Part shown: positions 1 to 58,079 of the stretch, in pieces | Layout of the letters: the number at the start of each line of letters is the position of its first letter | Numbering within the stretch: position 1 is the first letter of the stretch | From: an uncultured Clostridia bacterium | GTDB taxonomy: Bacteria > Bacillota > Clostridia > Christensenellales > Borkfalkiaceae | NCBI GenBank assembly: GCA_944363045.1 | Contig: CALVTT010000005.1 | Coordinates: forward strand, 1 to 58,079 | DNA: 58,079 nucleotides | Reading direction: 5' to 3' | Position numbers and translations under genes: made by a program | Notes under the pieces: model-generated | The model's input: the letters and a program-made list of their open reading frames with translations, nothing else | Told to the model about the DNA's origin: nothing | Databases searched by the model: none

Positions 1-21
1 ATTTCCAACAATTTACTCCGC

Positions 22-43
22 AAGCGGCTCATACCGCTTTTTT
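22..43 (+). terminator. Intrinsic terminator of a gene left of the window
   Basis: A 6-bp stem (AAGCGG / CCGCTT) with a CTCATA loop runs into six T residues on the plus strand. It would end a plus-strand transcript that enters the window from the left. Confidence 0.7.
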
Positions 44-126
44 GTCATGCTCTTTTTTACCAGAAAAAATTTTTCTGCTTTCTTTGATCTTTCGCTTGAC
101 TTTTCAATAGTTAGCTCCTTTTTCAT

Positions 127-155
127 ATTTTACCAAAGGATGGGGGGTTTGTCAA
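127..155 (-). promoter_or_regulatory. Minus-strand sigma-A promoter pointing out of the window
   Basis: On the minus strand TTGACA (150-155) is followed after exactly 17 bases by TAAAAT (127-132). It points left. A 25-codon TTG-initiated minus-strand frame preceded by an AAGGAG-like site follows, but that site overlaps the expected transcription start, so I do not call it as a gene. Confidence 0.6.
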
Positions 156-163
156 CGGGGTTT

Positions 164-192
164 TTGATAATTTTTCTTGTTTTGCACATATT
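164..192 (+). promoter_or_regulatory. Promoter of the DUF1540 gene
   Basis: TTGATA (164-169), 17 bases, then CATATT (187-192). The -35 matches 5 of 6 and the -10 matches 4 of 6 consensus bases. The leader would be short, about 14 bases, and holds the strong AGGAGGTGA ribosome binding site at 201-209. Confidence 0.5.
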
Positions 193-212
193 AGCTCGTG
201 AGGAGGTGAAAT

Positions 213-371
213 ATGGATCGCAATATGATCAACTGTGGCGTTTCGTGCGGCGTATCGGAGTGCAAGTTCAATGTGGACGGCTGCCACTGCGAGCTGGAGA
301 CCATCCACGTCGGCAATACCTGCAATTCAGAGCAGTGCACTTGCTGCGACAGCTTTCAAAAGAGGAGATGA
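213..371 (+). CDS. DUF1540 domain small cysteine-rich protein
   Basis: This 52-residue protein begins MDRNMINCGVSCGVSECKFN and has eight cysteines: C8, C12, C17, C24, C26, C37, C42, C44, plus C45, spaced as in DUF1540 (CxVxxCxxN, then a C-A/E-L-like segment and a terminal CxxCxxF). DUF1540 proteins are common in clostridia and bacilli; several are induced in sporulation or bind metal, but the family function is not established. The start is set by a near-perfect AGGAGGTGA site three bases upstream of the ATG. It lies between its own promoter and a clean terminator, so it is monocistronic. The frame is shorter than usual ORF cut-offs and could easily be missed. Confidence 0.85.
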   Translation: MDRNMINCGVSCGVSECKFNVDGCHCELETIHVGNTCNSEQCTCCDSFQKRR

Positions 372-376
372 CAGGG

Positions 377-398
377 GCCCCGTTCGGGGCTCTTTTTG
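377..398 (+). terminator. Terminator of the DUF1540 gene
   Basis: A GCCCC / GGGGC stem with a GTTC loop followed by TCTTTTTG, five bases after the DUF1540 stop codon. Confidence 0.8.
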
Positions 399-633
399 TT
401 GGGCGAAACGGGGCGGCCGGTGAAAGGGCGAGGGCGAAAGGGGGCGGCTCTTGCGGAGCGGCATAGAAAAGCGCGTAGGAAAGGGTGCGGATGTATAGAA
501 TTTGCATAGCGGCACAAACTGCTGTCACAGCGGCGCTGCCGCTTTGAGATAGAGCCTGCACTTTTGCGGGCGGGGCGTCTTTCGTATTTTCGGGAGGGGC
601 CCGTTTTTATTTGGCGGCGGGGCATAGCAGGGC

Positions 634-653
634 GGGCTCCCCGCATACAATGA
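634..653 (+). promoter_or_regulatory. Candidate sporulation-type promoter element, copy 1
   Basis: The 20-mer GGGCTCCCCGCATACAATGA contains CATACAAT, which fits the -10 consensus of the mother-cell factors sigma-E/sigma-K. A second copy with only two mismatches precedes the gene at 38677. Only six bases separate CATACAAT from the ATG at 658, so the transcript would be almost leaderless. The rest of 372-657 shows no gene or known RNA; it has a weak hairpin near 589-608. Confidence 0.45.
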
Positions 654-657
654 GGGG

Positions 658-1560
658 ATGATGGGGTCAAGGCGGGGGCTAAAAAAACTTGGGCGGGCGC
701 TGGGGCGCGGGTCGGCGTTTCTGCTCATTTTCATCGCGCTTCTCATTGTCCTTCTTCCCGAAAAGAGGGCGGAGACGGCGGCGCGCACGGTGGTCAGGGT
801 GTGGAACGTCGATACCTTCGAGGGCGGCAGGGGCTCGCGCACTTCTTTTTTACAGGGCGTCGCGCGGCGGCTGCAGGGGGAGGGAGCCTATTACCTCGTC
901 ACGAGCTATACCCTCGAGGGGGCGCTCACGGCTTTTTCGGAGGGGGAGGCGCCCGACGTCCTCTCCTTCGGCATCGGGCTCTCCGCCTTTGCAGAGAGGC
1001 TGCTGCCCCTGCCCTTGCGATTTGCGGGCGGGGAGCTGGGCGGAACGACGCTCGCCTATCCCTGGTGCATGGGCGGGTATTATCTCTTCTCCTTGAACGG
1101 CTTTGAGGGGGAGGGGAGGACGGCTCTCTCTGTGGGCGGGGAAAATCTTACCTCTCTGGCGGCGCGGCTCGAAGGCATCGCGGGGGAGGAAACAGAGAGC
1201 GTTGCTGCCTATACGGGCTTTCTTAGCGGCAAATACCGCTATCTTCTGGGCACGCAGCGCGACATCTGCCGCTTTCAGGCGCGCGGCGTCGAGGCAGAGA
1301 TAAAGCCGCTCACAAAGTACAACGATCTCTTTATGTATATCGGCATCCTCTCGGCGGAAAAGCGGGAGGCCTCCCTCGCCTTTTTAGAGGAGCTGCTCTC
1401 CCCCCAAGTGCAGGAGCGGCTTTCGGACATCGGCATGCGGCCGTTCGAGGCAGAGGCGGAGTATACGGTGAGCGTGTTTTCCTCCGCCGAGGCGCTTGCG
1501 GAGATGGCGCGGGCGGCACGCTCGGGGGAAGATGTTGAGAAATACCTGAAAAGTATTTGA
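658..1560 (+). CDS. Membrane-anchored solute-binding-protein-like protein
   Basis: The 300-residue product starts with basic residues and one hydrophobic segment (about residues 20-34, no lipobox cysteine), so it is probably anchored in the membrane with an outside domain. Residues 45-115 (WNVDTFEGGRGSR, then PDVLSFGIG) match the N-terminal lobe of family 1 extracellular solute-binding proteins. It is about 100-150 residues shorter than a typical sugar-binding protein and has no transporter permease or ATPase gene beside it, so it may not serve in uptake. The start is unsure: two tandem ATGs (658, 661) follow GAGGGG with no spacer. The upstream CATACAAT element suggests sporulation-linked expression. 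It precedes murB but murB has its own promoter. Confidence 0.6.
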   Translation: MMGSRRGLKKLGRALGRGSAFLLIFIALLIVLLPEKRAETAARTVVRVWNVDTFEGGRGSRTSFLQGVARRLQGEGAYYLVTSYTLEGALTAFSEGEAPDVLSFGIGLSAFAERLLPLPLRFAGGELGGTTLAYPWCMGGYYLFSLNGFEGEGRTALSVGGENLTSLAARLEGIAGEETESVAAYTGFLSGKYRYLLGTQRDICRFQARGVEAEIKPLTKYNDLFMYIGILSAEKREASLAFLEELLSPQVQERLSDIGMRPFEAEAEYTVSVFSSAEALAEMARAARSGEDVEKYLKSI

Positions 1561-1585
1561 AATCGGACGCGAAATGTGGTAGAAT
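1557..1585 (+). promoter_or_regulatory. murB promoter
   Basis: TTGAAA (1557-1562), 17 bases, TAGAAT (1580-1585). The -35 overlaps the stop codon of the upstream gene. The expected start of transcription is about 8 bases before the TTG start codon of murB. Confidence 0.6.
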
Positions 1586-1599
1586 AGGAGAGATAGGAC

Positions 1600-2484
1600 T
1601 TGACCTTGCACGGCTTGTTAAAGGAGCGGTTCCCGCACCTCAGAGCGGGGGAGTATTTTGACTTTGCACGGCACACCTCCATCGGCTGCGGCGGTACGGC
1701 TGCCGTCTGGGCGGCTCCCGGAAGCGGGGAGGAGCTTGCGGTCGTGCTTGCCTTTTTGCGGGAGAAGGGCATTCCCCACTGCTTTTTGGGAGCGGGCGCC
1801 AACGTACTGCCCCGCGACGGGTTTTTTGACGGCGTCGTCTTCCGCTTTACGGCCTTCAAAGAATTAAAGGCGGAGGGGCGGCTCCTGCGCGTGGGCGCGG
1901 GGGTGACGGGAGGCGCGCTCCTGCGCTTTGCGGAGGAAAACTGCCTCGCGGGCGCGGAATTTTTGACGGGCATCCCCATGACCGCCGGGGGCGCCATAGC
2001 CATGAACGCGGGCGTTCAAGAGGGGCATATGGGCGAGCTCGTCTCGCGCGTCTTCTGCGCTTCGGCGGGGCGCTGCTTCCCTTTGACGGCAAGAGAGTGC
2101 GCCTTCGGGGAGAAGGACAGCATCTTCCTCCATGAAGACATCGCCGTGCTCGGGGCGGAGCTTATGCTCAAAGAGAGCTTTCCCGAAGAGATCGCGCGTC
2201 GCCGCTGTTATTTTCGGACCAAGCGCAGGGCGCTCCCCAAGGGGCGGAGCATGGGCTGCGTGTTCGTCAATCTCGAGGGAGAGAGCGCGGGGGCGCTCAT
2301 CGAGCGGTGCGGGCTCAAGGGGCTGCGCTTCGGCGGCGCGCGCGTGAGCGAGATACACGCCAACTTTATTCTGAATGAAGGGGGAACTTCTGCCGATGTC
2401 TCCGCCCTCATCGGGCTTGTCAAAGAGCGCGTCAGGGAGGAGACGGGCATTTTATTGCGGGAAGAAGTGCGGCGGCTGCCGTGA
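1600..2484 (+). CDS. murB: UDP-N-acetylenolpyruvoylglucosamine reductase
   Basis: MurB is the cytoplasmic FAD enzyme that reduces UDP-GlcNAc-enolpyruvate to UDP-MurNAc in peptidoglycan synthesis. The 294-residue protein shows the FAD-binding segments SIGCGGTA (about 27-34), GAGANVLPRDG (about 64-74) and IPMTAGGAIAMNAG, the GRSMGCVF catalytic-serine loop, and a late glutamate in LREEVRRLP. The usual YRxS segment reads GEKDSIF, with Lys in place of Arg. The start is TTG with GGAG at 1587-1590. The order murB, PHP, whiA is typical of Firmicutes, and the following gene lies 58 bases on in the same direction. Confidence 0.93.
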   Translation: MTLHGLLKERFPHLRAGEYFDFARHTSIGCGGTAAVWAAPGSGEELAVVLAFLREKGIPHCFLGAGANVLPRDGFFDGVVFRFTAFKELKAEGRLLRVGAGVTGGALLRFAEENCLAGAEFLTGIPMTAGGAIAMNAGVQEGHMGELVSRVFCASAGRCFPLTARECAFGEKDSIFLHEDIAVLGAELMLKESFPEEIARRRCYFRTKRRALPKGRSMGCVFVNLEGESAGALIERCGLKGLRFGGARVSEIHANFILNEGGTSADVSALIGLVKERVREETGILLREEVRRLP

Positions 2485-2542
2485 GCGCCGCGCATACCGG
2501 AAGGACGGGAAGAAAAGCACGGAGAAAAACGCAGGAAAGATC

Positions 2543-3313
2543 ATGCAGCTGACATTTGATTATCATACACATACGAAATATTCGGACGGCAAGTCGACCG
2601 CCCTTGAAAATGCGCTTGCCGCCAAGGAGCGGGGCTTGAAGGGCATCGCCATCACCGACCACGGTTTTTCGCACGTCATTTTCGGGGTCAGGCGGCGGCA
2701 GAAGGAGCGTTATTTTGCCGAGATCGACGAAGCTGCCCGCAAGACGGGCTTTCCCGTTCTTCGCGGCATCGAGGAGAACATTTTGAGCCTCGACGGCGCG
2801 TGCGAGCTCACCGAAGCGGACTATGACGATTTCGACGTCTATCTCGTCGGCTTTCACCCCGTCGTCAAGTATCGGGATCTTCCCTCCTTTTGGGAGGGGG
2901 GATGGACGACCTTCCGCTACCGCACGGGCATCAAGCCTTCCGATCGCATGGTGCGGGAGATGACGCGCGCCTATGTTTTGGCGGTGAAAAACAACCCCGT
3001 CGACATCCTGACGCACGTCAATTATCACTGCTTTGCCGACGTGAAGGAAGTCGCCAAGTGCTGCCGCGACTATGGGACGTACCTCGAGATCAGCGGCAAG
3101 AAAGGGCATTTTTCCGACGAAGAGCTTGCAGAAGCCGCGGCGACGGGCGTGAAGTTCGTCGTCAACTCGGACGCGCACGCCCCGGGGCGCATCGGGGATA
3201 TTACTCTTGCCGAGGAGCAGATAAGGCGGGTGGGGGTGCCCCTTCATCAGATCGCCAACATTGAAGGAAGGCTCCCTTCCTTCCGCCTGCAAGCATACAA
3301 GCGCACGCATTGA
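2543..3313 (+). CDS. PHP-domain phosphoesterase
   Basis: This 256-residue protein is a PHP-family metal-dependent phosphoesterase (YcdX or histidinol-phosphatase-like). It carries the metal ligands HTHTKYSD (residues 8-15), ITDH, the glutamate of RGIEENI, GFHP, ILTHVNYH and NSDAH, so all four PHP motifs are present. The natural substrate is unknown. I chose the ATG at 2543 because the domain starts there (MQLTFDYHTHT) and AGGAAAG lies just upstream; the frame is open further upstream but that part overlaps murB. In many Firmicutes rapZ and yvcK stand between this gene and whiA; here they are absent. Confidence 0.85.
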   Translation: MQLTFDYHTHTKYSDGKSTALENALAAKERGLKGIAITDHGFSHVIFGVRRRQKERYFAEIDEAARKTGFPVLRGIEENILSLDGACELTEADYDDFDVYLVGFHPVVKYRDLPSFWEGGWTTFRYRTGIKPSDRMVREMTRAYVLAVKNNPVDILTHVNYHCFADVKEVAKCCRDYGTYLEISGKKGHFSDEELAEAAATGVKFVVNSDAHAPGRIGDITLAEEQIRRVGVPLHQIANIEGRLPSFRLQAYKRTH

Positions 3314-3363
3314 GATCCTGCCGCTTGCCGCCCGCGTAAGGACGGTGCGGCTAAATTTACATC

Positions 3364-4278
3364 ATGGCTAATTTTACTTCGGAAGTCAAACGGGAGCTCT
3401 TTGCGGCTCCCCCGCAAAAACCGTGCTGCAAACGGGCGGCGTTTTTTGCGCTGCTTGCAACGTGCGGCAGCTTTCAGGAGGGGCGCATCGAGTTCGTGAG
3501 CGAGAACGAGCGGCTCTCCGCCCTCTTTTTGGCGCTTGCGGAGAGCGTCTTTGCCGTGCGCTTCGACATCAAGGAGGCCGCCTTCGACCCAAAGCGCGAG
3601 CGGGACAGGCTCACCTTCTCCTATGCGGGCGAAAAGGCGCTTTTCATCGCCACCGAGGCGGGGTTTGCGGACGGTTCTGCCTTCCGCCGGGCGGCGGAGG
3701 TGGAGTGCTGTGCGCTTTCTTGCCTCAAAGCCGCCTTTTTGGGCGGCGGCAGCTGCACCGTGCCCGCCGCGGGCACGAGGACGGGCTATCACCTTGAATT
3801 CGTCTTCCCGCGGGCGGCGGACGCCGAGGCCTTTCAGGCGCTGCTTGTAGAGTTCGACCTCTTAGGGAAATTTGCGCGGAGAGGGGAGCGCACCGTCGTG
3901 TACCTCAAGAGCGGGGATATGCTCTCCGACTTCTGCGCCGTTGTGGGGGCGGAGGGGGCGCTCAGAAAGCTAAACGAGCTCGCCGCCGAGCGGCAGGAAC
4001 GGAACAACTCCAACCGCGTCTCCAACTGCTACGCCCGCAATGCCGACCGTACCGCCATCGCCAGCGTCAACCAACTCACGGCCTTCCGCGAGCTGTACGA
4101 AAAGGGTGTCTTCGAGGGGCTGCCCGAGCCCTTGAAGGAGGCGGCGAGGGCGCGCGTCGAACATCCCACCGAGTCGCTTTTTGAGCTTGCAGAGCGGCTG
4201 GGGGTCTCCAAGAGCTGCTTAAATCACCGCTTCCGCAAGCTCATGGAACTTTACAAAAGCACGGAGGAACATCCATGA
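3364..4278 (+). CDS. whiA: WhiA DNA-binding regulator
   Basis: WhiA is a DNA-binding protein that links cell division and growth (and sporulation in actinomycetes). The 304-residue protein has the N-terminal MANFTSEVKREL signature, a LAGLIDADG-like middle domain, and a C-terminal helix-turn-helix (about 255-295, ESLFELAERLGVSKSCLNHRFRKL). The segment NNSNRVSNCYARNADR is the conserved linker of the family. No good ribosome binding site precedes the ATG; only GTAAGGAC about 25 bases upstream. Its stop overlaps the dnaE start in ATGA, so the two are translationally coupled. Confidence 0.93.
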   Translation: MANFTSEVKRELFAAPPQKPCCKRAAFFALLATCGSFQEGRIEFVSENERLSALFLALAESVFAVRFDIKEAAFDPKRERDRLTFSYAGEKALFIATEAGFADGSAFRRAAEVECCALSCLKAAFLGGGSCTVPAAGTRTGYHLEFVFPRAADAEAFQALLVEFDLLGKFARRGERTVVYLKSGDMLSDFCAVVGAEGALRKLNELAAERQERNNSNRVSNCYARNADRTAIASVNQLTAFRELYEKGVFEGLPEPLKEAARARVEHPTESLFELAERLGVSKSCLNHRFRKLMELYKSTEEHP

Positions 4279-7200
4279 CCGATTTTGTCCATCTGCATCT
4301 GCATACCGAATACAGCCTTCTCGACGGGGCGGTGAAGGTGAAGGAGCTCGTCGACCACTGCGTCAAGAACAACATCAACGCCGTCGCCGTCACCGACCAC
4401 GGCAATATGTACACCTCCCTGCGCTTTGCCGAGGCGTGCAAGAAAAAGGGCATCAAATACATCATCGGCTGCGAGTTCTATGTGACGGACGACTACCGCG
4501 TCAAGAAGGATCAGCACGCAGATCATCTCATCCTGCTCGCCAAGAACAAGGCGGGGTATATCAACCTCGTGCAGATGGACTCCCTCGCCTTTGTGGACGG
4601 CTTTTACTACCGCCCGCGCATCGATTATAATGTATTAAAGGACCACGCGGAGGGGGTCATCTGCCTTTCGGCGTGTCTCGCGGGCAGGCTCCCGCGCCTC
4701 CTCATGAAGGGAGACTACGAGGGGGCGAAGGCGTTCGCGCTCTCCATGAAGGAAATTTACGGGGAAGATTTCTATCTCGAGATCCAGGACCACGGCATCC
4801 CCGAGCAGAAGCAAATTCTGCCGCTCATCGTGCGCATCTCGCGGGAGACGGGCATCCCGCTCGTCGCCACCAACGACGTGCACTATCTTCGCAAGGAAGA
4901 TTGGGAGATGCAGGACGTTCTCATGTGCATCCAGATGAAGAAGACGCTCGACGATCCCGACCGTATGCGCATGGAGACGCATGAATTTTACATGAAGTCG
5001 GGCGACGAGATGGCGGCGCTCTTTCCCGACCTGCCCGAAGCCATCGCCAATACGCGTGTCATCGCCGACAAAGTCTCCGATACCGACACGCCCTTCAACT
5101 TAAAGCCGGACGGCAACCCCGTCTATGATAAGTCGCTCATCCCGCTCTACACGGCGGACGACGGCACGCCCTCGCCCGAATACCTGACGCGCCTCACATG
5201 GGAGGGCCTTCCCAAGCGCTATCCCGTCGTCACGGAGGAGATCAAAAAGCGCGCCGAGTACGAGCTTTCCATCATCATCAAGATGGGCTTTGCCGACTAC
5301 TTTCTCATCGTGTGGGACTACATCAATTGGTCGCGCCTGCATGATATCCCCGTCGGCCCCGGGCGCGGCTCGGGCGTGGGGAGCATCGTCGCCTATGCCA
5401 TCGGCATCACCAGCGTCGATCCGCTGCGCTACGACCTGCTTTTCGAGCGCTTTTTGAACCCCGACCGCGTCTCCATGCCCGACTTCGACGTCGACTTCTG
5501 CACCGCCCGCCGCGAGGAGACCATCGCCTATGTGCGGGAGCGCTATCATCCCGAGAACGTGGCGCAGATCGTCACCTTCGGCACGCTTGCCTCGCGCGCC
5601 GTCATCAAGGACGTGGGTCGCGTCATGCGCGTCCCTTACGCCGAGACCGACCGCGTCACCAAGCTCATGGACGGCAAGTCGACCATCCGCGAACTCTTAG
5701 GGCTCAACCTTGAAAAGTGCAGGAAGGCGGTCATCGAGACGGAGAACGATCCCGATAAGCACGACGAGGCGCTCAAAAAGCTCGCCGACCAGGAGAGCAA
5801 GCGCAACCAGGAGTTCATCGACCTCTATGAGAGCGACGCCACCTTGAAGCGCGTCATCGACATGGGCCTCAAGCTCGAGGGCATGCCCCGCCAGACGGGC
5901 ATGCACGCCGCGGGCGTCGTCATCTGCCGCAAGAAGATCGCCGACAACGTGCCGCTCTCGCGCAACGGCGAGGACATCACCACCCAATTCGACATGAAGG
6001 AGGTGGAGTCCATCGGTATGCTGAAGATGGACTTTCTGGCGCTCACCACCCTCACCGACATCAAAAAGACGCTCGACTACATCAAGGAGGACACAGGCGA
6101 GACGGTGGAATTCACCCAGGCGTGCGACGATGCTAAGGCCTATCAGCTCATCTCCGACGGCGATACGGACGCCGTGTTCCAGCTCGAGCAGGGCGGCATG
6201 AAGAAATTCATGAAGCAGCTGCAGCCCAACTGCCTCGAAGATCTCATCGCGGGCATCTCGCTCTACCGCCCGGGGCCGATGGACTTTATCCCCGAATATT
6301 TGAAGAACAGGTCGGATCCCGCCCATATCCACTACCTCACCCCCCTCTTAAAGCCCATCCTCGAAAAGACCTTCGGTGTCATCATCTATCAGGAGCAGGT
6401 CATGCAGATCTTCCAAAATCTTGCGGGCTATTCGCTGGGGCAGGCAGACCTCGTGCGCCGCGCCATGGCGAAAAAGCACCGCTCCGAGCTGATGGCGCAG
6501 AAGGATAAGTTCATCTACGGCGACATCGACAAGGGCGGCAACATCACGGGGTGCATCAGTAAGGGCATCCCGCCCGAGGTGAGCGCCGAGCTCTTTGCCA
6601 AGATGGAGAGCTTCGCCTCCTATGCTTTCAACAAGTCTCACGCCGCCGCCTATGCCGTCGTCACCTACGAGACGGCGTATCTCAAAGCCTATTATCCCAA
6701 AGAATTTTTGGCGGGCGTCCTCAACAACCGCATCGATAAGATCGAGGAGATCGCAAAATACGTCGTCTACATGAAGGAGAAGCACATCGCGGTGTACCCG
6801 CCCGACGTCAACCGCTCCAAGGCGTATTTCTCCGTGCAGGGGGACGGCCTGCGCTTCGGCCTCTGCGCCCTGCGCGGCGTGGGCATCGGCGCCATGGAGG
6901 AGGTCATCAAGGAGCGCGACGAAAACGGGCCCTTCAAGGACTTCCCCGACTTTTTGATGCGCTGCACCAAGTACGTCAACAAGCGCATGGTGGAGAGCCT
7001 CATCTTAGGCGGCGCCTTCGACAGCTTCGGCTATCACCGCTCGCAGTATGCCGCCGTCTATGAGGACCTCATGCACCGCATCGCGGGCATGGACAAGCAG
7101 AAGAGCGGCGCGCAGCTCTCCCTCTTCGGCACCCTCATCGCCGAGGAGACGCCGAAGGCCGACTATCCCGCTATCCCCGAGTGGCCCTCCGAGGACCTGC

Positions 7201-7862
7201 TTTCCAAGGAGAAGTCCGTCCTCGGCGTCTATGTCAGCGGGCATCCCTTCGAGCCGTTTGCGGGCTATTTCCGCGACGCCAACTTCAACTGCGGCCTGCT
7301 CGCCGACTATGAGGAGGACGAGGAGACGGGGGAGAGGACGTACGCGCAGATCGAGAGCGGCAGGCAGGTCGTCTTCGGCGGGCTCATCGCGGGCGTCAAA
7401 AAGATCAACACCCGCGCGGGCGCGACGATGGCGTTCGTCACCGTCGAAGATCTCTACGGCAGCATCGACTGCGTCGCCTTCCCGCGCATCTACGAGCGCG
7501 CGCGGCACTTCTTAAAAGCGGATGCCGTGGTGAGGGTGACGGGCAAGATCGACATCGCGCCCGACAAGCTCCCCGTCATCGTGGCGGATAAGATCGAAGA
7601 GTTCGTGCCGCCCGAGGAAAAGCGGGAAGCACCCGTGCGCGGCGGCGCGCAGAGCGGCGAAAAGGTGCTGTGGCTGGACGCGAGAACGATGGGGGAGGAG
7701 GACTTTGAAGAGCTCCTCGATACCCTCTCGGGCTACGAGGGGGAGACGCCCGCCAAAGTGCTGCACGGCGGCAGGCGGTACGAATTCCCCGTGCGCCTCA
7801 CGCGCGCCCTGATGGCGGAGTTGAGGACGTTTTTGCCCGAAACTGCCATCAAATTGGTATAG
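4275..7862 (+). CDS. dnaE: DNA polymerase III alpha subunit
   Basis: This is the 1195-residue replicative-type C-family polymerase. In order it has a PHP domain (residues 1-280, HLHTEYSLLDG, VTDHGN), the palm with the catalytic MPDFDVDFC motif (about 401-409) and a further Asp in LKMDFLAL, fingers, helix-hairpin-helix, and a C-terminal OB fold (about 1015-1090, VVFGGLIAGVKKINTRAG). The length fits DnaE1 rather than the longer PolC. The start ATGA overlaps the end of whiA. The product acts in the cytoplasm with the beta clamp. Confidence 0.96.
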   Translation: MTDFVHLHLHTEYSLLDGAVKVKELVDHCVKNNINAVAVTDHGNMYTSLRFAEACKKKGIKYIIGCEFYVTDDYRVKKDQHADHLILLAKNKAGYINLVQMDSLAFVDGFYYRPRIDYNVLKDHAEGVICLSACLAGRLPRLLMKGDYEGAKAFALSMKEIYGEDFYLEIQDHGIPEQKQILPLIVRISRETGIPLVATNDVHYLRKEDWEMQDVLMCIQMKKTLDDPDRMRMETHEFYMKSGDEMAALFPDLPEAIANTRVIADKVSDTDTPFNLKPDGNPVYDKSLIPLYTADDGTPSPEYLTRLTWEGLPKRYPVVTEEIKKRAEYELSIIIKMGFADYFLIVWDYINWSRLHDIPVGPGRGSGVGSIVAYAIGITSVDPLRYDLLFERFLNPDRVSMPDFDVDFCTARREETIAYVRERYHPENVAQIVTFGTLASRAVIKDVGRVMRVPYAETDRVTKLMDGKSTIRELLGLNLEKCRKAVIETENDPDKHDEALKKLADQESKRNQEFIDLYESDATLKRVIDMGLKLEGMPRQTGMHAAGVVICRKKIADNVPLSRNGEDITTQFDMKEVESIGMLKMDFLALTTLTDIKKTLDYIKEDTGETVEFTQACDDAKAYQLISDGDTDAVFQLEQGGMKKFMKQLQPNCLEDLIAGISLYRPGPMDFIPEYLKNRSDPAHIHYLTPLLKPILEKTFGVIIYQEQVMQIFQNLAGYSLGQADLVRRAMAKKHRSELMAQKDKFIYGDIDKGGNITGCISKGIPPEVSAELFAKMESFASYAFNKSHAAAYAVVTYETAYLKAYYPKEFLAGVLNNRIDKIEEIAKYVVYMKEKHIAVYPPDVNRSKAYFSVQGDGLRFGLCALRGVGIGAMEEVIKERDENGPFKDFPDFLMRCTKYVNKRMVESLILGGAFDSFGYHRSQYAAVYEDLMHRIAGMDKQKSGAQLSLFGTLIAEETPKADYPAIPEWPSEDLLSKEKSVLGVYVSGHPFEPFAGYFRDANFNCGLLADYEEDEETGERTYAQIESGRQVVFGGLIAGVKKINTRAGATMAFVTVEDLYGSIDCVAFPRIYERARHFLKADAVVRVTGKIDIAPDKLPVIVADKIEEFVPPEEKREAPVRGGAQSGEKVLWLDARTMGEEDFEELLDTLSGYEGETPAKVLHGGRRYEFPVRLTRALMAELRTFLPETAIKLV

Positions 7863-7905
7863 GGCGGCGCTTTGATGGGACGAGGGCGCAAAAAAGCGCG
7901 TCCAG

Positions 7906-7938
7906 GCGTGAAAAAGCCGTTTAACTGCGTGAAAAAGC
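7906..7938 (+). repeat. Direct repeats upstream of the pfkA promoter
   Basis: GCGTGAAAAAGC occurs at 7906-7917 and again at 7927-7938, exactly 21 bases (two helical turns) apart, and a third GTGAAAA lies at 7941-7947, abutting the promoter. The arrangement looks like a regulator binding array. Confidence 0.45.
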
Positions 7939-7950
7939 GTGTGAAAACTC

Positions 7951-7979
7951 TTTCCTTTTTGCGCGCCAAATGATATAAT
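7951..7979 (+). promoter_or_regulatory. pfkA promoter (extended -10)
   Basis: TGATATAAT is a perfect extended -10 (TATAAT at 7974-7979); the -35 at 7951-7956 is weak. The leader of about 40 bases carries GGAGG at 8013-8017. Confidence 0.75.
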
Positions 7980-8025
7980 GGACGCGGGGAGAATGAGTGA
8001 AAGATACCATACGGAGGATAGGAAG

Positions 8026-8988
8026 ATGAAGAGGATCGGATTACTCACGAGCGGCGGCGATGCCCCCGGCATGAACGCGGCCATCCGCGCCGTCGTGCGC
8101 ACCGCCATCTATTTCGGCATGGAGGTGTACGGCATCGAGCGCGGCTATGCGGGCCTCATCGAGGACACCATGATGCCCATGGAGATGAGGAGCGTCTCCG
8201 ACATCGTCCAGCGCGGCGGTACCAAGCTGCGCACGGCAAGATGCCTTGAAATGCTCACGCAGGACGGCCAGAAGAAGGCGGTGAAGACGCTCGAACGCCA
8301 CGGCATCGAGGGGCTCGTTGTCATCGGCGGCGACGGTTCCTTCCGCGGCGCCAAGGCGCTCACCGAAAATTACGGCATCCCCACCATCGGCATCCCCGGC
8401 ACCATCGACAACGACCTCGAATATACCGACTATACTTTGGGCTTCGATACGGCGGTCAACACCTGCCTCGAAGTCATCAATAAGCTGCGCGACACCATGA
8501 ATTCGCACGAGCGCATCTCCGTCGTGGAAGTGATGGGCCGCCATTGCGGCGACATCGCCCTCTATGCGGGCATCACCTCGGGCGCCGAGATCATCATCGT
8601 GCCCGAGATCGCCTACGACATGGACGACATCGTCATGCGCATCAATCGCTCGCGCGCCAACGGCAAGCACTCCAACATCATCGTCGTCGCCGAGGGCGCC
8701 ATCAGCGCGGAGGACTTTGCCAAGCAGCTGCAGGAGAACACCACCTATTCGGTGCGCTCTACCAACATCGGGCATATCCAGCGCGGCGGCTCGCCCTCGA
8801 TGGCAGACCGTATGCTGGCGGCGCAGTTCGGCAACAAGGCCGTGCGCCTCTTAAAGGATGGCATCGGCAACCGCGTCGTCGGCATCCACCGTAACGAGAT
8901 CATCGATATGGACATCATCGAAGCCGTCTCCATGAAGAAGAAGTTCAATTACGAGCTCTACGAGACGCTGCAGATGATCTCCATGTGA
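8026..8988 (+). CDS. pfkA: ATP-dependent 6-phosphofructokinase
   Basis: PfkA phosphorylates fructose 6-phosphate to fructose 1,6-bisphosphate in glycolysis. The 320-residue length is exactly that of bacterial ATP-PFK. It shows LTSGGDAPGMNAA (ATP loop), GGDGSFRGA (the Gly after GGD points to ATP rather than pyrophosphate), the catalytic PGTIDND motif and the effector and substrate segment MGRHCGDIA. The upstream frame is open but the ATG at 8026 gives the canonical MKRIGLLTSGGD start, with a GGAGGATAGG site. It stands alone between its promoter and terminator. Confidence 0.96.
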   Translation: MKRIGLLTSGGDAPGMNAAIRAVVRTAIYFGMEVYGIERGYAGLIEDTMMPMEMRSVSDIVQRGGTKLRTARCLEMLTQDGQKKAVKTLERHGIEGLVVIGGDGSFRGAKALTENYGIPTIGIPGTIDNDLEYTDYTLGFDTAVNTCLEVINKLRDTMNSHERISVVEVMGRHCGDIALYAGITSGAEIIIVPEIAYDMDDIVMRINRSRANGKHSNIIVVAEGAISAEDFAKQLQENTTYSVRSTNIGHIQRGGSPSMADRMLAAQFGNKAVRLLKDGIGNRVVGIHRNEIIDMDIIEAVSMKKKFNYELYETLQMISM

Positions 8989-9040
8989 GGCAGCCTCGGC
9001 GGAGCTTCTGCAAACTTTGTATATTCTTGTATAATGATGG

Positions 9041-9071
9041 GGCCTGTCCGCGCGGGGCGGGCCTTTCGTTT
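9041..9071 (+). terminator. pfkA terminator
   Basis: A 9-bp stem (GGCCTGTCC / GGGCGGGCC, two G-T pairs) with a GCGCG loop, followed by TTTCGTTT. Confidence 0.7.
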
Positions 9072-9087
9072 ACATTTTTTACAAATT

Positions 9088-9104
9088 GGCAAAAATATTT
9101 TGCC
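9088..9104. promoter_or_regulatory. Inverted repeat upstream of the PfkB kinase promoter
   Basis: GGCAAAA-ATA-TTTTGCC is a perfect 7-bp-arm inverted repeat whose 3' end is 8 bases before the -35 element at 9113. No T-run follows, so it looks like an operator rather than a terminator. Confidence 0.4.
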
Positions 9105-9112
9105 GCTTCCTA

Positions 9113-9141
9113 TTGAAATTTTCCGCAGAATGTACTATAAT
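9113..9141 (+). promoter_or_regulatory. Promoter of the PfkB-family kinase
   Basis: TTGAAA (9113-9118), 17 bases, TATAAT (9136-9141). The leader is close to 90 bases. Confidence 0.8.
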
Positions 9142-9236
9142 ATCCCCATAACGGGGAGGAGCGCTGTGCATTTGCCGCGCGCTTCCTGCCGACGTCCGCG
9201 TGTGTATCTTTGGGCGCGGGCGGAAAAGGGGGTCCT

Positions 9237-10160
9237 ATGATATTAACGGTTTGCATCAGTCCAAGCGTCGACGTGACCATCGAACTCGATCAGCTCAACA
9301 TCGGCAAGGTCAACCTCGTCAAGAGCAAGACCTTCTCCTTCACGGGCAAGGCGATCAACGTCGCGATCGGCGTTTCCCGCCTCGGCGCAGAGGCGTATTC
9401 CACGGGATTCATGTACAACGAGAACGGCGTCATGTTCGAGCAGGCGCTCGATAAGGAGGGCGTGCCCTTCGCTTTCGTCTGGAACAGCGGCCGCGTGCGC
9501 GAGAACTATAAGTTCATCGACAAGCGCTCCATGCTCACCGAGATCAATGACGTGGGCGAGCACGTCTCGACGGAGAAGCTCGTCGAACTTCTCTCCATGG
9601 TGCGCAACCTCTCCTCGCGCGCCAACATCACGGTCATCGCGGGCAGCCTGCCACGCGGCGTCGATGCCGCCTATTACCGCGACCTTGTAAAGGCGGTCGA
9701 TCCCAACTCGCTGAAGATCGTCGATACGGAGGGAGCCAAGCTCTTCTCGGCACTCGAAGCGGAGGTCGACCTCGTCAAGCCCAATCTCGAGGAATTGCAG
9801 GAGACGCTGGGCCGCGAGTTCAAGGACAAGGAGGATATGCTGTCGGGCTGCCGCGAAATTTTGGACCGCGGCGCCAAGACGGTGCTCTTATCGCTGGGCA
9901 AGGACGGCGCCGTCATCACCAACGGCAGCAAGAACTACTACTGCCGCAGCATCAACGTGGCGGTCAACTCCACGGTGGGCGCGGGCGACGGCATGGTCGC
10001 GGCGGCGGCAGTCAAGATGCAGGAGGGGGCGGAGCTTCCCGAAATTTTGCGCGCGGGCGTCGCGGCAGGGACTGCGACCGTCACCACCTTCGGCACCATC
10101 TCCTTCACGAAGGAAAAGTATGAGGAGATCTACAGGAACCTTCTCGTGACGGAATTTTGA
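9237..10160 (+). CDS. PfkB-family sugar-phosphate kinase (1-phosphofructokinase type)
   Basis: The 307-residue protein is a ribokinase/PfkB-fold kinase of the 1-phosphofructokinase / tagatose-6-phosphate kinase group. It starts MILTVCISPSVDVT (the group usually reads TLNPAxD), has the FSFTGKAINVA substrate loop, VKPNLEEL and the C-terminal anion-hole and catalytic motif VGAGDGMVAA. FruK would make fructose 1,6-bisphosphate from fructose 1-phosphate, but no fructose PTS gene is nearby, so the substrate is not settled. The ATG at 9237 follows GGGGGT. Juxtaposition with pfkA is consistent with a sugar-phosphate role. Confidence 0.8.
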   Translation: MILTVCISPSVDVTIELDQLNIGKVNLVKSKTFSFTGKAINVAIGVSRLGAEAYSTGFMYNENGVMFEQALDKEGVPFAFVWNSGRVRENYKFIDKRSMLTEINDVGEHVSTEKLVELLSMVRNLSSRANITVIAGSLPRGVDAAYYRDLVKAVDPNSLKIVDTEGAKLFSALEAEVDLVKPNLEELQETLGREFKDKEDMLSGCREILDRGAKTVLLSLGKDGAVITNGSKNYYCRSINVAVNSTVGAGDGMVAAAAVKMQEGAELPEILRAGVAAGTATVTTFGTISFTKEKYEEIYRNLLVTEF

Positions 10161-10248
10161 GCCCGGCGGCATTTTGCGGCGGGAAGTGCCGCGGAACAAA
10201 GCGCGCCCTCTGTTTCACGCGGGGTTGTAATGTAACTGAACGACTGAA

Positions 10249-10266
10249 ACCACTATATCTTGTGGT
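10249..10266. promoter_or_regulatory. NrdR box 1
   Basis: ACCACTATATCTTGTGGT is an imperfect dyad matching the NrdR box (acaCwATATaTwGtgt). NrdR is the ATP/dATP-sensing repressor of ribonucleotide reductase genes. Confidence 0.8.
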
Positions 10267-10280
10267 CGAAAGAAAAAAAT

Positions 10281-10296
10281 TTCCATAAATATTGGG
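10281..10296. promoter_or_regulatory. NrdR box 2 (degenerate)
   Basis: TTCCATAAATATTGGG lies with its centre 31 bases (three helical turns) from box 1 and immediately upstream of the -35 element. Tandem boxes at this spacing are usual for NrdR operators. The match to consensus is partial. Confidence 0.6.
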
Positions 10297-10304
10297 GGAA
10301 ACCC

Positions 10305-10333
10305 TTGACAAAGGGAAGAAAATGTGGTATGCT
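10305..10333 (+). promoter_or_regulatory. nrdD promoter
   Basis: TTGACA (10305-10310), 17 bases, TATGCT (10328-10333). The leader is about 140 bases. The 320 bases between the kinase and nrdD contain only this promoter, the two NrdR boxes and the leader hairpins; I saw no terminator for the kinase gene. Confidence 0.75.
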
Positions 10334-10334
10334 G

Positions 10335-10435
10335 AAAGCGTTCCTTCGTGATGAGGGGGCGCTTTTGCCGTTCTTGCAGCCGTTGAAGCGGACAAGGGGG
10401 AGAACGGGCAGGGCGTTCCTTGTTTCGGGGGCGCC
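10335..10435 (+). repeat. Duplicated hairpin in the nrdD leader
   Basis: Two similar hairpins share GCGTTCCTT and GGGGGCGC: 10335-10365 (10-bp stem) and 10412-10435 (8-bp stem). Between them CCGTTCT (10368-10374) pairs with AGAACGG (10401-10407). The first starts at or just before the expected transcription start, so it may act as DNA rather than RNA. No known riboswitch class was recognised. Confidence 0.4.
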
Positions 10436-10480
10436 TTTATCAATCAACTATCGATCAACAGGAAAAGGAAGGGTTCGGCT

Positions 10481-12652
10481 ATGAAGATCATCAAGAGAAA
10501 CGGAACGGAAGTTTCATTCGACGTCAACAAGATCGCCAACGCGGTGCGCAAGGCGAACAACGAAGTGAGTGAGGACAACCGCCTCAGCGACGAGCAGATC
10601 GAGAAGATCTGCAAGAAGGTCACGGCGCTTGCGGGCGATCTCAACCGTGCGGTCAACGTCGAGGAGATCCAGGACTTCGTCGAAAATCAGATCATGAACG
10701 AGAAGGCGTTCGCCGTGGCGCGCAAGTACATCACCTACCGCTATACGCGTGCGCTCGTCCGCCGCGCCAACACCACCGACGCGCAGATCCTCACCCTCAT
10801 CGAGTGCAACAACGAGGAAGTCAAGCAGGAAAATTCCAACAAGAATCCCACCGTCAACTCGGTGCAGCGCGACTATATGGCGGGCGAAGTGAGCAAGGAC
10901 CTCACGCGGCGCATTTTGCTGCCGCCCGACATCGTGGCGGCGCACGACGAGGGGCTCATCCACTTCCACGATGCCGACTACTTCGCTCAGCACATGCACA
11001 ACTGCGACCTCGTCAACCTCGAGGATATGCTGCAGAACGGCACCGTCATTTCGGGGACGTTCATCGAGAAGCCGCATTCCTTCTCGACGGCGTGCAACAT
11101 CGCGACGCAGATCATCGCGCAGGTCGCCTCCAACCAATACGGCGGGCAGAGCATCTCTTTGACGCACCTTGCGCCCTTCGTGGACGTCAGCCGTCAGAAG
11201 ATCAGGCGGGAGGTCAAGGAAGAACTTGCCGCCGTCGGCTCGCAGGATGAGGACGCCATCAACAAGATCGCCGAAAAGCGGCTGCGCGAGGAGATCAAGA
11301 AGGGCATCCAGACCATCCAGTATCAGGTCGTGACGCTGCTCACCACCAACGGGCAGGCGCCCTTCGTGACGGTGTTCATGTACCTCGGCGAGGCGCGCAG
11401 CGAACAGGAGCGCGCAGACCTTGCCCTCATCATCGAGGAGACGCTCAACCAGCGCATCCAGGGCGTGAAGAACGAGTCGGGCGTGTGGGTGACGCCCGCC
11501 TTCCCCAAGCTCATCTACGTCCTCGAGGAGGACAACGTGCGCGAGGGCAGCAGGTATTGGTATTTGACCGAGCTTGCCGCAAGATGCACCGCCAAGCGCA
11601 TGGTGCCCGACTACATCTCCGAAAAGAAGATGCTCGAGTACAAGATCGATAAGAACGGCGAGGGGCACTGCTATACCTGCATGGGCTGCCGCAGCTTCCT
11701 CACCCCCTATGTGGACGAGAACGGCAAGCCCAAGTACTACGGGCGCTTCAATCAGGGTGTCGTCACCATCAACCTCGTGGACGTGGCGCTCTCCTCCGAG
11801 AAGAACATGGACAAGTTCTGGGAGATCTTCGACGAACGCCTTGAACTTTGCCACCGCGCCCTCATGTACCGCCACAACCGCTTGAAGGGCACGCTCTCCG
11901 ATGCGGCGCCCATCCTCTGGCAGTACGGCGCGCTCGCCCGCCTCAAGAAGGGCGAGACCATCGATAAGCTCCTCTACGGCGGCTATTCGACCATCTCTTT
12001 GGGCTATGCGGGCCTTTACGAGTGCGTCAAGTACATGACGGGCAAGTCGCATACCGACGAGGGGGCCAAGCCCTTCGCGCTCTCCGTCATGCAGCACATG
12101 AACGACAAGTGCAAGGAGTGGAAGAAGGAGCACAACATCGACTTCTCCCTCTACGGCACGCCGCTCGAGAGCACGACGTATAAATTCAGCAAGTGTTTGC
12201 AGAAGCGCTTCGGCATCATCCCGGGCGTCACCGATAAGAACTACATCACCAACAGCTATCATGTGCACGTCAGTGAGAAGATAGACGCCTTCACCAAGCT
12301 CAAGTTCGAGAGCGAGTTCCAGCAGCTCTCGCCGGGCGGCGCCATCTCCTATATCGAGGTGCCCAATATGCAGAACAACATCCCCGCGGTGCTCGCCGTC
12401 ATGCAGTATATCTACGACAACATCATGTACGCCGAGCTCAACACCAAGAGCGACTACTGCCAGGTGTGCGGCTACGACGGGGAGATCCAGATCGTCGAGG
12501 AGGACGGCAAGCTGCTGTGGGAGTGCCCGCACTGCCATAACCGCGATCAGAGCAAGATGAACGTCGCGAGGAGAACGTGCGGCTACATCGGAACGCAGTT
12601 CTGGAACCAGGGCAGAACGCAGGAGATCCGCGACAGGGTACTGCACCTTTAA
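10481..12652 (+). CDS. nrdD: Anaerobic ribonucleoside-triphosphate reductase
   Basis: NrdD is the oxygen-sensitive glycyl-radical enzyme that reduces NTPs to dNTPs. The 723-residue protein has an ATP-cone regulatory domain (about 1-95), the barrel core with the CYTCMGCRSF cysteines, a C-terminal zinc site (CQVCG...CPHCH, about 665-687) and the glycyl-radical loop RTCGYIG, radical at about G701. The start follows AGGAAAAGGAAGG. The gene is preceded by NrdR boxes and followed after six bases by its activase, as expected for an anaerobe. Confidence 0.97.
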   Translation: MKIIKRNGTEVSFDVNKIANAVRKANNEVSEDNRLSDEQIEKICKKVTALAGDLNRAVNVEEIQDFVENQIMNEKAFAVARKYITYRYTRALVRRANTTDAQILTLIECNNEEVKQENSNKNPTVNSVQRDYMAGEVSKDLTRRILLPPDIVAAHDEGLIHFHDADYFAQHMHNCDLVNLEDMLQNGTVISGTFIEKPHSFSTACNIATQIIAQVASNQYGGQSISLTHLAPFVDVSRQKIRREVKEELAAVGSQDEDAINKIAEKRLREEIKKGIQTIQYQVVTLLTTNGQAPFVTVFMYLGEARSEQERADLALIIEETLNQRIQGVKNESGVWVTPAFPKLIYVLEEDNVREGSRYWYLTELAARCTAKRMVPDYISEKKMLEYKIDKNGEGHCYTCMGCRSFLTPYVDENGKPKYYGRFNQGVVTINLVDVALSSEKNMDKFWEIFDERLELCHRALMYRHNRLKGTLSDAAPILWQYGALARLKKGETIDKLLYGGYSTISLGYAGLYECVKYMTGKSHTDEGAKPFALSVMQHMNDKCKEWKKEHNIDFSLYGTPLESTTYKFSKCLQKRFGIIPGVTDKNYITNSYHVHVSEKIDAFTKLKFESEFQQLSPGGAISYIEVPNMQNNIPAVLAVMQYIYDNIMYAELNTKSDYCQVCGYDGEIQIVEEDGKLLWECPHCHNRDQSKMNVARRTCGYIGTQFWNQGRTQEIRDRVLHL

Positions 12653-12658
12653 GAGAAA

Positions 12659-13180
12659 ATGAACTACGCAGAACTCAAAAAGACGGATATTGCCAACGGA
12701 GAGGGGGTGAGAGTCTCCCTCTTTGTCTCGGGCTGCCGGCGGCACTGTAAGGGGTGCTTCAACGAGATCGCCTGGGATTTTGCATACGGCAAGCCCTTCG
12801 ACGAGGCCGCCGAGGAGGAAGTGCTTTCGGCGCTCGCGCCCTCCTTCATCCGCGGGCTGACGCTTTTGGGGGGCGACCCCTTCGAGCCCGAAAACCAGCG
12901 GGCGCTCCTGCCCTTTGTAAAGAAGGTAAAGGAGCGCTTCCCCGAAAAGGACATCTGGTGCTTCACGGGCTATACCTATGACGACGGCGATATTTTGGAG
13001 CCGCACGCAAGGACGGAGGTGACGAGGGAATTGATCTCTCTTTTGGACGTCCTCGTGGACGGGAAGTTCGAGGAGGAGCTCAAGGACATCCGCCTTGTAT
13101 TCCGCGGGTCCTCCAACCAGCGCGTCATCGACGTAAAAAAGAGTTTGCAGGCACATAAAGTCATTCTTTATCTCACCTAA
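12659..13180 (+). CDS. nrdG: Anaerobic ribonucleotide reductase activase
   Basis: NrdG is the radical-SAM enzyme that generates the glycyl radical on NrdD. In 173 residues it has the cluster motif GCRRHCKGCF (CxxxCxxC, about residues 24-33), the SAM-binding GGDPFEPEN (about 80-88) and the usual short TIM-barrel length. It starts six bases after the nrdD stop with only a weak AGAG site, so it is probably coupled to nrdD. Confidence 0.95.
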   Translation: MNYAELKKTDIANGEGVRVSLFVSGCRRHCKGCFNEIAWDFAYGKPFDEAAEEEVLSALAPSFIRGLTLLGGDPFEPENQRALLPFVKKVKERFPEKDIWCFTGYTYDDGDILEPHARTEVTRELISLLDVLVDGKFEEELKDIRLVFRGSSNQRVIDVKKSLQAHKVILYLT

Positions 13181-13186
13181 ACGGGG

Positions 13187-13222
13187 GACGCGGCAAAATT
13201 TGCCGCGTCTTTCGTGCTTTTT
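13187..13222 (+). terminator. nrdDG terminator
   Basis: A GACGCGGCA / TGCCGCGTC stem with an AAATT loop followed by TTTCGTGCTTTTT. Confidence 0.85.
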
Positions 13223-13233
13223 AAGCGAAAAGA

Positions 13234-13262
13234 TTGACGCAAAGCGCAAAAACGGGTATAAT
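13234..13262 (+). promoter_or_regulatory. Promoter of the aminopeptidase-CobW-Ktr operon
   Basis: TTGACG (13234-13239), 17 bases, TATAAT (13257-13262). It is the only strong promoter seen before 18655 in this run of same-strand genes. Confidence 0.8.
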
Positions 13263-13301
13263 AGACGCGATAATATTACCGAACGAAAACGGAGGAAACG
13301 C

Positions 13302-14528
13302 ATGAATAAAACGCAGCTCAAACGCTATGCAAAATTGCTCGCGAAAGTGGGCATCAACGTCAAGAAGGGGCAGTGGGTGATCGTACAGGCCGACCTCGAT
13401 CAGCCCGAATTTGTGGAGATGTGCGTCGAGGAACTCTACCGCGCCGGTGCGGGCAGGGTGATCGTCGAATGGAGCCACCAGCCCCTTGCAAAGATCAACT
13501 ATAAGTATGCGGACGAGAAGAAGCTCTCCGAGCTTTTGAAGTGGGAGACGGAGAAGCTCGAATGGACGGCAAACGAACTTCCCGCCATGCTCTATTTGGA
13601 ATCGTCCGACCCCGACGGGCTCAAGGGCATCGACCAGGAGAAGTTCACGGCAGTCCGTACGGCGCGCACCAAAGTCATCAAGCCCTACCGCGACCGCATG
13701 GAGTGTAAGTATCAGTGGTGCATCGCCGCCGTGCCCGGCAAGGCGTGGGCCAAGAAGGTGTTCCCCGATCTGATGGTGAATACCGCCGTCGAGAAGCTGT
13801 GGGACTATATCTTGAAGGCCTCCCGCGCGGACGGGGCAGACCCCGTGCGCGAGTGGGCGCGCCACAACGACGCGCTCGCCGCCCGCTGCGACTATCTCAA
13901 CCGCCTCGGGCTCGTGTCGCTCGAATACCGCTCCTCCAACGGCACCGACTTCAAGGTGGGGCTCATCCCCGATTCCGTCTTCATGGGCGGCGGCGAGGAG
14001 ACTACGGGCGGCCGCTATTTCAACCCCAATATCCCTTCGGAGGAGATCTTCATCTCGCCCAAAGCGGGGGAGGCGGAGGGCATCGTCTACTCCACCAAGC
14101 CGCTCTCCTATCAGGGCGAGCTCATCGAGAACTTCTCCGTGCGCTTCGAGGGCGGCAGGGCAGTCGAGGTCAAGGCGGAGAAGAACCAGCATCTCCTCGA
14201 AAAGATGATCGCAATGGACGAGGGCGCCGCGAAGCTTGGCGAGTGCGCGCTCATCGCCTACGATTCGCCCATCAATAACCAGGGCATCCTCTATTACAAC
14301 ACCCTCTTCGACGAGAACGCCAGCTGCCATCTGGCGCTCGGGCGCGGCTTCGACAACACCTTGAAGGGCTTCGAGAGCATGACGAAGGAGGAGATCCACG
14401 AAAAGGGCATCAACGACTCCATGATCCACGTCGATTTCATGATCGGCGCGGAGGATCTGGAGATCGTCGGCATCACGAAGAACGGCGAGCGCGTTCCCAT
14501 CTTCCAAAAGGGGAATTGGGCATTTTAA
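13302..14528 (+). CDS. M29-family aminopeptidase
   Basis: The 408-residue protein belongs to the thermophilic (M29, AmpS/PepS/aminopeptidase T) metallo-aminopeptidases, cytoplasmic dimers with two Zn or Co ions. Conserved metal-ligand regions are visible: NIPSEEIFISP with its Glu, GAAKLGECALI, CHLALGRGF and NDSMIHVDFMIG, in family order. The start ATG at 13302 has GGAGG eight bases upstream; an open frame further upstream covers the promoter and is not real coding. The next gene, a CobW-type metallochaperone, begins 34 bases downstream with no terminator between, which suggests a metal-supply link. Confidence 0.9.
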   Translation: MNKTQLKRYAKLLAKVGINVKKGQWVIVQADLDQPEFVEMCVEELYRAGAGRVIVEWSHQPLAKINYKYADEKKLSELLKWETEKLEWTANELPAMLYLESSDPDGLKGIDQEKFTAVRTARTKVIKPYRDRMECKYQWCIAAVPGKAWAKKVFPDLMVNTAVEKLWDYILKASRADGADPVREWARHNDALAARCDYLNRLGLVSLEYRSSNGTDFKVGLIPDSVFMGGGEETTGGRYFNPNIPSEEIFISPKAGEAEGIVYSTKPLSYQGELIENFSVRFEGGRAVEVKAEKNQHLLEKMIAMDEGAAKLGECALIAYDSPINNQGILYYNTLFDENASCHLALGRGFDNTLKGFESMTKEEIHEKGINDSMIHVDFMIGAEDLEIVGITKNGERVPIFQKGNWAF

Positions 14529-14562
14529 GGCGCACGTTCAAATATAAGGACCGGCATTTGCT

Positions 14563-15663
14563 ATGACGAAAATCGATATTATTTCCGGATTTTTGGGCGC
14601 CGGCAAGACGACGCTCATCAAGAAACTCATTAAAGAGGCCTACGCGGGCGAAAAGGTCGTGCTCATCGAGAATGAGTTCGGCGAGATCGGCGTGGACGGC
14701 GGCTTTTTGAAGGACGCGGGCATCGAGATCACCGAGATGAATTCAGGCTGCATCTGCTGCTCGCTGGTGGGCGATTTTGCCAAGGCTTTGAAGGACGTGG
14801 AGGGCAAGTTCGCCCCCGACCGCATCGTCATCGAACCCTCGGGCGTGGGCAAGCTTTCGGACGTCATCCGCGCCGTGCAGCGCGCGGGGCTCGCTCATTC
14901 CGAGCTCAACGCCTTCTGCACCGTCGTCGACGCTAAGAAGTGCAAGATGTATTTGAAGAATTTCGGCGAATTTTTCCTCGACCAGGTGGAGAACGCGAGC
15001 TGCATCATCCTCTCGCACACGGCGCTGCCGCACGAGAAGCTCGACGAGGCCGTGGCGCTTTTGCGCGAACATACGCAGGCGACCATCGTCACCACCGAAT
15101 GGGAGAAGCTGGACGGCAAGGAGCTGCTCGCCGCCATGGAACAGCGCGACAGCCTCAGGGCGGAGCTCGAGCGCCTCGCCAAAGAGGCGGAGGAGCATCA
15201 CCACGAGGAGCACGAGCATCATCATGAGCACGGCGAGTGCTGCCATCACCACGACGAGGACGAGCACGAGCATCATCACGAGCACGGCGAGTGCTGCCAT
15301 CATCATGACGAGGACGAGCACGAGCATCATCATGAGCACCATCATGAACATGACGAGTGCTGCCACGATCATGACCATCACCATCATCATGCGGACGAAG
15401 TGTTTGCAAGCTGGGGCACGGAGACCGCCAAGAAGTTCACGAAGGAGGAGCTCGAGCGCGCCCTCGAAGCGCTCTCTTCGGGCGAGTACGGCGATATCCT
15501 CCGCGCCAAGGGCTATGTGGACGGCGAGGGCGGCTGGATCTACTTTGACTATGTGCCCGGCGAACCCGACCTGCGCGGCGGGGAGCCCTCCGTCACGGGC
15601 AGGTTGTGCGTGATCGGCTGCCATCTGGCGGAAGATAAGATAAAGTCGCTCTTTTTGGGGTAA
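14563..15663 (+). CDS. CobW/ZNG-type GTPase metallochaperone with His-rich arm
   Basis: This 366-residue protein is a COG0523 GTPase, the family that delivers Zn, Co or Ni to client proteins. It has Walker A GFLGAGKTTL (residues 8-17), ENEFGEIG, the metal-binding CxCC motif in SGCICCS (about 62-67), EPSGVGKLSD, and a C-terminal CobW_C-like domain after residue 285. Between the two lies a His/Glu/Asp/Cys-rich stretch (about 213-280) built from tandem 18-residue repeats, a likely metal store. The next gene starts three bases after the stop. Metal identity is inferred, with zinc most likely. Confidence 0.88.
   Translation: MTKIDIISGFLGAGKTTLIKKLIKEAYAGEKVVLIENEFGEIGVDGGFLKDAGIEITEMNSGCICCSLVGDFAKALKDVEGKFAPDRIVIEPSGVGKLSDVIRAVQRAGLAHSELNAFCTVVDAKKCKMYLKNFGEFFLDQVENASCIILSHTALPHEKLDEAVALLREHTQATIVTTEWEKLDGKELLAAMEQRDSLRAELERLAKEAEEHHHEEHEHHHEHGECCHHHDEDEHEHHHEHGECCHHHDEDEHEHHHEHHHEHDECCHDHDHHHHHADEVFASWGTETAKKFTKEELERALEALSSGEYGDILRAKGYVDGEGGWIYFDYVPGEPDLRGGEPSVTGRLCVIGCHLAEDKIKSLFLG
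15208..15383 (+). repeat. 54-bp tandem repeats encoding the His-rich arm
   Basis: Units start at 15208, 15262 and 15316. The first two are 54 bases each and encode EHEHHHEHGECCHHHDED; the third carries a 12-base insertion and then diverges. Codon-level differences (CAC/CAT swaps) show the duplications are not very recent. Confidence 0.85.
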
Positions 15664-15666
15664 GCC

Positions 15667-16614
15667 ATGGCGCCGAAAGAGATCCCCGTCTACCTGTTCC
15701 TCGGCTTTTTGGAGGCGGGCAAGACGACATTCATTCAGGAGACGATGGAGGATGAGCGCTTCGATTCGGGGGAGCGCACCCTTCTTCTCGTCTGTGAGGA
15801 AGGGGTGGAGGAATACGATCCCTCCCGCTTCGCCGTGGAGCATTTCGCCGTCGAGGAAGTGGATGAGGAAGGGCTGAACGGCAAAAACCTTGCCGCCCTC
15901 GTCGCCAAGCACCGAAGTGACCGCGTAGTCATGGAATACAACGGCATGTGGGAGCTTCAGAAGCTCTTCGATGCCATGCCCGACGGCTGGCTCATCGCGC
16001 AGGTGATGACCTTCTTCGATGCGACGACCTTCCTTGCCTACAACAAAAATATGCGGCAGCTCGTCTACGACAAGATGCCCTATGCCGACATGGTGGTCTT
16101 CAACCGCTTTGACGACAAATTCTCCAAAGAGGAGTTCCATAAGATCGTGCGCGGGGCGTCGAGAAGGCCGGGCATCGTCTTTGAATATCCCGGCGGCAGG
16201 GCGGAGTACGACGAGATCGAGGACCCGCTCCCGTACGACATCAACGCCAAAGTCATCGAGATCGAGGACAGGGACTACGCCTTTTTCTACCGCGATCTCA
16301 TGGAGGAAATGGGAAAATACGACGGCAAGGTGGTCTCTTTCAAGGGGCTCGTCGCCGTCGACCGCAAGATGAAGCAGGGCACCATCGTCATCGGGCGGCA
16401 TATCATGACCTGCTGCGAGGCGGACATCGCTTACAGCGGCATGGTGGTAAAGCACGCCTCCACGCTTCCCTTGAAGACGCGCGATTGGGTGAAGATCACC
16501 GCGCGCATCGACATTCAATACGATAAGATCTACGGTCAGGAAGGGCCCGTTTTGAAGGCGAGCGCCCTCGACTACTGCGATCCGCCCGCTGAGGAGCTGG
16601 CAACTTTCTATTGA
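15667..16614 (+). CDS. CobW-like GTPase fused to a TIGR03943/YcgQ-like domain
   Basis: The N-terminal 180 residues form a COG0523-like GTPase (Walker A GFLEAGKTTF at about 13-22, NRFD in the place of NKxD) but the CxCC motif is missing; VCEEGVEEYD stands near that place. The C-terminal 120 residues (VVSFKGLVAVDR, then IGRHIMTCCEADIAYSG and WVKITARIDI) resemble the TIGR03943/DUF1980 family (B. subtilis YcgQ), which is usually a separate protein linked to a permease and zinc. So 315 residues combine a chaperone-like GTPase and a CC-motif domain. It is tightly coupled to the His-rich CobW upstream and to KtrB downstream. Confidence 0.75.
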   Translation: MAPKEIPVYLFLGFLEAGKTTFIQETMEDERFDSGERTLLLVCEEGVEEYDPSRFAVEHFAVEEVDEEGLNGKNLAALVAKHRSDRVVMEYNGMWELQKLFDAMPDGWLIAQVMTFFDATTFLAYNKNMRQLVYDKMPYADMVVFNRFDDKFSKEEFHKIVRGASRRPGIVFEYPGGRAEYDEIEDPLPYDINAKVIEIEDRDYAFFYRDLMEEMGKYDGKVVSFKGLVAVDRKMKQGTIVIGRHIMTCCEADIAYSGMVVKHASTLPLKTRDWVKITARIDIQYDKIYGQEGPVLKASALDYCDPPAEELATFY

Positions 16615-16616
16615 TC

Positions 16617-17945
16617 ATGGCAAACGTTAAAGTCAACCGATCGCCCTTCAAGCTGAAGTTTCCCTATCTCTTCATCTTATTGGGGTTTTTGGGCATCATT
16701 CTCGTGGGCTCGCTCCTTCTGATGCTGCCCGCGGCGACGAAGGACGGCATCGCCTTCATCGATGCGCTGTTCGTCTCCACGAGCGCGGTGTGCATCACGG
16801 GGCTCTCCACCGTCGTCGTTATCGATACCTTCACGCTCTTCGGGCAGATCGTCATCATGCTGCTCATCCAGATCGGCGGGCTCGGCTTTGTCACCGTCAT
16901 GACGGGCGTTCTGACGCTGTTCGGCGTCAAGCTCGGCCTTTCGGAAAAATTTCTGATGGGCGAGACGCTGGGCGAGAGCCGCCTCAATGTGCGCACCTTC
17001 CTGGGGCGCGCCCTTCTCATCACCTTTGTCATCGAGGCGTTCGGCGTCGTCCTCAACCTCATCGCACTGAGGAACGACTATTCGGGCGGGAGCCTGTTTT
17101 TCGTCTCCCTCTTCCAGGCGGTCTCCGCCTTCAACAATGCGGGCTTCGACCTCTTCGGCGCCACAAGTATGCAGGCGTATGCGGGCGATCACAACCCGCT
17201 GCTCCTCTTCAGTACGGCGCTTTTGACCGTCCTCGGCGGGCTGGGGTTCATCGTCATCAACGAGGTCATCACGCTGCGCAGGAGCCCGCGCCATTTGAGC
17301 ACGCACAGCAAGATCGTGCTGACCATCACGCCCATCCTGCTCTTCGGCGGGGGGCTCTGCATCTATCTTTCGGAGTGGGGCGGCGTCTCCATCGGCGATG
17401 CCATGTTCATGAGCGCCATGGCGCGTACCTGCGGGTTTTCCTGCTGCGATCTTTCGACGTGGAAGAACTCTTCGCTCATGCTCTATGACTTTTTGATGTT
17501 CGTCGGCGCGGGGCCTGCCTCCACGGGCGGCGGCATCAAGTGCACGACGCTGTTTGTGCTCGTCGTCGCCATCGTCTCCTTCATGCGCGGGAAGCAGCCC
17601 GTTGCCTTCCAGCGCAAGATCCCTGTCCGCATCGTCTCGCGCGCCATGCTCATCACGGTGATGACGCTGATGTGCGTGTTTGCGGTGGCGACGGGCGTTG
17701 CCGCCTTCGAACCGCAGACGCCTACCTCGCACGTCGTATTGGAGACGGTCTCCGCCTTTGCCAATGTGGGGAGCTCCGCGGGCATCACCACGGGGCTGGA
17801 GTCGGGCAGTAAGGCGCTTCTCATCTTAGCGATGTTCTTCGGGCGGCTCGGCTGCATGACCGTTCTCATGGTGCTGCGCCGAAATTGGAACAGGGGCGAG
17901 GACGAGGCCATCCGCTATGTGGATGCCGACGTTATCGTCGGATAA
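16617..17945 (+). CDS. ktrB: Potassium uptake channel subunit KtrB/TrkH
   Basis: The 442-residue membrane protein is a superfamily-of-K-transporters pore subunit with four M1-P-M2 repeats. Selectivity-filter segments are visible in order: SAVCITGLST, FNNAGFD, ARTCGFSCCD and ANVGSSAGI. It works with the RCK subunit encoded next to it. ATG at 16617 is preferred; a TTG two codons upstream overlaps the preceding stop. There is no strong ribosome binding site, so translation is probably coupled to the preceding gene. KtrB length (about 440) fits better than TrkH of proteobacteria (480 or more). Confidence 0.93.
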   Translation: MANVKVNRSPFKLKFPYLFILLGFLGIILVGSLLLMLPAATKDGIAFIDALFVSTSAVCITGLSTVVVIDTFTLFGQIVIMLLIQIGGLGFVTVMTGVLTLFGVKLGLSEKFLMGETLGESRLNVRTFLGRALLITFVIEAFGVVLNLIALRNDYSGGSLFFVSLFQAVSAFNNAGFDLFGATSMQAYAGDHNPLLLFSTALLTVLGGLGFIVINEVITLRRSPRHLSTHSKIVLTITPILLFGGGLCIYLSEWGGVSIGDAMFMSAMARTCGFSCCDLSTWKNSSLMLYDFLMFVGAGPASTGGGIKCTTLFVLVVAIVSFMRGKQPVAFQRKIPVRIVSRAMLITVMTLMCVFAVATGVAAFEPQTPTSHVVLETVSAFANVGSSAGITTGLESGSKALLILAMFFGRLGCMTVLMVLRRNWNRGEDEAIRYVDADVIVG

Positions 17946-18001
17946 AATACCGCGACATACCGTCGGGTCAAAAAATAGCCGCGACAAGCGGGGAGGAATG
18001 T

Positions 18002-18655
18002 ATGAAAAGAGATTTTGCCGTCATCGGCCTCGGCTCTTTCGGCAGTAAGCTGTGCCTGGAGCTGAGCGCGCAGGGTGCAAATGTGGTTGCCGTCGACGTG
18101 GACGAGGAGCGCGTCAACCGTATCGCGGAGCAGATCCCGCTCGCCTATTGCTGTGACTGCTCCAAGGAGGAAACGCTGAAAAAGCTCGAGTTGAGCGATG
18201 TGGACTGCGTCATCGTCGCTATCGGTAAGAACTTCGAGGCAAGTATCCTCATCCTCGTCCTTTTGAAGGAGCTGGGCGTCAAGTATGTCATCGTGCGCGC
18301 GGAGGAGGAAAGTGCCAAGCGCGTCCTTCTGCGCCTCGGCGCGGACGAGGTATTCGATGCGAGGGAGCTCGCCGTCAACAATCTCTGCGGGAGGCTTCTC
18401 AATCACGGCGTCAAACAGTTCTTCCGCGTGACGGAGGAGTCAAGCGTAGCGACGCTCGTCTACAGCGGCAGGGAGCCCTCTAAAAAGCTGATGGAAATGG
18501 ACCTGAGAAACCGCTATCACCTCAACGTGCTGCTCATCTGCCGAGGGGAACAGCGCATCACGCCCACGGGCGAGGACAGGTTCCTGCCTGGTGATTCGGT
18601 CGTTGTGTTCGGCTCGAATACCGCCATCAAGCGCATGGAGCGGCAAATAAGATAA
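18002..18655 (+). CDS. ktrA: Potassium uptake regulatory subunit KtrA/TrkA
   Basis: The 217-residue cytoplasmic protein has an RCK_N Rossmann domain (GLGSFG at 9-14, VDVDEERV acidic end of beta 2, CDCSKEETL) and a C-terminal TrkA_C domain (about 140-217). It gates KtrB in response to ATP/ADP or NAD(H). The ATG follows GGGAGGAA. A good terminator follows, ending the long run of genes that started at 13302. Confidence 0.94.
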   Translation: MKRDFAVIGLGSFGSKLCLELSAQGANVVAVDVDEERVNRIAEQIPLAYCCDCSKEETLKKLELSDVDCVIVAIGKNFEASILILVLLKELGVKYVIVRAEEESAKRVLLRLGADEVFDARELAVNNLCGRLLNHGVKQFFRVTEESSVATLVYSGREPSKKLMEMDLRNRYHLNVLLICRGEQRITPTGEDRFLPGDSVVVFGSNTAIKRMERQIR

Positions 18656-18666
18656 CGGACTGAAAG

Positions 18667-18707
18667 CGGCATCTCCTGCAAGGAAGCGGGGCAAGATGCC
18701 GTTTTTT
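18667..18707 (+). terminator. Terminator after ktrA
   Basis: CGGCATCT pairs with AGATGCCG across a 19-base loop and is followed by six T residues. Confidence 0.85.
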
Positions 18708-18746
18708 GACTAATATAGGGCATTTTTACCGTTTTTGCATAGTAAT

Positions 18747-19634
18747 ATGTCAGACATAGTATTCAAAAATGAGATTCCCGCCGCGCTTGCGCAAAAACTT
18801 GCGGCACAGTTCGGGGAGGAGACGTCCGAAAAACTTTTGGCGGCATTTGGGCGAGAGCGGCCCGTCACCTTCCGCGTCAACCGCCTGAAAGCAGATGCGG
18901 CGCGTGTGGAGCGCGGACTTTCCGACATCTCCCTGCGGCGCGCTGCCTTCTATGAGGACGCCTTTATTGCGGAGGGCGCTTCGGAGCGCGAGTTCGAGGA
19001 AACGGCTCTCTACCAAGAAGGCGGCATCTATTTGCAGAGCCTCTCTTCCATGCTGCCGCCTCTTTTCGTAGCGCCCGAGGCGGGGGAGAGCATCCTCGAC
19101 ATGACGGCGGCCCCCGGCGGCAAAACGACGCAGCTTGCGGCGCTCTCGGGGGGGAGCGCGCTCATCACCGCCTGCGAGCGCGATAGATTCCGCTTCGAGC
19201 GGCTCAAATATAATGTGGAAAAACAGGGAGCGGGGCGCGTCACTCTCCTCAATGAGGACGCCCGCAGTTTGAGCCCCTATTTCCGCTTTGATAAGATCTT
19301 GCTCGATGCGCCCTGTTCGGGGAGCGGTATCATTTCGCCTTCGCATTCCGTCAAATGGAGCGAGAAGCTGCTTTTCAAGTGCGTTTCGCTGCAGCGTGCG
19401 CTCCTTAAAAAGGCGTATGAACTGTTAAAACCGGGTGGGACGCTCGTCTATTCCACCTGCTCTATCCTGCGCGAGGAGAACGAGGAGGCCGTTGCATCTT
19501 TGAAGGGGGTGCGGCTTATACCGCTTGCTCCCCCCGCGGGCGTTCCGCTTCTTCCTTCGCTGCAAGGGACGCTGTGCGTGGCGCCCGACGGGTTGTTTGA
19601 GGGCTTCTTTGTAGCGAAACTCAAAAAGCCGTGA
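18747..19634 (+). CDS. RsmB/RsmF-like RNA m5C methyltransferase
   Basis: This 295-residue protein is a NOL1/NOP2/Sun-family S-adenosylmethionine-dependent RNA cytosine-5 methyltransferase. It shows the SAM motif DMTAAPGGKTTQ, motif IV DAPCSGSG and motif VI YSTCSIL with the catalytic cysteine. It lacks the long C-terminal RNA-binding extension of RsmF and the N-terminal NusB-like domain of RsmB, so the exact rRNA target is uncertain. The ATG at 18747 has no visible ribosome binding site; an in-frame TTG lies at 18735. Confidence 0.85.
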   Translation: MSDIVFKNEIPAALAQKLAAQFGEETSEKLLAAFGRERPVTFRVNRLKADAARVERGLSDISLRRAAFYEDAFIAEGASEREFEETALYQEGGIYLQSLSSMLPPLFVAPEAGESILDMTAAPGGKTTQLAALSGGSALITACERDRFRFERLKYNVEKQGAGRVTLLNEDARSLSPYFRFDKILLDAPCSGSGIISPSHSVKWSEKLLFKCVSLQRALLKKAYELLKPGGTLVYSTCSILREENEEAVASLKGVRLIPLAPPAGVPLLPSLQGTLCVAPDGLFEGFFVAKLKKP

Positions 19635-19640
19635 AAATTT

Positions 19641-19670
19641 GCCCCGAGGGCTTGAAAGCGCGGGGCTTTT
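19641..19670 (+). terminator. Terminator of the methyltransferase gene
   Basis: GCCCCG / CGGGGC stem with a 14-base loop, then TTTTCTGTT. The -35 of the next promoter lies inside its loop. Confidence 0.75.
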
Positions 19671-19680
19671 CTGTTATAAT
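19652..19680 (+). promoter_or_regulatory. Nitroreductase promoter
   Basis: TTGAAA (19652-19657), 17 bases, TATAAT (19675-19680). It overlaps the upstream terminator hairpin. Confidence 0.8.
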
Positions 19681-19732
19681 GGAAAAAAAAGGGGCGCGCT
19701 TTTAGAAGCGGACGCCAAGAAGGAGGAATTTT

Positions 19733-20251
19733 ATGGAAGCAATGGAAGTTTTATTGACGAGGCGGAGCGTCCGCTCCTTTAAGAGCGACCCCGTGCCCGA
19801 GGACATCATCCAAAAGATCGTCGAGGCGGGGCTCTATGCACCCACGGGGATGGGGTTGCAGGACCCCGTCATCATCGCCGTCACTCAGAAGGAACTGCGC
19901 GACAAGATCATGGCGGAAAATGCCGCCGTCATGGGCAGAGAGGGGAGCGATCCCTTCTACGGCGCGCCCGTCATCCTGTTGGTCGCGGCGAAAGCCTGCC
20001 CCAACGCCGTCTATGACGGCAGCTGCGTGATGGACAACCTTTTGAACGCCGCCTGGGCGATGGGGCTGGGGTCGTGCTGGATCCACCGCGCCAAAGAAGA
20101 GCTCGAACGCCCCTTCGGCAAGCAGCTTCTGGCGTCTTTGGGGCTCGAGGGGGAGTACATCGGCATCGGCCATGTGGCGCTCGGCTATATCGAGGGCGAG
20201 CCGCCCGCACCCAAACCGCGCAAAGAAGGGCGTGTCGTTTGGGTCAAATAA
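19733..20251 (+). CDS. Nitroreductase-family FMN protein
   Basis: The 172-residue protein is a nitroreductase-fold flavoprotein. The RRSVRSFKSDPVP start (residues 10-22) is the family FMN phosphate-binding segment, LYAPTGMGLQDP is the second, and the C-terminal GIGHVALGY and GRVVWV complete the fold. Such enzymes reduce nitro compounds or quinones with NAD(P)H, but the physiological substrate cannot be told. AGGAGGAA precedes the ATG. It is monocistronic, with its own promoter and terminator. Confidence 0.88.
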   Translation: MEAMEVLLTRRSVRSFKSDPVPEDIIQKIVEAGLYAPTGMGLQDPVIIAVTQKELRDKIMAENAAVMGREGSDPFYGAPVILLVAAKACPNAVYDGSCVMDNLLNAAWAMGLGSCWIHRAKEELERPFGKQLLASLGLEGEYIGIGHVALGYIEGEPPAPKPRKEGRVVWVK

Positions 20252-20291
20252 CGCATCGTTTGAGCATAATAATTTGATCGGGCATATCTCG

Positions 20292-20322
20292 GGAGCAGCT
20301 ATAACGGCTGCTCCTTCTTTTT
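20292..20322 (+). terminator. Nitroreductase terminator
   Basis: GGAGCAGC / GCTGCTCC stem, TATAACG loop, then TTCTTTTTG. Confidence 0.9.
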
Positions 20323-20386
20323 GCCTAAACATAAAACAAAAATAACGAACTTATAACAAAAGTGCAAGACTTGAGGAAAATATCCG

Positions 20387-20395
20387 TGTTATAAT
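20387..20395 (+). promoter_or_regulatory. Promoter of the glycoside hydrolase operon
   Basis: TGTTATAAT is an extended -10. No good -35 is seen at 17 bases, so an activator may be needed. Confidence 0.5.
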
Positions 20396-20425
20396 CTTGC
20401 CGAAAACGAGAAAGGGGGTTCCCAT

Positions 20426-22858
20426 ATGCAAGTGCAGCGTATCTTATCGGAATTGACTTTGGAGGAGAAGGCGGCGCTCGTCGCGGGCACCGATTTCATG
20501 TACACCAACCCCGTGCCGCGCCTCAATATCCCCTCCCTCAGGATGTCGGACGGCCCGCACGGCCTCAGGGTGCAGCAGGAGGGGGGAGACAACGGCGTCA
20601 AGGGCAGCCTTCCCGCCACGGCGTTTCCCACGGTTGCCACCGTTGCGAGCGGCTGGGACCCCGAAAATTCTTATATGATCGGCGCCGCCATCGGCAAAGA
20701 GGCGCACAAGTACGGCGTGCATGTCGTGCTCGGCCCGGGCGCCAATATCAAGAGAAACCCCACGGCGGGGCGCAACTTTGAGTACTTCTCCGAAGACCCG
20801 CTCCTTGCGGGCAAGCTGGCGGCGGCGGAAATAAAGGGCATCGAGAGCGAGAACGTGGGCGTTTCCCTCAAGCATTTTGCCCTCAATAATGCGGAAAACT
20901 ACCGCTTCATGGGCGATTCCGTGGCAGATGAGCGCGCCGTGCGCGAGATCTATCTGAAAGTCTTTGAGATCGCCGTCAAGGAGGGGCATCCCGCCTCTTT
21001 GATGTGCGCCTACAATAAGATCAACGGCAGCTATTGCAGCCAGAACAAGTGGCTGCTTACCGACGTTCTGCGCAGAGAATGGGGCTTTGAGGGCCTTGTG
21101 ATGACCGATTGGGGCGCCATGCACGACCGCATCGCAAGCCTTCAAGCGGGGCTCGATCTTGAAATGCCGGGCGATACCGCCGTCTGCCGCAGACAGATCG
21201 TCGAGGGCGTCAAGAGCGGCAAACTTGCCGTATCCGATCTCGATGCGGCGGTGAAGAACGTGCTCGTGCTCGTTGAAAAATACGTCAAAACGTTTGCCGA
21301 CGACTGTGACTTTAAGGAGAACGATGTCCTCGCCTCCAAGGTGGCGGCGGACTGCGCCGTGCTCTTAAAGAACGACGGCACACTCCCCCTCGATGAAGGG
21401 GAGGAGCTGTTCGTGGCGGGCGATCTCTTCGAGAAGATGCGCTATCAGGGCGCGGGCAGCTCGATGATCAACCCTACCAAGCTCACGACGCCCAAAGATG
21501 CCTTTGAGCGTGCGGGCATCCGCTATACCTTCCGCCGCGGCTATGCCGAGAATGCGACGGCGACCAACGCCACGCTCCTCAACGAAGCCTTAGCTGCGGC
21601 GCGGCCCTATCGAAAGGCGCTCGTCTTTGCGGGCCTTACCGACTATGTGGAGAGCGAGGGCTGCGACCGGGAGAACATGAAGCTGCCCGCAAACCAGCTC
21701 GCGCTCATCGAAGGGCTCATCGCGGCGGGCAAGAAGGTCATCGTCGTGCTCTTCGGCGGCTCGCCCGTGGAGCTTCCCTTTGCAGAGAACGCCGCCGCCA
21801 TCCTCAATATGTATCTGCCCGGGCAGAGCGGCGGCAGGGCGTGCTGCGATCTGCTCTTCGGCAGGGCGGAGCCCGCGGGCAGGCTCGCAGAGACGTGGCC
21901 GCTCACCTATGCGGACGTGCCCTTCGGTGCAAATTTTGCGAGGAGCGCCAACGAAGTGTATAAAGAGAGCATCTTTGTCGGCTACCGCTATTATACGACC
22001 TTCCAGAAGAAGGTGCGCTATCCCTTCGGCTTCGGCCTCTCCTATACGAGCTTTGCCTGGTCGGGGATGAAGGTGCGGGAAGAAGGGGAGAAGATGGTCG
22101 TCTCCTGCCGCGTGAAGAACACGGGCGGGCGCGGCGGCGCGGAGGTCATCGAGCTCTTCGTCTCCGCCCCTCAAAGCAAGGTCTTCAAGCCCCTGCGTGA
22201 ACTCAAAGCCTTCCAAAAGGTGCGCCTTGAAGCGGGCGAGGAGAGGGAAGTCGTCCTCACCGTCCAAAAGAGCGATCTAAGCTATTTCGATCCGCAAAAG
22301 CACGCCTGGATATTGGAAGGGGGAGAGTATAAACTGCAGTTCTGCTCTGATGCAGATACCGTCGTCCTCGAGGAGACGATCACCCTTCAGGGCGAGCACA
22401 ATGCACCCTACGGCGAGGAGGTATATAGGGCCTACACCACGGCGCCGCTGCAAGTTTCGGACGCGCTCTTTGAGAAGATGAGCGGACAGCGCATCCCGCC
22501 GCTTCCGCCCCGGAAGCCCATCACGCTCGAGAGCCGCTTCTCCGACCTCAAGGGAGCGGACTTTTTGGGGAACATCCTGCACTCCGCCGTTTTGGGCGTG
22601 GCGGACAAGACGATGAAGGAAGCAAAGATGCTCCCCGAGGGCGCCGAAAAGGACAACAAAATCAAGGGCGCCATGTTCATGTACCGCATTTTGGAGAGCA
22701 ATTCGCTCATCTCCATGTCCATGTCGGCGGGGCTCACCTTTCCCTATAACTTTGCGGAAGGCTTCATGGCGCTTGCCAACGGACGTATTTTTAAGGGCAT
22801 CAAGTGCTTCTGCACGAAGATAAAGGCACCCAAATTACCCAAAGAGGAGGCAAAGTAA
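20426..22858 (+). CDS. GH3 beta-glucosidase-type glycoside hydrolase
   Basis: The 810-residue enzyme is a glycoside hydrolase family 3 exo-glycosidase without a signal peptide, so it is cytoplasmic. The TIM barrel carries SDGPHGLR, KHFALNNAE and the nucleophile D228 in VMTDWGA; the alpha/beta sandwich (about 300-520) and a fibronectin III-like domain (about 565-640) follow. The last 150 residues form an extra helical region (FLGNILHSAVLGV onward) not needed for the GH3 fold. Specificity could be beta-glucoside or beta-xyloside. It heads an operon with GH43 and GH78, which points to intracellular trimming of imported rhamnose-containing plant oligosaccharides or glycosides. Confidence 0.9.
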   Translation: MQVQRILSELTLEEKAALVAGTDFMYTNPVPRLNIPSLRMSDGPHGLRVQQEGGDNGVKGSLPATAFPTVATVASGWDPENSYMIGAAIGKEAHKYGVHVVLGPGANIKRNPTAGRNFEYFSEDPLLAGKLAAAEIKGIESENVGVSLKHFALNNAENYRFMGDSVADERAVREIYLKVFEIAVKEGHPASLMCAYNKINGSYCSQNKWLLTDVLRREWGFEGLVMTDWGAMHDRIASLQAGLDLEMPGDTAVCRRQIVEGVKSGKLAVSDLDAAVKNVLVLVEKYVKTFADDCDFKENDVLASKVAADCAVLLKNDGTLPLDEGEELFVAGDLFEKMRYQGAGSSMINPTKLTTPKDAFERAGIRYTFRRGYAENATATNATLLNEALAAARPYRKALVFAGLTDYVESEGCDRENMKLPANQLALIEGLIAAGKKVIVVLFGGSPVELPFAENAAAILNMYLPGQSGGRACCDLLFGRAEPAGRLAETWPLTYADVPFGANFARSANEVYKESIFVGYRYYTTFQKKVRYPFGFGLSYTSFAWSGMKVREEGEKMVVSCRVKNTGGRGGAEVIELFVSAPQSKVFKPLRELKAFQKVRLEAGEEREVVLTVQKSDLSYFDPQKHAWILEGGEYKLQFCSDADTVVLEETITLQGEHNAPYGEEVYRAYTTAPLQVSDALFEKMSGQRIPPLPPRKPITLESRFSDLKGADFLGNILHSAVLGVADKTMKEAKMLPEGAEKDNKIKGAMFMYRILESNSLISMSMSAGLTFPYNFAEGFMALANGRIFKGIKCFCTKIKAPKLPKEEAK

Positions 22859-22859
22859 T

Positions 22860-24179
22860 ATGGCGGAAAAAATCAGCTGCGGCATGGGCCGCAACCCCGT
22901 ACTGCCGCCCGAGGTGTGCATCCCCGACGGCGAAGCGCACGTCTTTGACGGCAAACTTTATGTCTACGGCAGCTACGATACGCAGAAGGGCGTCTATTGC
23001 AGCCACGAATATCACGTCGCCTCCACTTCCGATATGCTCCATTGGCGGGTGGGGGAGAAGTCCCTCGACGGCAAAGAGATCTCCTGGCCGCTCAACAAAA
23101 AGAGCAAGAGGTATTACGTCGTCGATATGGGTCTCAAAGACCCCACGCCCGTCTACCGCGAGATCATCAAGGGTATGCACATCCCCCTCGGCGTCATCCC
23201 CAAGTGCGTGCGGCCGCAGAACATCGACTTCGCCGCCTTCGTGCCCGATAAACAGCTCCTCTTTGCGCCCGACTGCGCCAATAAGGACGGCAAGTATTAC
23301 CTTTATTTCTGCATGAGCGATTACAGCGAGGGCGTCGCCGTCTCCGAGAGCCCCGAAGGGCCCTTCACGGATCCCGTGCGCCTGCCCTGCGGCGGCATCG
23401 ATCCCGCCGTCTTTATCGACGACGACGGCTCTGCCTACTACTATTGGGGGCAGTTCCGCGCCAACGCGGTCAAGCTCAATGACGATATGCGCTCCTTCGA
23501 CGAGAAAAAGGTCGTAAAACGCATCGTCACCGAGGAGGAGCACGGCTTCCACGAAGGCAGCTCCATGCGCAAGCGCAACGGCATCTACTACTATGTCTAC
23601 CCCTGCATCTACCGCAAGGGGAGGCCGACCTGCCTTGCCTATGCCACGAGCAGCAGCCCCCTGGGGCCCTTCACCTACCGCGGCATCATCATCGACAACG
23701 CCAAGTGTGACCCCGAGAGCTGGAACATCCACGGCAGCATCGAGGAGTTCAACGGGCAGTGGTATGTCTTCTATCACCGCTGTTCGGGCAATGCGAGGGA
23801 GTTCCGCCGCCTCTGCGTGGAGAAAATTTACTTTAACGAGGACGGCACCATCGACGAGGTGAAGATGACCTCCCAGGGCGCGGGCGAACCGTTTGCCGAG
23901 GGCGAGCGCATCGAAGGATGGCGCGCCTGCGAAGTGGAGGGCGGGGCATATATCAAGGGCACCGACCTCTTGATGAAGAAGGGGAGCTCCGCCGTCATCC
24001 GTTACTGTGCATTCTCGGGCCCCGTGAAGATGGAAGTGGAGGCGGAGGGCGAGGGCACGCTCTCGGCGACGGCGGACGGCAAGCCGCTCGAAAGTGCCGA
24101 AAAGGGCGTCCATGAAGTGGTGCTCACCGCCTCGGGCGAGCTCACCGTGCACGCCGTGCGCTTTGTGCCCGTGCAATAA
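22860..24179 (+). CDS. GH43-type glycoside hydrolase
   Basis: The 439-residue protein has a five-bladed propeller of the GH43 type: PDGEAHVFDGKLYVYGSYD (blade 1, base), GGIDPAVFIDDDGSAYYYWG (pKa-modulating Asp region) and FHEGSSMRKRNGIYYYVY with the likely catalytic acid Glu. A C-terminal beta-sandwich-like part (about 355-439) may bind carbohydrate. No signal peptide. It starts one base after the GH3 stop. Members act on arabinosides, xylosides or galactans; the exact subfamily cannot be decided by eye. Confidence 0.82.
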   Translation: MAEKISCGMGRNPVLPPEVCIPDGEAHVFDGKLYVYGSYDTQKGVYCSHEYHVASTSDMLHWRVGEKSLDGKEISWPLNKKSKRYYVVDMGLKDPTPVYREIIKGMHIPLGVIPKCVRPQNIDFAAFVPDKQLLFAPDCANKDGKYYLYFCMSDYSEGVAVSESPEGPFTDPVRLPCGGIDPAVFIDDDGSAYYYWGQFRANAVKLNDDMRSFDEKKVVKRIVTEEEHGFHEGSSMRKRNGIYYYVYPCIYRKGRPTCLAYATSSSPLGPFTYRGIIIDNAKCDPESWNIHGSIEEFNGQWYVFYHRCSGNAREFRRLCVEKIYFNEDGTIDEVKMTSQGAGEPFAEGERIEGWRACEVEGGAYIKGTDLLMKKGSSAVIRYCAFSGPVKMEVEAEGEGTLSATADGKPLESAEKGVHEVVLTASGELTVHAVRFVPVQ

Positions 24180-24192
24180 ACGGGAGTAAAGC

Positions 24193-26763
24193 ATGAAAGC
24201 CATTCGTTTGAGAACGGAATACCTCAAAGATCCCATCGGCATCGATATTGAGCGGCCGCGGCTCTTCTGGAACGCGGAAGGGGGCATCAAGCAGAGCGCC
24301 TACCGCATCGTTGCCGCCTCGGACGGCAGGACCGTGTGGGACAGCGGCAAAGTCGCCGCCTCAGCTATGCGCGCGGAATTTCCCCCAAAGCTCTCCTCAC
24401 GGCAGCGCGTTATTTGGCAGGTGAAGCTGTGGGACGAGCAGGGCGCGGAAGGGGAGTGGTCGCAGGAGGCCTTCTTCGAAATGGGCCTGCTTTCTCCCGC
24501 CGACTTCAAGGCGCAGTGGATCGCGGGCAATTACAGGGCGGATAAAAAGCGGCGCTATCCCGTCGACTGCTTCAAAAAGCAGTTTACTGCCCTCGGCGTC
24601 AAAAGGGCGCGCCTCTATGCTTCGGCGTGCGGGCTATATGAGGTCAAACTCAACGGCGTGCGCGTGAGTGATGCGCTCCTGACCCCCGGCTCCACCGATT
24701 ACAGGAAGCGCATCCAATACGAGGCATACGACGTCACCGCGCTCATCAAGGGCGGCGTCAACGTGATGACGGCGGAGCTTGCAGACGGCTGGTACCGCGG
24801 TAGTAACGGTCCGCAGGGGCGGCGCAATGCCTTTGGCAGAGAGACGAAGCTTTTCTTGCAGCTCGAACTTTATGACGCTGCGGGGCACATCACGCGCGTC
24901 GTGACGGACGGCAGCTGGGCGTGGAGCTGCGACGGCCCCCTCACCTTTGCCGATCTTCGCGACGGTGAACGGGTGGACGCGAGAAAGCGCGCCTCCTATC
25001 AGGGCAGGGCAAAGGCCGTCAAATTTACGGCGAATCTCACCGCTTCCGACAACGTCCTTGTAAAAGCGCACGAGCGCTTCTTCCCCGAAAAGATGAGCGT
25101 GACCCCCTCGGGCAAAAAGCTCTTGAAGTTCCCGCAGAACCTTTCGGGCTTTCTCTGCTTCCGCCTCAACGCCCGCGCGGGGCAGCGCATCCGCATCCGC
25201 CTCGGCGAGATGACGGAGAACGGCGAACTGACGCAGAAGAACATCCAAAATATGCACAGAGGGAGGCCCACGCCGCTGCAAGAGATCGACTACATCTGCC
25301 GCGACGGCAACAACGAGTACACCCCCAAGTTCTTTTTTGCGGGCTTCCAATATGCCGAAGTGGACACCGACATCCCCTTTGATAAGGACGATTTTTGGGC
25401 GGACGCCGTTTACAGCGATCTGGAGGAGACGGCCTCCTTCGCCTGCTCGCACCCGCTCATCAACAAGTTTTTCGAGAACACCCGCTGGTCGTTGAAGAGC
25501 AATTCGACGGACGTTCCCACCGACTGCCCCACGCGCGAGCGCATGGGCTGGACGGGAGACAGCGAGGTCTTCTTCAATACGGCGGCCTATATGACCGATT
25601 ACGCCGCCTTCGCCCGCAAGCACGTTCGCGATATCTTCGACCGCCGCTTGAAGAACGGCAAACTGCCGCAGATCGCTCCGTGGTCCAACGAGGACTTCAT
25701 CCTCTACGGGCTCAACGGCTCGGTGGGCTGGTCGTGCGCGGGCGTGTATATCCCCCTCTATCTCTATCGGCGCTACGGCGACGAGCGCATCCTCGAGGAA
25801 TACTATGAGGATATGCTCGACTACGCCGACTTCATGATCCGCCGCGCGGGCAGGTGGGGCGGCGTGTACGCCAAGCCCATCTTCCTCTCCTTGAAGAATG
25901 CCGGGTACCTCGTCAACTGCGGGCGTTCCTACGGCGAGTGGGCGGAGCCCGCCGACGTCAAGCCCATCATGTGGTACGACTTCATGACGCCCAAGCCCGA
26001 GGAATCGACGGCGTACACCTATTTCACTTTGCAGCGCGTTCTGGAAGTTGCCGCCATTTTGAAAAAGCCGAAGTCAAAGCGCCTTGCCCGCATCAAAAAG
26101 TACAGCGAGGGGGCAAGGAACGCCTATCGGGAGCTCGTCACAAAGAAGGGCTATTCGCTCGACACCGACCGCCAGAGCAAGCTCGTGCGGCCGCTCTACA
26201 TGGGTCTTCTCACAAAGGAACAGGAGGAATTTGCCAAAAAGCGGCTCATTCGGGCGCTCGAAAACTACGGTTGGCGGCTGGGCACGGGCTTTTTATCGAC
26301 GCCCTTCATCCTCTTCGTGTTGGAAAAGATCGGCATCGAGTACGCTTATCGGCTGCTTGAAAACGAGGAGCTCCCCGGCTGGCTGTATATGCCCAAGCAC
26401 GGCGCCACCACCATCTGGGAGGCGTGGGAGGGCAACGCCCGGGAGAGCGCCATCGGCGCGCAGAGCGGCATCGCCTCCCTCAACCACTACTCGAAGGGCG
26501 CCGTCTGCGAATGGCTGATGAGCGAGATGTGCGGCATCCGCGTGGCGGGGGAGAACAAATTTACCCTTGCGCCCAAACCGGGCGGCACGCTCACCTTCGC
26601 GCGGGCGGAGTATCAGAGCATCTACGGCAAAGTCTCCTGCGGCTGGCAAAAGGGGGAAAACGGCTATGCCTATACCGTCACCGTGCCCTGCAACACGGCG
26701 GCGGAGCTCATCCTCCCCGACGGCAGAAGGGAGACGCTCTCCGCGGGCGAATACACGTTTTGA
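24193..26763 (+). CDS. GH78 alpha-L-rhamnosidase
   Basis: The 856-residue cytoplasmic enzyme is an alpha-L-rhamnosidase. It has the N-terminal beta-sandwich (LRTEYLKDPIGIDIERPRLFW), a second beta domain (about 110-290), the (alpha/alpha)6 barrel with DCPTRERMGWTGDSE, where E449 and D456 are the likely catalytic and binding acids, and a C-terminal beta domain ending in LPDGRRETLSAGEYTF. The start follows GGGAG. It ends the GH3-GH43-GH78 run and supports a plant-glycoside or rhamnogalacturonan substrate. No transporter is encoded beside it. Confidence 0.93.
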   Translation: MKAIRLRTEYLKDPIGIDIERPRLFWNAEGGIKQSAYRIVAASDGRTVWDSGKVAASAMRAEFPPKLSSRQRVIWQVKLWDEQGAEGEWSQEAFFEMGLLSPADFKAQWIAGNYRADKKRRYPVDCFKKQFTALGVKRARLYASACGLYEVKLNGVRVSDALLTPGSTDYRKRIQYEAYDVTALIKGGVNVMTAELADGWYRGSNGPQGRRNAFGRETKLFLQLELYDAAGHITRVVTDGSWAWSCDGPLTFADLRDGERVDARKRASYQGRAKAVKFTANLTASDNVLVKAHERFFPEKMSVTPSGKKLLKFPQNLSGFLCFRLNARAGQRIRIRLGEMTENGELTQKNIQNMHRGRPTPLQEIDYICRDGNNEYTPKFFFAGFQYAEVDTDIPFDKDDFWADAVYSDLEETASFACSHPLINKFFENTRWSLKSNSTDVPTDCPTRERMGWTGDSEVFFNTAAYMTDYAAFARKHVRDIFDRRLKNGKLPQIAPWSNEDFILYGLNGSVGWSCAGVYIPLYLYRRYGDERILEEYYEDMLDYADFMIRRAGRWGGVYAKPIFLSLKNAGYLVNCGRSYGEWAEPADVKPIMWYDFMTPKPEESTAYTYFTLQRVLEVAAILKKPKSKRLARIKKYSEGARNAYRELVTKKGYSLDTDRQSKLVRPLYMGLLTKEQEEFAKKRLIRALENYGWRLGTGFLSTPFILFVLEKIGIEYAYRLLENEELPGWLYMPKHGATTIWEAWEGNARESAIGAQSGIASLNHYSKGAVCEWLMSEMCGIRVAGENKFTLAPKPGGTLTFARAEYQSIYGKVSCGWQKGENGYAYTVTVPCNTAAELILPDGRRETLSAGEYTF

Positions 26764-26817
26764 ATTCAGATGATAAATGGCGGCTCTGCGGCCGCAAAAA
26801 ATAAATGGAGGATAAGA

Positions 26818-29268
26818 ATGAGAAGGAAAACGATCATGGCAGGACTTGCGGCACTCTGCGTTGCCTGTTCTGCGGCGGGTTTTGCTGCCTGCAAGCCCGA
26901 AGAAGAGCCGGAAGTGCAGGAGGGCGTCATCTATCAGACGTCCGTCGAGAGCTTTTGGGTGGGCATCGGCAAGGCCTATCTCACGTTTGAGAACAACGCG
27001 GGCGAGCAGGTCTTTAATGTCAACGTCGATTCGGGCAGCGGCTATGAATCGTGGCTTTCGGGCGGCTGGGTGATGGAAGAGAACGGCCCCCTCACGCTGA
27101 CGGCAGAGTGGGAGGAGGGGGAGAATGCCACCTATCTCGCGGACGCCGTTTCGGGTGAGCCCAAGGAGTACGCGCTCGAGGGCGGAGTCTATACCATCGG
27201 CGTAGAGCTGCCCAGTGCCAGCGTCGAGTTCACGCTCGATCCCGTTGCGGATAAGGTCACCGAGGGCGAGACGCCGGGACCCGATGGACCCGACGAGCCC
27301 GATGAGCCAGACGAACCCGACGAGCCAGACGAACCCGACGAGCCCTGCACCGAGCACGTCGACGAGGACGGCGACGGCAAGTGCGACGTCTGCGGCGAAG
27401 AGATGGGAGAAGAGCCCGTTGCGCCTGACGTGCAGCTGACTTTGGCAGCGGAGACGGCGGGCGGGCAGTCTGCCGAGCTCTACTTCTATGCCGACAATAG
27501 CTGGGAACTTGCCATCAGCTACTATACGGGCATGGAGTTTTCGACCGCGGCGGCGGGCACCTGGGCGCTTGATGAGGCCTACAGCATGGTGCTCACCGTG
27601 ACGGAGGACGCGGGCAGTATGCTCCCCGAGGACAGCTATACCTTCCCCGTCGACTATAAGACGTTCGAGTACAGCGGTACCATCACGGTCAACATCCCCG
27701 TCGTGGGCGAGGCAGTCTTTGAATTTGCCGTCAAAGAGACGGAAGAGACGTTTATCGTTACCTTCGATCTGAACGACGGCACGTCCGAGAGCGTCAGCGT
27801 CACCACGTCCACCTTCACCGCCGACGACGGTACGAAGAAGCAGTATGTCAAGCTCTCCGACGAGCCCGCTCTCCCCGAGCGCGAGGGGTACCGCTTTGCG
27901 GGCTGGGATACCGAAAAAACGCCCGTCCTCGAAGACGGCGCCTCCACGACGGAGTGGATCCTCGGCGAGAAGCAGTCTTCCGTCTATTCCATCCCCGATT
28001 CTCCCGTCGTGAACGACGTCATGGAAGTCACGGGGGATATGACGCTCTACGCCCGCTGGGTACAGCCCACTTCTATCGGCACGGAGGAGGAGCTGCGCGC
28101 CATCGCTGAAGACCTCGGCGGCTGGTATGTGCTGGAAAACGACATCACCCTCACCGGGGAATGGGTGCCCGTGGGGCAGTACTACGGCGCCTATGAGTTC
28201 CTCGAGACCAATTGGTGGAAGTTCGCCTTCGACGGCCTCTTTGACGGCAACGGCTACACCATTTCCGGGATGAAGCTCTCGACGCTCGACTTTGACTTCG
28301 ACCGCGAGGAAGAGGGCTCCGCCGACGGCACGACGGGCTTCTTCGGCAGCCTCTGCGACGGTGAAGTGAAAGACCTCACGCTCGCATCCCCCGTCATCGA
28401 CCTTACCAATTCCGGCGATTCCGCGCACGCCTATGCGGCGCCGCTCGCCGCCTTCGTGCACGGGAACAGCACCGTCATCACCAACTGCCATGTGACGGAC
28501 ATGACGATGGTGCTCGATCTTGATAATATCTATTATGTGGCGGCGGGAGGCCTTCTGGGCGGCCATTGGGGCGGCCACATGACGGGCAGCTCGGCAAGCG
28601 GCACCATCACGGCAGACTTTTCTTACAGCGAGGGCCATACCTCGGCTGCCAACCACCTCTATGTGGGCGGCCTCGTCGGCGAGGGCTACTGCTGGGTCGA
28701 AGAGGGCTGCGCTTCCGGCGTTGACATCGACATGACTGTCTCCGATGCGCGCACGGAAGTGCCCGAAGGTTCGCAGATCTCCCTCTATGTGGGCGGTTTG
28801 GGCGGCAGCGCTGCCTACACCGCGGGCAACGACGATATCGGCGGCTCCATTTCCATCGACTGCTCGGGCGTTCTCGCCTCTGCCGTCAATGCCTATGTGG
28901 GCGGCGTTGCGGGCATCCAGCGCTACGGCTATCTCAATACCTGCACCGTGACGGCCCCCGTTTCGCTTGTCAAGGCGGCGGGCGCGGGAACGTACCGCGT
29001 CGGCAAAGTGCTGGGCGGCTATGACATGACGACCTCCATGCTCTTCCTCAACGGCACCGACGATATGAAGGTCAGGGACTGCGATGCGAGCGCGGTCAAA
29101 GTCAGCGTGGACGGTGCGGAGACGGCGGCGGACTTCGTCGGTCAGATCCCTTCCAAAGAGGAGATCGAGGCGCAGAAGTGGCTGCTCGATCTGATGGGCA
29201 TCGACCTCTCTGCCTACCTGGACGAGAACGGCGAATATACCATCTTCGGCGCCGAAAACTGCCAATGA
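26818..29268 (+). CDS. Large surface lipoprotein with InlB-type repeat and GLUG-like beta-helix
   Basis: The 816-residue product has a class II signal peptide (lipobox GFAAC, C25), so it is a cell-surface lipoprotein. Next come beta-rich segments, a Pro-Asp-Glu linker (about 158-177), a CTEHVDEDGDGKCDVCGEE motif found in many gut clostridial surface proteins, a Listeria-Bacteroides (InlB B) repeat (about 311-420, ending MTLYARW), and a C-terminal parallel beta-helix-like region (ENDITLTGEW, FDGLFDGNGYTISGM). The ATG at 26818 follows TGGAGG. Lying 54 bases after GH78, it may be a surface glycan binder or adhesin; the function is not known. Confidence 0.75.
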   Translation: MRRKTIMAGLAALCVACSAAGFAACKPEEEPEVQEGVIYQTSVESFWVGIGKAYLTFENNAGEQVFNVNVDSGSGYESWLSGGWVMEENGPLTLTAEWEEGENATYLADAVSGEPKEYALEGGVYTIGVELPSASVEFTLDPVADKVTEGETPGPDGPDEPDEPDEPDEPDEPDEPCTEHVDEDGDGKCDVCGEEMGEEPVAPDVQLTLAAETAGGQSAELYFYADNSWELAISYYTGMEFSTAAAGTWALDEAYSMVLTVTEDAGSMLPEDSYTFPVDYKTFEYSGTITVNIPVVGEAVFEFAVKETEETFIVTFDLNDGTSESVSVTTSTFTADDGTKKQYVKLSDEPALPEREGYRFAGWDTEKTPVLEDGASTTEWILGEKQSSVYSIPDSPVVNDVMEVTGDMTLYARWVQPTSIGTEEELRAIAEDLGGWYVLENDITLTGEWVPVGQYYGAYEFLETNWWKFAFDGLFDGNGYTISGMKLSTLDFDFDREEEGSADGTTGFFGSLCDGEVKDLTLASPVIDLTNSGDSAHAYAAPLAAFVHGNSTVITNCHVTDMTMVLDLDNIYYVAAGGLLGGHWGGHMTGSSASGTITADFSYSEGHTSAANHLYVGGLVGEGYCWVEEGCASGVDIDMTVSDARTEVPEGSQISLYVGGLGGSAAYTAGNDDIGGSISIDCSGVLASAVNAYVGGVAGIQRYGYLNTCTVTAPVSLVKAAGAGTYRVGKVLGGYDMTTSMLFLNGTDDMKVRDCDASAVKVSVDGAETAADFVGQIPSKEEIEAQKWLLDLMGIDLSAYLDENGEYTIFGAENCQ
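27289..27345 (+). repeat. Nine-base tandem repeat encoding a Pro-Asp-Glu linker
   Basis: Six 9-base units (CCCGACGAG, CCCGATGAG, CCAGACGAA and so on), each coding Pro-Asp-Glu. The higher-order 18-base alternation suggests slippage expansion. Confidence 0.85.
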
Positions 29269-29340
29269 TCTTACGATTGCATGATCGCCGGCGGGCGCGG
29301 GCATAGATCTTCCGCGCGGCAACATTCGCCGGAAATACTT

Positions 29341-29379
29341 TCGGAAGGGGACAGCCATAACGGCTGTCCCTTCTTCCGT
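29341..29379 (+). terminator. Terminator of the glycan locus
   Basis: GGGACAGCC / GGCTGTCCC stem with ATAAC loop, extended by CGGAAG / CTTCCG with a two-base bulge. Confidence 0.75.
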
Positions 29380-29448
29380 TTGGGCGATACTGAAAGGGAA
29401 TAGTATGAACCACGCTTCTGATCGGGTCCCTATCATCCCCTTGCAGTA

Positions 29449-29480
29449 TAAAGGGCAGAAAAGATAAAGGGCAGAAAAGA
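29449..29480. repeat. Perfect 16-bp tandem repeat
   Basis: TAAAGGGCAGAAAAGA occurs twice back to back (29449-29464, 29465-29480) and directly abuts the palindrome at 29481. Confidence 0.9.
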
Positions 29481-29512
29481 GGGCGGGGCTGCGCAGCTGC
29501 GCAGCCCCGCCC
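29481..29512 (-). terminator. 32-bp perfect palindrome, terminator of the acyltransferase gene
   Basis: Fourteen-base arms flank AGCT, making a 32-bp perfect palindrome. Read on the minus strand it follows the acyltransferase stop by 11 bases and leads into TCTTTTCTG. Confidence 0.8.
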
Positions 29513-29523
29513 GACGTATTCTC

Positions 29524-30648
29524 TCAGATCTTCTTGACGAAGGAGCGGCGGCGCTTGTGGAGCACGTTATCGAAGTGCTTCCATTGATTGAGGATGTTAT
29601 AGTTCTCCTCGAGGTTCAAATTGGTCTCGCAGTACTTGGCGGTGCCCTCCGTCATCATGCGGCCGATGGCGTCGATCATCACAAGGCTGACACCGCGGTA
29701 GGCGGGCAGCACGCCGATGAGGGCGAGGTCGATGATCTCGGGCTTCTGCACCGACTTCAAGACGCGGAAGAGGGTGGGGAGGGTCATCCTGCCGCCCGAC
29801 TTTTGCAGCGCCTTGGAGATGGAGGGGAAGCACAGCCCGAAGCAGACGGGTTTTTCGTTTTCGTCGAGGATCATGGCGACATAGCGGATGTCGATGATCT
29901 GGCGGAAGCTCTTGATGAGCTCCTTTTTCATGTTCTCGGTGAAGGGAACGGTGCCGTAGATCTCGGCATACGTCTCGTCGAGGATGCGGAAGAAGTCGTC
30001 CTTGTAGAGGCGGATGAACTCGTCTGCCGACTTCGTTTCGCTCAGATGCACTTTGTAGCGCTTCATGATCTTGTCGCGCAGCTCGGGAAGGCGCTTGTCG
30101 GGCTCCTTGGGGGGATAGAGTTTGTGTTCCACCCAATCTACTTCCTTTTGGTACCCCAGATGTTCGATGAGCTTCTGATAGTAGGGGTAGTTGTACTGCT
30201 CCTCGAAGGTGGAGAGCTCCTCGAAGCCCTCGATGAGCAGACCCTCGCGCTCGAAGTCGGAAAAGCCGAGGGGGCCGACGACTTCCTCCATGCCCTTCTC
30301 TTTCGCCCACGTTTCGACAGCGCCAAAGAGGGCATTTGCAACTTCCTGGTCGTCGATGCTGTCGAAGCGGGTGAAGCGCACGCGCTTTTGCTGCCACTTC
30401 TCGTTGGCGGCCCTTTGCAGGATGCCCGAGATGCGCCCTGCGACTTCGCCGTCCTTATAGGCGAGGTAGTAGACCGCCTCCGAAGTTTCGTAGTAGTGAT
30501 AATCGCTCCTGAAGAGCTTCATCTCGTCCGCATAAAGGGGCGGCACGAAGTAGGGGCTGCCCTTGTAGAGCATCAGGGGAAAATTGACGAACGCCCGCTG
30601 CTCCCTGGGCGAGCGCACCTCTTTGATCTCGATCATATTCTCATCCAT
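29524..30648 (-). CDS. GNAT-fold acyltransferase family protein
   Basis: The 374-residue protein is related to large (tandem-domain-like) GNAT N-acyltransferases. The N-terminal part (VRSPREQRAFVNFPLMLYKGSPYFVPPL) and the C-terminal part (LIGVLPAYRGVSLVMIDAIGRMM, an acyl-CoA-binding-like RG.. loop) are typical of an uncharacterised family common in gut bacteria. The substrate is not known. The start at 30648 has AAAGG directly against it; a second ATG at 30636 is possible. The gene is monocistronic. Confidence 0.65.
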   Translation of the reverse strand: MDENMIEIKEVRSPREQRAFVNFPLMLYKGSPYFVPPLYADEMKLFRSDYHYYETSEAVYYLAYKDGEVAGRISGILQRAANEKWQQKRVRFTRFDSIDDQEVANALFGAVETWAKEKGMEEVVGPLGFSDFEREGLLIEGFEELSTFEEQYNYPYYQKLIEHLGYQKEVDWVEHKLYPPKEPDKRLPELRDKIMKRYKVHLSETKSADEFIRLYKDDFFRILDETYAEIYGTVPFTENMKKELIKSFRQIIDIRYVAMILDENEKPVCFGLCFPSISKALQKSGGRMTLPTLFRVLKSVQKPEIIDLALIGVLPAYRGVSLVMIDAIGRMMTEGTAKYCETNLNLEENYNILNQWKHFDNVLHKRRRSFVKKI

Positions 30649-30667
30649 CCTTTATTCACTTGACAAA

Positions 30668-30696
30668 ATTATACTTCTTTCGGGGGGAAATGTCAA
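30668..30696 (-). promoter_or_regulatory. Consensus promoter of the acyltransferase gene
   Basis: On the minus strand TTGACA (30691-30696), 17 bases, TATAAT (30668-30673): a 12 of 12 sigma-A match. The leader is only about 13 bases. Confidence 0.9.
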
Positions 30697-30782
30697 GAAA
30701 ATCGCAAAGCGGGGCCTATGATGCGCAAACGAGGGCGAAGTAGGGCGGCGGGGCACGAAATAAATTTTGAAATTCGGCATTT

Positions 30783-30789
30783 TTCGACA
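30783..30789 (-). promoter_or_regulatory. Candidate Spo0A (0A) box
   Basis: The plus strand reads TTCGACA; the minus strand gives TTTTTGTCGAAAAATG, containing the 0A core TGTCGAA with the usual T- and A-rich flanks. It lies 52 bases upstream of the -35 of the Spo0A-C-like gene and in the divergent control region with the acyltransferase gene. Confidence 0.6.
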
Positions 30790-30826
30790 AAAATCGTGCA
30801 AATTTGCGCCGCTTCCCGTAGATATT

Positions 30827-30848
30827 ATTGTAAAAAATACTTTACAAT
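30827..30848. promoter_or_regulatory. Operator-like inverted repeat over the -35
   Basis: ATTGTAAA-AAATAC-TTTACAAT is a perfect 8-bp-arm inverted repeat; its right arm contains the -35 TTTACA, so a bound protein would block RNA polymerase. Confidence 0.55.
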
Positions 30849-30869
30849 CAAAAGACGATATTTTATAAT
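30841..30869 (+). promoter_or_regulatory. Promoter of the Spo0A-C-like gene
   Basis: TTTACA (30841-30846), 17 bases, TATAAT (30864-30869). Leader about 35 bases with AGGAGGT. Confidence 0.85.
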
Positions 30870-30911
30870 TTTAATCACGAAGACAGAACGGATAGGAGGT
30901 AATGGAAAATT

Positions 30912-31184
30912 ATGGAAAAGGCGGAACGGGAAAAATTTTCCGGACGTCTCTTTGCGCTCGGGATCAAACCGCACCTGAAGGGATATGCGTACCTTCTGAC
31001 CGGGGCGGGGCTTTGCGCTGCTTCGGGGAGAGCGCCTTCGGCAGAGGAACTTTCTGCCGCGTGCGGCGTTTCCGGCGAGCATATGGCGCGCGTGCTTGAA
31101 ATGTGCGTACGGCTCTCCGCGCAGCGCACGGGCAGCGGCTTCAAGGATGCGGCAGAGCTCATGCGCGCCGTCGCAGAGGGCTGA
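30912..31184 (+). CDS. Stand-alone Spo0A C-terminal-like DNA-binding protein
   Basis: The 90-residue protein aligns by eye with the DNA-binding (sigma-A-contacting) domain of Spo0A: LFALGIKPHLKGYAYLLTGAG corresponds to [20 protein letters not shown], and ACGVSGEHMARVLEMCVRLSAQR to the recognition-helix region. There is no receiver domain. At positions that contact DNA in Spo0A, one Arg (R214 equivalent) is kept but R211, R217 and H218 equivalents are His, Glu and Met, so specificity may differ. AGGAGGT ends 11 bases before the ATG. It has its own promoter with an inverted repeat and a 0A-like box upstream. Role unknown; a regulator or competitor in sporulation control is a hypothesis. Confidence 0.68.
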   Translation: MEKAEREKFSGRLFALGIKPHLKGYAYLLTGAGLCAASGRAPSAEELSAACGVSGEHMARVLEMCVRLSAQRTGSGFKDAAELMRAVAEG

Positions 31185-31201
31185 AAGCCGGAAAATAAAA
31201 T

Positions 31202-31234
31202 GCGGGCGCCGCGGCAGTTAGCCGCGGCGCCCGC
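31202..31234. terminator. Bidirectional terminator
   Basis: Perfect 14-bp arms (GCGGGCGCCGCGGC and complement) around AGTTA. It is flanked by TCGCTTTTCT on the plus side and ATTTTATTTT on the minus side, so it serves both convergent genes. Confidence 0.9.
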
Positions 31235-31248
31235 TCGCTTTTCTAAAA

Positions 31249-31746
31249 TTACTTCTTTTTAGGGTGCAGTTCCGCAAGGGCGCCCATGAGGAAGTGCTTG
31301 GCCGTCGAATTTTCACGGATGATCGCCTTCGCCTCCTCGAAGGTGCACCACCTGACGTCGGTGAGCTCCTCATTGAGGACGATCTCCGCGTTCTCGTCGG
31401 CGATCACCACGAAGTTGATCATGAGCACATCCTTCTGGTCGTGATAGCGCGAGCCGTGATAGTGCCACTTGACGGCGTTGAGGCGGGTCTCCTCGCGCAG
31501 TTCGCGCACCACCGCTTTCTCGGCGTTCTCGCCCTTCTTGATGTAACCCGCAAACAGCTTATAATCCTCGTCTCCGACGTGCCGCGCTAAAAGGACTTTG
31601 TCCTCCGCCCGGTTGAAGACGGTCATAGACACCGCAACGGGAAAGAAGGGGAACTTGAATTTTTCGCACTTGGGGCAGTAGGGCACGAGGCCTTCGTTCT
31701 CCAGGAACCGCAGCGTGAGTTTTTCTCCGCAGTCCGTGCAATACAT
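31249..31746 (-). CDS. Zn-ribbon NUDIX hydrolase
   Basis: The 165-residue protein starts with a zinc ribbon (CTDC at 3-6, CPKC at about 24-27) followed by a NUDIX domain. The NUDIX box GYIKKGENAEKAVVRELREE fits Gx5Ex7REUxEE, with Arg-Leu in place of the final Gly-hydrophobic after Thr. The layout recalls NudC (NADH pyrophosphatase) but it is much shorter; the nucleotide substrate is unknown. The gene has its own promoter on the minus strand. Confidence 0.87.
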   Translation of the reverse strand: MYCTDCGEKLTLRFLENEGLVPYCPKCEKFKFPFFPVAVSMTVFNRAEDKVLLARHVGDEDYKLFAGYIKKGENAEKAVVRELREETRLNAVKWHYHGSRYHDQKDVLMINFVVIADENAEIVLNEELTDVRWCTFEEAKAIIRENSTAKHFLMGALAELHPKKK

Positions 31747-31777
31747 CTCTCTTTCCTCCCGAATTTATTTTCTCTCT

Positions 31778-31806
31778 ATTTTACGCCGCCGTGCCGCAAA
31801 TGTCAA
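31778..31806 (-). promoter_or_regulatory. NUDIX gene promoter
   Basis: Minus strand TTGACA (31801-31806), 17 bases, TAAAAT (31778-31783). Confidence 0.85.
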
Positions 31807-31920
31807 CCCCTATTTGTAAAAAATTTGCAATAAAATGGTAAAGGATGACAGCTTCGCGGCGCCCGTTCCGCCGCCCGCCGCCCATTTGCTTGAATGAAGG
31901 CAAAAACATCGTCCTATCGC

Positions 31921-31950
31921 TTGACAGCCTCCGTTCGCGCATTGTATAAT
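31921..31950 (+). promoter_or_regulatory. purA promoter
   Basis: TTGACA (31921-31926), 18 bases, TATAAT (31945-31950). The 31807-31920 stretch contains only a near-inverted repeat TTGTAAA-AAA-TTTGCAA (31814-31830). Confidence 0.85.
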
Positions 31951-32007
31951 GGAATGTATTTTGATAATGCCCGTCTCTGTGCAATGCGGGCTTTGGGAGG
32001 AAAACAA

Positions 32008-33282
32008 ATGCTGACATCCATTTGCGGGATCAATTGGGGCGACGAAGGAAAGGGGAAGATGGTAGACTTCCTCTCCGAAGGGTACGACATCGTCTGCCGC
32101 TATCAAGGCGGCAACAACGCAGGCCATACCGTCATCAACGAGAGGGGCAAGTTCATCCTCAACCTGCTGCCCTCGGGCATCCTGCGCGAGGACGTCGTCA
32201 ACGTGCTCGGCCCCGGCATGGTCATCGATATCAAACACCTTACGGAGGAGATGGGGCGCCTGCGCGAGAAGGGCGTCAAAATAGGGCCTAAGAACCTCAA
32301 AATAAGCGACAGGGCGGTCATCACCATGCCCTATCACGTGCTCATGGACTGCCTCGAAGAGGAGCGCCTTGCCGATAAGAAGTTCGGCTCCACCCGCCGC
32401 GGCATCGCGCCCGTCTATGCCGACAAGTACATGAAGAAGGCGTTCCGCATGGGCGAGCTGCTGCATACCGACCTCATGTATGCGCGCGTCAAGGACATCG
32501 TGGAGTGGAAGAACCTCACGGTAGCAAACGGCTATCATCACGAGCCCGTCACAGCGGAGGAGACCATCGACTATCTGAAGACATACGGCGAGCCCCTCAA
32601 GGACTATATCTGCGACGTGGGCCTCTACCTCAACAACGCCAACAAAGAGGGCAAGAAGATCATGTTCGAGGCGCAGCTGGGCGCCCTCCGCGACATCGAC
32701 TTCGGCATCTATCCCTATACGTCGAGCTCCTCGACCATCGCGGCTTATGCTCCCATCGGCGCGGGCGTGCCCAACCTCAAGCTCGATAAGTCCATCGGCA
32801 TCATGAAGGCGTACTCCTCCTGCGTGGGCGAGGGCCCCTTCACGGCGGAATATTTCGGCGAGCCCGCGGAAAAGCTGAGAGCGGCGGGAGGCGAGTACGG
32901 CGCCGCTACGGGCAGGCCGAGAAGGGTGGGTCCCTTCGACGTCGTCGCCTCCTCCTACGGCATCCGCTGCCAGGGCGCGGACGAGATCGTGCTCACCAAG
33001 CTCGACATCCTCTCCGTCTACGAGGAGATCGAAGTCTGCACCGCCTACGAGCTGGACGGCAAGATCATCCACGACTTCCCCTATCCCGATGCGCTCAACC
33101 GCTGCAAGCCCGTCTTTGAGAAGGTCAAGGGCTGGCACACCGATATCTCCAAGTGCCGCATAAAGGAAGAACTTCCCCCAGAGGCGCTCGATTACATCAA
33201 GTATATCGAAGAAAAGTGCAGCTGCAACATCACCTATGTCGCCGTCGGTGCAGAGCGCGACGCCGTCATCAAACTTAAATAA
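32008..33282 (+). CDS. purA: Adenylosuccinate synthetase
   Basis: PurA joins IMP and aspartate with GTP to give adenylosuccinate in AMP synthesis. The 424-residue protein keeps WGDEGKGK (P-loop, residues 10-17), RYQGGNNAGHT, RRGIAPVYADK and TGRPRRVG. Some hallmark segments differ: GINWGDEG in place of GxQWGDEG, EAQLGALRDIDFG in place of EGAQGxxLDIDxG, and SSSSTIAA in place of SSNPxAGG. It is therefore a divergent but probably functional PurA. The ATG at 32008 has GGGAGG; the open frame upstream overlaps the promoter. Confidence 0.9.
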   Translation: MLTSICGINWGDEGKGKMVDFLSEGYDIVCRYQGGNNAGHTVINERGKFILNLLPSGILREDVVNVLGPGMVIDIKHLTEEMGRLREKGVKIGPKNLKISDRAVITMPYHVLMDCLEEERLADKKFGSTRRGIAPVYADKYMKKAFRMGELLHTDLMYARVKDIVEWKNLTVANGYHHEPVTAEETIDYLKTYGEPLKDYICDVGLYLNNANKEGKKIMFEAQLGALRDIDFGIYPYTSSSSTIAAYAPIGAGVPNLKLDKSIGIMKAYSSCVGEGPFTAEYFGEPAEKLRAAGGEYGAATGRPRRVGPFDVVASSYGIRCQGADEIVLTKLDILSVYEEIEVCTAYELDGKIIHDFPYPDALNRCKPVFEKVKGWHTDISKCRIKEELPPEALDYIKYIEEKCSCNITYVAVGAERDAVIKLK

Positions 33283-33339
33283 ACTCTTATAAGACGAGCC
33301 CGCGGGTGCTGCCTGCGGGCCTCGGCAATCGATAACGCC

Positions 33340-34173
33340 ATGAAATTTTACAAGATGCACGGCATCGGCAACGATTATATCTACTTCGACTGCTTCGACA
33401 GGATGCCCGAAGACCCTTCTGCGCTTGCCGTAAGGCTCTCCGACCGTCACTTTTCCATCGGCGGCGACGGCGTCATCCTCGTGTGCAGGAGCGATGTGGC
33501 GGACGGCAAGATGCGTATGTTCAATGCCGACGGCAGCGAGGGCAAGATGTGCGGCAACGGCATCCGCTGTGTGGGCAAGTTCCTCTACGAAGTCAAGGGT
33601 ATCCGCAAGGATATCATCACCGTGGAGACTTTGAGCGGCATCAAGACGCTGAAAATGCACGCTGCAAACGGGAAAGTGAGTTCGGTCACCGTCGATATGG
33701 GCGCGCCCGAGCTTGTCCCTTCCCGCATCCCCGCAAAGTTTGAAGGGGAGAGGGCGGTCGGTGTGCCGCTTGCAGCCGGCGGGAAGGACTACCGCGTGAC
33801 GGCGGTCTCCATGGGGAACCCGCACTGCGTCGTCTTCGGCGGCGATCCCTATGCGCTCGACCTTGAAAAGATCGGCCCTTCGTTTGAACATCACGAAGTT
33901 TTCCCCGAGGGCGTCAACACCGAGTTCGTCGAAGTGCTCGCCCGCAACGAACTGAAAATGCGCGTCTGGGAGCGCGGCAGCGGGGAGACGTGGGCGTGCG
34001 GCACGGGCGCCTGTGCCGTCGCCGTCGCAGCCATCCTCAACGGCTTTGCGGATCAGGGGCAGGACATCCTCGTGCATCTGCGCGGCGGAGACCTCACCAT
34101 CAACTATACGGGGGAGACTGTCTTCATGACGGGGCCCGCCGAATTCAGCTTCACGGGCGACGTCGTGATCTAA
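33340..34173 (+). CDS. dapF: Diaminopimelate epimerase
   Basis: DapF converts LL- to meso-diaminopimelate for lysine and peptidoglycan. The 277-residue protein starts [13 protein letters not shown] and has the two catalytic cysteines in MCGNGIRC (C71) and ACGTGACA (C220). No clear ribosome binding site is seen; a GC-rich hairpin (GCCCGC / GCGGGC, 33298-33320) lies between purA and dapF. The partner DapL is encoded two genes on. Confidence 0.95.
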
Positions 34174-34211
34174 AGCGGCATAACACAAGAAAACCATTAA
34201 AGGAAGGACAG

Positions 34212-35816
<1,605 letters not shown>

Positions 35817-35818
35817 AG

Positions 35819-37018
35819 ATGAAAGTTAACCATCATTACTTTGAAATTCAGGACAGCTATCTCTTTGCGACCGTCGGCAAAAAGACGGCGGAGTATAAGA
35901 AGGCACACCCCGACAAGGACGTCATCCGTCTGAGCATCGGCGACGTCACCCGCCCGCTCGCGCCCGCCGTCATCGAGGCGATGCACAGAGCCGTCGACGA
36001 CATGAGCCGCAAGGAGACCTTCCACGGCTACGGCCCCGACCAGACCTGCTACGGCTACGGTGCCCTCATCGAGAGCATCAAGGGGAGCTACGCAAAAAAG
36101 GGCGTTTTTCTTGAAACGGAGGAGGTGTTCATCTCCGACGGCGCCAAGTCCGACCTCGGCAACATTCTGGAGCTGTTCGCGGAGGACACCGTGGCGCTCA
36201 TCCCCGACCCCGTCTACCCTGCCTATGTGGACGCCAACGTGATGTCGGGCAGAAAGGTCATCTATCAGGACGCCAACGAGGGGAACGGCTTTTTGCCCAT
36301 GCCCGACGAGAGCGTGCACGCCGATCTCATCTATCTCTGCTCGCCCAACAACCCCACGGGCGCGGCCTATTCGAAGGAGCAGCTCAAGGCGTGGGTGGAG
36401 TATGCCAAGAGGCACGACGCCGTCATCCTCTACGATGCGGCATATGAGTACTTTATCCGCGATGAAAGCCTTGCCCGCAGCATCTATCAGGTGGAGGGCG
36501 CCAAGGAGTGCGCTGTCGAGATCTGCTCGTACAGCAAGACGGCAGGCTTTACGGGCGTGCGCTGCGGCTATACCATCGTGCCCCAAGCGCTCGTGCGCGA
36601 CGGGCACAGCCTCAACAAGATGTGGGCGCGCCGTCAGTCTACCAAGTTCAACGGCGTCTCCTACATCACGCAGATGGGCGCAGCCGTCGTCTTCAGCGAG
36701 GAGGGGGAGAAGCAGATCGGGGAGAACCTCAACTACTACCGCAATAACGCCAAGATCATTGCGGACTGCATGGACCGCCTCGGCATCTGGTACACGGGCG
36801 GCAAGCACTCGCCCTACATCTGGTTCAAGTGCCCCGGCGGCATGGACAGCTGGACGTTCTTCGATCTGCTGCTTGAAAACGCCAACGTCGTGGGTACCCC
36901 GGGAAGCGGCTTCGGCAAGAACGGGGAGGGCTATTTCCGCCTGACCGCATTCGGCACGGAAGAAAACACGCGGGAGGCATGCCGCCGCCTGGAGGCGTTC
37001 CTCTCGTCTATGAAATAA
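35819..37018 (+). CDS. dapL: LL-diaminopimelate aminotransferase
   Basis: DapL makes LL-diaminopimelate directly from tetrahydrodipicolinate, bypassing the succinylase or acetylase branches. The 399-residue class I/II aminotransferase shows IGDVTRPL, FHGYGPDQTCYGYGALIES, SPNNPTGAAY and the PLP lysine in SYSKTAGFTGVRCG. GGAAAGGAAGG within the end of pyrG serves as ribosome binding site. With DapF it gives meso-DAP for the wall. Confidence 0.94.
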   Translation: MKVNHHYFEIQDSYLFATVGKKTAEYKKAHPDKDVIRLSIGDVTRPLAPAVIEAMHRAVDDMSRKETFHGYGPDQTCYGYGALIESIKGSYAKKGVFLETEEVFISDGAKSDLGNILELFAEDTVALIPDPVYPAYVDANVMSGRKVIYQDANEGNGFLPMPDESVHADLIYLCSPNNPTGAAYSKEQLKAWVEYAKRHDAVILYDAAYEYFIRDESLARSIYQVEGAKECAVEICSYSKTAGFTGVRCGYTIVPQALVRDGHSLNKMWARRQSTKFNGVSYITQMGAAVVFSEEGEKQIGENLNYYRNNAKIIADCMDRLGIWYTGGKHSPYIWFKCPGGMDSWTFFDLLLENANVVGTPGSGFGKNGEGYFRLTAFGTEENTREACRRLEAFLSSMK

Positions 37019-37030
37019 GAGGGTAACGGG

Positions 37031-38509
37031 ATGGATAACATAAGATCGGCGGGTGTGCTGCTGCATATTTCCTCTCTTCCGGGGAAATACGGCATCGGCT
37101 CGCTCGGAAAAGAGGCGTACCGTTTTGCCAAAAAGCTCGCCCGTGCGGGCGTCCGCTATTGGCAGATCCTGCCCCTTGTGCAGACGGGCTACGGCGATTC
37201 GCCCTATCAGTCCGTCTCTTGCAGTTCGGGCAATCCCTATTTTATCGACCTCGATCTGCTCGAAAAACAGGGGCTTTTGACGAAAAAGGAACTCAAACCC
37301 CTCGTGCGCAGGGGAGACGTCGATTACGGCGCTCTCTACACGGAGCGCTATCAGACGCTGCGCACCGCCTTCTCGCGCTTTGCCTTCGACAGCGCCGAAT
37401 TCCGCGCCTATGTCGACGAGGGCACGCATGAGGACTATGCGCTCTTCATGACCGCCAAGACGGTCTTCGGCGGCAGCTTTGCCGATTGGAAGGAAGAGCT
37501 TCGCCGCCGCGAGCCCGCAGCGCTCGAAAAGCTCAGGACGGACTATCACGAGGAGTACCTCTTCTGGCAGTTCCTGCAATATGAGTTCGATCTTCAATGG
37601 AAGGCGCTGAAAGAGTACTGCAACGCGCTCAATGTGCGCATCATCGGGGATATCCCGCTCTATGTCGCCTACGACAGCGCCGACGTCTGGGCGCATCCCG
37701 AGCTCTTCAAGCTAAAAGAAGACTTAAAGCCCGAAAAAGTCGCGGGCGTGCCGCCCGACTACTTCTCCGAAACGGGTCAGCTGTGGGGCAACCCCGTGTT
37801 CGATTGGGCGGCGCACCGAAAAGAGAACTACCGCTGGTGGAAGGCGCGCCTTGATCGGGCGCTTAAAACATACGACGTCGTGCGCATCGACCATTTCCGC
37901 GGCCTCGACCGCTATTACGAGGTGAACGCCGAGGTGACGACTGCCGTCAACGGCTGCTGGCAGGACGGGCCCCGGGACGAACTCTTTGAGGGCATCGACA
38001 GATCGCGCATCATCGCGGAAGACCTCGGCGAAATGGACGACGGCGTGCGCGCGCTCATCAAGAGGACGGGGCTCCCCGGCATGAAAGTGCTGCTCTTTGC
38101 CTTTGACGGCAATGAGGACAATGCCTTCCTGCCCCACAATATCATTGAAAACTGCGTCTGCTACACAGGCACGCACGACAACGATACGGTGGCGGGCTAC
38201 GTCAAGTCTCTCTCGCCCGAGGAATTTCTTTTGTTCCGCTCGCGCGTTGCCAAAGAACTTGAACTCGTCGGCATGGATATCCGCCTCGGCCGCACGCCCG
38301 AAAGTTTTGCAAGGGCATTTACGGAGATGGCGATGGCCTCGAGCGCAAACCTTGCGGTGGTGCCCGTGCAGGACCTTTTGGGGCTCGACAACAGCTGCCG
38401 CATGAACCACCCGGGCACCAACGGCGGAAATTGGTGCTGGCGGCTGAAAAAGATGCCCTCTATGGCGGCATTCGGGCGGCTTAAGCGCCTCATCCGCAAA
38501 TACAGATAA
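37031..38509 (+). CDS. malQ: 4-alpha-glucanotransferase (amylomaltase)
   Basis: MalQ is the cytoplasmic GH77 enzyme that moves glucan chains between maltodextrins. The 492-residue protein has SSLPGKYGIGSLG, WQILPL, the nucleophile Asp in VRIDHFRGL, the acid Glu in IAEDLG and the stabilising Asp in THDNDT. It starts 12 bases after dapL, so it may be cotranscribed, though the pathway is unrelated. Confidence 0.94.
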   Translation: MDNIRSAGVLLHISSLPGKYGIGSLGKEAYRFAKKLARAGVRYWQILPLVQTGYGDSPYQSVSCSSGNPYFIDLDLLEKQGLLTKKELKPLVRRGDVDYGALYTERYQTLRTAFSRFAFDSAEFRAYVDEGTHEDYALFMTAKTVFGGSFADWKEELRRREPAALEKLRTDYHEEYLFWQFLQYEFDLQWKALKEYCNALNVRIIGDIPLYVAYDSADVWAHPELFKLKEDLKPEKVAGVPPDYFSETGQLWGNPVFDWAAHRKENYRWWKARLDRALKTYDVVRIDHFRGLDRYYEVNAEVTTAVNGCWQDGPRDELFEGIDRSRIIAEDLGEMDDGVRALIKRTGLPGMKVLLFAFDGNEDNAFLPHNIIENCVCYTGTHDNDTVAGYVKSLSPEEFLLFRSRVAKELELVGMDIRLGRTPESFARAFTEMAMASSANLAVVPVQDLLGLDNSCRMNHPGTNGGNWCWRLKKMPSMAAFGRLKRLIRKYR

Positions 38510-38539
38510 ATTTTTAGGGGTAACTTCCGTCCATCAAAA

Positions 38540-38567
38540 GACCTGCTTTGAAAGCGGGTCTTTTTTT
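38540..38567 (+). terminator. malQ terminator
   Basis: GACCTGCTT / AAGCGGGTC stem with TGA loop and seven T residues. Confidence 0.9.
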
Positions 38568-38620
38568 GCGCCTTGATGGGCAAACGGGCGGCGGGTGCGC
38601 GGGTCGGGTGCACGCGGAAG

Positions 38621-38640
38621 GGGCTTTCCGCATACAATGA
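38621..38640 (+). promoter_or_regulatory. Candidate sporulation-type promoter element, copy 2
   Basis: GGGCTTTCCGCATACAATGA differs at two positions from the element at 634-653. CATACAAT fits a sigma-E/K -10. The spacing to the gene (leader about 30 bases with GGAGG at 38666-38670) is normal here. Confidence 0.5.
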
Positions 38641-38676
38641 AACAGAACCCGAACGGTTCTTTCACGGAGGTTATCC

Positions 38677-39330
38677 ATGTCATTTTTCTCCAACTTTTCA
38701 TCCGATCACTGCCCCGGGGCGATCACGGGCAATCCCTTGAACGGTCTTTGCGAGAAAGTGTGTATCCAGGCGGAAAAGATCTTCGATGCCGGCATCGTGC
38801 AGACGCGCATCGAGAATTACTCCGTCGTCCCCGCAAGCTTTCTCCCGGCCTCCCCTACATATCCGCTCACCTTTTTAAGTGCCCGCTCGCTCTCCTCGGA
38901 GGGCATCGTCTCCGACCTCAACGTGGAGCGCCAGCCCGACGGGCAGTACGCGCGCATCCAGGCGAAGATCACCATCCCCGTTGAGATCGTCTATCTCGAC
39001 GCGGGCGGGGCAGAGGGCAAGGCGCTCGGCTCCGTCGTCCTCAACGAGGACGTCCTCATGTTCGTGCCGCAGGCGTCCGTCATGCCCTTCACGGTCTCGG
39101 CGATCGCCTCCTGCGTCTCGCCCGAAGGGAGGTGGGACGCCGTCTCCAATTCCTTTATTTTGAGCGCCTGCCTCACGGTCATCCTCAAAGTCTCCATGCA
39201 GGTGGAAATTCTGGTGCCCAGCTACGGCTACTGTGCCATCCCGCCCGCCCAGGAGTACTCGCAGGAGGTCTGCACGGGCTTTTTTGAACTGCCGCTCTAT
39301 CCCGAGAGCCGCACGCCCGGCCGCAAGTAA
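38677..39330 (+). CDS. Putative spore-associated protein resembling DUF3794
   Basis: The 217-residue soluble protein begins MSFFSNFSSDHCPGAITGNPLNGLCEKVCIQ.. and has an all-beta-looking middle (residues 85-195: ARIQAKITIPVEIVYLD, VVLNEDVLMFVP, ILSACLTVILKVSMQVEI) that resembles the DUF3794/SPOCS domain of spore-coat morphogenetic proteins such as SipL. This is inferred by eye, not by profile search. It has no signal peptide. The upstream CATACAAT element fits expression in the mother cell. A small leader hairpin AGAACC / GGTTCT lies at 38643-38659. Confidence 0.5.
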   Translation: MSFFSNFSSDHCPGAITGNPLNGLCEKVCIQAEKIFDAGIVQTRIENYSVVPASFLPASPTYPLTFLSARSLSSEGIVSDLNVERQPDGQYARIQAKITIPVEIVYLDAGGAEGKALGSVVLNEDVLMFVPQASVMPFTVSAIASCVSPEGRWDAVSNSFILSACLTVILKVSMQVEILVPSYGYCAIPPAQEYSQEVCTGFFELPLYPESRTPGRK

Positions 39331-39345
39331 CTTGCCGCATAAACC

Positions 39346-39373
39346 GAGCCGCCCTTTTAGCACGGGGCGGCTC
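39346..39373. terminator. Terminator between convergent genes
   Basis: GAGCCGCCC / GGGCGGCTC stem with a 10-base loop, then TTGCTTATCTTT. Confidence 0.75.
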
Positions 39374-39377
39374 TTGC

Positions 39378-40268
39378 TTATCTTTGTCCTTTGGGTGCGG
39401 GCGAGGTGCGGAATTCACTTCGGGGCGCTTCGAAGAACTCAAAATATGCCTTGACGCTCTCCAACTGCGTCCAGCGCTTGACGTCCACGGGGTCGCCGTC
39501 GAAGTCGTAGATCTTCGCCCCGCGCAGGGAAAGGAGAAAGGGGGAGTGGGTGGCGATGATGAATTGGCTGTCAAAAAAGCGCGCCTCCTCCTCTAAAAAC
39601 TGCTTGAATTCGAGCTGTTTTTGTGGGGAAAGGCTGTTCTCGGGCTCGTCTAAAAGATAGAGCCCCGCCCCTCGGATGCGGGAGGTGAAGTAAAAGAAGG
39701 CGCTCTCGCCGTTGGACTGCTCGCGCACGTTCTTGTCCATGCCGCCGTCGCGGACATAGCCCGAGAGCGTCTTTTTGCGCGCGTCCGTCACCTTTTTGAG
39801 CTCGTCGTAGTCTGCGAGAGACTGCATACGGAAGGGCCCGCTGCCGCGCTTTTGAAAGTATTCTTCAAAGAGTTCCTCGCGCTTTAAGTCGATGCCCTCG
39901 TTGACGGCGCGGAGGGAGAGCATATAGTCGAAGACGTCGTCGCTCGAGACGGTACGGCTCTCCTCGGGCAGGGAGCGCGCCGTGCGGAAGCGGCACAGCT
40001 TTATATAATCGGCAAAAAAGCTCGAACGGTTGAAGGGGGAGTCGCGTTTTAGCGAGAGTGCTTCCGAAATGACGTTGAGCGCCGTCGTCTTGCCCGAGCC
40101 GTTGCCGCCGTAGAGGAGGGTGACGGGCGCAAAGTCCAGCCGCTCCAGCCCGCGCGAAGAGAGCACGAAGAAGGGGTACATGGTGTTGAAGCAGGTGCGC
40201 TTCTCCTCAAGGCGTACCCTGTACTCCTCGTCGTATGAGGGAAAGACAAATTCGGAGAGATAGATCAT
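39378..40268 (-). CDS. ABC/SMC-type ATPase
   Basis: The 296-residue protein is a predicted ABC-type ATPase (OLD/RecF-like, AAA_21 type). It has Walker A LYGGNGSGKTTAL (about 53-65), an ABC-like signature in EQSNGESAFFYF, Walker B with catalytic Glu in GLYLLDEPENSLS, and a switch His in IIATHSPFLL. No nuclease or restriction domain is attached. Its ATG overlaps the rqcH stop in ATGA, so the two are coupled. The cellular role is unknown. Confidence 0.8.
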   Translation of the reverse strand: MIYLSEFVFPSYDEEYRVRLEEKRTCFNTMYPFFVLSSRGLERLDFAPVTLLYGGNGSGKTTALNVISEALSLKRDSPFNRSSFFADYIKLCRFRTARSLPEESRTVSSDDVFDYMLSLRAVNEGIDLKREELFEEYFQKRGSGPFRMQSLADYDELKKVTDARKKTLSGYVRDGGMDKNVREQSNGESAFFYFTSRIRGAGLYLLDEPENSLSPQKQLEFKQFLEEEARFFDSQFIIATHSPFLLSLRGAKIYDFDGDPVDVKRWTQLESVKAYFEFFEAPRSEFRTSPAPKGQR

Positions 40269-41941
40269 GTCGTTTCCCCGAGCTCTCTTGCGTCCTTTGC
40301 GTCCTCGGGCTCGGCGAGCACCGTCTTATATTCATGATAGATGACAAAGCCCGCCCTCGCCTTAGGCGGCTTTTTCACCTGCCTTACGGGGCAGTAGTCG
40401 ACGGGGATGCGCCCGCCCTGTTTGGCGTCCGAATAGCGCGCGCAGATGCCCGCCGCCAAGAGCAGCACATCTTCGGGCACGGAGCGGCCCTTGCTGCGGA
40501 TGATGACGTGCGCGGAGTGATACTTCTGCGCGTGCAGCCAGATGTCGTCGGGCGCGGAGGAGCGGATGAGGCGGTCGTTCTGCAAGTTGTTGCGCCCCGC
40601 CATGATCTCAAACCCGTCCTTTTCAAAGCGGCGGAAGGGATACTCGGGCGCCGCCTGCTTTTTGCGCTTTTCGGGCTGTTTCAGCAACCCTGCAAGCTGC
40701 AGCTCCTCCTCGAGGCATTTGAGATCGTCCATGCTCTCGGCAGAGGAAATGGCGGCGAGCAGGCTGAGAGAATAGTCGAGCTCGGCGCGCACCTCCGTTT
40801 CCTGCGGGCCGAGCGCCTCGAGGGTGCGCTTTTGCTTGCGGTAGCGCTTGAAATACGCCTGCGCGTTGTCGGCGGGGGAGAGGCGTTCGTCGAGCACGAT
40901 CTTCACCGTGCCGCCCTGCTCGTCGTAGTAATTTTCCAGCTCACAGGAGCGCATCCCCTGCTTTAAGCGGTAGAGATTGGCGGTGAGAAGTTCGCCCTTG
41001 ATGCGATCGTCCTCCATGCCTTCGCATTGGCGGCGCTTTTCGAGGATCTGAGAAAGGCGCTTTTCTTGCTTCTTTTTGGCGGCAGAGACGGCGGAAGTGA
41101 GCTTGCGCTGTAATTCGTCAAAGCCCTTTTTTCGGCGTCTGCCCGCATAGAAGTACTGTTCCGCCGCCGAGATGTTCTCAAAGGGGATGCCTCCCGCCAC
41201 AGAGCGCGCAAAGAAGTCGGTGGGCACGCCGTTCTTTTCCACCACGCAGGGGGAGATGTCGTCCGAGAAGATGGCCTTATGCACATACTCCGCAAAGTCG
41301 CCGCCCGTAAAACCATTGACGATCTGCTCCGCCGTGCAGGGGGCAAGCCCCATGACGTGCTGAAAGAGAAAGCGGGAGAGATCGGCGGGCAGGGGAGGGG
41401 AGAGGAGCGCGCGGAGGGCGGGAAGATCGGAGGGGTCCGCCTTGTCCTGCCGGACGGGGGGGAGATAGGGAACGCCGGGCAGGATGGCGCGGCGGCAGTT
41501 CTCGTCGATGGTTGTCGTCTTGAGCGCGCCCAAGATGACGCCCTTTTCGAGAAGGAGGATATTGGAATACTTGCCCATGATCTCCACGCGCAGTTCGCGC
41601 TCTGCCGTCGAGAAGTCGGAAAAGCAGAGGATGCGGAAGATGAGGATGCGCTCAAAGCCGGGCGTCGAGACGCTCAAAATTTCCGCACCCTGCAAGTACT
41701 TGCGCAGCAGCATACAGAAGTTGGGGGCAGTCAAGGGGTTGGGCGGGTTGTCCGTCGTAAAATAAACCCCGCAATCGGCAGCATTCGCGTTGATCGTGAG
41801 TTTTAAGGTGCTCTTTTGCGTGTATATAAGAAGGGAGAGTTCTTCTTTCCCCGGCTGGTTGATGCGGTTGATGCGTCCGCCGCGGAGGGATGAGTCGAGC
41901 TCGCGGGCAAGAAGCCGAATGGTGAATGTATCCTGCGGCAT
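40265..41941 (-). CDS. rqcH: RqcH (NEMF/FbpA-family) ribosome quality control factor
   Basis: RqcH binds obstructed 50S subunits and recruits Ala-tRNA to add C-terminal Ala tails to stalled peptides. The 558-residue protein has the NFACT-N domain (1-190, with GRINRINQPGKEEL and EIMGKYSNILLL), a helix-hairpin and coiled-coil part (about 270-430) and the NFACT-R domain (about 440-545, GRNNLQNDRLIRSSAPDDIWLHAQKYHSAHVII). AAAGGAGG precedes the ATG. The family is often annotated as fibronectin-binding protein. Confidence 0.93.
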   Translation of the reverse strand: MPQDTFTIRLLARELDSSLRGGRINRINQPGKEELSLLIYTQKSTLKLTINANAADCGVYFTTDNPPNPLTAPNFCMLLRKYLQGAEILSVSTPGFERILIFRILCFSDFSTAERELRVEIMGKYSNILLLEKGVILGALKTTTIDENCRRAILPGVPYLPPVRQDKADPSDLPALRALLSPPLPADLSRFLFQHVMGLAPCTAEQIVNGFTGGDFAEYVHKAIFSDDISPCVVEKNGVPTDFFARSVAGGIPFENISAAEQYFYAGRRRKKGFDELQRKLTSAVSAAKKKQEKRLSQILEKRRQCEGMEDDRIKGELLTANLYRLKQGMRSCELENYYDEQGGTVKIVLDERLSPADNAQAYFKRYRKQKRTLEALGPQETEVRAELDYSLSLLAAISSAESMDDLKCLEEELQLAGLLKQPEKRKKQAAPEYPFRRFEKDGFEIMAGRNNLQNDRLIRSSAPDDIWLHAQKYHSAHVIIRSKGRSVPEDVLLLAAGICARYSDAKQGGRIPVDYCPVRQVKKPPKARAGFVIYHEYKTVLAEPEDAKDARELGETT

Positions 41942-41967
41942 GGGAAGTCCTCCTTTGCTATGCAGCC

Positions 41968-41996
41968 ATTATACCCGAAAAAAGCAAAATTGTAAA
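41968..41996 (-). promoter_or_regulatory. rqcH promoter
   Basis: Minus strand TTTACA (41991-41996), 17 bases, TATAAT (41968-41973). Confidence 0.85.
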
Positions 41997-42005
41997 TAAA
42001 AACGC

Positions 42006-42034
42006 TTTTCTTTCTTGCCCCGTTATGTTAAAAT
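42006..42034 (+). promoter_or_regulatory. tig promoter
   Basis: TGTTAAAAT is an extended -10 (TAAAAT at 42029-42034) with a poor -35 at 42006-42011. Confidence 0.5.
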
Positions 42035-42097
42035 AGTTAGGCATAAGATCCGATACGAAACAACAATCACCGCCGTCGGAAAAATGAGGAGCATTTT

Positions 42098-43402
42098 ATG
42101 AATTACCAGGTAGAGACAGCAGAAAAGAGTACCGTTAAGTTGACCATCACCTTCACGCCCGAAGAGTGGAACGGGGCCATCAACAAGGCCTATCAGCAGA
42201 ACCGCGGCAAGTATGCCGTCAACGGCTTCCGCAAGGGCAAGGTGCCCAAGAACGTCCTTGAAATGTACTACGGCAAGGGGCTCTTCTATGAGGACGCGCT
42301 CAATCTGCTCTATGCCGAGCACTATGGCGCCATCCTTGAAAAGGAGAAGGACAACTTCACGGCTGTCGGCGATCCTGCACTCTCCGTCGACGACATTTCC
42401 GACGAGAAGGTCGTGCTCATCGCCGAAGTCCCTGTAAAGCCCGATGTGGAGATCGAGAGCTACAAGGGTATAAAGATCCCCGAATTCGTATATACTGTTT
42501 CGGACGCCGACGTCGACAAGGACATCGAGGACACCCGCCTGCGCCTTGCAAAGGACGAGGAAGTGACGGACCGCGCCGCAGAGATGACGGATACCGTCAA
42601 CATCGACTTTACGGGCAAGATGGACGGCAAAGAGTTCGAGGGCGGCACCGCGGAAGGGTATGACCTCACGCTCGGCTCCCACCAATTCATCCCCGGCTTT
42701 GAAGAGGGCGTCGTCGGCATGAACATCGGCGAGACGAGAGACGTTGAAGTCACCTTCCCCGAGGACTATCAGGCAGAAGAGCTCAAGGGAAAGAAGGCCG
42801 TCTTCACCGTGACCCTTCATAAGATCACGGGCAAGGCGCTGCCCGCGCTCGATGAAGAATTTGCCAAGAAGATGGGCAGCGATTCCGTAGAGGCTTACCG
42901 CGCCAAGGTGAGAGAGCGCCTCGAGCGCAACGCCGCTTCCCGCTCCCTCAACGAGACGGAGAACTCCATCATCACCGAGATCGCCAAGGGCGCCAAGGCA
43001 GAGATCCCTCAGGCCATGATCGACAAGCAGAACGAGTTTGCCCTTCAGCGCCTTGAATACAACCTCATGTACCAGGGCATCCGCCTCGACGACTATCTCA
43101 AATATCTCAACACGACGAGAGAGGCCTACCTTCATACCTTTGACGAGGAATCGAGGCGCACCGTGCTGCACCAGCTCATCGTCGAGAAGCTCATCAAGCT
43201 CGAAAACATCGAGGCGAGCCAGGAAGAGATCGAAAATAAGATCGCAGAACAGGCCAAGAGCGTCGGCAAAGAGGCAGAGGAATACAAGAAGACGATGGAT
43301 CCCCGCCAGCTCGAGTACATCGAGTCGGACATCAAGGTGACGAAGCTCTTCGACTTCCTCAAAGCCAACAACGAAATGATCAAGCAAGAGGAGAATAAGT
43401 AA
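42098..43402 (+). CDS. tig: Trigger factor
   Basis: Trigger factor is the ribosome-associated chaperone and prolyl isomerase. The 434-residue protein has the ribosome-binding domain (1-115, with [12 protein letters not shown]), an FKBP-type PPIase domain (about 150-245, [20 protein letters not shown] equivalent) and the helical C-terminal chaperone domain. Its stop overlaps the clpP start by one base (TAATG), the usual tig-clpP-clpX arrangement. Confidence 0.96.
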
Positions 43403-43992
43403 TGGAAAGAAACGTGCTCATTCCCTATGTCGTGGAGCGCACGTCGGGCGGCGAGAGGAGCTATGACCTCTATTCCCGCCTTCTCGAAGACCGCATCATC
43501 TTCCTCGCGGGGGAGATCGACGACGCCGTCGCCAACACGGTCGTCGCGCAGCTCATCTACCTCGAAGCGAAGGACCCCGGCAAGGACATCAGCCTCTATA
43601 TCAACAGCCCGGGCGGCTCGGTATCGGCGGGCATGGCTATCTACGACACGATGAACTACATCAAGTGCGACGTCTCCACCATCTGCATCGGCATGGCGGC
43701 GAGCATGGCTGCGTTCCTCCTCTCCTCGGGCGCAAGGGGGAAGCGCTTCGCCCTCAAAAACAGCGAAGTGATGATCCACCAGCCCCTCGGCGGCGCACAG
43801 GGGCAGGCCAGCGACATCAAGATCCATGCGGAACACATCTTGAAGACGAAGGAGAAGCTCAACCGCATCCTTGCGCAAAACACGGGCAAGCCGCTCGAGA
43901 TCATCGAGCGCGATACGGACAGGGATAACTTCCTGTCGGCGGACGAAGCCCTTGCATACGGGCTCATCGACCGCGTGTACGAAAAGAGATAA
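43402..43992 (+). CDS. clpP: ClpP protease subunit
   Basis: ClpP is the serine-protease chamber of Clp. The 196-residue protein has the catalytic Ser (S101 in GMAASMAAF), His (about H126 in MIHQPLGG) and an Asp about 50 residues on. The N-terminal pro-segment is short ([15 protein letters not shown] is the mature start). The neighbouring clpX encodes its ATPase partner 20 bases on. Confidence 0.97.
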
Positions 43993-44012
43993 TCATCTAT
44001 CCGGAGGATCAA

Positions 44013-45248
44013 ATGGGTAAATACGAACCGAGCTGTTCTTTTTGCGGAAAGGAAAAATCCAAGACGAAAAAGCTTATTGCCGGTCCCGACGGGATCTATA
44101 TCTGCGACGAATGCGTAGAGCTTTGCAAGGATATGCTCGACAAGATGCCCTCTTCCTCTCAGCAGGAAAAGATCCCGCTCAAAAAGCCGAGCGAGATCAA
44201 GGAAGAGCTCGATCATTACATTGTCGGGCAGGACAAGGCAAAGCGGGTGCTTTCTGTTGCCGTCTACAACCACTATAAGCGCATCAATTCGCTCGCCGAG
44301 GGAAAGAAGGAAGATGACGACGTGGAGATCGAGAAGAGCAATATCCTGCTCCTCGGCCCCACGGGCAGCGGCAAGACGCTGCTCGCCCGTACGCTTGCTA
44401 AGATCTTAAACGTTCCCTTCGCGACCTGCGACGCAACGACCTTGACGGAAGCGGGCTATGTGGGCGAAGATGTCGAAAACATCCTCTTAAAACTCATCCA
44501 GAATGCCGACTACGACATCGAAAAGGCGCAGCACGGCATCATCTACATCGACGAGATCGATAAGATCGCGAGAAAGGGAGAGAACGTCTCCATCACGCGC
44601 GACGTCTCGGGCGAGGGCGTGCAGCAGGCGCTTTTGAAGATCATCGAATCGACGGTCGCCAACGTGCCTCCGCAGGGGGGCAGAAAGCATCCCCAGCAGG
44701 ACTGTATGCGCATCGATACGACCAACATCCTCTTCATCTGCGGCGGCGCCTTTGTGGGGCTCGATAAGATCGTTCAGGCCCGCAAGGACGACACGGGGCT
44801 CGGCTTCGGCGGCAACGTCAAGCTGGGCGCGAACGAAGTGGACTATTCCCTCCTTGACGACGTCAAGCCGCAGGATCTCACCAAGTTCGGGCTCATCCCC
44901 GAATTTGTCGGCCGTATCCCCATCGTCGTCAGTTTGCAGGCGCTCGACGAGGACGCGCTCGTCAACATCCTCACGCAGCCGAGGAACGCCATCATCAAGC
45001 AGTACCAGAAGCTCGTTGGCCTCGACGGCGTCAAGCTCACCGTGGAAGAGGATGCCGTGCGCGAGATCGCCAGCACCGCCATCCGTTTGAAGACGGGCGC
45101 CAGAGGGCTCCGCACCATCATCGAAGGGCTGATGACGGACGTGATGTACGATATCCCCGGCAAGAACGACGTTGAGGAAGTCATCATCACCAAGGGGTGC
45201 GTGATGAACGGCGAAAAGCCCACCCTCGTCTACAAAAAATCTGCATAA
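44013..45248 (+). CDS. clpX: ClpX ATPase
   Basis: ClpX unfolds substrates and feeds them to ClpP. The 411-residue protein has the N-terminal zinc-binding domain (CSFC..CDEC, first 40 residues), Walker [12 protein letters not shown], Walker B IIYIDEID, the sensor region, the ClpP-binding IGF-like loop (ADYDIEKAQ precedes) and a C-terminal D2 small domain. It closes the tig-clpP-clpX cluster. Confidence 0.97.
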
Positions 45249-45257
45249 CGAACAGCA

Positions 45258-45282
45258 GGGGCCGCAGACGCGGCCCCTTTGC
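45258..45282 (+). terminator. clpX terminator
   Basis: GGGGCCGC / GCGGCCCC stem with AGAC loop and TTTGC. Confidence 0.75.
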
Positions 45283-45311
45283 AATGGCATTTTTAAGGAT
45301 ATTATATATGA

Positions 45312-45352
45312 GGAGCGCCGCCCGCGGTTTTGCCGCGGGCGGCGCTCCTTTT
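45312..45352. terminator. Long GC-rich hairpin between clpX and metA
   Basis: A perfect 16-bp stem (45312-45327 with 45333-45348) around TTTTG, then TTTT on the plus side. It ends 12 bases before the metA stop and serves the convergent gene pair. Confidence 0.8.
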
Positions 45353-45364
45353 GTGCAGCCGTAT

Positions 45365-46267
45365 TTAATTGAGGCGATAGGGCGTCGTCTGATAGACGAA
45401 GTTGAGCCAATTATTGTAAAAGAGGTTGGCAGTTGAAGACCAATTCATCTTGATACCGCCCGTCTCGTTAAAATAGTTGAATGGCTTATCGATGGGCAGA
45501 CCCCTTTTGAGGTCGCGCTCGTACTCTTTTTGCAGCGTGTCGCGGTCGTATTCCATGTGCCCGAGGACAAACACTTCCGAGTGATCGAGGTTGGAGACGA
45601 TGGCAGCGCCCGCTCTATGGGAGGAGGCGAGCACCTTTAAGCGGGGCTCGCGCTTCAGATCGCTCCCTCGCACGGTGGAGTGGCGGGAATGGCAGACGTG
45701 GAACTCGTCCGAGATGCCGCGCATGAGGGGATCGGGCTCGGCGCTCTGCTCCTTGCGGTGCGTGAAGACGCCGAAGAGCTTGCGCGGCAGCGGGTACTTG
45801 GGGATGCCGTAGAAGTAGTTGAGCGCCGCCATCGCTCCCCAGCAGATGAAGATGGTGGAGGTGACGTTGGTGCGCGTGAAGTCGAAGAGCTTGGTGAGCT
45901 CGTCCCAATAGGCGACGTCCTTGAATTCCATGTCTTCCACGGGCGCGCCCGTGACGATCATGCCGTCGAAGTGGCGCTCCTTCACGCGCTCGAAGGGCTG
46001 ATAGAAGCGTTCGAGGTACTCCGCCTCCGTGTTCTTGGAGCGGTAGCTCTCCGTGTGGATGAGGGTGATGTTCACCTGCAGCGGAGAGTTGGACAAAAGC
46101 CGCATGAACTGCGTCTCCGTCTCCTTCTTGGTGGGCATGAGGTTGAGGATGGCGATCTCGATGGGGCGGATGTCCTGCGAGGTGGCGCGCTCCTTGTCCA
46201 TCACGAAGATGCGCTCGCCCTGCAAGACCGAATAGGCGGGGATGTTGCGGTCGATGACGATGGGCAT
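45365..46267 (-). CDS. metA: Homoserine O-acetyltransferase (MetA fold)
   Basis: The 300-residue MetA-family enzyme acylates homoserine in methionine synthesis. The catalytic Cys is C142 in IFICWGAMAA, with His in SRHSTVR and a following Glu region. Residue 111 is Glu (TGAPVE), the residue that gives acetyl-CoA rather than succinyl-CoA specificity, so O-acetylhomoserine is the likely product. It starts at ATG 46267 (MPIVIDRN), two bases after metY. The frame upstream of that is spurious. Confidence 0.93.
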   Translation of the reverse strand: MPIVIDRNIPAYSVLQGERIFVMDKERATSQDIRPIEIAILNLMPTKKETETQFMRLLSNSPLQVNITLIHTESYRSKNTEAEYLERFYQPFERVKERHFDGMIVTGAPVEDMEFKDVAYWDELTKLFDFTRTNVTSTIFICWGAMAALNYFYGIPKYPLPRKLFGVFTHRKEQSAEPDPLMRGISDEFHVCHSRHSTVRGSDLKREPRLKVLASSHRAGAAIVSNLDHSEVFVLGHMEYDRDTLQKEYERDLKRGLPIDKPFNYFNETGGIKMNWSSTANLFYNNWLNFVYQTTPYRLN

Positions 46268-46269
46268 AT

Positions 46270-47544
46270 TCAGACCTCGGCGAGCGCCTGCGTTAAGTCG
46301 GCGATGATGTCGTCGGGGTTCTCGATGCCGACGGAGAGGCGGACGAGATTTGCGGGGATGCCCGCCTTTTTGAGGTCTTCGTCCGAGAGCTGGCGGTGCG
46401 TCGTCGAAGCGGGGTGCAGCACGCAGCTCCTCACGTCCGCGACGTGCGTCTCCTGCGTGATGAGCTTCAAGTGCTCCATGAAGCGGGCGCAGTCGTGCGC
46501 GTCGCCCCTGATGCCGAAGCTCATCATGCCGCCCGTGCCCATGGGCAGATACTTTTTGGCGAGGGCGTGATAGCGGTCGTGCTCCAGAGAGGGATGGCGC
46601 ACCCACTCGATCTTGGGATGGCTGTTGAGGAAGGCGGCGACCTTCTTTGCGTTGGAGCAATGGCGCTCCATGCGGAGGGCGAGCGTGTCGCAGCCGAGAT
46701 AGGTCAAAAAGGCGTTCTGCGGGCTCATGATGGCGCCCGTATCGCGGATCATCTGCGCGCGGCACTTGGTGCCGAAGGGAACTTTCTCGTCCGCATACAC
46801 GAGGCCGTGATAGCTCTCGTCGGGCGTGTTGAAGTCGGGATAGCGGGGATTGCCCTTGTAATCGAAATTGGCGATATCCACGATCATGCCGCCGAGCGCC
46901 GCCGCATGGCCGTCGATGTACTTGCTCGTGGAGTGGATGACGATGTTGGCGCCGAGCTCGCCGGGACGGCAGAGGATGGGCGTTGCGAGCGTGTTGTCGA
47001 CGATGAAGAGGAGCTTGTTCTCCTTTGCGATCGAGGAAAGTTTTTCAAAGTCGAGCACGGCGACGACGGGGTTTGCGACCGTCTCCGCGTAAATAAATCT
47101 CGTCTTGTCGTCAACGAGGGAGGCGATCTTCTCCTTGGGATCGTCCACATCGAACATCCGGCACTCGACGCCGAGCTTGGGGAGCGTCGTGCCGAAGAGG
47201 TTGAAGGTGCCGCCGTACACTTCGCTCGCACAGACGATGTTGTCGCCCGCGCGGCAGAGCGTCATCGCGGTCAGTAAGATCGCAGACATCCCCGAAGCGC
47301 AGCCGATGCCGTATGCGCCCCCTTCGAGCGCCGCAACGCGCTTTTCGAGCGCTTCGACGGTGGGGTTTGCAAGGCGGGTGTAGAAGAAGCCCTCCGCCTT
47401 GAGATCGAAAAGGTCCGCCATCTGCTGCGTGTCGCCGTAGAAGAAGGTCGTGCTCTGGCAGATCTGGGGGATGCGGCTCTCGCCCGTCTTGGGGGTATAG
47501 CCCGCCTGGACGCAGAGCGTGTCGCGCTGTAAATTGCTCATCAT
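46270..47544 (-). CDS. metY: O-acetylhomoserine sulfhydrylase
   Basis: The 424-residue PLP enzyme of the Cys/Met family makes homocysteine from O-acetylhomoserine and sulfide. It has SRIPQICQSTTFFYGDT, YTRLANPTVEALE, GCASGMSAI, and the PLP Lys in HSTSKYIDGHAAALGG. GAGGTGAT precedes two ATGs (47544, 47541). Its pairing with an acetyl-specific MetA supports this route of direct sulfhydrylation. Confidence 0.93.
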   Translation of the reverse strand: MMSNLQRDTLCVQAGYTPKTGESRIPQICQSTTFFYGDTQQMADLFDLKAEGFFYTRLANPTVEALEKRVAALEGGAYGIGCASGMSAILLTAMTLCRAGDNIVCASEVYGGTFNLFGTTLPKLGVECRMFDVDDPKEKIASLVDDKTRFIYAETVANPVVAVLDFEKLSSIAKENKLLFIVDNTLATPILCRPGELGANIVIHSTSKYIDGHAAALGGMIVDIANFDYKGNPRYPDFNTPDESYHGLVYADEKVPFGTKCRAQMIRDTGAIMSPQNAFLTYLGCDTLALRMERHCSNAKKVAAFLNSHPKIEWVRHPSLEHDRYHALAKKYLPMGTGGMMSFGIRGDAHDCARFMEHLKLITQETHVADVRSCVLHPASTTHRQLSDEDLKKAGIPANLVRLSVGIENPDDIIADLTQALAEV

Positions 47545-47573
47545 GTATCACCTCGCAATGGTATTTCCGAAAG

Positions 47574-48026
47574 TTAGGACATATATTCTTTGGCTTCGCG
47601 GTCGGCGGCGCGTTTTGCGTCGCGTTCCGCCAGCGAACGCTTCTTGTCATAGGTATGCTTGCCGCGGCAGAGGGCGATCTCTACCTTGACGAGCGCATCC
47701 TTGAAATAGACTTTGAGCGGGACGAGCGTGTAGCCCGATCTATTGACTTTGCCCGCGATCTTGGCGATCTCCTGCCGGTGCAGAAGGAGCTTCCGATCCT
47801 TCCGGCTGTCGCGCGTCGAGAAGGCGCCGCTCTTGTCGTAGAGGGCGATGTGCATATTTTTGAGGAACACTTCGCCGCGCTCGACGAGGCAGAAACTTTC
47901 CGAAAGCGAGGCCTTGCCGAGGCGCAGCGATTTGACTTCCGCGCCCTCGAGCACGATGCCCGCTTCAAACTTTTCCTCGATGAAGTATTCAAAGGAGGCG
48001 GACTTGTTGACGGTCACGATCTTCAT
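47574..48026 (-). CDS. smpB: SsrA-binding protein
   Basis: SmpB binds tmRNA and rescues stalled ribosomes. The 150-residue protein has the OB-fold motifs FEYFIEEKFEAGIVLEGAEVKSLR and the basic C-terminal tail KKRSLAERDAKRAADREAK. GAGGTGAG at the end of rnr serves as ribosome binding site, eight bases from the rnr stop. It stands in the conserved secG-rnr-smpB order. Confidence 0.96.
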   Translation of the reverse strand: MKIVTVNKSASFEYFIEEKFEAGIVLEGAEVKSLRLGKASLSESFCLVERGEVFLKNMHIALYDKSGAFSTRDSRKDRKLLLHRQEIAKIAGKVNRSGYTLVPLKVYFKDALVKVEIALCRGKHTYDKKRSLAERDAKRAADREAKEYMS

Positions 48027-48034
48027 CTCTCACC

Positions 48035-50131
48035 TCACGCTTGGTCGAGCACCGCAAGCAGCTTGAACTGCGTCCTGCGCATGCCCCAGTCGACGCCCGC
48101 CACCTGCACGAGCAGCCGCTCGCCGAGGCGGAAGCTCTGGCGGGTGCCGCGCAGCTGAAAGCGCTCTTCGATAAATTCATAGTAATCGTCGGGAAGGGTC
48201 TCGACGGGCAAAAAGCCTTCGATGGTGTTGTCGAGCTCGGCAAACAGCCCGAAGGAGGTGACGCCCGAGACAGTCGCCTCAAACGTCTCGCCGATCTTAT
48301 CCTGCATATAGGCGACGGTGTAGAGGGCGTCGACGTCGCGCTCGGCGTCCGTTGCGTTCCGTTCGCATTCGGAGGAGCGGTACGCCGCCTCGACGACAAA
48401 GTTTTTATACTTTTCCTTGGTCTCTTCGGGGCGGGAGAGGCTCTCCTTGATGATGCGGTGGATGCAGAGGTCGGGATAGCGGCGGATGGGGGAGGTGAAG
48501 TGGCAGTAACATTCGGAGGCGAGCCCGAAGTGGCCCACATTCTCCGCCGAGTACTTCGCCTTCATCATCGAGCGCAGCATCACGCGGTTGACGAGGGGAT
48601 AGAGCGCGTTCCCTTCGAGGGAGCGCAAAAGCTCCTGATAGTCGAAGGGGGTGACCTTCGCGGGGTTGAACTTGACGTTGACGCCCGCTTCGGAGAGGAA
48701 CTTTACAAAGTCCTTCGCCTTCTCTTCGGAAGGGCTCTCGTGCACGCGGTAGACAAAGGGCATCTTCTTTTCCGTCATGAGCGTGGCGACCGTCTCGTTG
48801 GCGAGCACCATGAACTGTTCGATGAGCTCATGCGAGATGGTGCGCTCGTATTCAGGGATGACGATCTTGCCGTCCACATATAAGATTTTCGCCTCTTTGA
48901 GGTCCATCGCGACGCCGCCCTTCGCGGAGCGCGCGTCCTTCAGAATTTTCGTAAGACGTACCGCCGTATCGATCATCTCGACAAGGTCGGGATATTTTTT
49001 CACCGTCTCCTCGTCGCGCTCATAGAGCTTGGTGACTTCGGTGTACGTCATGCGGTGGCGGGAGCGGATGACGGAGGGGGCGATGCGGCCCTTTACGACC
49101 TTGCCGCTCCGATCGACCTGCATGAGGCAGGAGAGGGTGAGCCGTTCCACGCCCTCGTTGAGGGAGCAGATGCCGTTGGAGAGGGCGGGCGGCAGCATGG
49201 GCAGCACGCGGTCGGGGAAGTAGACGCTCGTCCCGCGCTTGAACGCCTCTTGGTCGAGGACGCTGTTCCGCGTCACATAGTGCGTCACGTCCGCGATATG
49301 CACGCCGAGCGAAAAGATGCCGTCCTTTTCGGAAACGGAGATGGCGTCGTCGATGTCGCGCGTGTCCTCGCCGTCGATGGTGATGATGAGCTCCCCGCGA
49401 AGATCGAGGCGGCTCCTTAGATCCTTTTCGTCGAAGAAGCGGTCCTCCTGCTTTTTTGCCTCTTCGAGGACGTCTTCGGGGAAAGTTTCATAGAGATGAT
49501 GGGCGCGGATGAGGGAGAGCTCTTCCGCGAAGAAGTCGCCCTTTTCGCCGAGCACTTCCTTGATCTCGCCCACGGGCGTATTGTCGGGGCGGAAGGAAGT
49601 GATCTTTGCGACCGCCTTGCTCTCCGGCGGGCAGTTGTTGGTCTTGCCGGGCAGGATGAGGACGTCGCGGGTGTACTTTCTCTCATCGGGATGCAGATAG
49701 CCGATCTTTCCTTCGCGGCGGAAGGTGCCGACGAGCTCCGTGTATCCGCGCGAAAGGACGGCTAAGATTTCGCCCTCGTCGTCCGAGCGGCCGCGCACGG
49801 GGATCACAAGCACCGTGTCGCCGTGGAGGGCGTTCTTGACGGCGCGGCGGGGAATAAAGAGATCGGGCGTGCCGTCCTCGGGGATGACAAAGCCGAAGCC
49901 GCGCTCGTTGCCCGAGAAGGTGCCTTTCTTTGCGCCGAACTGCTCGGCGGTGCCGTAGCGGTAGCGGCTGTCCGAAAGGAGTTCTCCTTCGCGGACGAGG
50001 GCGCGCAGGATGTCGCGCAGCCCCAAGCTCTCCTTTCTTCCGAGCTTCAGGCGCTTTGCGATCTCTTCATCGGTGAGAAGGGCGAAGGTGCCGTCCTTGA
50101 TTTTTTGCAGGATGGATTGTTTTGCGTTCAA
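48035..50131 (-). CDS. rnr: Ribonuclease R
   Basis: RNase R is the processive 3'-5' exonuclease that works with tmRNA and degrades structured RNA. The 698-residue protein has an N-terminal helix-turn-helix-like part, cold-shock domains (about 70-210), the RNB domain with the metal-binding Asp cluster in DGEDTRDIDDAIS (about 245), and a C-terminal S1 domain (about 615-695). The start is TTG at 50131, after GGGAGGT. No own promoter was seen, so it is probably read through from secG. Confidence 0.95.
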   Translation of the reverse strand: MNAKQSILQKIKDGTFALLTDEEIAKRLKLGRKESLGLRDILRALVREGELLSDSRYRYGTAEQFGAKKGTFSGNERGFGFVIPEDGTPDLFIPRRAVKNALHGDTVLVIPVRGRSDDEGEILAVLSRGYTELVGTFRREGKIGYLHPDERKYTRDVLILPGKTNNCPPESKAVAKITSFRPDNTPVGEIKEVLGEKGDFFAEELSLIRAHHLYETFPEDVLEEAKKQEDRFFDEKDLRSRLDLRGELIITIDGEDTRDIDDAISVSEKDGIFSLGVHIADVTHYVTRNSVLDQEAFKRGTSVYFPDRVLPMLPPALSNGICSLNEGVERLTLSCLMQVDRSGKVVKGRIAPSVIRSRHRMTYTEVTKLYERDEETVKKYPDLVEMIDTAVRLTKILKDARSAKGGVAMDLKEAKILYVDGKIVIPEYERTISHELIEQFMVLANETVATLMTEKKMPFVYRVHESPSEEKAKDFVKFLSEAGVNVKFNPAKVTPFDYQELLRSLEGNALYPLVNRVMLRSMMKAKYSAENVGHFGLASECYCHFTSPIRRYPDLCIHRIIKESLSRPEETKEKYKNFVVEAAYRSSECERNATDAERDVDALYTVAYMQDKIGETFEATVSGVTSFGLFAELDNTIEGFLPVETLPDDYYEFIEERFQLRGTRQSFRLGERLLVQVAGVDWGMRRTQFKLLAVLDQA

Positions 50132-50159
50132 ATGGGACCTCCCGGAAATGGGCCGAAAC

Positions 50160-50187
50160 TAACAAAACAGGGCAGCCGAAGCCGCCC
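50160..50187 (-). terminator. Hairpin between secG and rnr
   Basis: On the minus strand GGGCGGC-TTCG-GCTGCCC followed by TGTTTTGTT. It may be a partial terminator or attenuator, since rnr has no visible promoter of its own. Confidence 0.65.
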
Positions 50188-50210
50188 CCGTTTGGTTGGA
50201 TGTCTGCGTT

Positions 50211-50534
50211 TTATGCCGTCCAGATCGCGTCGATCTGCAGGATGAAGAAGATGACTGCGAGCACTGCCAGAACGACGAGGCAGATGATCGTCCAGCGCTT
50301 TAAAACTTCTTCCGTCGACTTGCCCTTGTTCTTGCCGAAGAAGGTCTCGCTCGAGCCGCCGAGGGCGTCGATGCCCTGCGAGTTGCCGGGCTGAAGGAGG
50401 ACAAGGATGACTGCCGCGAGCGCTGCCACGAACATGAGGATGATGAAAACGGCGCTGACGGTACGATAAACGGCGTATGCCGCATCCGAACTTGCGGGCG
50501 CAAGCAGGCTGAAGATATAGCTGAGATAGTTCAT
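50211..50534 (-). CDS. secG: Preprotein translocase subunit SecG
   Basis: SecG is the small membrane subunit of SecYEG. The 107-residue protein has two membrane segments (about 26-48, 80-100) and the conserved linker VLLQPGNSQGIDALGGSSETFFGKNKGKS. It is longer than the usual 70-80 residues by an N-terminal 20-residue extension. AAAGGAAA precedes the ATG. It heads the secG-rnr-smpB cluster. Confidence 0.9.
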   Translation of the reverse strand: MNYLSYIFSLLAPASSDAAYAVYRTVSAVFIILMFVAALAAVILVLLQPGNSQGIDALGGSSETFFGKNKGKSTEEVLKRWTIICLVVLAVLAVIFFILQIDAIWTA

Positions 50535-50568
50535 GCGTTGATTTCCTTTTCGTACATAGTCACGAGAA

Positions 50569-50597
50569 AGTATAGCATATCGCGCCTAAAAACACAA
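50569..50597 (-). promoter_or_regulatory. secG promoter
   Basis: Minus strand TGCTATACT (extended -10, TATACT at 50569-50574) with a poor TTGTGT -35 at 50592-50597 and 17-base spacing. Confidence 0.6.
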
Positions 50598-50626
50598 CTT
50601 TTTTTCGCACGCTTTCCCCGATTTCA

Positions 50627-50658
50627 CAAAAAAATTCCCTCCCGCAGCGGGGAGGGAA
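50627..50658 (-). terminator. Terminator of the small lipoprotein gene
   Basis: Minus strand TTCCCTCCC / GGGAGGGAA stem (50635-50643 with 50650-50658) and a T-run opposite the A-run 50627-50634. Confidence 0.9.
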
Positions 50659-50671
50659 GGAGGAGCATGGT

Positions 50672-51091
50672 TTATGCGTTGATGAAGACGCTTGCGGAAT
50701 CGCTGCCGAGCGCAAACAGAAGGATGCAGTTTTCCTTCACCCAATCGCTCTTTTGCAGATCTTCATAGACGCCCTTGAAGGTCGCGCTGTTTTCGGTCAT
50801 TTCCTCTAAGGCCTTGGTGGAGTGGAACTCGAGGATGAGGGCAACTCCGGAATCAAAGAGGCCTTCGGTCTTGACAAAGAGATGTGCCGTGCAGGAGTTT
50901 TCGTAATTTTCGTTCTCCTCGCCCAGCGCTTCGACGATCTTATCCTGGTATTCCTGAATGGACTCGCTTTCCGTATAGCCTGCATTCTCATACGCCTTTT
51001 TGATGGAGCCGTAGCTGCTGCAGGCGGTGAGGGCGAACAGCATCGAGAGCGTGAGGAGCAGGACGGTGAGAAGGGTGACTTTCTTTTTCAT
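50672..51091 (-). CDS. Small lipoprotein of unknown function
   Basis: The 139-residue product has a class II signal peptide (hydrophobic 5-22, lipobox ALTAC, C24). The mature part is acidic and alpha/beta-like, with one further cysteine pair region (ENSCTAHL, ENCILLF) and no match I recognise. GGAGG precedes the ATG, and the promoter is consensus, so it may be well expressed. It is divergent from the aroK-like gene. Confidence 0.75.
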   Translation of the reverse strand: MKKKVTLLTVLLLTLSMLFALTACSSYGSIKKAYENAGYTESESIQEYQDKIVEALGEENENYENSCTAHLFVKTEGLFDSGVALILEFHSTKALEEMTENSATFKGVYEDLQKSDWVKENCILLFALGSDSASVFINA

Positions 51092-51128
51092 ATTCCGGGA
51101 AACCTCCGTTGTTGATTTTTACAACCAT

Positions 51129-51157
51129 ATTATATCACAGGAAGCGGGGGCTGTCAA
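51129..51157 (-). promoter_or_regulatory. Consensus promoter of the lipoprotein gene
   Basis: Minus strand TTGACA (51152-51157), 17 bases, TATAAT (51129-51134), also with an extended TG. A full match. Confidence 0.92.
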
Positions 51158-51212
51158 GAGTGAAAGTAAAATTTCTTTGCCCCAAAGAGGCGCTGTTTTT
51201 TCCGCTTTCCGC

Positions 51213-51241
51213 TTTACAATCGGGGCGGTTTTTATTATAAT
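51213..51241 (+). promoter_or_regulatory. Promoter of the aroK-panE-gltX-thyA-dfrA run
   Basis: TTTACA (51213-51218), 17 bases, TATAAT (51236-51241). It ends seven bases before the ATG at 51249, so transcription probably starts at or near that codon. Confidence 0.85.
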
Positions 51242-51248
51242 GGAGAAT

Positions 51249-51755
51249 ATGGATAACCTCGTACTCATCGGAATGCCCTCCTCGGGCAAGAGCACGGCGG
51301 GCGTGCTGCTCGCCAAGCGCATCGGCTACGGCTTCATCGACTGCGACCTCATCATCCAGGGCGAGGAGGGCAAGAAGCTCTCCGAGATCATCGACGAAAA
51401 GGGCGTCGACGGCTTTATCGCCGTCGAGGAGCGCGTCAATTCGGGCATCATGGCGACGCACTGCGTCATCGCGACGGGGGGCAGCGTCGTCTATTCCGAC
51501 CGTGCCATGCAGCACTTGAAGGGGATCGGCACCGTCGTCTACTTAGAGCTCGGCCCCGAGGAAGTGGAGCGCCGCATCCCCAGCCTTGCGAAACGCGGCG
51601 TCGTCATGCGCGGCAATATCACCGACGTCAAGGGCCTTCACGAGGAGAGAAAGCCCCTCTATGAAAGATATGCCGACATCACCGTCTCCTGCGACGGCAA
51701 AAATATCGACGAGACGGTGGAAGCGATCGCGTCTGCCGCGGGGTTCAAACTGTGA
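51249..51755 (+). CDS. Shikimate kinase-family P-loop kinase
   Basis: From ATG 51249 the 168-residue protein has the shikimate-kinase fold: Walker A GMPSSGKSTAG (residues 7-17), DCDLIIQ, TGG and ERKPLYERYAD. Compared with AroK/AroL the FRxxE substrate Arg is missing (FIAVEE) and the GGG of the shikimate loop is GGS. So it may use another substrate. An ATG at 51240 overlaps the promoter -10; the start at 51249 fits a leaderless mRNA. Its stop overlaps the panE GTG. Confidence 0.72.
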   Translation: MDNLVLIGMPSSGKSTAGVLLAKRIGYGFIDCDLIIQGEEGKKLSEIIDEKGVDGFIAVEERVNSGIMATHCVIATGGSVVYSDRAMQHLKGIGTVVYLELGPEEVERRIPSLAKRGVVMRGNITDVKGLHEERKPLYERYADITVSCDGKNIDETVEAIASAAGFKL

Positions 51756-52714
51756 GGGTGTGTATTTACGGCGCGGGGGCGATGGGAACGAGCCTCGGCG
51801 CGGCACTTACCAAAGCGGGTGTTCCCATAGAGCTCGTCTCGCGCAATGCCGCCCATGTGGAGGCGCTGCGAACGCGCGGGGCAGTGCTTTCGGGCGCCGT
51901 TCAAATGACGGTCCCCGTCACCGCTATGCTCCCCGAGGAGATGGTGGGGAAATACGACGTCATCTTCCTTGCCATTCGTCAGCGGGGCAACCGCGAGGCG
52001 GCCGCTTTCCTGCTTCCCTTTTTGAAGGAGGACGGGGCGCTCGTCTCGGTGCAGAACGGGCTTCCCGAGCGCGCCCTTTCAGAAGTGTTCGGGGAGGGCA
52101 GGGTGTACGGCTGCGCCCTCTCGTGGGGAGCGGAGCGCACCGCGCCCGGAGAGATACAGATGACGGGCGGCGGCTTCCGCTTTGCCCTCGGGGCGTTCGG
52201 CACGGGCAAAAAACTTGCGGAAATTACCGCGCTCTTAAAGAAGGCGGGCGAAGTGACGGTATCCGATCTTCAGGAGCTTCGCTATGCCAAACTTGCTATT
52301 AATGCCGCTTTTTCCACGCTCTCCGTCATTTCGGGTCTCACCTTCGGGGAGCTCGCCGCGCGGCATAAAAAACTTGTCCTCGGCATTTTGCGCGAAGTGT
52401 TTGCTGTCGCCCGCGCCGCAGGCTGCAAAAAGCTGCCCCTCAACGGGCACGACCTTTTCCGCGTGTTTGCGGGCCCGTGGGCGGGAGCGCTGCTGCCCCT
52501 TGCCATGAAGCCCTATAAAAACACCCGCTCGGGCATGCTCAAAGACTTAGAGGCGGGCAGGCATTGCGATGTGGACTATGTGGCGGGCGCCGCCGTAGAT
52601 GAGGGCGGGCGGCTCGGCGTAGAGACGCCGCTTTTGGAGAGCGCCGTCTCTCTCGTACACGACATCGAAAATGGGCTCGCGGAGATCGCTCCCGAGAGCC
52701 TGGAACTGCTATAA
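51752..52714 (+). CDS. panE: 2-dehydropantoate 2-reductase family protein
   Basis: The 320-residue NADPH-dependent reductase would make pantoate for CoA synthesis. It has the dinucleotide motif YGAGAMGTSLG (residues 5-15), the catalytic Lys and Asn in LRYAKLAINAAFSTLS, and the C-terminal helical domain. The start is GTG in GTGA overlapping the preceding stop. No panB or panC is nearby, so substrate could differ. Confidence 0.82.
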   Translation: MRVCIYGAGAMGTSLGAALTKAGVPIELVSRNAAHVEALRTRGAVLSGAVQMTVPVTAMLPEEMVGKYDVIFLAIRQRGNREAAAFLLPFLKEDGALVSVQNGLPERALSEVFGEGRVYGCALSWGAERTAPGEIQMTGGGFRFALGAFGTGKKLAEITALLKKAGEVTVSDLQELRYAKLAINAAFSTLSVISGLTFGELAARHKKLVLGILREVFAVARAAGCKKLPLNGHDLFRVFAGPWAGALLPLAMKPYKNTRSGMLKDLEAGRHCDVDYVAGAAVDEGGRLGVETPLLESAVSLVHDIENGLAEIAPESLELL

Positions 52715-52732
52715 AGAAAAAGAGAGGAAGTT

Positions 52733-53437
52733 ATGCGGCTCATACTCATTCGCCACGGCGATCCCGATTACGAACACGACACGCTCACCGAAAAGGGCAG
52801 GCGGGAGGCGGCTCTCCTTGCAGAGCGCACGCAAAAATGGCAGGTGGACGACGTTTATACCTCGCCGCTCGGCAGGGCGCGGGCGACGGCGGAGCCCTCC
52901 CTTAAAAAGTGGGGCAAGGACGCCGTCGTCCTCCCCTGGGCGCAGGAGTTTTTCTACCTCGTGCCCGACAGCAAGGGGGGAGAGCGCATCGCCTGGGACT
53001 ATTACCCCTCCGAGTGGACGAAATACGACGATAACTTTGTGGAAAACAGGTGGATCGAGCGCGAGGAGATGGCTCCCCTGCGTGCGCATTATAAAGAGGT
53101 CGCGCGCGAACTCAATGCGCTCATCGCACAATACGGCTATGAGCGCGACGGCAGGATGTACCGCGTGAAGGAGCACAGCGATAAGACCATCGTCATCTTC
53201 TGCCACTTCGGCGTGAGCATGATCTTTTTATCGCACCTTCTCAACCTGCCCGCAGAGGCGCTGCTGCACGGGCTCATCTTGCCGCCTACCTCCGTCACCG
53301 TGCTCAATACCGAGGAGCGGGTGGGGAACGAGGCGTACTTCCGCGCCGAGCGCATCGGCGACACCTGCCACCTGAAAGCGGGCGGCGAGCCCATTTCGCA
53401 GTCCGGCTACTTTACGACGATTTTTCAAGAGGTTTGA
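52733..53437 (+). CDS. Histidine phosphatase-family protein
   Basis: The 234-residue protein is a phosphoglycerate-mutase-like phosphatase. It has the RHG motif (R7-H8-G9), the distal Arg in YTSPLGRARATAE and the second His in IFCHFGVSM. The middle insertion (about 65-140) is longer than in cofactor-dependent PGM. The substrate is unknown. GAGAGGA precedes the ATG; it ends two bases before gltX. Confidence 0.85.
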   Translation: MRLILIRHGDPDYEHDTLTEKGRREAALLAERTQKWQVDDVYTSPLGRARATAEPSLKKWGKDAVVLPWAQEFFYLVPDSKGGERIAWDYYPSEWTKYDDNFVENRWIEREEMAPLRAHYKEVARELNALIAQYGYERDGRMYRVKEHSDKTIVIFCHFGVSMIFLSHLLNLPAEALLHGLILPPTSVTVLNTEERVGNEAYFRAERIGDTCHLKAGGEPISQSGYFTTIFQEV

Positions 53438-53439
53438 AT

Positions 53440-55083
53440 ATGGAGTTAAAAGCACTTGCGGAGCGCCTGCTCCCCGGCAACTATCCCGATCTTTCTTATT
53501 ATGAGGAACTCTATCCCCCGCGCGAGCTTCCCAAGGGGGCGGAAGTCACCCGCCTTGCGCCCTCGCCCACGGGCTTTATCCACCTCGGCAATCTGTTTGT
53601 CGCCATTGCCAACGAACGCATCGCCCATCAGAGCGGCGGCGTTCTGTATCTGCGCATCGAGGACACCGACGAAAAGCGCCGCGTGGAGGGCGCCGTGGAG
53701 GCGGTGAAGAACGCTCTCCGCTATTTCGACATCCGCTTTGACGAGGGCGCCGAGATCGAGGGGGCGGAAAATAAGTACGGCCCTTACTATCAGCGGCAGC
53801 GGGCGGACATTTACCGCGCCTTTGTCAAAGACCTCATCGCGCGCGGCAGGGCGTACCCCTGTTTCTGCACCGAGGAGGAGCTTGCCGCCCTCCGCGAAAG
53901 GCAGGTCGCCGAAAAGAAGATCACGGGCTATTACGGCGAATACGCCAAGTGCCGCACCCTCACCGAGGAGGAAATTTACCGCAACCTCGACGAGGGCAAG
54001 CCCTATGTCATCAGGCTCAAGTCGATGGGCGATCCAGAACATAAGCTCACTTTCCACGACGAGATCAAGGGCGACATCACGGTGACGGTGAACGACCAGG
54101 ACGTCGTCATCTTAAAGAGCGACGGCATCCCCACCTATCACTTCGCGCACGCCATCGACGATCACTTCATGCGCACGACGCTCGTTCTGCGCGGCGAGGA
54201 GTGGCTGGCATCCCTTCCCATTCATCTGGAGCTCTTCGACGTGTTGGGCTTCCGCCGCCCCCGCTACGGGCACAACTGCTCGCTCATGAAGCAGGACGGC
54301 GAGACAAGGCGTAAGCTTTCCAAGCGCAAGGACCCCGAACTCTCCCTCGAATTTTACCGCCAGGAGGGCTACTTTGCCCGCGCCGTCAAGGTGTATATGC
54401 TCACCCTCCTCAATTCCAACTTCGAGGAGTGGTACCGCAAGAATCCCGACGCCCCCCTCGAGAGCTTCCGCTTCTCCGCCTCTAAGATGAGCAAGAGCGG
54501 CACGCTGTTCGACCTTGACAAGCTCAACGATATCTCGGCGGACGAGCTTGCCCGCCTTACCGAGGAGGAGATGCTCTCCTTCCTTAAAGAGTGGGCGGAG
54601 GAGTACGGCAGCGAGGCGCAGAAGGGGTACTTCAAGGACGAGGACTATATGAAGAAGGTGCTCGCCCTCTGCATGGGCACGGGCGGCAAGAAGCGCAGAA
54701 AGGACTTCAAGACGGCCTCGCAGGCGATGGGGGTCATCTCCTATTTCTTCGCCCGCCCCGAGGCGCACGAGAGTTACCGCGTCTCCTCCGAGGACAGGAA
54801 GGCGCTCCTTGAAAGCTATTTGAAGAGCTACGACCACGGGGACGATGCACAGGTGTGGTTTGCAAAGCTCAAGGAAGTGGCGGCAGCAAACGGCTTTGCC
54901 GCCGAGATGAAGGCGTATAAGGCAGACCCTTCCGCCTATAAGGGGAGCGTTGCCGACGTCGCGGAAGTGCTGCGCATCGCCGTCACGGGGCACGCGAACA
55001 CTCCCGACCTTTGGACCATCCTTCACATTTTAGGCGAAGAGGAGGCGGCGGCGCGCATCAAGGCCGCAAGGGAGGAAGCATGA
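53440..55083 (+). CDS. gltX: Glutamyl-tRNA synthetase
   Basis: GltX charges tRNA-Glu. The 547-residue class I enzyme has HLGN (the HIGH motif, 48-51) in RLAPSPTGFIHLGN, CFCTEEELAAL, and KLSKRKD (the KMSKS motif, about 291-297). About 36 residues precede the catalytic domain, more than in most GltX. The ATG at 53440 is used; an in-frame TTG two codons up overlaps the preceding stop. Its stop overlaps thyA in ATGA. Confidence 0.93.
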   Translation: MELKALAERLLPGNYPDLSYYEELYPPRELPKGAEVTRLAPSPTGFIHLGNLFVAIANERIAHQSGGVLYLRIEDTDEKRRVEGAVEAVKNALRYFDIRFDEGAEIEGAENKYGPYYQRQRADIYRAFVKDLIARGRAYPCFCTEEELAALRERQVAEKKITGYYGEYAKCRTLTEEEIYRNLDEGKPYVIRLKSMGDPEHKLTFHDEIKGDITVTVNDQDVVILKSDGIPTYHFAHAIDDHFMRTTLVLRGEEWLASLPIHLELFDVLGFRRPRYGHNCSLMKQDGETRRKLSKRKDPELSLEFYRQEGYFARAVKVYMLTLLNSNFEEWYRKNPDAPLESFRFSASKMSKSGTLFDLDKLNDISADELARLTEEEMLSFLKEWAEEYGSEAQKGYFKDEDYMKKVLALCMGTGGKKRRKDFKTASQAMGVISYFFARPEAHESYRVSSEDRKALLESYLKSYDHGDDAQVWFAKLKEVAAANGFAAEMKAYKADPSAYKGSVADVAEVLRIAVTGHANTPDLWTILHILGEEEAAARIKAAREEA

Positions 55084-55910
55084 GCAGGGCAGATACTCTC
55101 TTCATCCAAAACTGCAAAGACATCATGCAAAACGGCGTGTGGGATACAAATCTTCCCGTGCGCCCGCGCTGGGAGGACGGCACGCCCGCCCATACCGTCA
55201 AAAAATTCGGCATCGTCAACCGCTACAACTTGCAGGAAGAATTTCCCATCCTCACCATCCGCAGGACGGCGTTCAAGTCGTGCATCGACGAAATTTTATG
55301 GATCTGGCAGAAGAAGAGCAACAACATCCGCGACCTCAACTCGCATATCTGGGACAGCTGGGCGGATGAAACGGGCTCCATCGGCAAGGCGTACGGCTAT
55401 CAGCTCGCCCAAAAGGCGGTCTACAAGGAAGGGGAGTTCGATCAGGTCGACAGAGTGCTCTACGACTTAAAGCATAACCCCGCTTCCCGCCGCATCCTCA
55501 CCAATTTATATAACTTTCAGGACCTGCACGAGATGCACCTCTATCCTTGCGCGTATTCGATGACCTTCAATGTCTCGGGCGATACGCTCAACGGCATCCT
55601 CAACCAGCGCTCCAACGACATGCTCACCGCCAATAATTGGAACGTGGTGCAGTACGCGGTGCTCCTCATCATGTTCGCGCAGGTGAGCGGGCTGAAAGCG
55701 GGCGAGCTCGTGCACGTCATCGCCGACGCGCACCTTTACGACCGCCATCTTCCCATCGTGGAGGAAATCATCAAGAACGAGCCCAAGCCCGCGCCCAAGC
55801 TGTGGGTGGATCCCTCCGTCAAGGACTTTTACGATTTCACGGTGGACAGCTTCCGCCTCGAGGGGTACGAATATACCAAGCTCGAGACCAAGATCCCGGT
55901 GGCGATATGA
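55080..55910 (+). CDS. thyA: Thymidylate synthase
   Basis: ThyA makes dTMP from dUMP using methylene-tetrahydrofolate. The 276-residue protein has the catalytic Cys C157 in LYPCAYSMTF, NQRSNDMLTANNWNVVQYA (a variant of QRSxDxxLGxPFN) and ADAHLYDRH. The PCH motif reads PCA, so the His is replaced. The start ATG is within the ATGA overlap with gltX. Confidence 0.93.
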   Translation: MSRADTLFIQNCKDIMQNGVWDTNLPVRPRWEDGTPAHTVKKFGIVNRYNLQEEFPILTIRRTAFKSCIDEILWIWQKKSNNIRDLNSHIWDSWADETGSIGKAYGYQLAQKAVYKEGEFDQVDRVLYDLKHNPASRRILTNLYNFQDLHEMHLYPCAYSMTFNVSGDTLNGILNQRSNDMLTANNWNVVQYAVLLIMFAQVSGLKAGELVHVIADAHLYDRHLPIVEEIIKNEPKPAPKLWVDPSVKDFYDFTVDSFRLEGYEYTKLETKIPVAI

Positions 55911-56407
55911 GAGCGATCTTCTGCGCCGACGAGAAGTGGGGCATCGGGAAAGACAACGGGCTCTTGTTTTCCCTGCCCAAAGACATGAAGTTCTTCCGCG
56001 AGACGACGAAGGGCAAAGTCGTCGTCATGGGGAGAAAGACTTTGGAGTCCTTCCCCGGCGGGCAGCCTTTGAAGGGGCGGGTGAATATCGTCCTCTCTTC
56101 CAAAGAGGCAAAAGAAGGCACGGTGGGGGCGAAGAGCCTCGATGCGCTCTTTGAGCTTCTGAAAAACTATCCCGAAGACGAGGTGTTCGTCATCGGCGGG
56201 GAGAGCGTCTATAATGCGCTTTTGCCCTATTGCAGCGAAGTCTACGTCACCAAAGTGGCGGCGGACGGCGGGGCGGACGCCTTCGCGCCCAATTTAGACG
56301 AGGACGAGGCATTTGCGCTCACGCAGGAAGGGGAGCCCCTCGAAGACAACGGCTTTTGCATCCGCTTCTGCACCTATCGGAATACTTCCCCCAAATCTTT
56401 TTCATAA
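55907..56407 (+). CDS. folA: Dihydrofolate reductase
   Basis: DHFR regenerates tetrahydrofolate used by ThyA. The 166-residue protein has WGIGKDNGLLFSLPKDMKFFRETT (active-site helix), MGRKTLESFPG and VIGGESVYNALL. Its ATG overlaps the thyA stop in ATGA, so the two are coupled. It ends the run started at 51249. Confidence 0.95.
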   Translation: MRAIFCADEKWGIGKDNGLLFSLPKDMKFFRETTKGKVVVMGRKTLESFPGGQPLKGRVNIVLSSKEAKEGTVGAKSLDALFELLKNYPEDEVFVIGGESVYNALLPYCSEVYVTKVAADGGADAFAPNLDEDEAFALTQEGEPLEDNGFCIRFCTYRNTSPKSFS

Positions 56408-56435
56408 AGAGGGGAGGGGGGACAAAATTTAAGAG

Positions 56436-56466
56436 AGACTGCGAAAAAAATCGCGGTCTTTTTTTG
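56436..56466 (+). terminator. Terminator after folA
   Basis: AGACTGCGA / TCGCGGTCT stem with an AAAAAA loop and a run of T. A second AAAATCG / CGATTTT hairpin follows at about 56520-56547. Confidence 0.85.
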
Positions 56467-56543
56467 TTGCGCGCAAAAAAGAAGGGCAAATTAGGGGTAT
56501 CAAAGTAAAACAGTTTGGGAAAAATCGAAAAAAAGCGATTTTT

Positions 56544-56583
56544 TTACACTTTTATTACAGGAGACAGCCTGATTTTTTTACAT
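56544..56583 (+). promoter_or_regulatory. Pho-box-like repeats
   Basis: TTTACA (56544-56549), ATTACA (56555-56560) and TTTACA (56578-56583), at steps of 11 and 23 bases, recall PhoP-binding TTAACA-like repeats with about 11-base period. Confidence 0.5.
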
Positions 56584-56589
56584 CGACTT

Positions 56590-56598
56590 GTTATGATA
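56590..56598 (+). promoter_or_regulatory. pst promoter -10
   Basis: TGTTATGAT is an extended -10 with no good -35, as expected where a response regulator replaces it. Confidence 0.55.
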
Positions 56599-56642
56599 TG
56601 CGTGTCAAAACAAAGAAAACAATTTGTAAGGAGAAAAAAGTT

Positions 56643-57515
56643 ATGACTAAGGCAATGAAGAAAGTAACGTGCCTCGCTTGCGTGGCTGTTATGGGACTGG
56701 GTGCAGCGATGTTCGCTGCCTGCGACGGTGAGGGCACCACCCCCGGCGGCAACACGAACAGAGAAGTCGAAGAGCTCTACATCTCCGGTTCCTCCTCCGT
56801 CGCTCCTTTGATGGAGAAGCTCGCTTCCGTTTATGAGTCCTTCAACCCCTATGTGGAAATCACCGTTCAGACGAGCGACTCCGGTACGGGCGTTGCAGAC
56901 GCGATCGGCGGCAAGAACGATTTCGGCATGGCATCCCGTGCGCTCAAGGACAGCGAGATCGAGCAGGGCGTGACCTCCAAGCAGATCGCGATCGATGGTG
57001 TGGCGCTCGTCGTCAACCCCGAAGCAGATCTCGACAACGTGACGAGCGATCAGGTCTATCAGCTCTATGCAAACGGCACGGCGATCGGCGCCATCACCAA
57101 CGCCATCTCCCGTGAGGACGGTTCGGGCACGCGCGACGCATTCGACAGCCTCATCAAGAATGCGGAGGGCAAGGAGCTCGGCGATCTCTTCACTTTCAAT
57201 GCCTGCGTTACGATCCAGCAGTCCACGGGCGGCGTCAAGGAAGTCATTGCTACCGCCGGCACCACCAACACCATCGGCTACATCTCCATGGGTTCCATCG
57301 ATGATACCGTGAAGACGGTCAATTTCGAGGGCGTCGAGGCAACGGCAGAGAACGTCAAGAACGGCAGCTATGCTCTTTCGAGACCCTTCAACATCGTCTA
57401 CAAGAGCGAAGACGACCTCTCCGAGGCAGCACAGCTCTTCATCGACTTCATCATGAGCGAAGCCGGCCAGCGCATCGCTGAGGCCGAGGGCTATATCTCC
57501 GAAGTGCTTGAATGA
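56643..57515 (+). CDS. pstS: Phosphate ABC transporter substrate-binding lipoprotein
   Basis: PstS binds phosphate outside the membrane and hands it to PstCA. The 290-residue protein has a class II signal peptide (lipobox MFAAC, C27), GSSSVAPLMEKL (residues 50-61) and DSGTGVADAIGGKNDFGMASR, and REDGSGTRDAF, the conserved phosphate-binding residues. AAGGAG precedes the ATG, which is set by the signal peptide. The next gene is pstC. Confidence 0.95.
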   Translation: MTKAMKKVTCLACVAVMGLGAAMFAACDGEGTTPGGNTNREVEELYISGSSSVAPLMEKLASVYESFNPYVEITVQTSDSGTGVADAIGGKNDFGMASRALKDSEIEQGVTSKQIAIDGVALVVNPEADLDNVTSDQVYQLYANGTAIGAITNAISREDGSGTRDAFDSLIKNAEGKELGDLFTFNACVTIQQSTGGVKEVIATAGTTNTIGYISMGSIDDTVKTVNFEGVEATAENVKNGSYALSRPFNIVYKSEDDLSEAAQLFIDFIMSEAGQRIAEAEGYISEVLE

Positions 57516-57533
57516 TTAAAGCCGAGGTTTGCT

Positions 57534-58079
57534 ATGGCACAAAACGCTGCAACTGCAACTAAAGGGGCGGTCCGCAACGGCAATCTCGCTTCGGTGAGAG
57601 AAAATACCGCAAAGGGCGTGTTCATCGCCCTTGCGGCATTTTCCATTCTTGCGGTCTTCGCCATCGTCATCTATCTGCTCTCGGCGAGCATCCCCGCTTT
57701 TCGGGAAATCGGGTTCTTCAAATTCCTGACGGGAAGCATCTGGTCGGCAAAGCATGAGATCTTCGGCATCCTGCCGATGATCGTCTCGAGCCTGGTGCTC
57801 ACCGTTCTTTCCGTGCTCCTTGGCGGTATCCTCGCCATCTTCACGGCAGTCTATATGGTTTATTACTGCCCCATCTGGATGAAGAAGATCTATGAGCAGA
57901 TCATCAACCTGCTTGCGGGCATCCCGTCCCTCATCTTCGGCTATTTTGGCCTCGTCGCCTTAAAGCCCGTTCTCGACGATCTCTTCAACGTCGGATCTTC
58001 GTTGGGTCTCCTGCTTTCGACGCTCGTTCTCAGCATCATGATCCTGCCCACGATCACCTCGCTCGTCAAGAACAGCCTT
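57534..58079 (+). CDS. pstC: Phosphate ABC transporter permease PstC (partial)
   Basis: The frame from ATG 57534 runs off the window with 182 codons and no stop. It starts with a short cytoplasmic part, a membrane segment (about 28-50), a segment FLTGSIWSAKHEIFGILPMI typical of PstC, more membrane segments and the ATPase-contact EAA-like loop EQIINLLAGIPSLIFGYFGL. No ribosome binding site stands out. It is truncated by the window only. Confidence 0.93.
   Translation, partial: MAQNAATATKGAVRNGNLASVRENTAKGVFIALAAFSILAVFAIVIYLLSASIPAFREIGFFKFLTGSIWSAKHEIFGILPMIVSSLVLTVLSVLLGGILAIFTAVYMVYYCPIWMKKIYEQIINLLAGIPSLIFGYFGLVALKPVLDDLFNVGSSLGLLLSTLVLSIMILPTITSLVKNSL

Follow-up and report, generated by a model that had tools for sequence, protein, structure and literature searches.

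The locus described here raises the question of what a protein that resembles just the DNA-binding domain of Spo0A does in the cell, and what controls it. Spo0A decides sporulation in spore-formers, and its known negative regulators mostly act on the phosphorelay. Within the window, i.e., the whole 58,079-nt stretch of DNA analysed, one ORF of 90 aa contains the sequence LGIKPHLKGYAYL (Table 1). The stop-to-stop frame of 93 codons (92-113 in the five orthologues) leaves no room for a receiver domain with a phospho-acceptor Asp. Since the gene has its own promoter and is followed by a hairpin of 14 G-C pairs, it is probably transcribed as a single-gene unit; terminator-like sites numbered two, as compared to 1.4 expected in shuffles. 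The next gene, in convergent orientation, codes for a NUDIX hydrolase, with apparent purA, dapF and pyrG-type genes beyond it, and we read the neighbours as housekeeping genes from their predicted products.

Table 1. Coordinates of the features discussed in the text (window positions unless a locus is named)
Feature	Position	Strand	Remarks
Receiver-less, diverged Spo0A_C-like protein, 90 aa	30912..31184 (stop codon included; ATG at 30912)	+	Recognized by ORF, predicted fold, profile comparison and dN/dS
Ribosome-binding site AGGAGGT	30894..30900	+	11 bases before ATG
Sigma-A-type promoter TTTACA-17-TATAAT	30841..30869	+	11/12 consensus bases; both hexamers invariant in 6/6 loci
Tandem 0A boxes TTCGGCA-TTT-TTCGACA	30773..30789	.	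10-bp period; second box is TGTCGAA on the minus strand (30783-30789); at most one mismatch in 6/6 loci
Interval from box end to -35	30790..30840	+	51 bp, length identical in 6/6 loci; central 39 bp just 42% identical
Exact inverted repeat ATTGTAAA-6-TTTACAAT	30827..30848	+	Left arm not conserved
Conserved element AAAATACTTTACAAT, containing the -35	30834..30848	+	Exact in 5/6 genomes, one mismatch in G027
GC stem-loop, 14 bp, terminator-like on both strands	31202..31234	.	Between the 90-aa gene and the convergent NUDIX gene; 14 G-C pairs
Divergent neighbour, GNAT-like protein, 374 aa	29524..30648	-	Acetyltransf_1 14.6 bits, below cut-off; adjoins the gene in 6/6 loci
Promoter of the GNAT-like gene, TTGACA-17-TATAAT	30668..30696	-	12/12 consensus bases
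Two near-identical receiver-less Spo0A_C genes, 119 aa (genome G099, same genus)	L148:3096-3455, L149:3193-3552	-	1-1.5 kb from contig ends

An earlier note on this DNA had taken the protein for a relative of the Spo0A DNA-binding domain and had proposed a search with the Pfam profile Spo0A_C (PF08769) and a structure prediction as checks. The first of these fails as named, the profile giving a score of 13.6 bits (E 0.068) over residues 13-36 only against a cut-off of 25, and homology had to be established by stronger methods. Three of the five orthologues likewise scored below the threshold (17.5, 15.0, and 12.6 bits), two had no Spo0A_C match, and a phmmer search of the PDB sequences with the window protein returned three weak matches, with no Spo0A among them. 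The structure prediction came out in favour of the proposal. An AlphaFold model of the window protein, computed with four orthologues (mean pLDDT 93.4, pTM 0.84), was compared by Foldseek to 350,542 PDB chains; the seven effector-domain chains of Spo0A in entries 1LQ1 and 1FC3 took ranks 1-7, with a probability of 1.00 and TM values of 0.65-0.80 by query length, and the next match reached 0.51. A second model, in which the G035 orthologue led six rows (mean pLDDT 92.6, pTM 0.83), retrieved the same seven chains on top, with TM values of 0.75-0.81 and 21-25% sequence identity. The Foldseek E values of these chains were 0.006-0.11 over the two models, and no match of any kind came down to 0.001, so that the weight of the comparison rests on rank and TM. 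Alignment of the six orthologues to 19 Spo0A domains of the genus by hhalign gave a probability of 96.2 and an E value of 2.5e-9 over 68 columns, both profiles being shallow. When used to search the family, the six-orthologue profile matched Spo0A in 96 further genomes with E values of 2e-7 to 1e-5; these Spo0A proteins were judged full-length by their open frames, apart from two frames <200 aa (G050, G134) that end at contig ends. By predicted fold and profile-level descent, the 90-aa protein is a member of the Spo0A_C superfamily despite its sub-cut-off Pfam score, as the earlier note had supposed. It shares with the Spo0A effector domain the fold (TM 0.65-0.81, seven chains, two models) and an LGI.PH.KGY.YL core, but differs from Spo0A in lacking the receiver, in the replacement of helix positions 211, 217, and 218, and in shorter segments around the recognition helix.

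Among the structural neighbours that follow Spo0A are WhiB7/sigma-A region 4 as well as sigma factors, and the top Pfam match of orthologue L006 is Sigma70_r3 (20.9 bits, E 4e-4; cut-off 25.3). Such matches, together with the retention of the GNAT-like neighbour in all six loci and with helix residues which are replaced but invariant and thus suggest a protein surface, would fit a small Spo0A-controlled protein whose partner is something other than Spo0A, such as sigma-A region 4, a kinase, or the pathway of the GNAT-like gene. The sigma matches, however, are explained by the generic resemblance of helix-turn-helix proteins, and we consider a partner of this kind rather unlikely.

The short protein is present in six of 103 genomes of its genus, the same six being the only ones among 398 genomes of the family, and in one of 396 genomes of an evenly drawn, order-wide sample, the own genome counted (E limit 1e-7). 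When a tree was built from the neighbour protein, using as its 30 rows the loci retrieved out of 48 matching genomes, the six carriers formed one clade with a support of 100/100; the neighbour protein is 88-94% identical among them and 79% identical in the next genome. Since a full-length Spo0A scoring above the Pfam cut-off and SpoIVA are encoded in all six, the carriers are probably spore-formers. The dN/dS ratios of the short gene, 0.23-0.53 in 15/15 pairs (rough values, several dS being >1), make it look like a working gene under purifying selection, yet a fast-changing one: in the same six genomes, mean pN/pS is 0.57 for the short protein, whereas the neighbour has 0.13 and Spo0A_C just 0.02. 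This fast evolution and the narrow spread (6/103 genomes) might be thought to indicate a decaying, functionless remnant. We regard that as very improbable, considering that the frame is open in 6/6 orthologues, that dN/dS is below one in every pair, and that the promoter hexamers are invariant and the spacing of the box is fixed.

The residues R/K211, E213, R214, R217, and H218 are taken here to include the DNA contacts of Spo0A. In the hhalign register, R211 (K in the genus), E213, R214, R217, and H218 correspond to H57, A59, R60, E63, and M64 of the window protein. The earlier note had counted three differing contact positions, and H, A, and E indeed stand for R/K211, E213, and R217 in this protein. 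Across the six orthologues, position 211 is H and position 218 is M throughout, position 213 is A, V, R, E, E, E (E in three of the six), position 214 is R in five and C in G035, and position 217 is E, D, E, E, W, W; the set of residues taken to read 0A boxes is thus not retained by the short family. H57, M64, C65, and L68 are invariant, as if the helix had acquired a new job. The 20-residue helix carries a net charge of +1 in the window protein and of -1, 0, -4 (G035), -1, and -1 in the other orthologues, versus +2 in Spo0A of the same genome; charge alone is not decisive on whether 0A boxes are read. The recognition helix of full-length Spo0A, KVERAIRHAIE, was unchanged in 28/28 Spo0A proteins of the genus that were read (from 30 loci retrieved out of 86 matching genomes; the pattern missed two of the loci).

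According to PMC3485338, the contacts of Spo0A with DNA have been mapped, bases G2, C4, and G5 being read, and the DNA-binding domain, when isolated from the rest of Spo0A, does not need phosphorylation to bind. The earlier note had supposed that the protein could compete with Spo0A at TGTCGAA or extend its action; on this view it would be a phosphorylation-independent DNA-binding domain, as suggested for truncated Spo0A of phages. Residues R214 (5/6) and E213 (3/6) and the net charge of +1 of the window helix agree with this, whereas the replacement of R/K211, R217, and H218 in 6/6 orthologues, the C at position 214 of G035, and the shortened surroundings of the recognition helix do not; moreover, the fully readable domains on viral contigs keep all five positions. 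The supposition found no support, and we give it little credence. Competition of the 90-aa protein for 0A boxes appears unlikely from these comparisons, because positions 211, 217, and 218 are replaced in all six orthologues, yet kept in those Spo0A proteins of the genus that were read and in the fully readable domains of viral contigs.

Receiver-less Spo0A has been published for gut phages in PMC10294663, where 29 virome sequences are aligned. Among 30 viral loci, 21 of which were read first and then nine partial ones, all five helix positions were kept in 28/28 fully readable cases. The first 21 showed R/K, E/D, R, R, H without exception, in seven distinct 12-residue helices; seven of the nine partial loci were fully readable and intact (7/7), and L199 and L200, which show four positions and one position, respectively, were also unchanged. 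The viral contigs were scanned with two peptide patterns, and one of these contains H218-E221, which biases the set toward intact helices, but not with respect to positions 211-217. In 15 of the 21 loci the frame is complete from stop to stop and measures 126-199 aa, which leaves no room for both receiver and effector; the frames of L177 and L178 exceed 310 aa, and four others end at contig ends. Upstream of the 15 complete short frames, every tandem 0A site has at least four mismatches. The 90-aa protein resembles the phage-borne truncated Spo0A (PMC10294663) in being an effector domain without receiver; it is unlike the viral forms read here, with their intact helices, in being chromosomal and worn, in its tandem 0A box, and in its apparent housekeeping neighbours. 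Relatives of the short family were found in neither viral contigs nor phage or plasmid records, and the window protein had no match in PHROG at E values up to 1, whereas a canonical domain used as query (that of G099, see below) matched 13 phage records. On these grounds, the idea that the short form came from a phage or a plasmid was rejected.

Genome G099 of the same genus contains two receiver-less Spo0A_C genes of another type (Table 1). The 119-aa protein scored 127.1 bits against Spo0A_C (one copy scored) and has an intact recognition helix. Each copy is preceded by TTCGACG-GGA-TTCGACA and TTTACA-17-TATAAT, with a distance from box to -35 of 71 bp (51 + 20); the tandem was reached by 0/2000 shuffles. 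Among the matches listed for this domain in 398 family genomes (E to about 2e-43), no further close copy was found: the match that follows has 67% identity and lies within a 280-aa frame, and the listed frames <200 aa outside G099 (G050, G134, G042) end at contig ends. The G099 copies are like the window gene in lacking the receiver, in having tandem 0A boxes upstream, and in the TTTACA-17-TATAAT promoter; they are unlike it in their canonical Spo0A_C domain, the intact helix, and their other genomic places. Judging from these sequences, either receiver-less Spo0A under tandem 0A boxes arose at least twice in the genus, or the short family is an ancient, worn representative of this type. Receiver-less Spo0A as such is already known from phages; what seems new is the chromosomal, 0A-box-bearing version with a worn helix, which was not found in the literature covered, most subscription journals lying outside this coverage. 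The short family with its replaced helix, the G099 genes, and the viral genes, both with intact helices, form a ready series for testing the roles of receiver-less Spo0A.

In the promoter of the short gene, the earlier note had pointed to a TGTCGAA core 52 bases upstream of the -35. The motif is there, at 51 bases, and forms one half of a tandem pair; taken alone it is at chance level, the window containing 12 copies versus a shuffle mean of 8.06, with 8/100 shuffles reaching 12, and the lone motif was discarded as evidence. The tandem pair is different: when the 263-bp intergenic region was shuffled by mononucleotides, 0/2000 shuffles arrived at one mismatch. Over the whole window, two sites fit the tandem if two mismatches are allowed, versus 0.39 expected, and 4/100 shuffles reach that number. 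The other five loci have TTCGACA-N3-(T/A)TCGACA. In the six genomes, the tandem TTCGACANNNWTCGACA occurs at 21 sites with at most one mismatch, versus five for the reversed pattern; six sites are perfect, five of them upstream of the short gene and the sixth, in G001, where the same contig begins. The tandem of the window has its one mismatch in the first box and ties with two other sites of the window genome. A third box, TTCGAC, starts 20 bp past the second in three of the six genomes and is absent from the window.

Identity averages 88% in the boxes and 100% in both hexamers, as compared to 42% in the centre of the spacer (27-31% after a shift by 1-2 bp), the near-identical pair G062-G075 being left out of these averages. 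Because the interval of 51 bp is fixed in 6/6 loci while the other distances vary (64-76 bp from the box to the divergent -35, 21-40 bp from the -10 to ATG), the boxes appear tied to the promoter of the short gene. A tandem box with at most one mismatch is present in 6/6 carriers versus 0/24 non-carriers (24 examined of 42 with the same neighbour gene). Assignment of the box to the divergent GNAT-like gene is disfavoured by the 24/24 non-carriers and by the varying distance, but the non-carriers G040, G015, and G061 have a two-mismatch tandem near the neighbour gene, which 0/60 shuffles reached. The short gene carries 0A boxes in its promoter, as expected of a member of the Spo0A regulon, and the tandem box is better read as a candidate site for full-length Spo0A, the recognition helix of which is the same in all Spo0A proteins of the genus that were read. 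Upstream of spo0A itself, neither TTCGACA nor TGTCGAA occurs within 300 bp in any of the six genomes (counted from the first Met of the frame as the start), and the best tandem has 3-5 mismatches; consequently, spo0A provides no positive control within these genomes and does not help the claim of a working Spo0A site.

The earlier note had also described a palindrome around the -35 as a possible autoregulatory operator, and had proposed conservation of gene, box, and palindrome in relatives as a check. Gene and tandem box are conserved in all six genomes, but the palindrome is not: although the exact repeat is present in the window, its left arm ATTGTAAA was not found in the five relatives (nearest in G001, with 6/8 bases), and the right arm coincides with the -35 region. 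The exact palindrome sequence occurred in none of 100 shuffles, whereas perfect inverted repeats with 8-bp arms, whatever their sequence, and spacers of 0-10 number 37 in the window, overlaps within longer stems being counted separately. With the left arm not conserved and such repeats common, the palindrome is probably not an operator.

What is conserved at the -35 is AAAATACTTTACAA, invariant in the six promoters (30834-30848 in the window) and exceeding what a -35 requires. The corresponding element AAAATACTTTACAAT is invariant in 6/6 in all but its last base and reaches 7 bp above the -35. It could be a site for the short protein itself, if the latter were a DNA-binding regulator of new specificity whose altered helix reads another sequence, perhaps this one by way of autoregulation, with Spo0A setting the timing only. 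The helix-turn-helix fold is kept in the predicted models, and H57 and M64, both new to the helix, do not vary among the six orthologues. Exact matches to it in the six genomes are, however, confined to the promoter of the short gene, with two one-mismatch sites elsewhere, so that as a regulon element it was discarded and a single-site regulon is the most that could be supposed; besides, positions 213, 214, and 217 vary and the helix of G035 has a net charge of -4 while the element stays fixed. We therefore consider a regulator of new specificity unlikely.

Our tentative preference is that the gene codes for a receiver-less, strongly diverged paralogue of the Spo0A effector domain, which would act as a microProtein-like, Spo0A-controlled modulator through protein contact. 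Full-length Spo0A~P would bind the tandem box upstream of the short gene, activation being likelier than repression because the box sits upstream of the -35. The resulting protein would no longer read 0A boxes, but would keep the Spo0A core LGIKPHLKGYxYLL and act by protein contact, its likeliest partner being the effector domain of Spo0A or the transcription complex formed by it. The outcome would be a damped or retuned Spo0A response, Spo0A in effect making a microProtein that exerts negative feedback on Spo0A itself. If this is true, a self-derived, Spo0A-controlled relic of the effector domain would add a further layer of control at the DNA-binding step.

Id proteins are an analogue of such a microProtein-type reading, beside those of plants. 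Plant and animal microProteins, according to PMC4807768, are small single-domain derivatives of multi-domain regulators which coexist with the parent, as does the 90-aa protein, and they sequester the parent protein; for the 90-aa protein such sequestration is a proposal. That the analogy extends to a bacterial microProtein in the full sense, in which a duplicate effector domain that has lost DNA reading and stands under the tandem operator of the regulator binds this regulator and exerts negative feedback on sporulation entry, seems doubtful to us. The A257V exchange in Spo0A has been suggested to weaken dimerization or the contact with sigma, and L174F and H162R act as its suppressors (PMC9195935). 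By our residue count, L174 falls in the KGYxYL segment, the best conserved one in the short family, and this hints that the surface kept is one tied to effector-domain contacts.

Several points speak against the preferred modulator. The conserved LGIKPHLKGY segment may be a mere folding core, and the fast evolution of the protein (see pN/pS above) is unusual for one locked onto an invariant partner. DNA contact by the 90-aa protein is still conceivable in view of the E213 and R214 residues retained in part of the family and the positive window helix. Activation by Spo0A is not obvious either, the promoter of the short gene being already near consensus.

Tandem 0A-like sites were also observed at other genes of the carriers. 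In the three of the six genomes that were looked at (G000, G062, G001), TTCGACA-N3-ATCGAAA lies 64 bp before the ATG of a gene that we read as luxS-like (L056/L058/L059, about position 1501). A site of the TTCGACA-N3-TTCGAAA type is located upstream of an apparent nitrite/sulfite reductase-type gene (L048, about 1501); L052 and L061 apparently represent the same region, as judged by their flanking ORFs. In G035, TTCGACGGCCTTCGACA is found at L062:1501, about 370 bp before a gene read by us as spoIIAB-like, which is followed by a sigma-F-like gene.
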